From: Chitinophagaceae bacterium
GTDB lineage: Bacteria > Bacteroidota > Bacteroidia > Chitinophagales > Chitinophagaceae
Direction of reading: 5' to 3'
DNA: 36,628 nt
Assembly: GCA_027484165.1 (NCBI GenBank)
Contig: JAIXWH010000081.1
Coordinates: 1 to 36,628 of the forward strand
The notes beneath the pieces are model-generated. The model made no database searches and was not told where the DNA came from. It saw only the letters and a program-made list of their open reading frames with translations. Below, one piece after another: positions 1-36,628 of this stretch. A program made the position numbers and the translations under genes. Each line of letters starts with the position of its first letter. Position 1 is the stretch's first letter.

Positions 1-932
1 GAAATTTTTAAGGTATCTAAAAAATCTAATTGAGAATTTTTTGTAAGCGTTAAATCAAAACTTTGAATTCTGTAATCTTCATCAGTTATATTTATAACTC
101 CAGAAAAAAGTGGCTCAAAATTTCTGCGAGGTGTTACTTTTATGGAGTATACCATTTTTCCACTTTCCTGATAGGTTCCCAGCATTTTAAATTTATAAAA
201 TCGAATTGCTCCATCTGCAATGGGTGACACATAACCTCTTGAGGAACCTCCTCCATCAAATATGCTAACATTGTTGGAATATAAATTGATGAAGGTTGGA
301 AAAGTAAAACCTGCTGCCTTGCTTCCACTAACGCGACTGCTCTTCACCTCCATTTTAAATTTATCGGGTTTTTGCTTGTATATTTTAGATAGTGCTTCCG
401 ACAAATAAATAATCCCTTTACCTGCTGAATCTAATCCCATCGATTCTTTGTCATCATCCGGTACTTTTTTCCCCATAATTTTATTGGGCAATTTTCTCAG
501 CTTGATTAAATCTTTACTATATAAATCACATTCGAATGAACTGACCTCATTGTTGTATTTATTTCTTTTTTTTATCGCCTGTCTTATAATTTCATAAGCT
601 GGATTTTCCGATCCACTTTTAATCACTAATTCTTTGAGTAATAAGTTTTGTTTTTTTAGTATGATGTTCAATTCAATATCATCTTGTATATCAATTTGCT
701 TTTCTACAGCTTCGTATCCAATATGCTGAAAAACCAAAAAATATTTGCCAGATGTTAATGTAAAAGAATAAGCACCTTTATTATTTGCAGTGACCCCTTT
801 GGAAGTTCCCTTTAACACTACTGAGGTATAAGCCAATGGCTGATTATTATCATCTTTGATTACACCATATATTTTTTGTGAAAAAACGCAAACACTATTG
901 AGTAGAAAAAGCAGCAAAAATATACATCTCAT
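1..932 (-). CDS. DUF5686 / carboxypeptidase-regulatory-like protein, C-terminus beyond window
   Basis: Read on the minus strand from an ATG at 932, this frame stays open to the left edge, giving about 310 residues. It begins with a signal peptide (MRCIFLLLFLLNSVCVFSQ), followed by a CarboxypepD_reg-like beta-sandwich (about residues 20-100: IYGVIKDDNNQPLAYTSV, then a GKYFLVFQHIGYE stretch). The rest matches the DUF5686 pattern, including GYVSPIADGAIRFYKFKMLG, IKVTPRRNFEPLFSG and FDLTLTKNSQLDFLDTL. Family members are large (usually over 700 residues) exported proteins of Bacteroidota, thought to sit at the outer membrane; their biochemical role is not known. The gene is divergent from miaE. 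The family call is firm, the function open. Confidence 0.85.
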   Translation of the reverse strand, partial: MRCIFLLLFLLNSVCVFSQKIYGVIKDDNNQPLAYTSVVLKGTSKGVTANNKGAYSFTLTSGKYFLVFQHIGYEAVEKQIDIQDDIELNIILKKQNLLLKELVIKSGSENPAYEIIRQAIKKRNKYNNEVSSFECDLYSKDLIKLRKLPNKIMGKKVPDDDKESMGLDSAGKGIIYLSEALSKIYKQKPDKFKMEVKSSRVSGSKAAGFTFPTFINLYSNNVSIFDGGGSSRGYVSPIADGAIRFYKFKMLGTYQESGKMVYSIKVTPRRNFEPLFSGVINITDEDYRIQSFDLTLTKNSQLDFLDTLKI

Positions 933-1014
933 GAAATTAGAAATTATGAAATAGCAAGATATTCTATTTTTCAATTATGAGCCTATTAATTGCTTACATT
1001 TCCGATTCATTTTT

Positions 1015-1022
1015 TAAATTTG
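1015..1022 (+). promoter_or_regulatory. TAnnTTTG -7 box just before miaE
   Basis: TAAATTTG matches the Bacteroidota -7 consensus and is preceded by TTG at 990-992, a spacing of 22 bases (reported spacings are roughly 17-23). The box ends only three bases before the ATG at 1026, so a transcript from it would be leaderless or nearly so. In AT-rich DNA a chance match is quite possible; see the finding on rlmB and purB. Confidence 0.3.
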
Positions 1023-1025
1023 GGG

Positions 1026-1640
1026 ATGCAAAATGAATTAAGCGAACATACTAGAAATATATTAGGATTAAAATTACCCACCGACCCAAGATGGGTGAAT
1101 CTTGCTGAAATGCAATTGGAAGAAATCCTTACCGATCATGCATACTGTGAGCAAAAAGCAGCAACCACCTGCATTTCCCTTATTCAAAAGAATCCAGAGA
1201 AGTCATTATTAGTTCAAGAACTAAGTCCAATCGTGACGGAAGAATGGGGCCATTTCAGAATGGTACTGGCTGAATTGAATAAAAGAGATTTACAATTCGG
1301 AAGACAACGAAAAGATGTTTATGTAAATAAATTAATTGACTTTCAAAAAAAAGGTGGGAGTCATGAAGAACGTTTTCTTGATCAAATGTTGACAATGGCA
1401 CTTATTGAAGCAAGAAGTTGCGAAAGATTTAAAAGATTAAGCGAAGGCCTTGATGATGAATACATGAGGAAATTTTACAGAAAATTCATGGAGAGCGAAG
1501 CAGGACATTACACTTTGTTTATCACGTTAGCAGAACATTATATTGATAAAAAAATAGTACGTAAACGCTGGTCAGAATGGTTAGCTTATGAAAAAGATTT
1601 AATGAACAGCGCCGAAGTAAGAGGAGACAGAATTCATTAA
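1026..1640 (+). CDS. miaE: tRNA-(ms2io6A) hydroxylase MiaE
   Basis: The enzyme is a diiron oxygenase that hydroxylates the isopentenyl group of 2-methylthio-N6-isopentenyladenosine at position 37 of tRNAs reading U-starting codons. The all-helical ferritin-like fold shows ILGLKLPTDPRWVN near the N-terminus, DHAYCEQKAA (E42), the first ExxH pair EEWGH (E73, H76), IEARSCERF (E128) and the second ExxH pair ESEAGH (E158, H161), numbered from the start chosen here. The open frame extends upstream to a TTG at 990, but the 12 extra residues are unlike the family, so the ATG at 1026 is preferred; it gives 204 residues, normal for MiaE. It converges on the repeat protein with an 11-base gap and no clear hairpin. 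Confidence 0.9.
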   Translation: MQNELSEHTRNILGLKLPTDPRWVNLAEMQLEEILTDHAYCEQKAATTCISLIQKNPEKSLLVQELSPIVTEEWGHFRMVLAELNKRDLQFGRQRKDVYVNKLIDFQKKGGSHEERFLDQMLTMALIEARSCERFKRLSEGLDDEYMRKFYRKFMESEAGHYTLFITLAEHYIDKKIVRKRWSEWLAYEKDLMNSAEVRGDRIH

Positions 1641-1651
1641 AATAAATATTT

Positions 1652-2344
1652 CTAATAATTATTGACAAAGAAATGTACTCCATTAACAACCTGTATCTGA
1701 TTACCTAACTTAACCGAACCTGGAGAATAAGTTCGTTCCTGTGAACCATAGTAAGTAAAACTGGAACTCCCTAATGTTTTTATTTTCCCAGCAAATGCTT
1801 TATCATCCAAGGAATTGTAGTAAGTCATAGAGACAGATCCATAAGATTTTATTTTACCTTTAATCGCAGCATTCTCAAAAGAACTGTAGTAATTAATATT
1901 TGCCGAACCTATTGATTTTACTTTATTTGTGAGCATCGCATCATCAAGCATTGTGTAATAATCAAAATTAATGGGACCAACACTTTTAATTTTCCCAATC
2001 AATTCCACTCTGTCATAAGATGCGAAATATTTGATTTGTGTTGTCCCTATGAATTTAATCTTCCCTCTGAAAGCCGAATCATCCTTTTCATTATAATAGT
2101 CTACACGACCACCAAATCCTTCTAATTTTCTTTGTATATAATCAACAGGTCTGCCTGCATATCTATCAACGCCCCATTCGGCAATGCTTCCATCCTGTGA
2201 AATATTCAGCACTACATTCTCATTCAATAAAAAACTAAACACAGATGTGCTGCCATTACCAGAAATTATAACCTTACTTAGTCTTTGACTGAAAGTATTT
2301 AAAACAAGTGTTGTTGATAAAACAAATAAATAAATCTTTTTCAT
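1652..2344 (-). CDS. secreted protein of six 23-residue repeats, function unknown
   Basis: The 230-residue protein starts with a clear signal peptide (MKKIYLFVLSTTLVLNTFSQ). A short beta-rich head (about 21-71, with NISQDGSIAEWG) is followed by six contiguous 23-residue units at 72-94, 95-117, 118-140, 141-163, 164-186 and 187-209, and a 21-residue tail. The unit reads roughly (K/R)-(I/L/V)-K-x-(I/V/L)-G-x-x-x-(I/F)-x-Y-(Y/F)-x-S-x-(D/E), ending in G. The spacing of small and aromatic residues suggests a beta-solenoid or a stack of beta-hairpins like those in cell-surface repeat proteins. It probably acts in the periplasm or outside the cell. I do not recognise a named family. It has its own upstream region of 142 bases. 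Confidence 0.75.
   Translation of the reverse strand: MKKIYLFVLSTTLVLNTFSQRLSKVIISGNGSTSVFSFLLNENVVLNISQDGSIAEWGVDRYAGRPVDYIQRKLEGFGGRVDYYNEKDDSAFRGKIKFIGTTQIKYFASYDRVELIGKIKSVGPINFDYYTMLDDAMLTNKVKSIGSANINYYSSFENAAIKGKIKSYGSVSMTYYNSLDDKAFAGKIKTLGSSSFTYYGSQERTYSPGSVKLGNQIQVVNGVHFFVNNY
1718..2131 (-). repeat. six in-frame 69-bp coding repeats
   Basis: These bases encode the six 23-residue units of the secreted repeat protein. The units are diverged at the DNA level but share fixed length and phase, with KIKS(x)GS and YY motifs recurring every 69 bases. This points to old duplication within the gene followed by selection for the protein pattern, not recent slippage. Confidence 0.8.
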
Positions 2345-2486
2345 ATGTTAGTAAAATTTGTATTTGTAAGATGATTCAACATTCATTACCCTCTTCATTT
2401 ACATTCAAATCAGTAGAAATGAATAATGGTTTTATCTTTTTAAAGGCAGTTAAAGTTACATTTTAATATGAAATCCAATAAATAAA

Positions 2487-3467
2487 TTATGACTTATTCT
2501 GACTAAAAAACTCAATTTCATCAGTAAAATCTATGTAAGGATGAGTCGCTTTTAGTTTTAAAACCTTTTCCAAATGGGTACCAATAAATTTTTTATGTTG
2601 AACCGATTCAGGATTAAATGCTTTATGGTTTCGGGCATTTCTGATGATTGAAATCTCTTTCATTAATTGTTTTGATTCTTCATCAACACAAGTTGCTAAA
2701 AATTTCTCCCAAACATAATTGGTTGCTGCATAATTGGGATGAACCATATCCTCTGCAAAAAAACGGTAGTCTCTCAAATCATCTATAATTAATTCGTATG
2801 ATGGGAAATATAGTACCCCCTGGTGTTTTTCAGTAAGTTGATGAACTGCACTGATTAAGTTAGCTTTACTCCTATTATTTTCTACAAAACCATCTCTTAA
2901 ATGTCTTACCGGACTAATTGTAAAAATAATTTTCAATTTTGGATTGAATATTTTTAGATCTTGAAGCATTTGATCAAGTACATCAACAATTACTGTTGCA
3001 GAGAACAATTTTTTTAGAAACTTATCTGTAGGCACTTTATGACAATTGGCAACTACTCTTTCATTTTCAATTTGATAAGCAAAAGATGAGCCAAGCGTAA
3101 GAATCAACCAATCTGCATTTTTCAAAGCTGCATGTGCAGCTTCCTGTGAAGTGTTTATTTTGTTGAGACAATCAGATTTATTTATGCTCGAAAATTTTGT
3201 GTGATGATCCCAGCTTCCCCAAAATTCATTATGAAAAAACAAATCTGATTCTGTGTAGCGCTTGTTTTGAATGTAAGCTGAAATCGCTTGTGAAATACTA
3301 ATTGGATTGAATAAAATTCCGTGAGGATTGTCAATGATTTGAAATTTATGTTGAGCTAACTTTGCTCCAATCTGTTCTGTAAAACATGAACCGGCTAAAA
3401 ACAATTGATGACTGTGATTAATTTTAACATCAAATTCTTTTGGAGTAAATTCTAATCTGAATTCCAT
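2487..3467 (-). CDS. GSCFA domain protein
   Basis: The 326-residue protein carries the signature that names the GSCFA family (LAGSCFTEQIGAKL, about residues 24-37), here with Thr in place of Ala. Other family-like blocks are NPHGILFNPISI, LTLGSSFAYQ, IIFTISPVRHLRDG and FFAEDMVHPNYAATNYVWEKF. GSCFA proteins resemble the SGNH/GDSL hydrolase fold; the GS near the N-terminus and the D/H of AEDMVHPN would be the equivalent catalytic positions. No natural substrate is established. There is no signal peptide. It lies nine bases after the HMG-CoA lyase gene on the same strand, so the two are probably co-transcribed. Confidence 0.85.
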   Translation of the reverse strand: MEFRLEFTPKEFDVKINHSHQLFLAGSCFTEQIGAKLAQHKFQIIDNPHGILFNPISISQAISAYIQNKRYTESDLFFHNEFWGSWDHHTKFSSINKSDCLNKINTSQEAAHAALKNADWLILTLGSSFAYQIENERVVANCHKVPTDKFLKKLFSATVIVDVLDQMLQDLKIFNPKLKIIFTISPVRHLRDGFVENNRSKANLISAVHQLTEKHQGVLYFPSYELIIDDLRDYRFFAEDMVHPNYAATNYVWEKFLATCVDEESKQLMKEISIIRNARNHKAFNPESVQHKKFIGTHLEKVLKLKATHPYIDFTDEIEFFSQNKS

Positions 3468-3476
3468 GATAATTTT

Positions 3477-4340
3477 TTATGCAAATATTTCTGATGCCAA
3501 TGAAATGCATTGACTGAGTGCCTCTTGATTGATTTCAAAAATTAAACCTTTATTATTCAAATAGGGTAACATCAATTCCGTATTCATATTGCCAACTAAA
3601 TCATTTCCTGCCATTGGACAACCACCAATTCCTTTTAATGCGCCATCTACTCTTAAACAACCTGCATCTAAAGCTGCATCCAGCTTTCCTTTCCAATTAT
3701 CCGCTGTAGAATGTAAATGAACACCGATTTCTATTTGAGGCAATGAATTGATCATTTGCTGAGATAATGAACCCACCTGAATCGAAGATGCTAGTCCAAC
3801 TGTATCAGCAAGCGATATTGTCTTAATTTCCAATGCTCCTATTTTATGTGCCCATTCTAAAACGATTTCTTCATGGTAAGGGTCTCCATATGGATTTCCA
3901 AATCCCATTGAAATATACACTACCAGTTCTTTTTTATATTTGATGCACAAATCCTGTATATGCTTGAGTTGTTCATAAGCATCTTCAATTGAAGCATTGG
4001 TATTTCTCTGCTGAAAAGTTTCTGAAACTGAAAATGGGAAACCGAGATACTTGATTTGTTCATAGTGAATCGCTTCTTCTGCTCCTCTTATATTCGCAAT
4101 AATTGCAAGTAACTTAGATACTGATTTATCAAGAATCAACTTTTTTAAAACTTCTTTAGTGTCAGCCATTTGCGGAATAGCTTTCGGCGAAACAAAGCTT
4201 CCAAAATCGATAGTATCGAATCCAACCTGTAATAAGCTGTTAATATATTCTATTTTCTTTTCGGTAGGTATAAAATGAGACCACCCCTGCATGGCATCAC
4301 GTGGGCATTCTATTAATTTTATTTTATTTTGATTGTTCAT
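3477..4340 (-). CDS. hydroxymethylglutaryl-CoA lyase
   Basis: This TIM-barrel enzyme of the HMGL/DRE family cleaves HMG-CoA to acetoacetate and acetyl-CoA in leucine breakdown. ECPRDAMQGW (D15) corresponds to the metal-binding strand-1 motif, VHLHSTADNW (H208, H210) supplies the metal-binding histidines, and GIGGCP carries the expected catalytic cysteine. The tail of that loop (AGNDLVGNMNTE) differs from the best-studied mitochondrial and Pseudomonas enzymes but fits versions seen in Bacteroidota. At 287 residues the length is normal. It is followed nine bases later by the GSCFA gene. An HMGL-like aldolase with another acyl-CoA substrate cannot be excluded. Confidence 0.85.
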   Translation of the reverse strand: MNNQNKIKLIECPRDAMQGWSHFIPTEKKIEYINSLLQVGFDTIDFGSFVSPKAIPQMADTKEVLKKLILDKSVSKLLAIIANIRGAEEAIHYEQIKYLGFPFSVSETFQQRNTNASIEDAYEQLKHIQDLCIKYKKELVVYISMGFGNPYGDPYHEEIVLEWAHKIGALEIKTISLADTVGLASSIQVGSLSQQMINSLPQIEIGVHLHSTADNWKGKLDAALDAGCLRVDGALKGIGGCPMAGNDLVGNMNTELMLPYLNNKGLIFEINQEALSQCISLASEIFA

Positions 4341-4394
4341 TTATAAAGTCAAAATTGAAAAATTAAAAACCAAAAAACTATAAATTACAAACAT

Positions 4395-4449
4395 CAATCA
4401 ACCAATCAACCTCTTGAACGTTTTGAACCTACCAAACCTCTTAAACCTT
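4395..4449 (-). repeat. 9-bp-periodic intergenic repeat, copy A
   Basis: Directly after rlmB, overlapping its stop codon, the minus strand reads as a degenerate 9-bp periodic repeat (GGTTTAAGA, GGTTTGGTA, GGTTCAAAA, CGTTCAAGA, then GGTTGATTG twice). The 16-mer AAGGTTTAAGAGGTTT (plus-strand 4434-4449) occurs again exactly at 35156-35171, in a second array with the same period. The array lies in the gap before the HMG-CoA lyase gene. Confidence 0.7.
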
Positions 4450-5215
4450 ACTCCCCCCTCTGCCTCAATGCTTCATATAAAATAACTCCAGTAGCCACCG
4501 ATACATTCAATGATTCAAAATCACCCGGCATCGGAATTTTCACTTTCTCATCGCAAATTTTCATCAATGCAGGATATATCCCATGCTCTTCACCTCCCAT
4601 CACAATAGCACAGGGCTCTGTGAAATCTACTTCTTTAATTAATTTTTCTGCAGTCATCTCAGTTGCAATCACTTTAATTCCATTCAAATGCATTTCATCA
4701 ATCGCTTTCATCAAACTATTTACTCTGCAAACTGCAATTTTCTCTAAAGCCCCTGCAGAGGTTAAGATAGCATCTTCATTTAATGACCCTACACCTTTAT
4801 CGGGAATGATTATTGCCTGAACTCCAAAGCTATAAGCACTTCTTGCGATGGCTCCTATATTTCTAATATCAGTAACTCCATCTAAAATTACAAACAATGG
4901 AACATTTCCATTTTCAACAACAAATGAAATGATCTGTTGCAAATCCTGATATTGAATTTTTGAAATCTGCGCAATACAACCCTCATGATTACTCACATTA
5001 AAGCTATTCAGTTTTTCAACCGGCACTTTATTGATAGGAACTAATTCAGTTGCAGCAAGATTTTTGATTTCATCTATAACCGGACCATGAACATTGGATT
5101 GCAAATAAATACGTTCCAACTGCTTTCTTTCTTTGAGCGCCTTTATAATAGCTTCACGGCCAATGACCAGCGTATTTTTTTTGGGGCGTTGATGTTGATG
5201 TCTAAAATTTTTCAC
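4448..5215 (-). CDS. rlmB: 23S rRNA (guanosine-2251-2'-O)-methyltransferase RlmB
   Basis: This SpoU/TrmH-family methyltransferase modifies G2251 in the peptidyl-transferase P loop of 23S rRNA. A short basic leader precedes the substrate-binding domain (LVIGREAIIKALKERKQLERIYL). The trefoil-knot SPOUT domain shows motif 1 (LDGVTDIRNIGAIARSAYSFG), motif 2 (CAIVMGGEEHGI) and motif 3 (IPMPGDFESLNVSVATGVIL). The 255-residue length is normal. The start is GTG at 5215; an ATG two bases upstream is out of frame and hits a stop at once. A nearby TrmH-family enzyme acting on tRNA is the main alternative. Confidence 0.88.
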   Translation of the reverse strand: MKNFRHQHQRPKKNTLVIGREAIIKALKERKQLERIYLQSNVHGPVIDEIKNLAATELVPINKVPVEKLNSFNVSNHEGCIAQISKIQYQDLQQIISFVVENGNVPLFVILDGVTDIRNIGAIARSAYSFGVQAIIIPDKGVGSLNEDAILTSAGALEKIAVCRVNSLMKAIDEMHLNGIKVIATEMTAEKLIKEVDFTEPCAIVMGGEEHGIYPALMKICDEKVKIPMPGDFESLNVSVATGVILYEALRQRGE

Positions 5216-5219
5216 ATTT

Positions 5220-5248
5220 CAAATTTAATATTTTGTCCTTATAGCAAA
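5220..5248 (-). promoter_or_regulatory. putative rlmB promoter
   Basis: On the minus strand TTTG (5248-5245), 17 bases and TAAATTTG (5227-5220) fit the Bacteroidota promoter pattern. The box ends four bases before the GTG start, so the transcript would be almost leaderless. The TTTG lies in the T-run of the metK terminator. Confidence 0.4.
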
Positions 5249-5277
5249 AAACCATGCCGAAATATCGACATGGTTTT
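5248..5277 (-). terminator. metK terminator
   Basis: On the minus strand, AAAACCATG (5277-5269) and CATGGTTTT (5256-5248) form the outer stem. An inner TCG/CGA pairing lies beyond one mismatch, around a TATT loop, and a T-run continues into TTTTTTGC. It lies 23 bases after the metK stop. Confidence 0.8.
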
Positions 5278-5300
5278 ATTATGATCGTTTCTTGATTGAA

Positions 5301-6560
5301 TTATTTTAATCCAAAAACTTTTTTCACTTCTTTTACTGCATCTAATTTTTCCCAGGTGAATAATTCTACTTTTTTTGTTACTTTTTTACCATCTGGAGAA
5401 GTAAATGTTTTTTCAACCACTTCATTTTTACGTCCCATGTGTCCGTAAGCAGCAGTTTCGCTGTACATTGGATTACGCAATTTCAAACGTTGCTCGATAA
5501 AATAAGGACGCATATCAAAGCAAGACATTTTCATTACTCTTTCAGCGATTTGTCCATCAGTCATTTTCACTTTTGCAGTACCGTATGTAACTACATTGAT
5601 ACTGGTTGGTTGAGCAACACCAATTGCATAAGAAACCTGTACCAAAACTTCGTCGCATAATCCTGCAGCAACTAAATTCTTTGCAATATGTCTGGTTGCA
5701 TAAGCAGCTGAACGATCTACCTTACTAGGATCTTTACCGCTAAATGCTCCACCGCCATGAGCACCTTTACCACCATAAGTATCCACGATAATCTTACGGC
5801 CGGTTAAACCAGTATCTCCATGTGGACCACCAATAACAAACTTACCGGTTGGGTTAACATGATATTTGATTTTATTGTTGAATAAATGCGCATATTTTGG
5901 GTATTTTGCCTTTACTCTTGGGATCAAAATATTAATTACATCTTTTTTGATTTTAGCAAGCATAGAATCATCTTTTCCAAAATCATCATGTTGAGTTGAT
6001 ATAACAATTGCGTCTATACGAACAGGCTTATTGTTATCATCATACTCTAAAGTAACCTGACTTTTGGCATCAGGACGAAGATATTTGATTTGTTTATTCT
6101 CTCTTCTCAAAGCAGCAAGCTCTTCTAATAATTTGTGAGCTAAATTCAATGCAAGAGGCATATAGTCTTCAGTTTCATTAGATGCATAACCAAACATCAT
6201 ACCCTGATCACCAGCACCCTGCTCTTCTTTTTTCTTTCTGTCAACACCCTGGTTAATATCGCTTGATTGCTCATGAATTGCAGATAAAATTCCACAAGAA
6301 TTTGCTTCAAACATGTATTCACTTTTAGTGTATCCGATTTTACGGATAACACCTCTTGCAATTTCCTGTACATCTAAATAAGCTTTACTCTTAACCTCTC
6401 CGGCTAAAACCACCTGACCTGTGGTAACTAATGTTTCACAAGCAACTTTACTTGATGGATCGAAAGCTAAAAAATTATCAATAAGTGCGTCACTGATCTG
6501 ATCAGCTACTTTGTCTGGATGTCCTTCGCTAACTGATTCTGAAGTAAATAAATATGGCAT
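5301..6560 (-). CDS. metK: S-adenosylmethionine synthetase
   Basis: The enzyme makes S-adenosylmethionine from methionine and ATP, with cleavage of the triphosphate. Clear signatures are [11 protein letters not shown] (H14, D16; ATP and Mg2+ binding), the flexible-loop motif [12 protein letters not shown], the [20 protein letters not shown] block and the phosphate-binding [19 protein letters not shown]. At 419 residues it is somewhat longer than the E. coli enzyme (about 384), with an extended C-terminal part typical of Bacteroidota. It supplies the methyl donor for RlmB and for the methyltransferases in the polysaccharide locus. A strong promoter precedes it; the leader is only about 15 bases, so there is no room for a SAM riboswitch. 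Confidence 0.97.
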
Positions 6561-6579
6561 ATAGATTGTTTTAAGATTG

Positions 6580-6610
6580 CAAAGATAAGGGTTGACTTAT
6601 TAACAACAAA
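6580..6610 (-). promoter_or_regulatory. metK promoter (TTTG-N19-TATCTTTG)
   Basis: On the minus strand TTTG (6610-6607) and TATCTTTG (6587-6580) are separated by exactly 19 bases, a full match to the Bacteroidota primary-sigma consensus, 20 bases before the metK ATG. The TTTG is the last four bases of the terminator stem of the gene upstream. Confidence 0.75.
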
Positions 6611-6631
6611 GCCCTACGAAAGAGGGCTTTG
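6607..6631 (-). terminator. terminator of the DUF4270 gene
   Basis: CAAAGCCCT and AGGGCTTTG form a perfect 9-bp stem around a 7-base loop, beginning eight bases after the DUF4270 stop. On the minus strand it is followed by TTGTTAAT, a modest T-rich tail. Its end doubles as the -33 element of metK. Confidence 0.75.
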
Positions 6632-6638
6632 AAATAAA

Positions 6639-8171
6639 TTATTTACTTTTTGAATAAACTATTCTTAGTCGCATTCGATAATTGGGATTTGGGTTATTAC
6701 CACCACCCACTTTAATTCTGCCTTCCGCTAGTGAATTACCATATTGAAAGAAAAAAGTCGAATATTGACTATACCTGAAGCTATGTGCTGGGAATAATCT
6801 CATTTTGTAATTATTGCCTTTGTTGGTTACCATTTGTTGAAGATATCTGGTGATATTGATGGTATAATATGTTTGAGTTCCTCTTTTGCGTTGGTAGCCT
6901 CCAAAATAACTGTAATCTACCCTGTTGCCTGTAGGGAAATACGGATACAATGTATTTTTATAATCTGGATCATAAAATGTGTTAGGATTCAAATCACGAT
7001 AGATAGGCTTGTATTTTAATGGATTTAATGAATCCACCAAATCAAGATACATGAAACCAGGCGGTGTAAATAAAGTTGATTGAGTTCCATCTGTTATTTC
7101 CTGAATTTCTATTTCTGCTCTGTGTATGATACGGTTTGAAATTGTATCTAATTTTGGAATCTTCAATGTGGCAAAGGTACCAGGAGTAGTTTGTAACCAT
7201 ATTTCCTCATTTCCGTTTACAGTATCAGTAACAGGTAGTGGCCTCGGCCTAATTTGTCTCTTGATGTAATTAGACAACGATGAATTTCTCACCGTGCTTC
7301 CATCCAAACCTGATTTAAAAAACCAAAAACTGAAAGTGGTATCTATTGCAGAATATGAAGTATCAGATATTTTGTTTTTCTTGCTGTAATGTAGTTCTAA
7401 TCTTGTTTTACCATCTTGATATAAATCGATATAAGACAACGCATTTCCTGAAGTTGCTTTAATCACAAATCCATTATTAAATTTTGCTCTGAACAAAGAG
7501 TCATTTAAAAATGCGTTATTAGTATAATTGGTAGAAGACGTATCTCTTGAAAACAATAAGTCTCTAAAGCTATCATTGAGCTTTATTCTGATTTGATTGT
7601 TGATACTATCGCCTTTGATTCCATATTTTTTGTAGTAGCCCAATTGATTTAAATAAACTGTTGTTGGATTACTTAAAGGATTTCCTATCGCAGGGTGATA
7701 ACTTATAGGATTATATTGAGTTATAGAATCCCAAAAGCCATGCTGGGTATTGGGAACCTCAAAAACTTGAAATGTCATAGGTGTTGAAGTATCTCCCCAG
7801 CTACCTTTGTAACTTAAACATAATACAACAGAATCAGACTTTAGAATAGTATCTCTTGATAGACCAATAAAATAAGGATAAAAATTAGGCTTTAATTGCA
7901 AAAACAATTCTGCATCTGTACCACCCATTAATCCATCATCAGAAATATGTCCTATTACGTGATTTTCAGACAAAGACATTTTAGTACTGTCATAATCTAC
8001 ACCCAGACAATTATCTCCTTGTGATGCGATGATTTCTAAGGTATCTGCAAAAGTATTGATGTTATCAACCTCAGGGAGTAAATCCCCACCAATATCAGTG
8101 GTATCTAACTTTGTACAACTTGCTATTAAAATTATGATTAGTCCGAAAAGTAAGTAGGCTCTTTTGTGCAC
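6639..8171 (-). CDS. DUF4270 lipoprotein
   Basis: The 510-residue protein begins with a lipoprotein signal: a hydrophobic stretch LLFGLIIILIASC whose lipobox I-A-S-C gives a lipidated Cys19. The start is GTG at 8171, needed to include the complete signal. Downstream are blocks typical of DUF4270, such as DIGGDLLPEVDNINTFADTLEI near the lipidation site and a long beta-rich body ending with RYLQQMVTNKGNNYKMRLFP. The family is found mainly in Bacteroidota, is anchored to a membrane (probably the outer one) and has no known function. It follows the glycogen-synthase-like gene by 26 bases and is probably its operon partner. Confidence 0.85.
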   Translation of the reverse strand: MHKRAYLLFGLIIILIASCTKLDTTDIGGDLLPEVDNINTFADTLEIIASQGDNCLGVDYDSTKMSLSENHVIGHISDDGLMGGTDAELFLQLKPNFYPYFIGLSRDTILKSDSVVLCLSYKGSWGDTSTPMTFQVFEVPNTQHGFWDSITQYNPISYHPAIGNPLSNPTTVYLNQLGYYKKYGIKGDSINNQIRIKLNDSFRDLLFSRDTSSTNYTNNAFLNDSLFRAKFNNGFVIKATSGNALSYIDLYQDGKTRLELHYSKKNKISDTSYSAIDTTFSFWFFKSGLDGSTVRNSSLSNYIKRQIRPRPLPVTDTVNGNEEIWLQTTPGTFATLKIPKLDTISNRIIHRAEIEIQEITDGTQSTLFTPPGFMYLDLVDSLNPLKYKPIYRDLNPNTFYDPDYKNTLYPYFPTGNRVDYSYFGGYQRKRGTQTYYTINITRYLQQMVTNKGNNYKMRLFPAHSFRYSQYSTFFFQYGNSLAEGRIKVGGGNNPNPNYRMRLRIVYSKSK

Positions 8172-8197
8172 GAATAGAATTTTAAAATGGCGTTTAA

Positions 8198-9010
8198 TTA
8201 TTTTGCAAGGTCGTTGAATAACTGTAAATAATCTGTTAAATCAGATTCAGGATTGAACTTCAAAATTTTCTTGCCTTTCACTTTCGAAAATTCTTCCACT
8301 AATTTTTTATCAACATTATCTGCGCCGAAAGTAATAGCATCAGCAAACTGAGCCCCACCTCTGAACATAGCCACATTATTGTTGTCCTTGTATGACTCCA
8401 ACTCTTTCTTGGTTACATAATCATTTATGGTTGCCAATTTTAAAAAGTCGGCACCCATTTTTTCTTTGAAAGTATTGTGTCCTATTGTAAAGATTACTTT
8501 GCTATTGCTAAATACGGGTTCTTTTTTATAAGCAGACTTTATAAACATTGGAATCAAACCGGTCATCCAACCACTGCAATGAATCAAATCAGGAGGCCAT
8601 CCGAATTTTTTTACAGTTTCCAAAGCCCCTTTACAAAACAATACTGTTCTCAATCCATTGTCATCAAACCATTTGTCTTTTTCATCTGTGAAAATTGATT
8701 TCCTTTTGAAGTAATCCTCATTATCCAAAAAATAGATTTGAAGGCGGGCATTTGGTAAAGAAGCCACTTTTATCACCAAAGGATAATCATCATTGTCAAT
8801 TGTTACATTAATTCCCGATAATCTAACTACCTCGTGTAAACGGTGTCTTCTCTCATTGATCACACCAAATCTAGGCATGATGCAACGAACTTCAAAATTG
8901 TTATCGTTTGATAATACGGCTAATTTGTTGACAACTTCTGCAAATTCTGTTAATTCTAAATAAGGAGAAATTTCATTTGCAATGAATAATATTCTTTTCT
9001 TTGTAGACAT
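8198..9010 (-). CDS. glycogen/starch synthase-like protein, N-terminal half only
   Basis: The 270 residues align with the GT5 catalytic-domain N-terminal half of glycogen synthase (RILFIANEISPYLE, CIMPRFGVINERRHRL, DLIHCSGWMTGLIP, VIFTIGHNTF). The C-terminal Rossmann half that binds ADP-glucose is absent, so the protein is about half the length of GlgA. The position of the KTGGL nucleotide-sugar motif reads E-L-T-E-F (residues 19-23), and the conserved DWH reads GWM. Known family members in Bacteroidota are annotated as glycogen synthase by similarity. From the sequence I doubt that this one makes glycogen; a binding or regulatory role is more plausible. No signal peptide, so it is cytoplasmic. 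It precedes the DUF4270 gene and is divergent from panC. Confidence 0.75.
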   Translation of the reverse strand: MSTKKRILFIANEISPYLELTEFAEVVNKLAVLSNDNNFEVRCIMPRFGVINERRHRLHEVVRLSGINVTIDNDDYPLVIKVASLPNARLQIYFLDNEDYFKRKSIFTDEKDKWFDDNGLRTVLFCKGALETVKKFGWPPDLIHCSGWMTGLIPMFIKSAYKKEPVFSNSKVIFTIGHNTFKEKMGADFLKLATINDYVTKKELESYKDNNNVAMFRGGAQFADAITFGADNVDKKLVEEFSKVKGKKILKFNPESDLTDYLQLFNDLAK

Positions 9011-9048
9011 TTGAACTTAATTAGTGACGCAATAATAATTGCAGGGTG

Positions 9049-9056
9049 CAAAAGTA
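9049..9056 (-). promoter_or_regulatory. -7 box for the glycogen-synthase-like gene
   Basis: TACTTTTG followed by C on the minus strand matches TAnnTTTG exactly and lies 38 bases before the ATG at 9010. I see no good -33 TTTG at the usual distance, so support is partial. Confidence 0.45.
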
Positions 9057-9115
9057 CTGATATTTTATTGAATTGATATACTTATAGGCCAAAAACAACC
9101 TAATATCCAATAGTA

Positions 9116-9955
9116 ATGATCCTATTTAAAAAAGCAGCTGACCTTAGCTCATTTATTGATAATCAGAGAGTAATGAATAAAAAAGTGGGGTTTGTCCCCA
9201 CAATGGGCGCGTTACATGCTGGACATCTTTCACTGATAACGCAATCTAAATCAGATAATGACATCACCGTTTGCAGCATTTTCGTAAACCCAACCCAGTT
9301 CAACAATCCAGAAGATTTTAAAAAATATCCAATTACCATTGAAACTGATATCAAACTCCTTGAAGCGAACTCCTGCGATATTCTATTCCTTCCTTCAACA
9401 GAAGAAATCTATCCGCCAGATTTTGAGAAGAAATATTATCAGTTAGGTTCTATAGAGCGAGTTCTTGAAGGCAAACATAGACCAGGGCATTTTCAAGGAG
9501 TATGCATGGTGGTTGAAAGACTTTTGAATATCGTTCATTGCGATCATTTATATCTTGGAAAAAAAGATTACCAGCAATGTATGGTGCTTAAAAAAATGAT
9601 TGAAATAACTCAATTGAAAGTCAATATCATTGTGGCTGAAACAATAAGAGAAGATAACGGTCTCGCCATGAGCAGCAGAAACCAAAGATTATCAAATAAT
9701 GAAAAACAAAAATCTTTATCCATTTACAAAGCTTTGAATCATATCAAAAAGAACCTCAAACCTGGTTCGCTTACACCAATTATAGAAGAGTCAAAAACAA
9801 TGCTTATTGAATCAGATTTTTTAATTGACTATTTTGAAATCACAGACTCCAATTTAAACGAAGTATCTAATTGGGATGGAAAAACTCCACTGATAGCACT
9901 TGTTGCAGCCACCATCAACAATATCAGATTGATTGACAACATGATAATCGCATAA
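9116..9955 (+). CDS. panC: pantoate--beta-alanine ligase
   Basis: PanC joins pantoate and beta-alanine with ATP to give pantothenate, the last step of vitamin B5 synthesis. The HxGH adenylylation motif lies at residues 34-37 in PTMGALHAGHLSL. Other hallmarks are VNPTQFNNPEDF, RPGHFQGVCMVVERLLN, LGKKDYQQ and the KMSKS-like GLAMSSRNQRL. The length of 279 residues is normal. It heads the rightward group panC, flippase-like protein, rfaE2, panB; panD, which often follows panC in relatives, is not in the window. Confidence 0.95.
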   Translation: MILFKKAADLSSFIDNQRVMNKKVGFVPTMGALHAGHLSLITQSKSDNDITVCSIFVNPTQFNNPEDFKKYPITIETDIKLLEANSCDILFLPSTEEIYPPDFEKKYYQLGSIERVLEGKHRPGHFQGVCMVVERLLNIVHCDHLYLGKKDYQQCMVLKKMIEITQLKVNIIVAETIREDNGLAMSSRNQRLSNNEKQKSLSIYKALNHIKKNLKPGSLTPIIEESKTMLIESDFLIDYFEITDSNLNEVSNWDGKTPLIALVAATINNIRLIDNMIIA

Positions 9956-10008
9956 AATCAATAAGGATTGACATTTTTTGAAAAAGCAATTGTAACTTGT
10001 AGCCGCTT

Positions 10009-11025
10009 ATGAGTAAACGATTTCTATCCATATTGAATTACTTTATATTTCTTGGCGGAGGTCTGTTTTTAGTTTGGTGGCAATTGAAAACAATGACCAT
10101 TACAGAAAAAAACGAATTCTACGATTCACTTCAAAGTGCCAATTATTGGATTGTAATTCCTATTGCAATGATGAGCATACTTAGTCACTTGAGCAGATCC
10201 ATGAGATGGAAATTATTGATGGAACCGCTCGGGTACCAACCAAAACTGAGTAACATTTTTTCAGTTACCATGATTGGATACCTCGCTAATGCCGCCGTTC
10301 CCCGATTGGGCGAGTTACTGAAATGTACTTTCCTTGCCAAATATGAAAAGCTGAAAGTAGATAAGCTGGTGGGCACAATAATTTTGGAAAGAAGCTTTGA
10401 CTTCATCTGTTATATCATTTTCATCTTCATCACGATTCTAATTCAAATCGATACTGTTACCAGCTTCATCACAAAAGAACTGGATCAAATTTCAGCCAAA
10501 CCCGGTATACCCATTTGGATGAAGTTCGGTATTTTAGTGACCGCCATTTTATTAATAGTATCACTTCTAAAATGGCTGTTCAAAAAATTTCCCGAAAATA
10601 AAATCATTTCCAAAACAGTTGAATTTGTAAATGGAATATGGATTGGATTTCAATCTATCAAACACCTTAAAAAGAGAAAGGCTTTTATTTTGCATACCCT
10701 TTTTATTTGGTCGATGTATTTAGGGCAAGTGTATTTAGGTTTTTGGGGGATGGAAGCAACTGCAGACTTATCAATAAAAGCTGCCTTCTCAGTGTTAACC
10801 CTAACCACCCTGTCAATGATTGTTACACCAGGAGGCATAGGTTCATTCCCTATTTTCGTGATGCAAACTCTTTTGATATATGGAATTGATGCTCCTGTTG
10901 GAAAAGCATTTGGATGGATCATGTGGGGAGTTTCGACTTCATTGATAATTATTATTGGATTGATTTGCTTGTTACTGATTCCTTATTTAAACAAAGACAA
11001 AAATGAAATCAACTCAATACATTAA
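10009..11025 (+). CDS. flippase-like membrane protein, LPG-synthase TM family
   Basis: The 338-residue protein has about eight hydrophobic segments (for example 9-25, 47-60, 130-150, 170-188, 255-275 and 300-330) and no soluble synthase domain. It shows the conserved pattern of the lysylphosphatidylglycerol-synthase transmembrane (UPF0104) family: LSRSMRWKLLMEPLGY, NAAVPRLGELLKCTFLAKYE, GTIILERSFDF and VTPGGIGSFP. Members lacking the LPG-synthase C-terminal domain are thought to move lipids or lipid-linked molecules across the inner membrane; the substrate here is unknown. The 3' end overlaps rfaE2 by 23 bases, so the two are translationally linked. The rfaE2 neighbour hints at envelope biogenesis, but this is weak. 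Confidence 0.85.
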   Translation: MSKRFLSILNYFIFLGGGLFLVWWQLKTMTITEKNEFYDSLQSANYWIVIPIAMMSILSHLSRSMRWKLLMEPLGYQPKLSNIFSVTMIGYLANAAVPRLGELLKCTFLAKYEKLKVDKLVGTIILERSFDFICYIIFIFITILIQIDTVTSFITKELDQISAKPGIPIWMKFGILVTAILLIVSLLKWLFKKFPENKIISKTVEFVNGIWIGFQSIKHLKKRKAFILHTLFIWSMYLGQVYLGFWGMEATADLSIKAAFSVLTLTTLSMIVTPGGIGSFPIFVMQTLLIYGIDAPVGKAFGWIMWGVSTSLIIIIGLICLLLIPYLNKDKNEINSIH

Positions 11026-11491
11026 GGAAAAAATTTTCTCGCTGGAGGATTTAACCAAACAAGTTACTCGTTGGAAACTCAAAAACAAAAGTATTGTTTT
11101 TACCAACGGTGTATTTGACCTATTGCATAAAGGGCATATTTCTTCGTTACATGAAGCTGCATCATATGCCGATATCTTAATTGTTGCATTAAATAGCGAT
11201 AGCTCTGTAAAAAAACTGAAAGGCCCAACTAGACCAATAAACGACGAAGAAACCAGAGCCTTACTTTTAGCGGAAATGATGATAACTGATGCTGTGATTA
11301 TTTTCGAAGATGATACGCCATTGAATCTGATTAAAACATTAATGCCTGATGTTTTGGTTAAAGGAGGTGACTATACTGTAGAGCAGATTGCGGGAGCTAA
11401 GGAAGTAATTGAAAATGGAGGCAAAGTAATTTTAGCCAATATAATAGAAGGAATTTCAACAACAAAAACAATTGAAAAGATGAAGAACTAA
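11003..11491 (+). CDS. rfaE2: D-glycero-beta-D-manno-heptose 1-phosphate adenylyltransferase
   Basis: This stand-alone nucleotidyltransferase corresponds to the C-terminal half of E. coli HldE and makes ADP-heptose, the precursor of LPS inner-core heptose. Its 162 residues show the cytidylyltransferase-type motif [12 protein letters not shown] with the HxGH residues H42 and H45. They also show [16 protein letters not shown], the region before [17 protein letters not shown] and the terminal [10 protein letters not shown], which replaces an ISTT(K/R)-type substrate motif. The HldE-type kinase partner is not in this window. The start lies inside the previous gene. Confidence 0.9.
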
Positions 11492-11526
11492 ATTTGCTCT
11501 GTTCTTCAATAAAAAAAATAATCATT

Positions 11527-12342
11527 ATGTCAATCAATAAAGAAGTAAAAAAAATCACTACAAATACACTTCAAAAAATGAAGGAGACAGGCGAGAAAAT
11601 CTCCATGATTACTGCCTATGATTTTTCATTCGCCAAACTTTTTGACAATGCTAATATTGATATCATTTTAGTTGGCGACAGTGCGAGTAATGTGATGGCG
11701 GGTCATGAAACTACCCTGCCTATTACTTTAGACCAAATGATTTATCATGCTCAAAGTGTGGTAAGAGGAATTGAAAGATGTTTGGTTGTAGTAGATATGC
11801 CTTTCGGATCTTATCAAGGCAACTCAAAAGAAGCCTTAAACTCTGCAATCAGAATCATGAAAGAAACCGGAGGTCACTCAGTAAAATTGGAAGGTGGTGA
11901 AGAAGTAGTTGAATCTATTAAAAGAATCGTAAGTACAGGAATTCCGGTGATGGGCCATTTGGGATTAACTCCACAGAGTATTTATAAATTTGGCACCTAC
12001 ACCGTTAGAGCCAAAGAGGAACAGGAAGCTCAAAAATTAAAAAGAGATGCATTATTGTTACAAGAAGCAGGCTGCTTCGCCATCGTTTTGGAAAAAATCC
12101 CTGCGGCGTTGGCCAAGGAAGTAAGCGAAAGTTTACATATCCCTACAATAGGCATTGGTGCAGGCGGACATTGCGATGGGCAAGTACTTGTAATGCATGA
12201 TATGTTGGGAATTAATACAGAATTCAAACCGCGATTTTTAAGGCAATACTTAAATCTTAGTGAACAAATTCACAATGCGGTTTCAAATTTTATTTCCGAT
12301 ATCAAATCAGGAGATTTTCCAAATGAAAAAGAGCAATATTGA
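11527..12342 (+). CDS. panB: 3-methyl-2-oxobutanoate hydroxymethyltransferase
   Basis: PanB transfers a hydroxymethyl group from 5,10-methylene-THF to alpha-ketoisovalerate to give ketopantoate, the first committed step of pantothenate synthesis. The TIM barrel shows [35 protein letters not shown] (Mg-binding Asp), [41 protein letters not shown] (catalytic Glu) and [14 protein letters not shown]. The frame opens with a TTG at 11494, but the ATG at 11527 gives the normal 271 residues and is preferred. It is the last gene of the panC-rfaE2-panB group. Confidence 0.95.
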
Positions 12343-12459
12343 TTGAATTACTAAAAGCTTTTCAAAGATCGAATCAGAATATTCAAATTTATATATTTTT
12401 AATCTATAAACAAGTCTATCTTTTTCTTGTTGTAACTATTCGCTTTTCTATTTTACGCT

Positions 12460-12467
12460 TACTTTTG
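12460..12467 (+). promoter_or_regulatory. -7 box before the TonB-dependent receptor
   Basis: TACTTTTG followed by C matches the Bacteroidota -7 consensus, 20 bases before the ATG. The nearest TTG (12430-12432) lies 27 bases upstream of the box, longer than usual, so the -33 element is uncertain. The 144-base gap before this gene is too short and shows no B12-box for a cobalamin riboswitch. Confidence 0.5.
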
Positions 12468-12486
12468 CGCGAACAAAAAAACTACA

Positions 12487-14388
12487 ATGAAAAAAGGCTT
12501 TTTTACACTACTTGTATTTGTATGCTTTAAATCATTTTCTCAGGAAATCAAAGAATTAGATAACGTTAATATCACAAACGCACAAACGATTCAGAAAAAC
12601 AATACTACGGGAAAAAACATCACGATTATTGATGGAAAAGTATTTGAAAAGTTAGCCATCAATTCAATTGACGATTTACTTAAATATACTCCAGGAGTTG
12701 AAGTACAACAAAGAGGGCCTGCCGGATCACAAGCCGATATCATCATCAGAGGAGGAACTTTTCAACAAGTTTTAGTGTTGATTGATGGCGTAAAACTAAA
12801 TGATCCTATAACCGGTCATTTTTCGGGTTACATGCCTGTAACCCCTTCAGAAATCGAAAGAATTGAAATCATCAAAGGTCCTGCAGCAGCGATGTATGGT
12901 TCTGAAGCCGTGGGTGGAGTCATCAATATCATCACCAAAACTTTTTTCAGATTTAAAAAAGAAAAATCCAAGTTGATTTCTGCAGGCATTTCAACAGGCG
13001 AATATGGATTGTTGAGTGCAAATCTGGGATTATATAAATCAAACAACAAGATCAATTACGCAATCGGTATGTTATCCAATGATGCTGATGGTCAGTTGTT
13101 GCGTTCGAAAAATAGAAATTACTTTCACAACAAAACTTTCTCTGGCAGCATGAACATTCTTCTGGGAAATAATTGGAATGCTGCGGTACAAAGCTCATAC
13201 GACAACCGCGACTTTGCTGCAGAAAATTATTACACTACGTTTACAAGTGACACCGCAACTGAAAAGGTAAAGACCTGGTGGAGTCATGTCAAAATCAAAC
13301 ATTCAAAAAATAACAAAACAAATCAGATTGACTTTACTTTCAAGAAGACAAACGACTATTATTTATACAACCCCATTAGTATAGCAAACGAAAACGAGTC
13401 AAACCTGAGTAGATTTCAATACATCCATTCTAAAAGTAATTCCAAAAAATTAGATTACGTTTATGGCTTACTGTTAGAAAATAAAAAAATCATTTCAAAC
13501 GACAGAGGCAATCACTCCAACAATCATGCTGCCGCATTTGCAAGTGCTGTTTATCATTACAAGAATCTGAATATCAACGGAGGACTAAGATTTGTAAATG
13601 ACCAGAATTATGGAAATGAAATATTACCTCAGTTGAATCTATCCTACCAATTGAATCAATTTACACTAAGAGCAGGTGCTGGTAAAGCAATCAGAGCTGC
13701 TGACTTTACAGAACGTTTCAATAACTACAACAAAGCTTTAGTAAAAGGAGGAAGCATTGGTAATCCAAACTTAATGGCTGAAAAATCATGGAGCTACGAA
13801 ATTGGAACTGATTTAATTATAAAAGAAATAAAAATAAATACAACTGCATTTTACAGAAACCAGACTGCTTTAATTGATTTTGTAAATACGCCTTACAATG
13901 AGATACCACGAAACATAAATCTCTCTCCTACAGGAACCTTTAACTATGCTAAAAACATCAAAACTGTTAATACCAGAGGAATTGAAATCGAAGCGAATTA
14001 TTCAAAAGTATTCAACAAGTCATTTAAAATAAACGTATCCGCTTCGATGTCAATTATCGATTCTAAAACAAGCGACTCCATACCTTCATATTATATCTTA
14101 TCACATGCAAAAAAAATAATTCAACAGACATTGATTTTAAATTACAAAAACCTGCAAGCTTCTTTTAACAGCATCTATAAGGAAAGAACCACTCAGTCAG
14201 CATCCAAAATAAACGCGGCCATAGATAAAAGTTATTGGCTTTGTAATATGAAACTGCAATATGGTATTAATAAAGGAAATATTTTTATATCCATAAATAA
14301 TATCGGTGATATTAAATACAGCGATTTATTAGGCAGTCAGATGCCTGGCAGCTGGTTATCGGGCGGATTTTCGGTGAACATCGACTAA
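12487..14388 (+). CDS. TonB-dependent outer-membrane receptor, BtuB-like
   Basis: The 633-residue protein has a signal peptide (MKKGFFTLLVFVCFKSFSQ), then the plug domain at about 40-155 (IDDLLKYTPGVEVQQRGP, DIIIRGGTFQQVLVLIDGV, PSEIERIEIIKGPAAAMYG, GGVINIITKTF), then a beta-barrel with alternating aromatic strands. The short length, lack of an N-terminal CarboxypepD_reg domain and absence of an adjacent SusD argue for a metal, siderophore or corrinoid receptor of the BtuB/CirA class and against a SusC glycan importer. The ligand cannot be read from the sequence, and no cobalamin or iron genes sit beside it. It has its own candidate promoter. The ALDH gene follows after 50 bases. Confidence 0.9.
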   Translation: MKKGFFTLLVFVCFKSFSQEIKELDNVNITNAQTIQKNNTTGKNITIIDGKVFEKLAINSIDDLLKYTPGVEVQQRGPAGSQADIIIRGGTFQQVLVLIDGVKLNDPITGHFSGYMPVTPSEIERIEIIKGPAAAMYGSEAVGGVINIITKTFFRFKKEKSKLISAGISTGEYGLLSANLGLYKSNNKINYAIGMLSNDADGQLLRSKNRNYFHNKTFSGSMNILLGNNWNAAVQSSYDNRDFAAENYYTTFTSDTATEKVKTWWSHVKIKHSKNNKTNQIDFTFKKTNDYYLYNPISIANENESNLSRFQYIHSKSNSKKLDYVYGLLLENKKIISNDRGNHSNNHAAAFASAVYHYKNLNINGGLRFVNDQNYGNEILPQLNLSYQLNQFTLRAGAGKAIRAADFTERFNNYNKALVKGGSIGNPNLMAEKSWSYEIGTDLIIKEIKINTTAFYRNQTALIDFVNTPYNEIPRNINLSPTGTFNYAKNIKTVNTRGIEIEANYSKVFNKSFKINVSASMSIIDSKTSDSIPSYYILSHAKKIIQQTLILNYKNLQASFNSIYKERTTQSASKINAAIDKSYWLCNMKLQYGINKGNIFISINNIGDIKYSDLLGSQMPGSWLSGGFSVNID

Positions 14389-14438
14389 ACCCAAAATAAC
14401 AGGTATTATCTCTTAACTTTACCTATAAAATAAAAAAA

Positions 14439-15962
14439 ATGGACTTTTTAAAACAATTACAAATTCAATCTCTAAATTCAGGAGTATCTACAGGATCAAA
14501 CTGGATTAATACAAAAGTGGGCAAACTTGAATCCTACTCTCCTGTTGATGGAAAGCTAATTGGCTCAGTGATGTCTGCAGATAAGAAAGCTTATGAAACA
14601 GCAGTTAAAACAGCTGAAAAAGCATTTGAAACCTGGCGCACCTGGCCTGCACCCAAAAGAGGTGAAGTGGTAAGACAAATTGGAAATGAACTCAGAAAAT
14701 TTAAAGACCCATTGGGAAAGTTGGTAAGCTATGAAATGGGAAAAAGCTTACAGGAAGGGCTAGGCGAAGTTCAGGAAATGATTGACATTTGTGATTTTGC
14801 TGTTGGATTATCAAGACAACTTCATGGGTTAACCATGCACAGCGAACGCCCTGGACATAGAATGTACGAACAATACCATCCCTTAGGAATTGTGGGAATT
14901 ATTTCAGCTTTCAACTTCCCTGTTGCGGTATGGAGCTGGAATAGTATGTTGGCTTGGGTTTGTGGAGATGTTTCCATATGGAAGCCGAGCGAAAAAACGC
15001 CACTTTGCGGAATTGCTTGTCAGAAAATCATTCAAACTGTTTTCAAAAAAAATAATGTACCCGAAGGCGTTAGTTGTTTGGTAAGTGGCGGAAGAGAAGT
15101 TGGTGAATGGATGAGTAACGACAAAAGAGTGCCATTGGTTTCTGCAACTGGAAGTACTCGTATGGGGAAAGAAGTAGCTAAAGCAGTTGGAGAAAGATTG
15201 GGCAGAAGTTTATTGGAATTAGGTGGCAACAACGCCATTATCATTTCTAAGGAAGCAGATTTAAATATCGCCATGACTGCAGCTACATTTGGTGCAGTAG
15301 GAACTGCAGGTCAACGTTGTACAACTACTCGCAGATTAATCATTCATGAAAAAATCTACAACAAATTCAAAGACAAACTGGTCCATGCTTATAAGCAATT
15401 AAAAATCGGTAATCCGTTGAATGAAAAAAATCATGTAGGACCTTTGATCGATAAAGATGCGGTAACCATGTATTTAAATGCGGTTGAGAAATGCAAGGCC
15501 GAAGGTGGAAAGTTTATAGTTGAAGGAGGTGTATTAAAAGGAAAAGGATTTGAAAGCGGTTGCTATGTGAAACCTTGTATTGCTGAAGCAAAAAACAGTT
15601 TTGAAATCGTTCAACACGAAACCTTCGCTCCTATCCTTTACATCATGAAATACAAAACACTTCATGAAGCCATTCAATTGCAAAATGGTGTACCTCAGGG
15701 ATTATCATCTTCAATCATTACCAATAACTTACAAGAGGCTGAATTCTTCTTATCTAACGGAGGAAGTGATTGTGGTATTGCCAATGTAAATATAGGTACA
15801 TCAGGTGCTGAAATTGGTGGTGCTTTTGGAGGTGAAAAAGAAACTGGTGGAGGGCGTGAAAGCGGAAGCGATGCCTGGAAAGTATACATGCGCAGACAAA
15901 CCAATACGATTAATTATACGGATAAGCTTCCTTTAGCACAGGGCATCAAGTTTGATTTGTAA
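14439..15962 (+). CDS. ALDH7-type aldehyde dehydrogenase
   Basis: This NAD-dependent aldehyde dehydrogenase of 507 residues resembles the ALDH7/antiquitin and L-piperidine-6-carboxylate dehydrogenase (AmaB) group, which oxidises alpha-aminoadipic semialdehyde in lysine breakdown. The substrate-class features are QYHPLGIVGIISAFNFPVAV, FGAVGTAGQRCTTTRR with catalytic Cys294, SLLELGGNNAI with Glu260, and IANVNIGTSGAEIGGAFGGE near the C-terminus. The motif after the cysteine (TTTRR) is typical of ALDH7. Lysine catabolism is inferred from the subfamily only; no other lysine-pathway gene is in the window. An imperfect -7 box (TAACTTTA) lies upstream at 14414-14421. Confidence 0.88.
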   Translation: MDFLKQLQIQSLNSGVSTGSNWINTKVGKLESYSPVDGKLIGSVMSADKKAYETAVKTAEKAFETWRTWPAPKRGEVVRQIGNELRKFKDPLGKLVSYEMGKSLQEGLGEVQEMIDICDFAVGLSRQLHGLTMHSERPGHRMYEQYHPLGIVGIISAFNFPVAVWSWNSMLAWVCGDVSIWKPSEKTPLCGIACQKIIQTVFKKNNVPEGVSCLVSGGREVGEWMSNDKRVPLVSATGSTRMGKEVAKAVGERLGRSLLELGGNNAIIISKEADLNIAMTAATFGAVGTAGQRCTTTRRLIIHEKIYNKFKDKLVHAYKQLKIGNPLNEKNHVGPLIDKDAVTMYLNAVEKCKAEGGKFIVEGGVLKGKGFESGCYVKPCIAEAKNSFEIVQHETFAPILYIMKYKTLHEAIQLQNGVPQGLSSSIITNNLQEAEFFLSNGGSDCGIANVNIGTSGAEIGGAFGGEKETGGGRESGSDAWKVYMRRQTNTINYTDKLPLAQGIKFDL

Positions 15963-16039
15963 TTATTTATTAAATCTTAACTCTCTAATTGTAATTAATC
16001 AAAATAGAAATTAAATTCACGTTTCAAAAAAAATAAAAA

Positions 16040-17704
16040 ATGAATAAAAAAAATCAATTAATTCTTGCTAGCCTGTTTTTATGCAGCGCTTCATTTGCTC
16101 AAAGCTCAGAGGGAACTGAGAAAAAAGCCCCTAACAACTGGCATCAACTCGATAAAACAGAAACGGGTTTCAATGGTATCAGCTTGGCGAAAGCTTATGA
16201 TTTCATCAAATCAAAAAAATTAAAAAGCAAAAAAATAACAGTAGCTGTTATTGATAGCGGTATAGATACCTTACATGAAGATTTAAAACCAGTAATGTGG
16301 ACAAACCCAAAAGAAATTCCGGGTAATGGAAAAGATGATGACAAGAACGGTTACATAGATGATATCCATGGTTGGAATTTCATTGGTGGTAAAGATGGCA
16401 GAAACGTTAAAGAAGACAGCTATGAAGGTGCCAGAGTTTATCATAATTTGAAAGCCAAATGGGAAGGAAAAGAAGTAAATCCCGATTCATTGAATGCTGC
16501 AGATAAAAAATCATATGAAACTTACACTCGTGCAAAAAATAAAGTAGTTGGTGATGTAAATCAGGAAGAAATCGAATTCTTAAAAAACATGTATCCTGGT
16601 TTAAAAGCAGGCGATTCAGTATTGAGAGCACAATTGGGAAAAGAAGAATATAATGGCAACGATTTAAAAGAACTCACTACAACAAATCCTGATGCAAAAA
16701 AAACAAGAGGTTTTATTTTAAGCATCAGTAAAGCAAATGACAGCTATGAAATTAGTAACAAGCAATTGTTGGAAGAATTTGAAGGTCAAATGAGAAAAGG
16801 TGATGATGTAACAAAAGCACCTATTGCTTACCGAAAGGATATTGTAAAAGATGATGAAAGCAATATTAATGATCGCAATTATGGTAATAATGATATTATG
16901 GCTTCCACTCCATTCCATGGTACACATTGTTCGGGAATTATTGGTGCGGCAAGAGACAACGGTAAAGGTATTGACGGCGTTGCAGACAACGTTCAAATAA
17001 TGACGATAAGAGCCGTTCCTGATGGTGATGAGCATGACAAAGACATTGCGAATGCAATCAGATATGCAGTTGACAACGGTGCAAAAATCATCAGCATGAG
17101 TTTTGGAAAAGACTTTTCTCCTGAAAAAAAATGGGTAGATGATGCTTTCAAATATGCAGAAAAGAAAGGTGTATTATTAGTTCATGCTGCAGGGAATGAT
17201 GCAAAAAACATTGACACTGCATTTAATTTTCCTAATCCTGTTTATGAAGACGGAAAAGGCAGAGCTTCAAACGTAATTACTGTTGGAGCTAGCGGAGATA
17301 AAACAAATGGTGGCTACACAGCATCATTCAGCAACTTTGGCAAATCAGAAGTGGATGTATTTGCACCAGGGGTAAGTATCTATTCTACAATTCCGGGTGG
17401 TACTACCTATGGCAATGCAAGTGGTACTAGTATGGCTTGTCCTGTTGTTGCAGGTATCGCTGCTTTGGTTTTAGAGTACTATCCTTATTTAACTCCACAG
17501 CAGTTGAAAATGATCATCGAAAAATCAGCAGTTGTAGCTACAGAAAAAGTAAAAAAACCAGGTACAAAAGATGAAGAAGTAGAATTGTCTGATTTATCAA
17601 GAACAGGTGCTTTTGCAAATGCATACGAAGCCATTAAAATGGCTAGTACCATTAAACCAGTTGTTCCGGCAAACAAACCAGTTGCAACTAAGAAGTCTAA
17701 ATAA
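16040..17704 (+). CDS. secreted subtilisin-like serine protease (S8) with long insertion
   Basis: The 554-residue protein has a signal peptide (MNKKNQLILASLFLCSASFA) and the full S8 catalytic set: Asp72 in VAVIDSGID, His293 in FHGTHCSG, oxyanion Asn386 in HAAGND and Ser464 in GTSMACPVVAG. Asp and His are 221 residues apart, whereas in classical subtilisins the gap is about 30-40. The extra stretch (about 95-285) is charged and lysine-rich, and has no recognisable domain. An N-rich loop, YGNNDIMAS, precedes the His. There is no separate inhibitor-type propeptide and no T9SS C-terminal sorting domain, so it is probably periplasmic or released by another route. It converges on the S41 protease gene. 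Confidence 0.92.
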   Translation: MNKKNQLILASLFLCSASFAQSSEGTEKKAPNNWHQLDKTETGFNGISLAKAYDFIKSKKLKSKKITVAVIDSGIDTLHEDLKPVMWTNPKEIPGNGKDDDKNGYIDDIHGWNFIGGKDGRNVKEDSYEGARVYHNLKAKWEGKEVNPDSLNAADKKSYETYTRAKNKVVGDVNQEEIEFLKNMYPGLKAGDSVLRAQLGKEEYNGNDLKELTTTNPDAKKTRGFILSISKANDSYEISNKQLLEEFEGQMRKGDDVTKAPIAYRKDIVKDDESNINDRNYGNNDIMASTPFHGTHCSGIIGAARDNGKGIDGVADNVQIMTIRAVPDGDEHDKDIANAIRYAVDNGAKIISMSFGKDFSPEKKWVDDAFKYAEKKGVLLVHAAGNDAKNIDTAFNFPNPVYEDGKGRASNVITVGASGDKTNGGYTASFSNFGKSEVDVFAPGVSIYSTIPGGTTYGNASGTSMACPVVAGIAALVLEYYPYLTPQQLKMIIEKSAVVATEKVKKPGTKDEEVELSDLSRTGAFANAYEAIKMASTIKPVVPANKPVATKKSK

Positions 17705-17723
17705 TTTATTAAACATATATAAT

Positions 17724-17756
17724 CAAAGAGGGCTGTTCATTGAACAGCCCTCTTTG
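17724..17756. terminator. bidirectional terminator between the two protease genes
   Basis: CAAAGAGGGCTGTTCA and its exact reverse complement are separated by one base (17724-17739, 17741-17756), so the top of the stem must open into a small loop. AT-rich tracts flank both sides. It ends the rightward S8 gene and is placed to end the leftward S41 gene. Confidence 0.9.
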
Positions 17757-17794
17757 TATTTTAAAGTATATCTGATAATTTATCCAATAAATAC

Positions 17795-19966
17795 TTAATC
17801 TTTTGATTTTACCATACTGTTTTGAAGGATAATTTTATCTAAAGATTTCATGGTTTGCTCAATGTAGATATCGTTTTTTCTGAACTTGATCCATTGTTTA
17901 TTCTTATCAATTTTTTCCTCAGAACTATTTACATCTTGCAGATCAACTTCTGGTATTTGAAAGTTCAATGAATCTGAAGACTTGTTCAAGTCATCTAATT
18001 TTTTTAACACATCTTTCAGTTCCTTTTGTTCCTGTTTGTATTTAAATAGATTCAAAGAGTATTCCCTATCACTATTTTTCTTCAACCAATTTGATTGATT
18101 GGATATCTCGTTGAAAGTTGGATTATTTTTTACATCCTGATTTATAGATGCTACCACTTTGTTGAAATCAAATGAGTTGTTCCAAATATTAAACTCTGCT
18201 TTTTGTATTTCATCCCATGGTAATGCACTAGGATTATCCATTTCTCTGAATTTCAAATAATCATAACGGTTTGGCAAAATCACATCAGGAACAACACCTC
18301 TGATTTGAGTAGCACCGCCATTAACTCTGTAAAATTTTTGCAAGGTTAACTTTACTGATCCCATATCATCATTTTTCTTTTTGCCAAGTATTGAGGTAAT
18401 ATCATTATCAGGATTTAATGGAATATTTCTTTGTACGGTTCCCTTTCCATAAGTAGAAGTACTACCGATTATAATTCCTCTTTTATAATCCTGAATGGCT
18501 GCTGCAAAAATTTCTGAAGCGGATGCACTCGTACCGTCAACCATCACAGCCAATGGGCCATCATATTGTATTCGGTCATCTCTATCTTTAAGAATATTGG
18601 GATTTTCTTCTCTACCCTTTACCTGGCAAATTGGACCGTTTTTTATGAACAAGCCTGCCATCTGAACCACGTCATAAAGTGACCCCCCACCATTTCCCCT
18701 CAAATCTAAAATGATAGCATCAACTTTTTCCTCTTTTAGCTTTTCAACTTCTTTAGCAACATCATTTGCACACCTTGCGCCATTTGGTCTTTCAAAATCT
18801 GCATAAAATTCTGGTAAATAGATATACCCGATTTTATTTTTTCCATTGATGATTGCTGATTTAGCAAAAGTATCTTCCAATTTAATATCATCTCTGAGTA
18901 TAGAAATAATCTTTATGCTTCCATCTACTTTTTTTACAGTCAATCTTACTTCTGAACCCTTTTCAGAACCTCGAATTAATTTAACTGCATCGGTTACAGA
19001 ATAACCGGTAACATCAACTGGCTCTGCATTTCCTTGTGCAACTTTAATAATTTCATCATTTTCTTTCAACTCACCACCTTTCCATGCAGGACCTCCAGAA
19101 ACTAAACTTGTAATCACAATTTTACCATCATCTTCTTTGAGCTGAGCCCCTATTCCATAAAATCTTCCACTCATTGATTCATTAAAAGACCTTAAATCAA
19201 TTGGCGGAAAATAGTTGGTATGCGGATCCATTAAACTGGTAATGGAATTAATGAATGTACTGAAGTTCTCGTCTTCAGTTTCACGAGTTTTTTTTGTAGT
19301 AAAATAACGTTGCATTTGTTTACGAACCTGATCTCTCGCCTCTCTTTCCAAAGTTGAATCCGCTTTGATAATATAGTCCTTTTTATCTTTATTCTTTTCT
19401 CTGTCTTCTTGAAGATCAACATATTTCGATAATACGGCATACTTCATTCGCTTTCTCCAAATATCATAACGCTCCTTTTCATTTTTAGGGAAATCAGATT
19501 TTTCAGCATCCAATTGCACCTTTTCATCCAAATTAAAGTCCATTGGCTTTTGTAAGATTGCAGTGTAAATCGATGCAACTTCCTCAGCCCTTTTTTGATA
19601 CAATTCATTGATGATATAAAAAGAGATTAATGGACTACCAAGCATCTCATCATCAATTTTATTTTCAAACTTTTTGAAAGAACTGATATCAGATTTTATG
19701 AAAATATCCTTCTCGTCATCGAGTTCCTCTATGAATTTTTTGAACACCTTTTTACTAAAAATGTCATCTATTTTTTGAGGACTGAAATGACCATCCTCCA
19801 ACAATATCCTTACGTTTCTTAATACTCTAGTATGTTTTTCCTTTGGATTTTCGTTATGGTCATTTTTGCCTTGAGACTGATAGGTGAAAAATAAACTGAT
19901 TGCAGTAAGACCTAAAATAACCGGTATAAACTTTTTACTCATAATGAATTGTGCAATTTTGTGCAT
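17795..19966 (-). CDS. tail-specific (C-terminal processing) protease, S41A
   Basis: This Prc/Tsp-type periplasmic protease degrades proteins from their C-termini. The 723-residue protein has a signal or anchor segment (FIPVILGLTAISLFFTY), an N-terminal helical domain (about 30-250), and a PDZ domain at about 265-335 (GIGAQLKEDDGKIVITSLV, GPAWKGGELKENDEIIKV). The S41 catalytic domain has the Ser/Lys dyad at Ser482 (SASASEIFAAAIQDY) and Lys508 (YGKGTVQ), equivalent to E. coli Prc S430 and K455. Then comes a lysine-rich C-terminal tail. The start may be the ATG at 19966 or a second ATG at 19942 (MSKKFIPV), which gives a more typical signal peptide. E. coli Prc has a similar length and layout. 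Confidence 0.92.
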   Translation of the reverse strand: MHKIAQFIMSKKFIPVILGLTAISLFFTYQSQGKNDHNENPKEKHTRVLRNVRILLEDGHFSPQKIDDIFSKKVFKKFIEELDDEKDIFIKSDISSFKKFENKIDDEMLGSPLISFYIINELYQKRAEEVASIYTAILQKPMDFNLDEKVQLDAEKSDFPKNEKERYDIWRKRMKYAVLSKYVDLQEDREKNKDKKDYIIKADSTLEREARDQVRKQMQRYFTTKKTRETEDENFSTFINSITSLMDPHTNYFPPIDLRSFNESMSGRFYGIGAQLKEDDGKIVITSLVSGGPAWKGGELKENDEIIKVAQGNAEPVDVTGYSVTDAVKLIRGSEKGSEVRLTVKKVDGSIKIISILRDDIKLEDTFAKSAIINGKNKIGYIYLPEFYADFERPNGARCANDVAKEVEKLKEEKVDAIILDLRGNGGGSLYDVVQMAGLFIKNGPICQVKGREENPNILKDRDDRIQYDGPLAVMVDGTSASASEIFAAAIQDYKRGIIIGSTSTYGKGTVQRNIPLNPDNDITSILGKKKNDDMGSVKLTLQKFYRVNGGATQIRGVVPDVILPNRYDYLKFREMDNPSALPWDEIQKAEFNIWNNSFDFNKVVASINQDVKNNPTFNEISNQSNWLKKNSDREYSLNLFKYKQEQKELKDVLKKLDDLNKSSDSLNFQIPEVDLQDVNSSEEKIDKNKQWIKFRKNDIYIEQTMKSLDKIILQNSMVKSKD

Positions 19967-20082
19967 AATGTAAAAATAACGGAAAAAGGTCCTAGTAGAA
20001 AACAGAATGAGAAATAACTAAAAAATCTTTTGTTAAACAATTTAAGTGGACTCAATAACTATTATGCTATTCAAGAAAATAA

Positions 20083-20106
20083 AAAAGTCCCTTTTAAGGG
20101 ACTTTT
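20083..20106 (-). terminator. terminator of tRNA-His
   Basis: AAAAGTCCCTT and AAGGGACTTTT form an 11-bp stem around a 2-base loop, followed on the minus strand by a T-run (about 20086-20077). The stem begins on the last base of the tRNA CCA end, so the terminator is fused to the mature 3' end. Confidence 0.85.
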
Positions 20107-20183
20107 GGGGTGGATGATGGGGCTCGAACCCACGACCCCCAGAATCACAATCTGGTGCTCTAACCAACTGAGCTACAACCACC
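20106..20183 (-). tRNA. tRNA-His (GTG)
   Basis: The minus strand folds as a cloverleaf. The acceptor stem is GTGGTTG with CATCCAC (one internal U-U mismatch at the fifth pair), with the extra G-1 opposite C73 that marks tRNA-His. The D arm is GCTC...GAGC and the anticodon arm CCAGA-TTGTGAT-TCTGG carries the GTG anticodon. The T arm is GTGGG-TTCGAGC-CCCAT, with one unusual closing pair. CCA is encoded. A small frame across it on the same strand is the familiar tRNA artefact. Confidence 0.95.
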
Positions 20184-20200
20184 ATTTGATAATTTGATTG

Positions 20201-20231
20201 CAAAAGTAAATAAAAACTACTCCCGCACAAA
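20201..20231 (-). promoter_or_regulatory. tRNA-His promoter (TTTG-N19-TACTTTTG)
   Basis: On the minus strand TTTG (20231-20228), 19 bases and TACTTTTG (20208-20201) give a complete consensus with the same spacing as the metK promoter. The box lies 17 bases before G-1 of the tRNA, so the tRNA has its own start inside the gap after the LytTR gene. Confidence 0.75.
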
Positions 20232-20257
20232 ATTGATTTTTGAAAGATTTTCAGAAA

Positions 20258-21004
20258 TTACTGAAACATTTTGAGAAAGTCGGACCTTCTTCTGCTGGCT
20301 ACTTCTATTTGAGTTCCATCTTCCATAGTAACACTACCTCCGCGCCCTTTATTATACTTCATCATTCTATTGATATTTACAAGGTGAGAGTTATGTATTC
20401 TAAAAAATTGATAAGAGGGTAATATTTCTTCGTATTCTTTAATGCTTTTAGAGGCCAGTATTTTTTGTTTATTAGTGGTGTAAATGATGGTGTAAGCACC
20501 ATTAGCCTCACATCTGATGATGTGATCTAATTCAATAAAAATAAACCCTTCAAGGGTAGGAACAGCAATTTTGTGAAGATTAATATTTTTTGCAGATTTT
20601 ATGTTAGAAAGCAATAGCTCCAACTGTTGACTAACATATTTATCTGTAATTTTTTGTATTGCTTTTTTTATTGCATTTTGTAGTTCATTCTGCTTTATTG
20701 GACTAATCAAATAGTCTATTGGATTGTATTTTATTGCTTTCAGACTTGACTTTTCATTACTTGATATAAAAATAATTTCAAAATCAATAGGCATTAGCGC
20801 TTCTAAAAGGTCAAAATATTTTTTTTGTTGAGATACTAAGTTAATAATCACTAAATCTGGTGATGTATTTAAGATAACATCACTTGCTTTAGACAATTCT
20901 GTAACTTCTCCAACTATATTAATCTGAGGCGAAGAATTAATCAGTATTTTTTTTAAAATATTTAACTGCTTAACATCACTTTCAACAATAACAGTTTTAA
21001 ACAT
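20258..21004 (-). CDS. LytTR-family regulator with degenerate receiver domain
   Basis: The 248-residue protein has an N-terminal receiver-like domain (about 1-120) and a C-terminal LytTR DNA-binding domain (about 143-247: IAVPTLEGFIFIELDHIIRCEANGAYT, LPSYQFFRIHNSHLVNINRM). Key receiver residues are changed: the phospho-accepting Asp is Asn55 (PDLVIINL), the conserved Lys is Ser101 (YLISPI), and the acidic pair is reduced to E8/D10. Phosphorelay control therefore seems unlikely, and no histidine kinase gene is adjacent. The LytTR domain looks intact. It is transcribed away from the polysaccharide locus, across a 457-base gap. Regulation of that locus is a guess from position only. Confidence 0.88.
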   Translation of the reverse strand: MFKTVIVESDVKQLNILKKILINSSPQINIVGEVTELSKASDVILNTSPDLVIINLVSQQKKYFDLLEALMPIDFEIIFISSNEKSSLKAIKYNPIDYLISPIKQNELQNAIKKAIQKITDKYVSQQLELLLSNIKSAKNINLHKIAVPTLEGFIFIELDHIIRCEANGAYTIIYTTNKQKILASKSIKEYEEILPSYQFFRIHNSHLVNINRMMKYNKGRGGSVTMEDGTQIEVASRRRSDFLKMFQ

Positions 21005-21461
21005 ATTTAGTTTTCATTAAAAGAGTATCCCATACATGTAATATTACAACAATGGCAAAAAAAATTATAAGTATGCATAGTTTACCATATAAATTAATAA
21101 CTGTGCTGATATTCGTTAATTTCGTGTCGTTTTATTAAACAAACGAAAAGTAAGGATGAACGTTTTGTGTTAAATTGGGAATGGGGCAAAAAATTAAGAT
21201 AAACATATGGTTTATGTTTATTCTTTCATCATGAAATGATTTTACGCTATCACTAATGACTTAAAATTATTCGCCTTGGTTGAAGTTTCTAACTAATATT
21301 TAAAAAGAATAGAATTAAATATTAACGTTATAAATGTATAACTATTTTAGAAAATAAACACTATTATTGCCGAAATAATTTCTATAGCTAAATACACCGT
21401 ATTTAAAGTAGTAATTTTTAAAATCAAAAACCTAACTTTTTAATAAAAATTAGAGCATAAA
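21005..21461. other. 457-base divergent intergenic region without genes
   Basis: I see no coding potential here. The stretch is very AT-rich and lies between the divergent LytTR and YfhO genes, so it should hold both promoters. An imperfect -7 box (TAACTTTT) lies at 21433-21440 before YfhO. Three short inverted repeats stand out: the perfect 12-bp palindrome TGTAATATTACA at 21037-21048, ATAAACATA-N5-TATGTTTAT at 21199-21221, and GTTATA-N4-TATAAC at 21327-21342. They could be operators, but AT-rich DNA yields such repeats by chance. Confidence 0.6.
21199..21221. promoter_or_regulatory. possible operator, 9-bp inverted repeat
   Basis: ATAAACATA and TATGTTTAT are exact reverse complements separated by TGGTT, in the middle of the LytTR-YfhO gap. 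The form fits a site for a dimeric regulator. LytTR proteins usually bind direct repeats, so it is not obviously a LytTR site. Confidence 0.3.
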
Positions 21462-24098
21462 ATGAAATCAATTAATTTAAAACTACTTATACCACATATA
21501 ATAGCAGTTGCAATTTTCCTTGTTGTGACTTTATTATTTTGCAAATCAGGTCTTGAGTCGGGAGTTGTTCTAAAGCAAAGTGATATGAGCAGCTCTTATG
21601 GAATGAGCCACCAACTTACTGAATATAAAAAAACGAATGGCCATTTACCGTTATGGTGTTCTAATATGTTTGGTGGAATGCCAGCTTATCAAATTTTAAT
21701 GGAAGGCGATTATTCACCACTTGCAATATTTGACACCGTTTTTCAATTTGGATTACCCCAACCCTTTAATTTTTTCTTTTTAGCATGTATCAGCTTTTAT
21801 TTTTTATGTATATGTCTTGGTATTAGGCCTTATGCTGCCATCATTGGCTCTTTAGCATTTGCTTATTGCAGTTACTCCCCAATTATTATTTCTGTAGGAC
21901 ATGTCACTAAAATGCTTGCTCTAGCATATGCACCAGCAGTAATGGGTGCTATTGTTCTTATTTTCAAAAAACAATATCTTACAGGTTTCGTATTAACAGC
22001 TCTTCTTACATCCCTTCAGCTGCAGCAAAATCATCCACAAATCAGTTACTATCTTTTCATCATTTTAATATTTTTAACTATAGCATACCTAATACAATTC
22101 ATTATCAAGAAGGATTATGTGCATATAATCAAAAGTTTTGGATTAATATCCATTGCAGGCGTTATTGCTATTGGCTCTAATGCATTGATTTTGATGACCA
22201 CCCTTGATTACACAAAAGAATCAAAAAGAGGCGGGCAATTAGTAATAAACAAAAACGATCAACAAAAGGATGTTATTGATGGTAGTAAAACTACCGGACT
22301 CAGTAAAGATTATGCTTTTATGTGGAGTTATGGAAAAGCTGAAACTTGGAGTTTAATGTTTCCGGGAGTGCTAGGATATGGTTCTCATCAAGCGGCACGT
22401 GACGGAGATTATACCATTTTCCCGAAAATAAAAGACAATGGACCTTTAGTAAAATATATAAATGAAAACACACCCCAACTTCCTGTTGAACAAATAACTG
22501 GACAATTAAATGGCACACTTTATTGGGGAAAACAACCTTTTACTGAAGGACCTGTTTATTTAGGGGCTGTAATTTGTATGCTTTTTGTAATTGGTTTATT
22601 TTATCTTGATCATAAACACAAATGGTGGATACTATCCGCATGTATTTTTGCAGTATTGTTGTCTTGGGGTGATAATTTACCTTCTTTCAATTATTTCATT
22701 TTTGACCATTTCCCTTTTTATAATAAGTTCAGAGTGCCAACAATGACATTGGTGATTCCTCAAATACTTTTCCCATTGACTGCTGCGTTAGTTATGAATA
22801 AATTGATTGAATCGCATGACGATTATCCATGGAATAAAATAAAATCAGCAGGTATAGCACTTGTTTTTATTTTTGGAACCATTGGTTTATTTTATTTTTC
22901 ATCAGACTTCAGCAATGAAAACAAACAAAGAACCACTGCTTTTAACAATATTATTAAGTCTGGGAAAAGCAATATCCAATCCCAAATTTCAGAATTGGAT
23001 AATAATTACAAGCCCTCAATAGATAATAGAATTTACGAAGGCATGTTTGCAAACTTCAGCAATGATGGTTCAATACAAGATCCTGCAAAAGCAAGCAGAG
23101 ATTTCCTTTCCGCACTTAAAAAAGAAAGAGCGTCTCTACTACTTTACGACATCATACGCGCCTTATTTTTAGTTGCCATTTGTTTTATTGCCATTGTTTT
23201 ATTTACCAAAAAGAAGATAAATGTTTTAGTATTGCTCTCAACCATTGGTATCATTTCAACTTTAGATTTACTTTTAATCGACAAAAACTATCTTGATAAA
23301 AATAGCTATGAGCTCAAAGAAGACTTCGATACAAATGAATTCCCTTTAACAGAAGCAGACAGAATGATACTTTCTGATAAAGATCCAAATTTCAGGGTTT
23401 TGAATTCTTCCAACATGGAAGAATCACATACTTCATATTATCATAAATCAATTGGAGGTTACCATCCTGCTAAACTTGGTATTTACGACGACTTGATAGC
23501 ATATCAATTCAAAGGCAACATGAATTTTGCTGTGATAAACATGTTAAATACAAAATACTTTTTAGTTCAACAGGGTGACCAAAAAATTGCGCAACAAAAT
23601 CCATCAGCTTTGGGTAATGTATGGTTTGTCAAAAGCGTTCAATTTGTAAAAGGACCGTCAGAAGAAATGTTAGCACTTAACAATTTCAATCCTAAAGACA
23701 CTGCTATAGTTGAAGATATTTTCAAATCAAAAGTTTCTGAATTTCAATCACCCGACAGCACTGACTTCATTAAGCAAACTCAATTTGATAATGACGCAAT
23801 CACTTACGAATCGCAAACAAATGGAAACAGAATAGCTGTATTCAGCGAAATTTATTATAAAGATTGGCATGCATATATTGACGATAAACCAGCATCATTC
23901 TTCAAAACAAATTATGTTCTTAGAGGTATGCTAATTCCTCCTGGAAAACACAAAATTGATTTCAAATTTGAACCAGCTGTTTATTTCACTGGAAGAAAAA
24001 TCTCAACAGCATCAAGTTGGATAATAGCATTACTCTTCTTTGGTTTTATAATAAAAGAAATATTAAAATTTATAAAAAATAAAGAAGAGCTAGCATAA
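21462..24098 (+). CDS. YfhO-family polytopic membrane protein
   Basis: The 878-residue protein has an N-terminal block of many membrane segments (the first at about 8-27, with further segments to about 470), another near 565-610, and a last one at about 850-872. A soluble beta-rich part lies before the final segment (KDWHAYIDDKPASFFKTNYVLRGMLIPPGKHKIDF). This layout, with PLWCSNMFGGMPAYQ and SVGHVTKMLALAYAPAVMGA, is characteristic of YfhO proteins, which have a GT-C-like architecture and in Gram-positives help glycosylate lipoteichoic acid. In Bacteroidota the acceptor is unknown. Its stop overlaps the start of the next GT2 gene by one base (TAATG), so it is the first gene of the sugar operon. 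Confidence 0.88.
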   Translation: MKSINLKLLIPHIIAVAIFLVVTLLFCKSGLESGVVLKQSDMSSSYGMSHQLTEYKKTNGHLPLWCSNMFGGMPAYQILMEGDYSPLAIFDTVFQFGLPQPFNFFFLACISFYFLCICLGIRPYAAIIGSLAFAYCSYSPIIISVGHVTKMLALAYAPAVMGAIVLIFKKQYLTGFVLTALLTSLQLQQNHPQISYYLFIILIFLTIAYLIQFIIKKDYVHIIKSFGLISIAGVIAIGSNALILMTTLDYTKESKRGGQLVINKNDQQKDVIDGSKTTGLSKDYAFMWSYGKAETWSLMFPGVLGYGSHQAARDGDYTIFPKIKDNGPLVKYINENTPQLPVEQITGQLNGTLYWGKQPFTEGPVYLGAVICMLFVIGLFYLDHKHKWWILSACIFAVLLSWGDNLPSFNYFIFDHFPFYNKFRVPTMTLVIPQILFPLTAALVMNKLIESHDDYPWNKIKSAGIALVFIFGTIGLFYFSSDFSNENKQRTTAFNNIIKSGKSNIQSQISELDNNYKPSIDNRIYEGMFANFSNDGSIQDPAKASRDFLSALKKERASLLLYDIIRALFLVAICFIAIVLFTKKKINVLVLLSTIGIISTLDLLLIDKNYLDKNSYELKEDFDTNEFPLTEADRMILSDKDPNFRVLNSSNMEESHTSYYHKSIGGYHPAKLGIYDDLIAYQFKGNMNFAVINMLNTKYFLVQQGDQKIAQQNPSALGNVWFVKSVQFVKGPSEEMLALNNFNPKDTAIVEDIFKSKVSEFQSPDSTDFIKQTQFDNDAITYESQTNGNRIAVFSEIYYKDWHAYIDDKPASFFKTNYVLRGMLIPPGKHKIDFKFEPAVYFTGRKISTASSWIIALLFFGFIIKEILKFIKNKEELA

Positions 24099-25138
24099 TG
24101 AATGTAGAAACAGGAATTCAAAACCAATTGGACTTGTCGATTATATTTGTGAATTACAACACAATGCAATTGATGAAAGATTGTATTCATTCTATTTTGT
24201 CACAACCCTCGAGTTATAGTTTTGAAATCATTATTGCGGATAACCATTCCAGTGAAGATGCAAAAGATGAGATTACTGGCATTCATAGTTCAATTTCATG
24301 GATTCAAATGGGATACAATTCCGGATTTGCAAGAGCTAACAATGCAGCCATTCGTGTAGCAAAAGGAAGGAACCTGCTTATTCTGAATACTGACACTTTA
24401 ATAATTGACAATGCCATCGAAAAGGCACTCCAATTATTTGAAACCGATAATCAATACGCGGCATGTGGGGTGCAATTATTAAACCCTGATCATAGTTTGC
24501 AGATTTCTGGTGCTAAGACGGTTTTAGGCGGAATCAACACCTTACTTAGCTTCCCTTATATGGGTGATTTGGTTAGATCATTCGGGAAATTTATAGGTAC
24601 ACCACCTCCCAGTATTGAGACAGTAAGTAAAAAAACTGATGTAGACTGGATAGTTGGTGCTTTTATATTAACCAGAAAATCGGTTGTTGAAAAATCAGGC
24701 TTAATGGATGAAGACTTTTTCATGTATTCTGAAGAAATCGAATGGTGCTCCAGATTAAAAAAACAAGGCAAACTTTGTTTGTATGATGAGCCCAAAGTAG
24801 TTCATATAGGTGGAGGAGCTAGTAAAGAATTTTACAAAACTTCGAACTGGAATAATGGAAAAATACTATGGAATAAAAAAGGGCTTCAAATTATTGTTAG
24901 TAATATGCTTCGAACCAGAAAAGAATTTGGAATTTTCTGGTTTTTCCTTTTAGATTTTTTTTATTGCATTGAAATTCCCTATTTTTTTGTGGCGATGATT
25001 ATCGATCACTTATTCAATTTCAAAAACAGAAAATATTTACCAAAACATTTCTGGGGATATCTGATTAATATATTTAGGTTACAAAATTATATTCCTAAAA
25101 TGATCATTAATAAACCCTACTTCTATAAAGTTAATTAA
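24098..25138 (+). CDS. GT2 glycosyltransferase, WbbL-like
   Basis: This family 2 (GT-A) glycosyltransferase of 346 residues belongs to the rhamnosyltransferase-like WbbL group. Motifs are SIIFVNYNTMQLMKDCIHSIL, IIADNHSSED, GYNSGFARANNAAIRVAKG, the DxD-region LILNTDTLI, DWIVGAFILTRKSVV, and FFMYSEEIEWCSRLKKQG with the likely catalytic acidic residues, followed by VVHIGGGASK. A hydrophobic C-terminal segment (about 268-300) would tie it to the inner membrane. The TAATG overlap with YfhO means coupled translation. Donor sugar unknown; a 6-deoxyhexose is plausible in this context. Confidence 0.9.
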   Translation: MNVETGIQNQLDLSIIFVNYNTMQLMKDCIHSILSQPSSYSFEIIIADNHSSEDAKDEITGIHSSISWIQMGYNSGFARANNAAIRVAKGRNLLILNTDTLIIDNAIEKALQLFETDNQYAACGVQLLNPDHSLQISGAKTVLGGINTLLSFPYMGDLVRSFGKFIGTPPPSIETVSKKTDVDWIVGAFILTRKSVVEKSGLMDEDFFMYSEEIEWCSRLKKQGKLCLYDEPKVVHIGGGASKEFYKTSNWNNGKILWNKKGLQIIVSNMLRTRKEFGIFWFFLLDFFYCIEIPYFFVAMIIDHLFNFKNRKYLPKHFWGYLINIFRLQNYIPKMIINKPYFYKVN

Positions 25139-25140
25139 CA

Positions 25141-25998
25141 ATGGAATTATCAATTATCATCATTAATTACAACACTTTTGAACTTACTTGTAGATGCATT
25201 GCTTCAATTGAAAAGACATTACAAGATGTTGACTACGAAATTGTATTAGTAGATAATGCTTCGAAGGAAAGAAATCCTCTAGACTTCAAAACAAAATTTC
25301 CAAATATCAATCTGGTAATCAACAAAGAAAATACCGGATTTACAGGGGGCAATAATTTAGGAATTGAACATTCCAAGGGACAGTATTTGTTATTGCTCAA
25401 TAGCGATACTGAGTTAATCAATAATGCTCCAAAAATCACATTAGATTATTTAAAATCACATCCTGATACAGGGATGACAACTGCACAACTCACCTACCCT
25501 AATGGTAAAATACAACATACTACCAGAAGATTTAGAACCATAAGCTGGGAGTTGTTGGAAATATTTCCAATTTACAAACTACTTCCAAAACCTAAAAGAG
25601 AACACTTAATGCTTCATCATTATTTTGATCACCAAAGTCCAATGGATTGTGATTGGGTTTGGGGAGCATATATGATGTTCAACAGAGATATTATTAAAAA
25701 TTTACCTCAAAAAATATTAAGTGATGATTTCTTTATGTATTGCGAAGATGCCTTGTGGTGCTGGGACTTTAAACAGTTAGGATATAAAATTCATTTCATG
25801 CCCAATGCTAAAGTAATGCATGTACACAGAGGAAGTGTAAGCAAAGACAAGTGGATACAAATAAAAACGACAAGCATAAAAAACCATGCCTTGTTTATGA
25901 AAAAATATTATCCAGATTTAAGATGGTATTTGTTCGCAGTAATATACTTTTCAAAACAATACACCAAACTAGCTATAGACAAGTTACTTATGAAATAA
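25141..25998 (+). CDS. GT2 glycosyltransferase, second WbbL-like gene
   Basis: This 285-residue GT2 enzyme is a relative of the preceding one, two bases away, perhaps an old tandem duplication. It shows LSIIIINYNTFELTCRCIASIE, NKENTGFTGGNNLGIEHSKG, LLLLNSDTELI (DxD region), DCDWVWGAYMMFNRDII, FFMYCEDALWCWDFKQLGY and VMHVHRGSVSKDKW. It lacks the long hydrophobic C-terminal tail of the first enzyme. It probably adds the next sugar to the same lipid-linked chain. Acceptor and donor cannot be read from the sequence. Confidence 0.9.
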   Translation: MELSIIIINYNTFELTCRCIASIEKTLQDVDYEIVLVDNASKERNPLDFKTKFPNINLVINKENTGFTGGNNLGIEHSKGQYLLLLNSDTELINNAPKITLDYLKSHPDTGMTTAQLTYPNGKIQHTTRRFRTISWELLEIFPIYKLLPKPKREHLMLHHYFDHQSPMDCDWVWGAYMMFNRDIIKNLPQKILSDDFFMYCEDALWCWDFKQLGYKIHFMPNAKVMHVHRGSVSKDKWIQIKTTSIKNHALFMKKYYPDLRWYLFAVIYFSKQYTKLAIDKLLMK

Positions 25999-26055
25999 AA
26001 TTTTCATTCGTTAATTAAAAAAATAAATAAAAACCTTACTTTTACGAAATAAATT

Positions 26056-27126
26056 ATGAAAACAGCATTAATTACTGGAATTACTGGACAAGACGGATCT
26101 TATTTAGCAGAATTGTTATTAAACAAGGGTTATAACGTTCATGGCATTAAGCGTAGAAGCTCATTGATGAATACCGACAGAATTGATCATCTACTTTTCG
26201 ATCAAACTATAACCGATAGATTTCATTTACATTATGGAGACTTGACTGACAGCAGTAATCTTATCAGAATTATTCAGCAAACTCAACCAGATGAAATTTA
26301 TAACTTAGCTGCGCAGAGTCATGTTCAGGTTAGCTTTGAAACGCCTGAATACACAGCTAATTCTGATGCTATGGGTGTTTTAAGAATACTTGAAGCTATA
26401 AGAATTTTGGGATTAGAAAAGAAAACAAAATTTTATCAAGCATCAACTTCTGAGCTTTATGGTAAGGTTCAGGAAATCCCACAAAAAGAGACTACTCCTT
26501 TTTATCCAAGATCACCATATGGTGTTGCTAAATTATATGGCTACTGGATTACTATAAATTACAGAGAAGCTTATAACTTATTTGCGGTTAACGGCATTTT
26601 ATTTAATCATGAAAGCCCCTTAAGAGGAGAAAGTTTCGTTACCAGAAAAATCACAATCGGTGTATCAAGAATTGCGTTAGGTTTAGATGATCTACTTTTA
26701 TTAGGAAACCTTGATGCTAAAAGAGATTGGGGGCATGCTAAAGACTATGTAGAAGGTATGTGGTTAATGTTACAGCAAGATGAACCCGAAGATTTTGTTT
26801 TAGCAACAAATGTAACCACATCTGTTAGAGATTTTATCATCATGTCTTTTGCTCATATCGGCATAACTCTTTCATTTAAAGGAGAAGGCATTGAAGAAAA
26901 AGCTTTTGTTGAAAAATGCGAAAATTCAGATTATCAATTACCTATTGGTAAACAAGTGGTTGGTATACATCCACGATATTTCAGACCAGCGGAAGTTGAC
27001 CTCTTAATTGGAGACGCTAGCAAAGCCAATCAAAAACTAGGTTGGAAACCAAAATACGATTTACAAATGATGGTGAATGAAATGATGGAAGAGGAACTGA
27101 AGTTTCAAGCTAAAAATAAAAAATAA
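26056..27126 (+). CDS. gmd: GDP-mannose 4,6-dehydratase
   Basis: Gmd converts GDP-mannose to GDP-4-keto-6-deoxy-mannose, the branch point to GDP-fucose, GDP-rhamnose, GDP-colitose and GDP-perosamine. The short-chain dehydrogenase fold has the NAD(P) motif GITGQDG (8-14) with KRRSS for NADP. The complete catalytic set is Thr131 and Glu133 (ASTSELYG), Tyr155 and Lys159 (YGVAK), followed by [17 protein letters not shown]. The length of 356 residues is normal. A partial -7 box (TACTTTTA, 26037-26044) precedes it. No fcl or aminotransferase follows; the only other SDR is the altered one at 28259-29137. Confidence 0.96.
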
Positions 27127-27128
27127 TA

Positions 27129-27159
27129 AAAAAGGCTGTCAAATTTTGATAGCCTTTTT
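27129..27159. terminator. terminator of gmd, overlapping the convergent gene's 3' end
   Basis: AAAAAGGCTGTCAAA pairs with TTTGATAGCCTTTTT (one G-T pair) around a tight loop, followed on the plus strand by CTTTTTAATTC. Bases 27139-27159 also code for the last residues (a lysine run, then AIKI) and stop of the convergent GT9-like gene. Confidence 0.85.
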
Positions 27160-28275
27160 CTTTTTAATTCTTTTAGAAATAGTATTTAATAACAATTGAA
27201 AAGGAAAAGTAAATATAGCTATAAGCAATTGCTTAATAAATTCAACATTAAAACCATAAACAGAAAATGTAAGTTTAAGATGTTTCAAAATTGCTTTGAA
27301 CTGTAAATAACAAAGTAGATTATATACTATTTTTCGGGTAGTAAAAAATTGTAACGGAATATTTTGATTAAACTTTTCTTTGGCTTCTTTAAACCCTTGA
27401 TTAAGGATTTTGTTCACACATTCATATATTTTTTCCTGATTAAAATCAATCATCTCAATTAGGAATTCGGTATTTAAATGAATCCGCTTAAAATCAACAG
27501 AAGGTGCATTTAAAAATATTGCATTCGGGTTAAGTAATTGCACCATAGGCAACATCTTACCAGCTGAACTCGTACACAACCATGTGATACCGCTGCTTGA
27601 GCCTATCAGTAGAGTACAATATTTTGACAATTCAGCATTCTCCCTTATGGTTAGTTTACTGGCGTCAATTATTTTTTCTGTTTCATCAAATGAATTTGCA
27701 GCTGAAAGAATAATACAAGTACCAGGGTTAGATACTAATTTTTCAGAAATCAATTTTACCGTATCAAAATCAAGATTGTTTTGTCCACTTTGTGGGGCAT
27801 ATTCCCAAAGAATTATATTTTTAAATGAAGAAAAATGATGCTCTTGAGCAAAATCAGCCACTTTTTTCTTTTCCTGTTCACTTAAAACTAATACAGGCTG
27901 ATAAGGAACCGTAATTTTACCAGGGTAAGCCCTCAAAATCATACCTCTGATTGTACCGTCATACAATGCTTGGTTATCATCCAAATTAGAAGTGATGATT
28001 ACCTTGTCCCATATACCCGATTCTTTTTCCTGTTGAACTTTTTTTTTGAATTTCCTAAAGGCTATAATATCATTTTTTGCGACATCATCAACAATTCTCA
28101 CATCATCTACAAAAGGGTTTAGGTTGATGATATCTTTACAAAAGGAAGCAATTGCCCATGTTATATGGCAATCAGGATAATCATTTTTTATCTGACGTGC
28201 AACAGTAGTAGCATAAAGACAGTCGCCATTAGAATAGAGTTGAACCAATAATATTTTTTCAATTCGTTTCCCCAT
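27139..28275 (-). CDS. GT9 (heptosyltransferase-like) glycosyltransferase
   Basis: The 378-residue protein has the GT-B layout of family 9. The N-terminal Rossmann half starts with ILLVQLYSNGDCLYATTVARQIKNDYP, matching the heptosyltransferase opening with the small-residue and D motif. The C-terminal half holds the donor-binding region LLIGSSSGITWLCTSSAGKMLPMVQL. An amphipathic, lysine-rich tail (about 350-378) could attach it to the membrane. No signal peptide. It overlaps the upstream SDR gene by 17 bases. The donor may be ADP-heptose or another activated sugar; the family does not settle this. Similarity is clear in pattern but distant from E. coli WaaC/WaaF. Confidence 0.75.
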   Translation of the reverse strand: MGKRIEKILLVQLYSNGDCLYATTVARQIKNDYPDCHITWAIASFCKDIINLNPFVDDVRIVDDVAKNDIIAFRKFKKKVQQEKESGIWDKVIITSNLDDNQALYDGTIRGMILRAYPGKITVPYQPVLVLSEQEKKKVADFAQEHHFSSFKNIILWEYAPQSGQNNLDFDTVKLISEKLVSNPGTCIILSAANSFDETEKIIDASKLTIRENAELSKYCTLLIGSSSGITWLCTSSAGKMLPMVQLLNPNAIFLNAPSVDFKRIHLNTEFLIEMIDFNQEKIYECVNKILNQGFKEAKEKFNQNIPLQFFTTRKIVYNLLCYLQFKAILKHLKLTFSVYGFNVEFIKQLLIAIFTFPFQLLLNTISKRIKKKKAIKI

Positions 28276-29137
28276 GTATCATCATTTTTGCCAATGCTTC
28301 AAAAGAAACCTTGGGTTGAAATCCTAAAGAATTTATTAAAGAAGGATTAGATACCAACTGTTGATACTCTGCTTTATAATTGTTGTTTTGATAGATATAA
28401 TGTTGATAGTCTTTTCCAATTAATTTAAAGCAAACTTTTATCCAATCCAAAATTGAGTAACCCAATCCGGAGCTGATATTGGCTTCAAAAATTGTATCCT
28501 GATTCACTAAAAGCCAAATGCCTTCAACAATATCTCCAGCATAAGTCCATTCTTTAACAACTGACATATCCCCTATTTCAATCTTGTCTTCAATTCCACT
28601 TGCAACTCTAACCGCAGTAGCCGCAATCTTTTGAGCCATGTGTCTTTCCGATCTTCTTGGACTATCGTGATTGAAAAAATACCCTACATAGGTTTTAATA
28701 CCAAGAGACCTGAAGTATCGGGCTGCATATACCGATTGAATACGACTAACGGAATAGGCATCTCTTGCTTCAAATAGATCCGATTCTTTAATGGGATTAT
28801 TTTTATTTTCAAATTGCAATCCACTACCTGAAATAAAAACTTTTGTATGTGGTGAATGTAATCTAACTGCTTCTAAAATATTAAATGTACCGGTTGAAAT
28901 CGTTTCGTGATTTTCAAACAAGGCATTATGATTGGTTGTAGAATTAGCTGCAAGATGAAAGATAAAATCAGGTTTATTTACTTTAATCAAATCAGAAACT
29001 TCTGTAAATGATGCGATATCGGTTTTTAAAAAATTCCCAGATCTGCTCACCCCTGTTATTTCTATTCCTTTTTTTGCTAAAAGCTCAGAAAGATAAAATC
29101 CGTCTTGTCCGTTTACACCGAAGATTATTGCTTTCAT
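28259..29137 (-). CDS. Gmd-like SDR with altered catalytic residues
   Basis: The 292-residue extended SDR has the cofactor motif GVNGQDG (7-13) and GMD/RMD-type blocks (FNHDSPRRSERHMAQKIA, GDMSVVKEWTYAGDIVEGIWLL). Two catalytic positions differ from Gmd at 26056: the YxxxK lysine is Arg132 (YSVSR, Tyr128), and the ST-S-E motif reads SGSGLQ, so the dehydratase glutamate is gone. It therefore cannot use the normal Gmd mechanism. A role as the 4-keto reductase or epimerase after Gmd (RMD-like) is my best guess; loss of activity is possible. It overlaps GT9 by 17 bases and the fusion gene by one base (TAATG). Confidence 0.8.
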   Translation of the reverse strand: MKAIIFGVNGQDGFYLSELLAKKGIEITGVSRSGNFLKTDIASFTEVSDLIKVNKPDFIFHLAANSTTNHNALFENHETISTGTFNILEAVRLHSPHTKVFISGSGLQFENKNNPIKESDLFEARDAYSVSRIQSVYAARYFRSLGIKTYVGYFFNHDSPRRSERHMAQKIAATAVRVASGIEDKIEIGDMSVVKEWTYAGDIVEGIWLLVNQDTIFEANISSGLGYSILDWIKVCFKLIGKDYQHYIYQNNNYKAEYQQLVSNPSLINSLGFQPKVSFEALAKMMIHGETN

Positions 29138-30972
29138 TATTTCTTTTTTCTCACAGTGAATGTTGCAAAAGTGTAATTGTATTTTCCAAGATAATAGAAG
29201 TCAGGATTCGGACAATCCCATTCACCCTTATCTACCAACTCACACTGAGGCATATAACTTAACATTCTTTGTTCCATATCTTTTTTAGTGTAGAATCTCG
29301 CATCTACTTCAGGTTTGGGTTGACCTGGGATCCAACCATCCTTGTAGTCACAAGTAATCACTGCCAATCCACCGGGAGCCAATAATTGTTCGACGCATTC
29401 TAAAAAAGATTTATCATCAGGATCATGTTCTATCACTGAAGTTGAAAAAACGATATCATAGTGATTTTTCAATGTTGTTGGCTTTGTGATATAATCCTGT
29501 AAAAAATAATTAATCATAGGATCTATTTCTTCTACAGCACAACCTAATTTTTGTAAGGACATAGAAGCTGTGTCTTCATAACTTCCAATACAAAGCAATT
29601 GAGGATTTGAATAATTCTTCAAATGTCTATATACGGTATCGAATATAAAAGCTTGTTGAACATTGGCTTCAGAAATCTTTTTCGCCATTGTTGCAGGTGC
29701 AAATTCATTCAGCTTATTAATTGCAGGCGCATACAATTGTCTGGCCTGATTATTCAGAATTCTATTAAACCCATCTTCAGCGCCTAGAGTTACTGGTGTA
29801 TAAGTTGCTGTCGCATCTTTTTTCAAATCATCATCTGTAGCAGATTTTGTATTTCCCAACCATGTAAAAGTTCGGTTGGGACGAGTCAACAAATGATTGA
29901 GTTTAGCTTTGATTGTACTTTTGAAACCCATTTTAGGTGCATCATAATAAGTACTTTTTTTAATCATTATGGCATTTAAAATTCTATCGTATTCCCAGAT
30001 CAAATTAGCTTCATTCCAATTTAGCAATGTCTTTTCGAAAGCATCTACACCTCTTGCAAGAATATTTTTCAAAGATTCTTTATCGCAACAGATTTCAGGA
30101 TTTTGTTTAAGAATGTGTCTAAACATTAAACAATCTGAAACAGCCAAAGGACGTTTAACTGCTAAAGCAAAATCAACAGCACTGGAAATTCCCCTGCCTT
30201 TTTTGTCTTCATACATGAATACGTTGATGCTATTAGCGGCTAAAAAATCAAGCAATTGATCATTACTTAAAAAATCATTTGATATTTCAAGTTTTATTTT
30301 AGTTCCTTCAATTAATTTATGACAATTCTCTGAAATCTTTTTGGCATTAACTCCATACTGATCTCCAAAAGCTGCAAAAGGTATGTTTAATCGGATGATG
30401 GCTTCATCAAAATCTTTCGTTACTTTTTCTACAAGTTTTTCAAATCCTTTATTAGGTGTTGCGAATCCAAAACTTCCAATGATTGGAATGTTTGATACCG
30501 GAATAGTATTATTATAAGATGGGATCAGTCTACCCGTTTTAAAAACAAATGGATTCTTAAGCAGTAAAGTAGGATCAGCAGCAATATAAAAATCAAAAAG
30601 TGAATTGATTTTTTTCTCGGAACCACCTAAGATAAATTTATTATTATAAGCTGTAGCCGTATCTGCAATCTCCTGTGTAACTTCATGAATGATACCAACC
30701 TGTGTAATTCTAATATTAGCAATATTATTTTTATAAAGTCCTTTTTTTATTCGACTACACACCCATGGCATTACAGCTGGATGATAATTATAAATAATAA
30801 AAGAGGGTTGGTTGGAAGCAATTGATGCTTTGAGTTCATCAAGATTATCACATTCTACATGAACAAAATTGAATTGGGTAGATTTCTTGATTGTATGGTA
30901 TGTATTAATTCCAAATTCATAAACACCACATTGTTTTTTTTTGTGGGTTACAAACAGTATTGTTTTTTTCAT
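29137..30972 (-). CDS. glycosyltransferase-methyltransferase fusion protein
   Basis: This 611-residue protein joins two domains. Residues 1 to about 350 resemble a GT4-like GT-B enzyme: FVTHKKKQCGVYEFG, IPIIGSFGFATPNKGF (~164) and the acidic donor-site region YEDKKGRGISSAVDFALAVKR (~255). A linker (about 350-430) leads to a SAM-methyltransferase domain with a degenerate glycine motif (LLCIGSYEDTA, ~456) and clear class I motifs DIVFSTSVIEHDPDD and LLAPGGLAVIT. The frame is open throughout, so it is a real fusion and not two genes. The products are probably a sugar transfer and O-methylation of the same glycan, perhaps end-capping. It starts two bases after the C-methyltransferase-type gene. 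Confidence 0.78.
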   Translation of the reverse strand: MKKTILFVTHKKKQCGVYEFGINTYHTIKKSTQFNFVHVECDNLDELKASIASNQPSFIIYNYHPAVMPWVCSRIKKGLYKNNIANIRITQVGIIHEVTQEIADTATAYNNKFILGGSEKKINSLFDFYIAADPTLLLKNPFVFKTGRLIPSYNNTIPVSNIPIIGSFGFATPNKGFEKLVEKVTKDFDEAIIRLNIPFAAFGDQYGVNAKKISENCHKLIEGTKIKLEISNDFLSNDQLLDFLAANSINVFMYEDKKGRGISSAVDFALAVKRPLAVSDCLMFRHILKQNPEICCDKESLKNILARGVDAFEKTLLNWNEANLIWEYDRILNAIMIKKSTYYDAPKMGFKSTIKAKLNHLLTRPNRTFTWLGNTKSATDDDLKKDATATYTPVTLGAEDGFNRILNNQARQLYAPAINKLNEFAPATMAKKISEANVQQAFIFDTVYRHLKNYSNPQLLCIGSYEDTASMSLQKLGCAVEEIDPMINYFLQDYITKPTTLKNHYDIVFSTSVIEHDPDDKSFLECVEQLLAPGGLAVITCDYKDGWIPGQPKPEVDARFYTKKDMEQRMLSYMPQCELVDKGEWDCPNPDFYYLGKYNYTFATFTVRKKK

Positions 30973-30974
30973 AC

Positions 30975-32234
30975 TTAATTTTTAAAAATTTCGATTTTTG
31001 GAACAGGGAATATAAATCCGGTGCCTTTTGCCAATGCTTCTTTTTCTCTTTCTACAAACTCGGATTTAAAATGCCATGGAAGAACCAAATAATAGTCAGG
31101 ATTCATTGCACGACTTTCTTCCTCACTAATAATTGGAATATCAGTACCTAATGTTCTTGCTCCGTATTTATCGGGATTTCTTTCTGCTGCATATTCCACC
31201 AAATTCTTATCAATATCACACCATTGTAAAATAGTGTTTCCTTTTGTTGAAGCACCATAAACATGTACTTTCTTACCTTCTTTTTTTAATTTGACTAATA
31301 AATCGTGTAATTCAATTTTAAGCTTTTCTATTCTGTTTTGAAATTCAATATATGGTTTATCTGTATCCAATTCCAAATCAAATTCTTTGTGTCTAATCTC
31401 ATTAATCAACTGATAATTTTCCTTACTATCATGCTTACTATTTTCTTTATGCGTTGCATAACATCTGATACTTCCTCCATTAATATCATTGAATGAAATT
31501 TTAAAAATTTTCATTCCTGCTTTTGAGAGAATTTTTTCTAGTACTGCTAGACTGTAAAATTCTAAGTGTTCATGACAAATTGTATCATAACTGTCTAACT
31601 CTAACATTTTAGGCATGTAACTCATTTCAAAAACCCAAACCCCTTGAGCTGAAAGAAACCTGCTTATTCCTTTAACAAAACTTACAGGATCTTCAAGATC
31701 GTAGAACATAGCAATTGAAGTAATAACATCTAATTTTTTTCCTTCAAGGATTTTAAATAATTCTTCGGAAGGAAATATATCCTGAACAACAGTTGCTTCC
31801 TTAACTTCCTGAGCTACATCACTAGGATCGCAACCATATTTAATATAATGCTTTGGATAGTAACCCAATAAAGTACCATCATTACAACCTATATCCAAAA
31901 CAGAAGGATGCTTAACATCAGCCATGGTGTCTATAACTGAATCAACAATATCCTTTAAATGGTTTCGCATAGTATTGTTAGTCCCACTTCTATACCAATA
32001 TGCAGCGTATAAAATTTCAGAAGGAACAGAATGCTCCATCTGTAATAGACCACATGCATTCTCATCAGCTTCAGGATTACATCTAACCAAAGTACAATCT
32101 ATCTTTCTCTCACTGGGCATTTCTTTACCTGGCTTTACAAAGCTCCCTTGTAAATATTGAGGGCCAAGGTCAATCACTTTTTTCAGAGAAGGTGAGCCAC
32201 ATACACGACAAGTTGTTCTTTTTCTGATATGCAT
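30975..32234 (-). CDS. sugar C-methyltransferase-type enzyme
   Basis: The 419-residue protein has the three-part architecture of NDP-hexose C-methyltransferases of the TylC3/CloU type. The N-terminal zinc-binding domain has C9-x2-C12 and C52 and C61. The SAM-binding class I domain has VLDIGCNDGTLLGYYPKHY (~100) and DVITSIAMFYDLEDP. The C-terminal domain has KVHVYGASTKGNTILQWC and YYLVLPWHFKSEFVEREKEAL. Known members add a methyl group to C3 (or C5) of 4-keto-6-deoxy sugars, giving branched sugars. Gmd in the same locus makes such a 4-keto sugar bound to GDP, whereas characterised C-methyltransferases mostly use dTDP sugars, so the substrate is open. It lies 11 bases after the small helical gene. 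Confidence 0.85.
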   Translation of the reverse strand: MHIRKRTTCRVCGSPSLKKVIDLGPQYLQGSFVKPGKEMPSERKIDCTLVRCNPEADENACGLLQMEHSVPSEILYAAYWYRSGTNNTMRNHLKDIVDSVIDTMADVKHPSVLDIGCNDGTLLGYYPKHYIKYGCDPSDVAQEVKEATVVQDIFPSEELFKILEGKKLDVITSIAMFYDLEDPVSFVKGISRFLSAQGVWVFEMSYMPKMLELDSYDTICHEHLEFYSLAVLEKILSKAGMKIFKISFNDINGGSIRCYATHKENSKHDSKENYQLINEIRHKEFDLELDTDKPYIEFQNRIEKLKIELHDLLVKLKKEGKKVHVYGASTKGNTILQWCDIDKNLVEYAAERNPDKYGARTLGTDIPIISEEESRAMNPDYYLVLPWHFKSEFVEREKEALAKGTGFIFPVPKIEIFKN

Positions 32235-32245
32235 TCTATCTTAGT

Positions 32246-32683
32246 TTATTTTTTAGAAATTAAATTTTTAAATAATTCATTTATTGCGTCAATGCAATTA
32301 TTTCTCTCTAGATTTAATAAAGCCAATTGTTTCACAACATTATCTTTTTCATCTACAGGTACTTTCTCAAATTCATAAACCTTTTCTTGTTCATGCCATA
32401 ACCTACAATTGACATCTGAAAGTTGAAAAAAGACCTGTCCAAAATTACCAAATACCTCTCTAACTGTATTGCCTTCTTTTTTATAAACCTTATTTGATGC
32501 AAATATCATCCTCTCTGGGTTAATCTTTCCGTCAATAGCATCGGAAATGTATTCGTTTATTTCTGTTTGTAAAAGAATGGCTTGATTGGCTAAACTTGAA
32601 AGTCTATCTTGATCTTCTGTGTGATACTGTTTCAATTTTACAATTGTCAATTTATCACATAACATCCCTAAAGTTTCAGCCAT
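32246..32683 (-). CDS. small helical protein of the polysaccharide locus, function unknown
   Basis: The 145-residue protein has no signal peptide or membrane segment and looks all-helical. Its opening (MLCDKLTIVKLKQYH) and its later stretch (LSDVNCRLWHEQEKVYEFEKVP, then NLERNNCIDAINELFKNL) recall the DUF6165 or DUF4254 families, small cytoplasmic proteins found in LPS and capsule loci; this link is from memory of the pattern and is weak. It is first in the leftward operon, so it may act as a binding partner for the downstream methyltransferase or glycosyltransferases. A 170-base divergent region separates it from wzx. Confidence 0.6.
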   Translation of the reverse strand: MAETLGMLCDKLTIVKLKQYHTEDQDRLSSLANQAILLQTEINEYISDAIDGKINPERMIFASNKVYKKEGNTVREVFGNFGQVFFQLSDVNCRLWHEQEKVYEFEKVPVDEKDNVVKQLALLNLERNNCIDAINELFKNLISKK

Positions 32684-32853
32684 ATATAACTATTTACTTG
32701 ATCCATTATCAATTAGATTATTTTTAATTGATATTGAAAATTGATGAAACAAATTTATCGAACAAATATTATTCAATCAAACCAATTAAAGTATTATGAA
32801 TATTAATATTTTCGCAAAAATAGTCGATATTCATTCTAAAACAAGAAATTAGT

Positions 32854-34356
32854 ATGTCTCAAATCAGAAAAAGAAGCCTTGTAGCTACGAGTTGGATATA
32901 TATCGGCTTTTTTATCGGAGCAATAAATACCTATTTCCTTACCCATAAATCATGGTTCAGTACAGACCAAAATGGACTAACCAGGACTATGATAGAAACT
33001 AGCCAGTTGATTTTTGCATTTTCTGCTTTAGGAACGCCCAATTTTTTATATAAATTCTTCCCCTATTACAAAGACAACCTCCCTCACAAGAAAAATGATT
33101 TACTGGGTGTAGCATTGATTATTTCAATAATAGGTTTTATTTTAACCTGTTTGGGTCTTCTCTTACTTCAACCCCTAATTATAAAAAAATTCAGTACTAA
33201 TTCCATTCTGTTTGTTCAATACTTCTATTGGATATTACCCTTGTCATTTTTTGTATTGCTATACAACATCCTTGAAGCTTATTCTATGGGGTTTGAAAAA
33301 GGTGTATTGACTAATCTGCTGAAAGAAACGGTTGTTAGATTTTTTACTTTATGTGTGATTGTCCTCAAAGTATTTGATGTTATAGATTTCAACACATTCA
33401 TCATTTTATTTTCGTTTCAATATTCCATTATTGTTTTAATATTAGCATTACACCTTCATCATAATAAACAACTTTGGATTAGTTTCAAAATTAGCAGAGT
33501 CACGAAAAAATTCAGAAAAAAAATATTTGCAATAATTTCTTTGACTTTCATAGTTATAATAGTTGGTGTATTAAGGCAAAGTATTGACGGACTTGTATTA
33601 GCAGCCAAACAAAATTTAGGAAAAGTGGGAATTTTCGGATTGGCAACTTATATGGTATCTATGTTGCAGGCACCATTAAGAAGTATCATTACTATAACTA
33701 TTCCTATTTTGTCAAGAGCCTGGAAAAACAAAGACATGGTAGAGATTGACAGAATTTATAAAAGAAGTTCAATTAATCTTTTAAGTTTTTCTTTATTTGC
33801 ATTTTTCTGCATCTGGATGAATTATAATGATGCTATTTATTATTTCAATATCAATCAAGACTATCTTCAAGGAAAAAATGTTTTTTTAATATTAGGGATG
33901 GTTACCATTATTGAAATGGGTACAGGTGTAAATGGGCAAATCATTGCCACTTCTACTTATTGGAGATTTGAGCTTTGGACAAGCTTATTATTGACTGTGC
34001 TAATTATTCCATTGAGCTATGTACTTACCGTCAAATATGGCATCATTGGACCTGCTATTGCTAATTTAGTTTCATTCAGTATTTATAATTTGGTGAGATT
34101 TTGGTTTCTATATAAAAAGTTCAATTTACAACCCTTTAGCATCAAAACGTTTGAAATTTTAATCATCTCATTGACTGCGTATTTTATTTCCTATTTCTCT
34201 TTCTCCAATTTCCATGGTTTATGGGCAATGATTGGTCGCAGTATATTATTTATTATGCTTTTCATAGCAGCGATATACAAACGAAATATCTCACCTGATT
34301 TTTTACCAATAATTGAAACGGTATTAAATAAAATCGGAATTAAAAAGAAAGATTAA
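32854..34356 (+). CDS. Wzx-type oligosaccharide flippase
   Basis: The 500-residue polytopic membrane protein has about 14 predicted hydrophobic helices and the opening ATSWIYIGFFIGAINTYFLTHKSWF typical of the polysaccharide biosynthesis (PST/MATE-like) family. It would flip undecaprenyl-linked oligosaccharides to the periplasm for polymerisation or ligation. An internal region, FGLATYMVSMLQAPLRSIITITIPILSRAWKNKD, resembles the helix 7-8 segment of this family. No Wzy polymerase is recognisable in the window; YfhO is the only other large polytopic protein. Its stop overlaps that of the convergent mqnA gene by four bases. Confidence 0.85.
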   Translation: MSQIRKRSLVATSWIYIGFFIGAINTYFLTHKSWFSTDQNGLTRTMIETSQLIFAFSALGTPNFLYKFFPYYKDNLPHKKNDLLGVALIISIIGFILTCLGLLLLQPLIIKKFSTNSILFVQYFYWILPLSFFVLLYNILEAYSMGFEKGVLTNLLKETVVRFFTLCVIVLKVFDVIDFNTFIILFSFQYSIIVLILALHLHHNKQLWISFKISRVTKKFRKKIFAIISLTFIVIIVGVLRQSIDGLVLAAKQNLGKVGIFGLATYMVSMLQAPLRSIITITIPILSRAWKNKDMVEIDRIYKRSSINLLSFSLFAFFCIWMNYNDAIYYFNINQDYLQGKNVFLILGMVTIIEMGTGVNGQIIATSTYWRFELWTSLLLTVLIIPLSYVLTVKYGIIGPAIANLVSFSIYNLVRFWFLYKKFNLQPFSIKTFEILIISLTAYFISYFSFSNFHGLWAMIGRSILFIMLFIAAIYKRNISPDFLPIIETVLNKIGIKKKD

Positions 34357-35096
34357 AACTTTGTAGCTTTTTCCAAAAACAAATCCATTGCAGTTCTTTT
34401 TGAAAAATTGAGTTCATAAGAAATATTATGCTCATAATATTTCAATAAATCATATTCTTCATATGGAATGGCAGCAGCAATTTCACTTTTATGAGCTAGC
34501 CCTTCCAATGTAGCTTCATTGAATCTTTTAATAAATACATCCGAAACCTGTTTATTTGAAACCCATGCAGCAAATACAAATGGAAGCCCTGTCATCTCTT
34601 TCCATGCCAAACCCAAATCAAAGTGAAATTTTGATTTTTTTCTTTGAACAAAAGCACGATCGCCAATAACTAGCCCAGCGGTAGTTCCATTAATTTCAGA
34701 CTCGTAGCCACTCTCAGCAATGATAATTTTAGGGGTAATTTTCCAATGTTCATTCAAAAGTATCTGTAGTAAAATTACTGAAGTCCTGCTTTGATAATCC
34801 ATAAGAATAGATTCGATATTATGGAGTGAAACATCACTGAATAAGCATACACTTGCTACTTCCCCTTCAGTACTAATACAAAAATCAGAGACAATATAAT
34901 GTTCTTTCAAATGGGGAATGGCGGCAACTGGAACAAGACCAATATCTATTTCATCATTCAATAATTGAGCAGCAACTTTTGACGGAAAATCAAAACTTAA
35001 GTCAATAGCATCATGCATCATCCCCTTTTCAAACCCATAAACTAGAGGTTTAGCATTTAAATAACTAACAGCACCTACTCTGATTTTTCTATTCAC
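34353..35096 (-). CDS. mqnA: chorismate dehydratase MqnA
   Basis: MqnA starts the futalosine route to menaquinone by dehydrating chorismate to 3-enolpyruvylbenzoate. The protein has a periplasmic-binding-like fold with the hallmark IRVGAVSYLNAKPLVYG, LNDEIDIGLVPVAAIP, GYESEINGTTAGLVIGDRAF and LPFVFAAWV. The frame runs upstream to a TTG at 35117, but the GTG at 35096 puts MNRKIRVG at the N-terminus as usual for the family. It also avoids a start inside the -7 box, so it is preferred (247 residues). Other menaquinone genes are not in the window. It converges on wzx and is divergent from purB. Confidence 0.93.
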   Translation of the reverse strand: MNRKIRVGAVSYLNAKPLVYGFEKGMMHDAIDLSFDFPSKVAAQLLNDEIDIGLVPVAAIPHLKEHYIVSDFCISTEGEVASVCLFSDVSLHNIESILMDYQSRTSVILLQILLNEHWKITPKIIIAESGYESEINGTTAGLVIGDRAFVQRKKSKFHFDLGLAWKEMTGLPFVFAAWVSNKQVSDVFIKRFNEATLEGLAHKSEIAAAIPYEEYDLLKYYEHNISYELNFSKRTAMDLFLEKATKF

Positions 35097-35114
35097 AGCT
35101 TTCAAATTGAGAGG

Positions 35115-35122
35115 CAAAATTA
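35115..35122 (-). promoter_or_regulatory. -7 box for mqnA
   Basis: On the minus strand TAATTTTG followed by CC matches TAnnTTTG and ends 18 bases before the GTG at 35096, a normal distance. It overlaps the alternative TTG start (35117-35115), which argues for the shorter reading. No TTTG is evident at -33. Confidence 0.5.
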
Positions 35123-35147
35123 CCTATTTATTTTTCATTTATAGTGA

Positions 35148-35272
35148 ATGTTTAAAAGGTTTAAGAGGTTTCAGAGGTTCAAAAGGTTCAAAAGGTTCAA
35201 AAGATTAAATAGGATAGAACTCATCGAAATCTTTCAATGTAATCTGTTGAACTTACTAAACATATTGAACTT
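35148..35272. repeat. 9-bp-periodic intergenic repeat, copy B, with inverted arm
   Basis: Between mqnA and purB the plus strand carries consecutive 9-bp units (GGTTTAAGA, GGTTTCAGA, then GGTTCAAAA three times). After about 35 bases, a second array of units (CTGTTGAAC, TTACTAAAC, ATATTGAAC) is an imperfect reverse complement of the first: the 32-base arms 35175-35206 and 35241-35272 match at 24 positions. The region could fold as a long hairpin. The 16-mer at 35156-35171 is identical (opposite strand) to copy A after rlmB. Confidence 0.75.
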
Positions 35273-35331
35273 AATGATCCTATGCATCTCCAAATTATCA
35301 AATCTTCAATTCAACCAATCAACTAACTCCT

Positions 35332-35339
35332 TAAATTTG
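35332..35339 (+). promoter_or_regulatory. -7 box just before purB
   Basis: TAAATTTG followed by C matches the consensus exactly and ends four bases before the purB ATG, leaving essentially no leader. No TTTG or TTG lies at the usual -33 distance, so it could be a chance match. Confidence 0.35.
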
Positions 35340-35343
35340 CAAA

Positions 35344-36628
35344 ATGAACCATTTATCACTCCTTTCCATTTCTCCAATTGATGGCAGATACATCAATGCT
35401 ACAAAAGAATTATCTGATTACTTTTCAGAGTATGCTTTAATCAAATACAGGTACAAAGTAGAAGTTGAATACTTTATCTTTTTAGCTGAAAAGAAATTTT
35501 TTAAATTGAAATCTTCAGAAACCGAAAAACTGAGACAAAGTGTAAGCGATTTTTCAATTGCAGATGCTCAGGAAATAAAAGACACCGAAAAGATTACCAA
35601 TCATGATGTTAAAGCAGTTGAATATTTTTTGAAGAAAAAAGCGGATGAAATAGGAATAGGTCAATTCAAAGAGTGGGTTCATTTTGGATTAACCTCTCAA
35701 GACATCAATAATACTTCCATTCCACTTTTATGGAAAGATGCGATAGAACTTGAATATCTTCCTGCAATAATAAATTTACAACATCATATTCATCAACTTG
35801 CCCAACAATGGAAAGATATACCCATGCTCGCCAGAACTCACGGACAGCCTGCATCTCCTACAAGACTTGGAAAAGAACTGATGGTTTTTGTTGAACGCAT
35901 TGAAAACCAAATTCAATTATTCAGTTACATTCCTTTCTCTGGAAAATTTGGAGGAGCTACCGGTAATTTTAATGCACACCATGTTGCTTATCCAAAGTAC
36001 AACTGGATTAAATTTGGGAATGAATTTTTAGAAGAAAAATTAGGAATAGAGCGTCAGCAATACACCACTCAAATTGAGCATTATGATACATTGGCTTCTC
36101 AATTTGACAACATCAAACGCATCAATACCATATTGATAGATTTTGCAAGAGACATTTGGAGTTACATCAGTGTGGATTATTTTAAACAAAAGACAAAAAA
36201 AGGCGAAGTGGGCAGCAGTGCTATGCCTCATAAAGTAAATCCTATTGATTTTGAAAATGCTGAAGGCAATCTAGGAATGGCTAACGCTGTATTTGAGCAT
36301 TTATCTGGCAAACTTCCCATATCCAGACTACAACGAGATTTAACGGATAGTACCGTTTTAAGAAATATTGGAGTTCCAATGGGACATACCATCATTGCCA
36401 TAAAATCAATGGAAAAAGGATTAGGCAAATTGATTTTAAATGAATCAAAACTTAAAGCTGATCTGGAATCCAATTGGGCCGTTGTTGCAGAAGCTATCCA
36501 AACTATTTTAAGAAGAGAAAACTACCCTGCCCCTTACGAGGCATTAAAAGAACTTACAAGAGGGACTGTGATTGACAAAAAAGCCATTCATCAATTTATC
36601 TCCAAACTTAAAGTTTCAAAGGCAACTA
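35344..36628 (+). CDS. purB: adenylosuccinate lyase, 3' end beyond window
   Basis: PurB cleaves SAICAR to AICAR and adenylosuccinate to AMP in purine synthesis. From the ATG at 35344 the frame is open to the right edge (428 codons of an expected 450 or so). It begins SLLSISPIDGRY, as in the E. coli-type (longer) PurB. The catalytic His166 lies in ARTHGQPASPT. The signature loop GSSAMPHKVNPIDFENAEGN (about 290-309) carries the catalytic serine. LQRDLTDSTVLRNIG follows. The start is fixed by the family N-terminus; there is no alternative start close downstream. Confidence 0.96.
   Translation, partial: MNHLSLLSISPIDGRYINATKELSDYFSEYALIKYRYKVEVEYFIFLAEKKFFKLKSSETEKLRQSVSDFSIADAQEIKDTEKITNHDVKAVEYFLKKKADEIGIGQFKEWVHFGLTSQDINNTSIPLLWKDAIELEYLPAIINLQHHIHQLAQQWKDIPMLARTHGQPASPTRLGKELMVFVERIENQIQLFSYIPFSGKFGGATGNFNAHHVAYPKYNWIKFGNEFLEEKLGIERQQYTTQIEHYDTLASQFDNIKRINTILIDFARDIWSYISVDYFKQKTKKGEVGSSAMPHKVNPIDFENAEGNLGMANAVFEHLSGKLPISRLQRDLTDSTVLRNIGVPMGHTIIAIKSMEKGLGKLILNESKLKADLESNWAVVAEAIQTILRRENYPAPYEALKELTRGTVIDKKAIHQFISKLKVSKAT

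Follow-up and report, generated by a model that had tools for sequence, protein, structure and literature searches.

A family of 8- and 9-bp repeat arrays follows a stop-codon strand rule in a Chitinophagaceae genome

The STRR repeats of cyanobacteria are degenerate arrays of short units that lie between genes. A more regular kind was described by Rehm et al. (2015; PMC4692102), who reported arrays of the heptamers GGGNATC and GGGGA(C/T)T in Xanthomonas and Nostoc. According to the parts of that paper compared here, these arrays are dispersed, variable, mostly non-coding and seldom found between divergent genes. Heptamers that follow a gene lie on its coding strand, close to the stop codon or across it, and those that precede a gene lie on the non-coding strand; inverted repeats are mentioned, and G-quadruplexes were proposed to form. 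TAACTGA direct repeats, as portrayed in a portion of the work of MacGregor (2015; PMC4679880), occur in the Beggiatoaceae, in some Cyanobacteria and in five Bacteroidetes, and their seven-base unit is found just before start codons in the main species. Furthermore, the pertinent sections of PMC12306157 describe REP elements with RAYT transposases as intergenic and hairpin-capable, with some copies near stop codons. In the literature we recognised no description of the 8- and 9-bp units reported here, and six unit strings of 16-18 bases were absent from the papers checked.

The window analysed in this work is a stretch of 36,628 nt, contig 24 of the 158 contigs in the 2.5-Mb host assembly, and holds two arrays, A and B (Table 1). 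Among named records, those that best match the encoded mqnA protein are assemblies of Ferruginibacter and other Chitinophagaceae, which makes the host a probable member of this family. The original prediction had described them as two related 9-bp arrays on opposite strands that share a 16-mer, and this description holds. The 16-mer AAGGTTTAAGAGGTTT lies at 35156-35171 on the plus strand and at 4434-4449 on the minus strand, and a pattern of two units plus GGTT, with up to three mismatches allowed, matched nine times in the window, whereas 100 shuffles averaged 0.06 matches. The 12-mer CAACCAATCAAC, which had also been placed in both regions, occurs twice in the window, at 35312-35323 and at 4399-4410, the latter one base off the previously given 4400-4411. 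It corresponds to the 8-bp unit GGTTGATT on the opposite strand and, taken by itself, is only modestly above chance (two copies vs a mean of 0.24, with as many in 3 of 100 shuffles).

Table 1 Arrays, genes and promoter-like boxes in the 36,628-nt window
Feature	Position	Strand	Remarks
Array A, 9-bp part	4408-4448 (about)	minus	starts directly after the rlmB stop codon (distance 0)
Array A, 8-bp part, 2x GGTTGATT	4396-4411	minus	follows the 9-bp part, orientation unchanged
Array B, left arm, 9-bp units (unit 1 = TGTTTAAAA)	35149-35206	plus	
Array B, left arm, three perfect GGTTCAAAA units	35176-35202	plus	
Array B, right arm, degenerate, with some three 9-bp units	35240-35275	minus	orientation opposite to the left arm, with which it pairs in the predicted fold
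8-bp companion array AGTTGATTGGTTGA	35309-35324	minus	purB end of the array B gap
rlmB, SpoU-type 23S rRNA methyltransferase	4448-5215	minus	TIGR00186 above cut-off
HMG-CoA-lyase-like gene	3477-4340	minus	downstream of array A; PF00682; NF004283 below its cut-off
mqnA-like menaquinone biosynthesis gene	34353-35117	minus	PF02621; no NCBIfam match
purB, adenylosuccinate lyase	35344-36628	plus	divergent from mqnA; runs off the window end
Promoter-like box TAATTTTG	35115-35122	minus	mqnA side, outside array B
Promoter-like box TAAATTTG	35332-35339	plus	4 nt before the purB ATG

An inverted arm at 35241-35272 had been predicted as well. This arm is real and takes part in the predicted fold, but it is degenerate: the array B gap contains no exact 9-base inverted match, and the mismatch pattern used for arm-finding missed it. 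In the 134-nt stretch 35145-35278, the two array B arms are paired in the fold with z-scores of -2.55 on the plus and -3.33 on the minus strand, while the array B gap as a whole reaches a fold z of only -1.47. Array A runs in one orientation only and is without a fold (z 0.19). At Rfam gathering scores, the window yielded a single tRNA only, and the arrays matched no curated RNA family. Judging from the sequence, the in-frame GTG at 35096 is the likelier start of the mqnA-like gene over the TTG at 35117, which lies inside a promoter-like box. This box and the one on the purB side resemble the Bacteroidota -7 promoter box TAnnTTTG, and since the latter stands so close to the ATG (35332-35346), the purB mRNA may be leaderless. 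By eye, a similar box is visible ahead of purB in some relatives.

Arrays A and B are ordinary members of a family rather than a special pair. That they belong to a dispersed, genome-wide element and not to a gene had been put forward, together with the reservation that further copies should exist and exceed the shuffled level. Such copies are indeed present: in the whole host genome the exact 9-bp pattern gave six matches vs none for the reversed pattern, and with up to three mismatches 237 matches vs 15 for the reversed control (overlapping matches counted separately, about 6% being expected from the reversed control). The 8-bp companion pattern gave 65 matches vs one in its control. Moreover, 43 of 50 host arms lie within called gaps, which make up about 7% of the sequence read. 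The 9-bp unit follows the consensus gGTTnAAnA with a core of GTT, A and A conserved in three genomes; its second G and two Ts are kept at 0.86-0.98 in the three genomes and its first G less well, at 0.68, 0.61 and 0.49. The commonest number of units in host arms is five, where detection needs about 2.5 units. GGTTCAA may bear a resemblance to a tRNA T-arm. The host gaps also contain other intergenic simple-repeat modules, namely TTTGTTG runs and CTTTGTGTCTTTGCGG runs, which are sometimes nested within arms. A masked comparison of 184 host gaps, made in search of a non-repetitive core, had among the matches listed further modules of simple repeats, stretches rich in A and T and matches resembling tRNA.

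Beyond the host, exact matches occurred in 8 of 59 genomes near it, all eight being of the same genus (host included), and within this genus their occurrence is patchy. A sample at the family level yielded exact two-unit matches in 17 of 294 genomes and 11 of 101 genera, again with the host genus included. In a four-protein tree of 24 genomes, in which several nodes are weakly supported and G030 with its 14 matches was left out, the genomes with at least five exact matches fall, with gaps, in one part of the genus, and two genomes with one exact match each are placed elsewhere.

The arrays hold a defined position relative to genes. This was followed in 431,913 bases of the host (window included), 278,025 bases of G012 and 118,000 bases of G011, in which gene calls came from a simple longest-ORF script with a lower limit of 90 aa rather than from a gene finder (60 aa for the orthologue terminator test, the composite-repeat copies and the core counts) and arms were found with mismatch patterns. 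Of the gaps in three genomes, 19 of 57 convergent ones contained arrays, compared with 37 of 289 tandem and 5 of 112 divergent ones. Where a 9-bp arm had a stop codon upstream in sense, its start fell between -20 and +19 of this stop in 52 of 78 cases; the set covers six genomes, was deduplicated by the first 30 bases of the arm, and assigns to another gene any arm whose start lies more than 18 bases within a gene. Some arrays overlap or even supply the stop codon. Array A, which begins at the rlmB stop codon, is typical of the family, and array B is unusual as one of the few in divergent gaps.

Furthermore, the arrays obey a strand rule. In the strand counts, for which the closely related G005/G011 and G017/G030 were entered as separate genomes, so that some events are counted twice, opposite arms no more than 200 bp apart ran GGTT then AACC in 17 of 17 cases in the host genome and in 32 of 32 over six genomes, and a reversed order (AACC then GGTT) was absent from the 40 two-arm elements collected. 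In tandem gaps with at least two arms, GGTT came first on the coding strand in 15 of 15. Of 29 lone arrays (those in gaps with one orientation only) nearest to a stop codon, 26 had GGTT on the coding strand; nearest to a start codon, 9 of 17 pointed inward, in which no rule is apparent. Base-composition skew was rejected as the cause of the strand rule, since array-free gaps are only slightly skewed.

The same gap may carry an array in one species and lack it in another. For 55 orthologous gene pairs of the host and G012, an array was present in both in two cases, in the host only in two, in G012 only in two and in neither in 49. Inspection by eye of the rlmB 3' end at 30 loci including the host revealed the 9-bp array in four and a different 7-bp array in one. 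In G059, the place of array A at the rlmB stop codon is taken by a perfect array of twelve TCAGTAG heptamers. In G011, the 9-bp array downstream of rlmB has the palindrome-like CCCTGCCTACCGGCAGGCAGGG in its right arm, a sequence absent from G005. The gap between mqnA and purB spans 226 bp in the host and at most 30 bp in 22 of the 26 relatives with adjacent purB (29 loci), and is thereby about 200 bp longer in the host than in most relatives. As read by eye, two relatives carry other G/T-rich repeats in this gap, and upstream of mqnA in G071, at the orthologue of the array B gap, we observed a perfect GGGTTTAA array of at least 12 units, inside which the contig ends.

Convergent gaps likewise differ in length with and without arrays (gene names in this comparison come from reading translations). 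They measure 170, 134 and 45 bp with arrays vs a median of 33 bp (n=23) without at glnS, 99 and 101 bp vs 38 bp (n=9) at the nitronate-monooxygenase-like gene, and 81, 186 and 232 bp vs 41.5 bp (n=12) at the Fe-S protein gene. Unit numbers also vary. Downstream of one stop codon, four sister genomes show clearly different numbers of units by eye, and between G105 and G201, both of another genus, one arm differs by a single 9-bp unit and the other by 10 bp. One element shared by G005 and G011 is nearly unchanged, with one substitution and one single-base indel over about 320 aligned bases; conservation specific to this element was rejected, as the high identity continues into the neighbouring gene.

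Because the arrays come and go between related species, we regard them as tolerated repeat DNA rather than as a proven regulator. The reading that we prefer, and to which we give about an even chance, is that they are lineage-specific, changeable minisatellites at gene ends, mostly repeat DNA that is tolerated without a required function. Short seeds of gGTTnAAnA (9 bp) or GGTTGATT (8 bp) would lie where the DNA is under little constraint, just past a stop codon, and would expand and contract by whole units, probably through replication slippage, filling the gap up to the coding boundary. The G/T-rich strand is the coding strand behind the stop, for which a transcription-linked bias may be the source, and a second array across the gap faces the first, so that the gap could form a long, loose hairpin for which no function would be required. 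In a sister lineage, an array is also part of a larger interspersed repeat at many places.

Slippage had been named in the original prediction as one possible origin of the arrays. The unit difference between G105 and G201 and the varying unit numbers in the four sister genomes agree with it, but neutral slippage on its own accounts neither for the strand rule nor for the recurrence of one unit family at scattered loci and in several genera. Three further observations count against the minisatellite reading. The 10-bp difference between G105 and G201 is not a whole unit and speaks against a purely unit-wise change. The near-identical G005/G011 element speaks against turnover, although this point is weakened by the identity extending into the neighbouring gene. 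Finally, a shortage of terminators in array gaps, described below, would fit a substituted function.

Such a function is at the heart of an alternative that we consider possible but rather unlikely, in which the facing arrays are functional 3'-end elements whose GGUU/AACC hairpin ends or protects mRNA in both directions and replaces canonical terminators. The invariable facing order, the GGTT-first order in tandem gaps, the enrichment in convergent over divergent gaps and the folding of the arm-to-arm stretch of array B are all consistent with this. So is the distribution of canonical terminators, scored as a GC-rich stem followed by a U tract with a purpose-written script rather than a published predictor. 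In convergent gaps of 60-350 bp these were found in 4 of 23 with arms vs 14 of 26 without (p 0.016), and in tandem gaps in 3 of 40 with arms vs 42 of 160 without (p 0.01). The deficit in arm gaps persisted over four parameter sets (p 0.039 to 0.00045), and an earlier count in three genomes had given 2/18 vs 14/22 for convergent and 2/33 vs 40/146 for tandem gaps (with vs without arms). The arm gaps themselves thus rarely take the intrinsic-terminator form of a GC-rich stem followed by a U tract.

This shortage could mean either that arrays replace terminators or that arrays grow in gaps free of terminators. At three loci, orthologous array-free convergent gaps contained a terminator in only 3 of 44 cases, which is a weak test because 31 of the 44 gaps are shorter than 60 bp; among those of at least 60 bp, the count was 2 of 13. 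Weak as it is, the test leans towards arrays occupying terminator-free gaps rather than replacing terminators. Moreover, at one locus in G017, G030, G069 and G075 an array stands beside a terminator-like hairpin, as judged by eye, so that the two occur together.

Folding also argues against the 3'-end element. Compared with shuffled sequences, convergent gaps with two arms have a median z of -2.80 (n=11) vs -3.58 (n=18) for arm-free gaps, and tandem gaps a median z of -0.91 (n=14) with two arms vs -1.42 (n=130) without. Exceptional folding of array gaps was therefore rejected, as two-arm gaps fold less well than arm-free gaps. Compensatory evolution of the arms was rejected too: in 40 two-arm elements (26 from the host and 14 from relatives, including one orthologous pair), arms paired slightly worse with their own partners than with foreign ones (p 0.97), and no arm-to-arm covariation was found. 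The arrays are poorly conserved at orthologous gaps, and neither example from the window suits the hairpin well, array A being of a single orientation without a fold and array B lying between divergent genes in a gap of unremarkable fold. A structural or regulatory role had been suggested from the outset. The strand rule and the few canonical terminators fit such a role at 3' ends, but poor conservation, missing arm covariation and ordinary fold stability leave it unproven.

Less probable still, and in our judgement improbable, is that the arrays belong to, or are left over from, a non-autonomous mobile repeat of the MITE or REP type with the 9-bp arms as its ends. What speaks for it comes mainly from G017, G030, G069 and G075, where an array is part of a composite interspersed repeat of about 120-230 bp that recurs at many places. 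The composite has a 9-bp array at its front, a non-repetitive core GGTTGGAAGCATTTTCCAATTATTAGCATCTTTG (GGTTGGAAGCATTTTCCA...), CTTCGTGCCTTTGCGTCTTTGTG repeats and AATGCTGCAAGCATT, with CTTTGTG-type repeats after the core, and the copies compared are about 75-94% identical. Allowing up to two mismatches, the core was matched 13, 7, 7 and 2 times in the stretches of these four genomes examined, many loci having been chosen for matching; of the 28 core copies whose upstream gene boundary is known, 22 come after a stop codon, where again most loci had been chosen for matching. The additional length of the host mqnA/purB gap counts in favour of this reading as well. However, the core was absent from 603,654 host bases (overlapping loci counted repeatedly) and from the stretches of G012, G011 and G005 examined.

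A link to RAYT and REP systems was likewise rejected. The sole Y1-transposase (RAYT-like) gene found in the host, on contig 124 at about 45847-46191, is followed by a different, REP-like unit, TAGAATAGTGTCATCCCTACGGGATTTTT, present there in nine direct and three inverted copies, and none of the 3,345 bases examined around this gene contained GGTT arms. Nor do the arms share a fixed palindromic sequence of 20-40 bp of the kind expected of REP elements; they vary in unit order, number and gap.

It is in our view highly unlikely that an RNA- or DNA-binding protein recognises the 9-bp unit on one strand and has the arrays as its sites; the conserved core of the unit and the exact two-unit matches in 11 of the sampled genera would agree with this, but presence is not conserved at orthologous gaps and is patchy within the genus. 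G-quadruplexes, finally, are extremely improbable here even though the strand and position rule is nearly that of the GGGNATC arrays for which they were proposed (in the parts of PMC4692102 compared) and 20 of 50 host arms have at least four GG tracts, because only 49-68% of units retain the first G, a lower share than for the second G and the Ts, and four tracts are reached in only 16 of 43 G012 and 1 of 11 G011 arms. The strand rule seems to be independent of quadruplexes.

Returning to the gene-end minisatellites, a broader proposal, which we advance with reserve as an unlikely one, is that facing 8/9-bp arrays constitute a second, repeat-built gene-end signal. A gene lacking a terminator would acquire a GGUU array at its stop codon, paired arrays would act as a bidirectional 3'-end hairpin, and together with the arrays of Xanthomonas and Nostoc they would exemplify a general strand rule that is independent of quadruplexes. 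The stop-codon strand rule had been reported from two other phyla, for heptamers that form quadruplexes, and is met again here with an 8/9-bp unit unrelated to them; this recurrence points to a general cause, either transcription-linked growth or use at mRNA ends, over quadruplexes. A ready test set exists in sister species that differ in whether a given gap carries an array. If the arrays are neutral, they caution against taking every hairpin-like repeat at a gene end for a terminator.

How do these arrays compare with the systems described so far? The STRR repeats of cyanobacteria differ in both unit and host. With REP elements, as far as the sections of PMC12306157 considered here describe them, the host arrays share an intergenic location, the capacity to form hairpins and the proximity of some copies to stop codons, but their arms consist of tandem units and have neither a fixed palindromic core nor a link to a Y1 transposase. 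The TAACTGA arrays, in the portion of PMC4679880 compared, are similarly patchy, intergenic and built from a short unit, and some Bacteroidetes gaps that carry them are longer than in array-free relatives; their unit has seven bases and is start-proximal in the main species, and facing pairs are absent from that portion, whereas the host arrays have units of 8/9 bp and are stop-proximal. Differences from the Xanthomonas and Nostoc arrays, as these are presented in the parts of PMC4692102 compared, concern the unit, which has 8/9 bp, no GGG tract and a poorly kept first G instead of 7 bp, the number of units, for which the host shows no preference for four unlike the heptamers, and the phylum. 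Lone host arrays nearest to starts show no clear strand rule (9/17), in contrast to the non-coding strand of the upstream heptamer arrays, although tandem gaps with at least two arms keep the facing order (15/15), and convergent gaps are the richest for the host family. Both kinds of array, however, are in excess between genes, rare in divergent gaps and positioned close to stop codons with the unit on the coding strand. To the extent that this source allows the comparison, the arrays of Xanthomonas and Nostoc are thus the nearest published likeness, with a strand rule nearly the same as the one described here.
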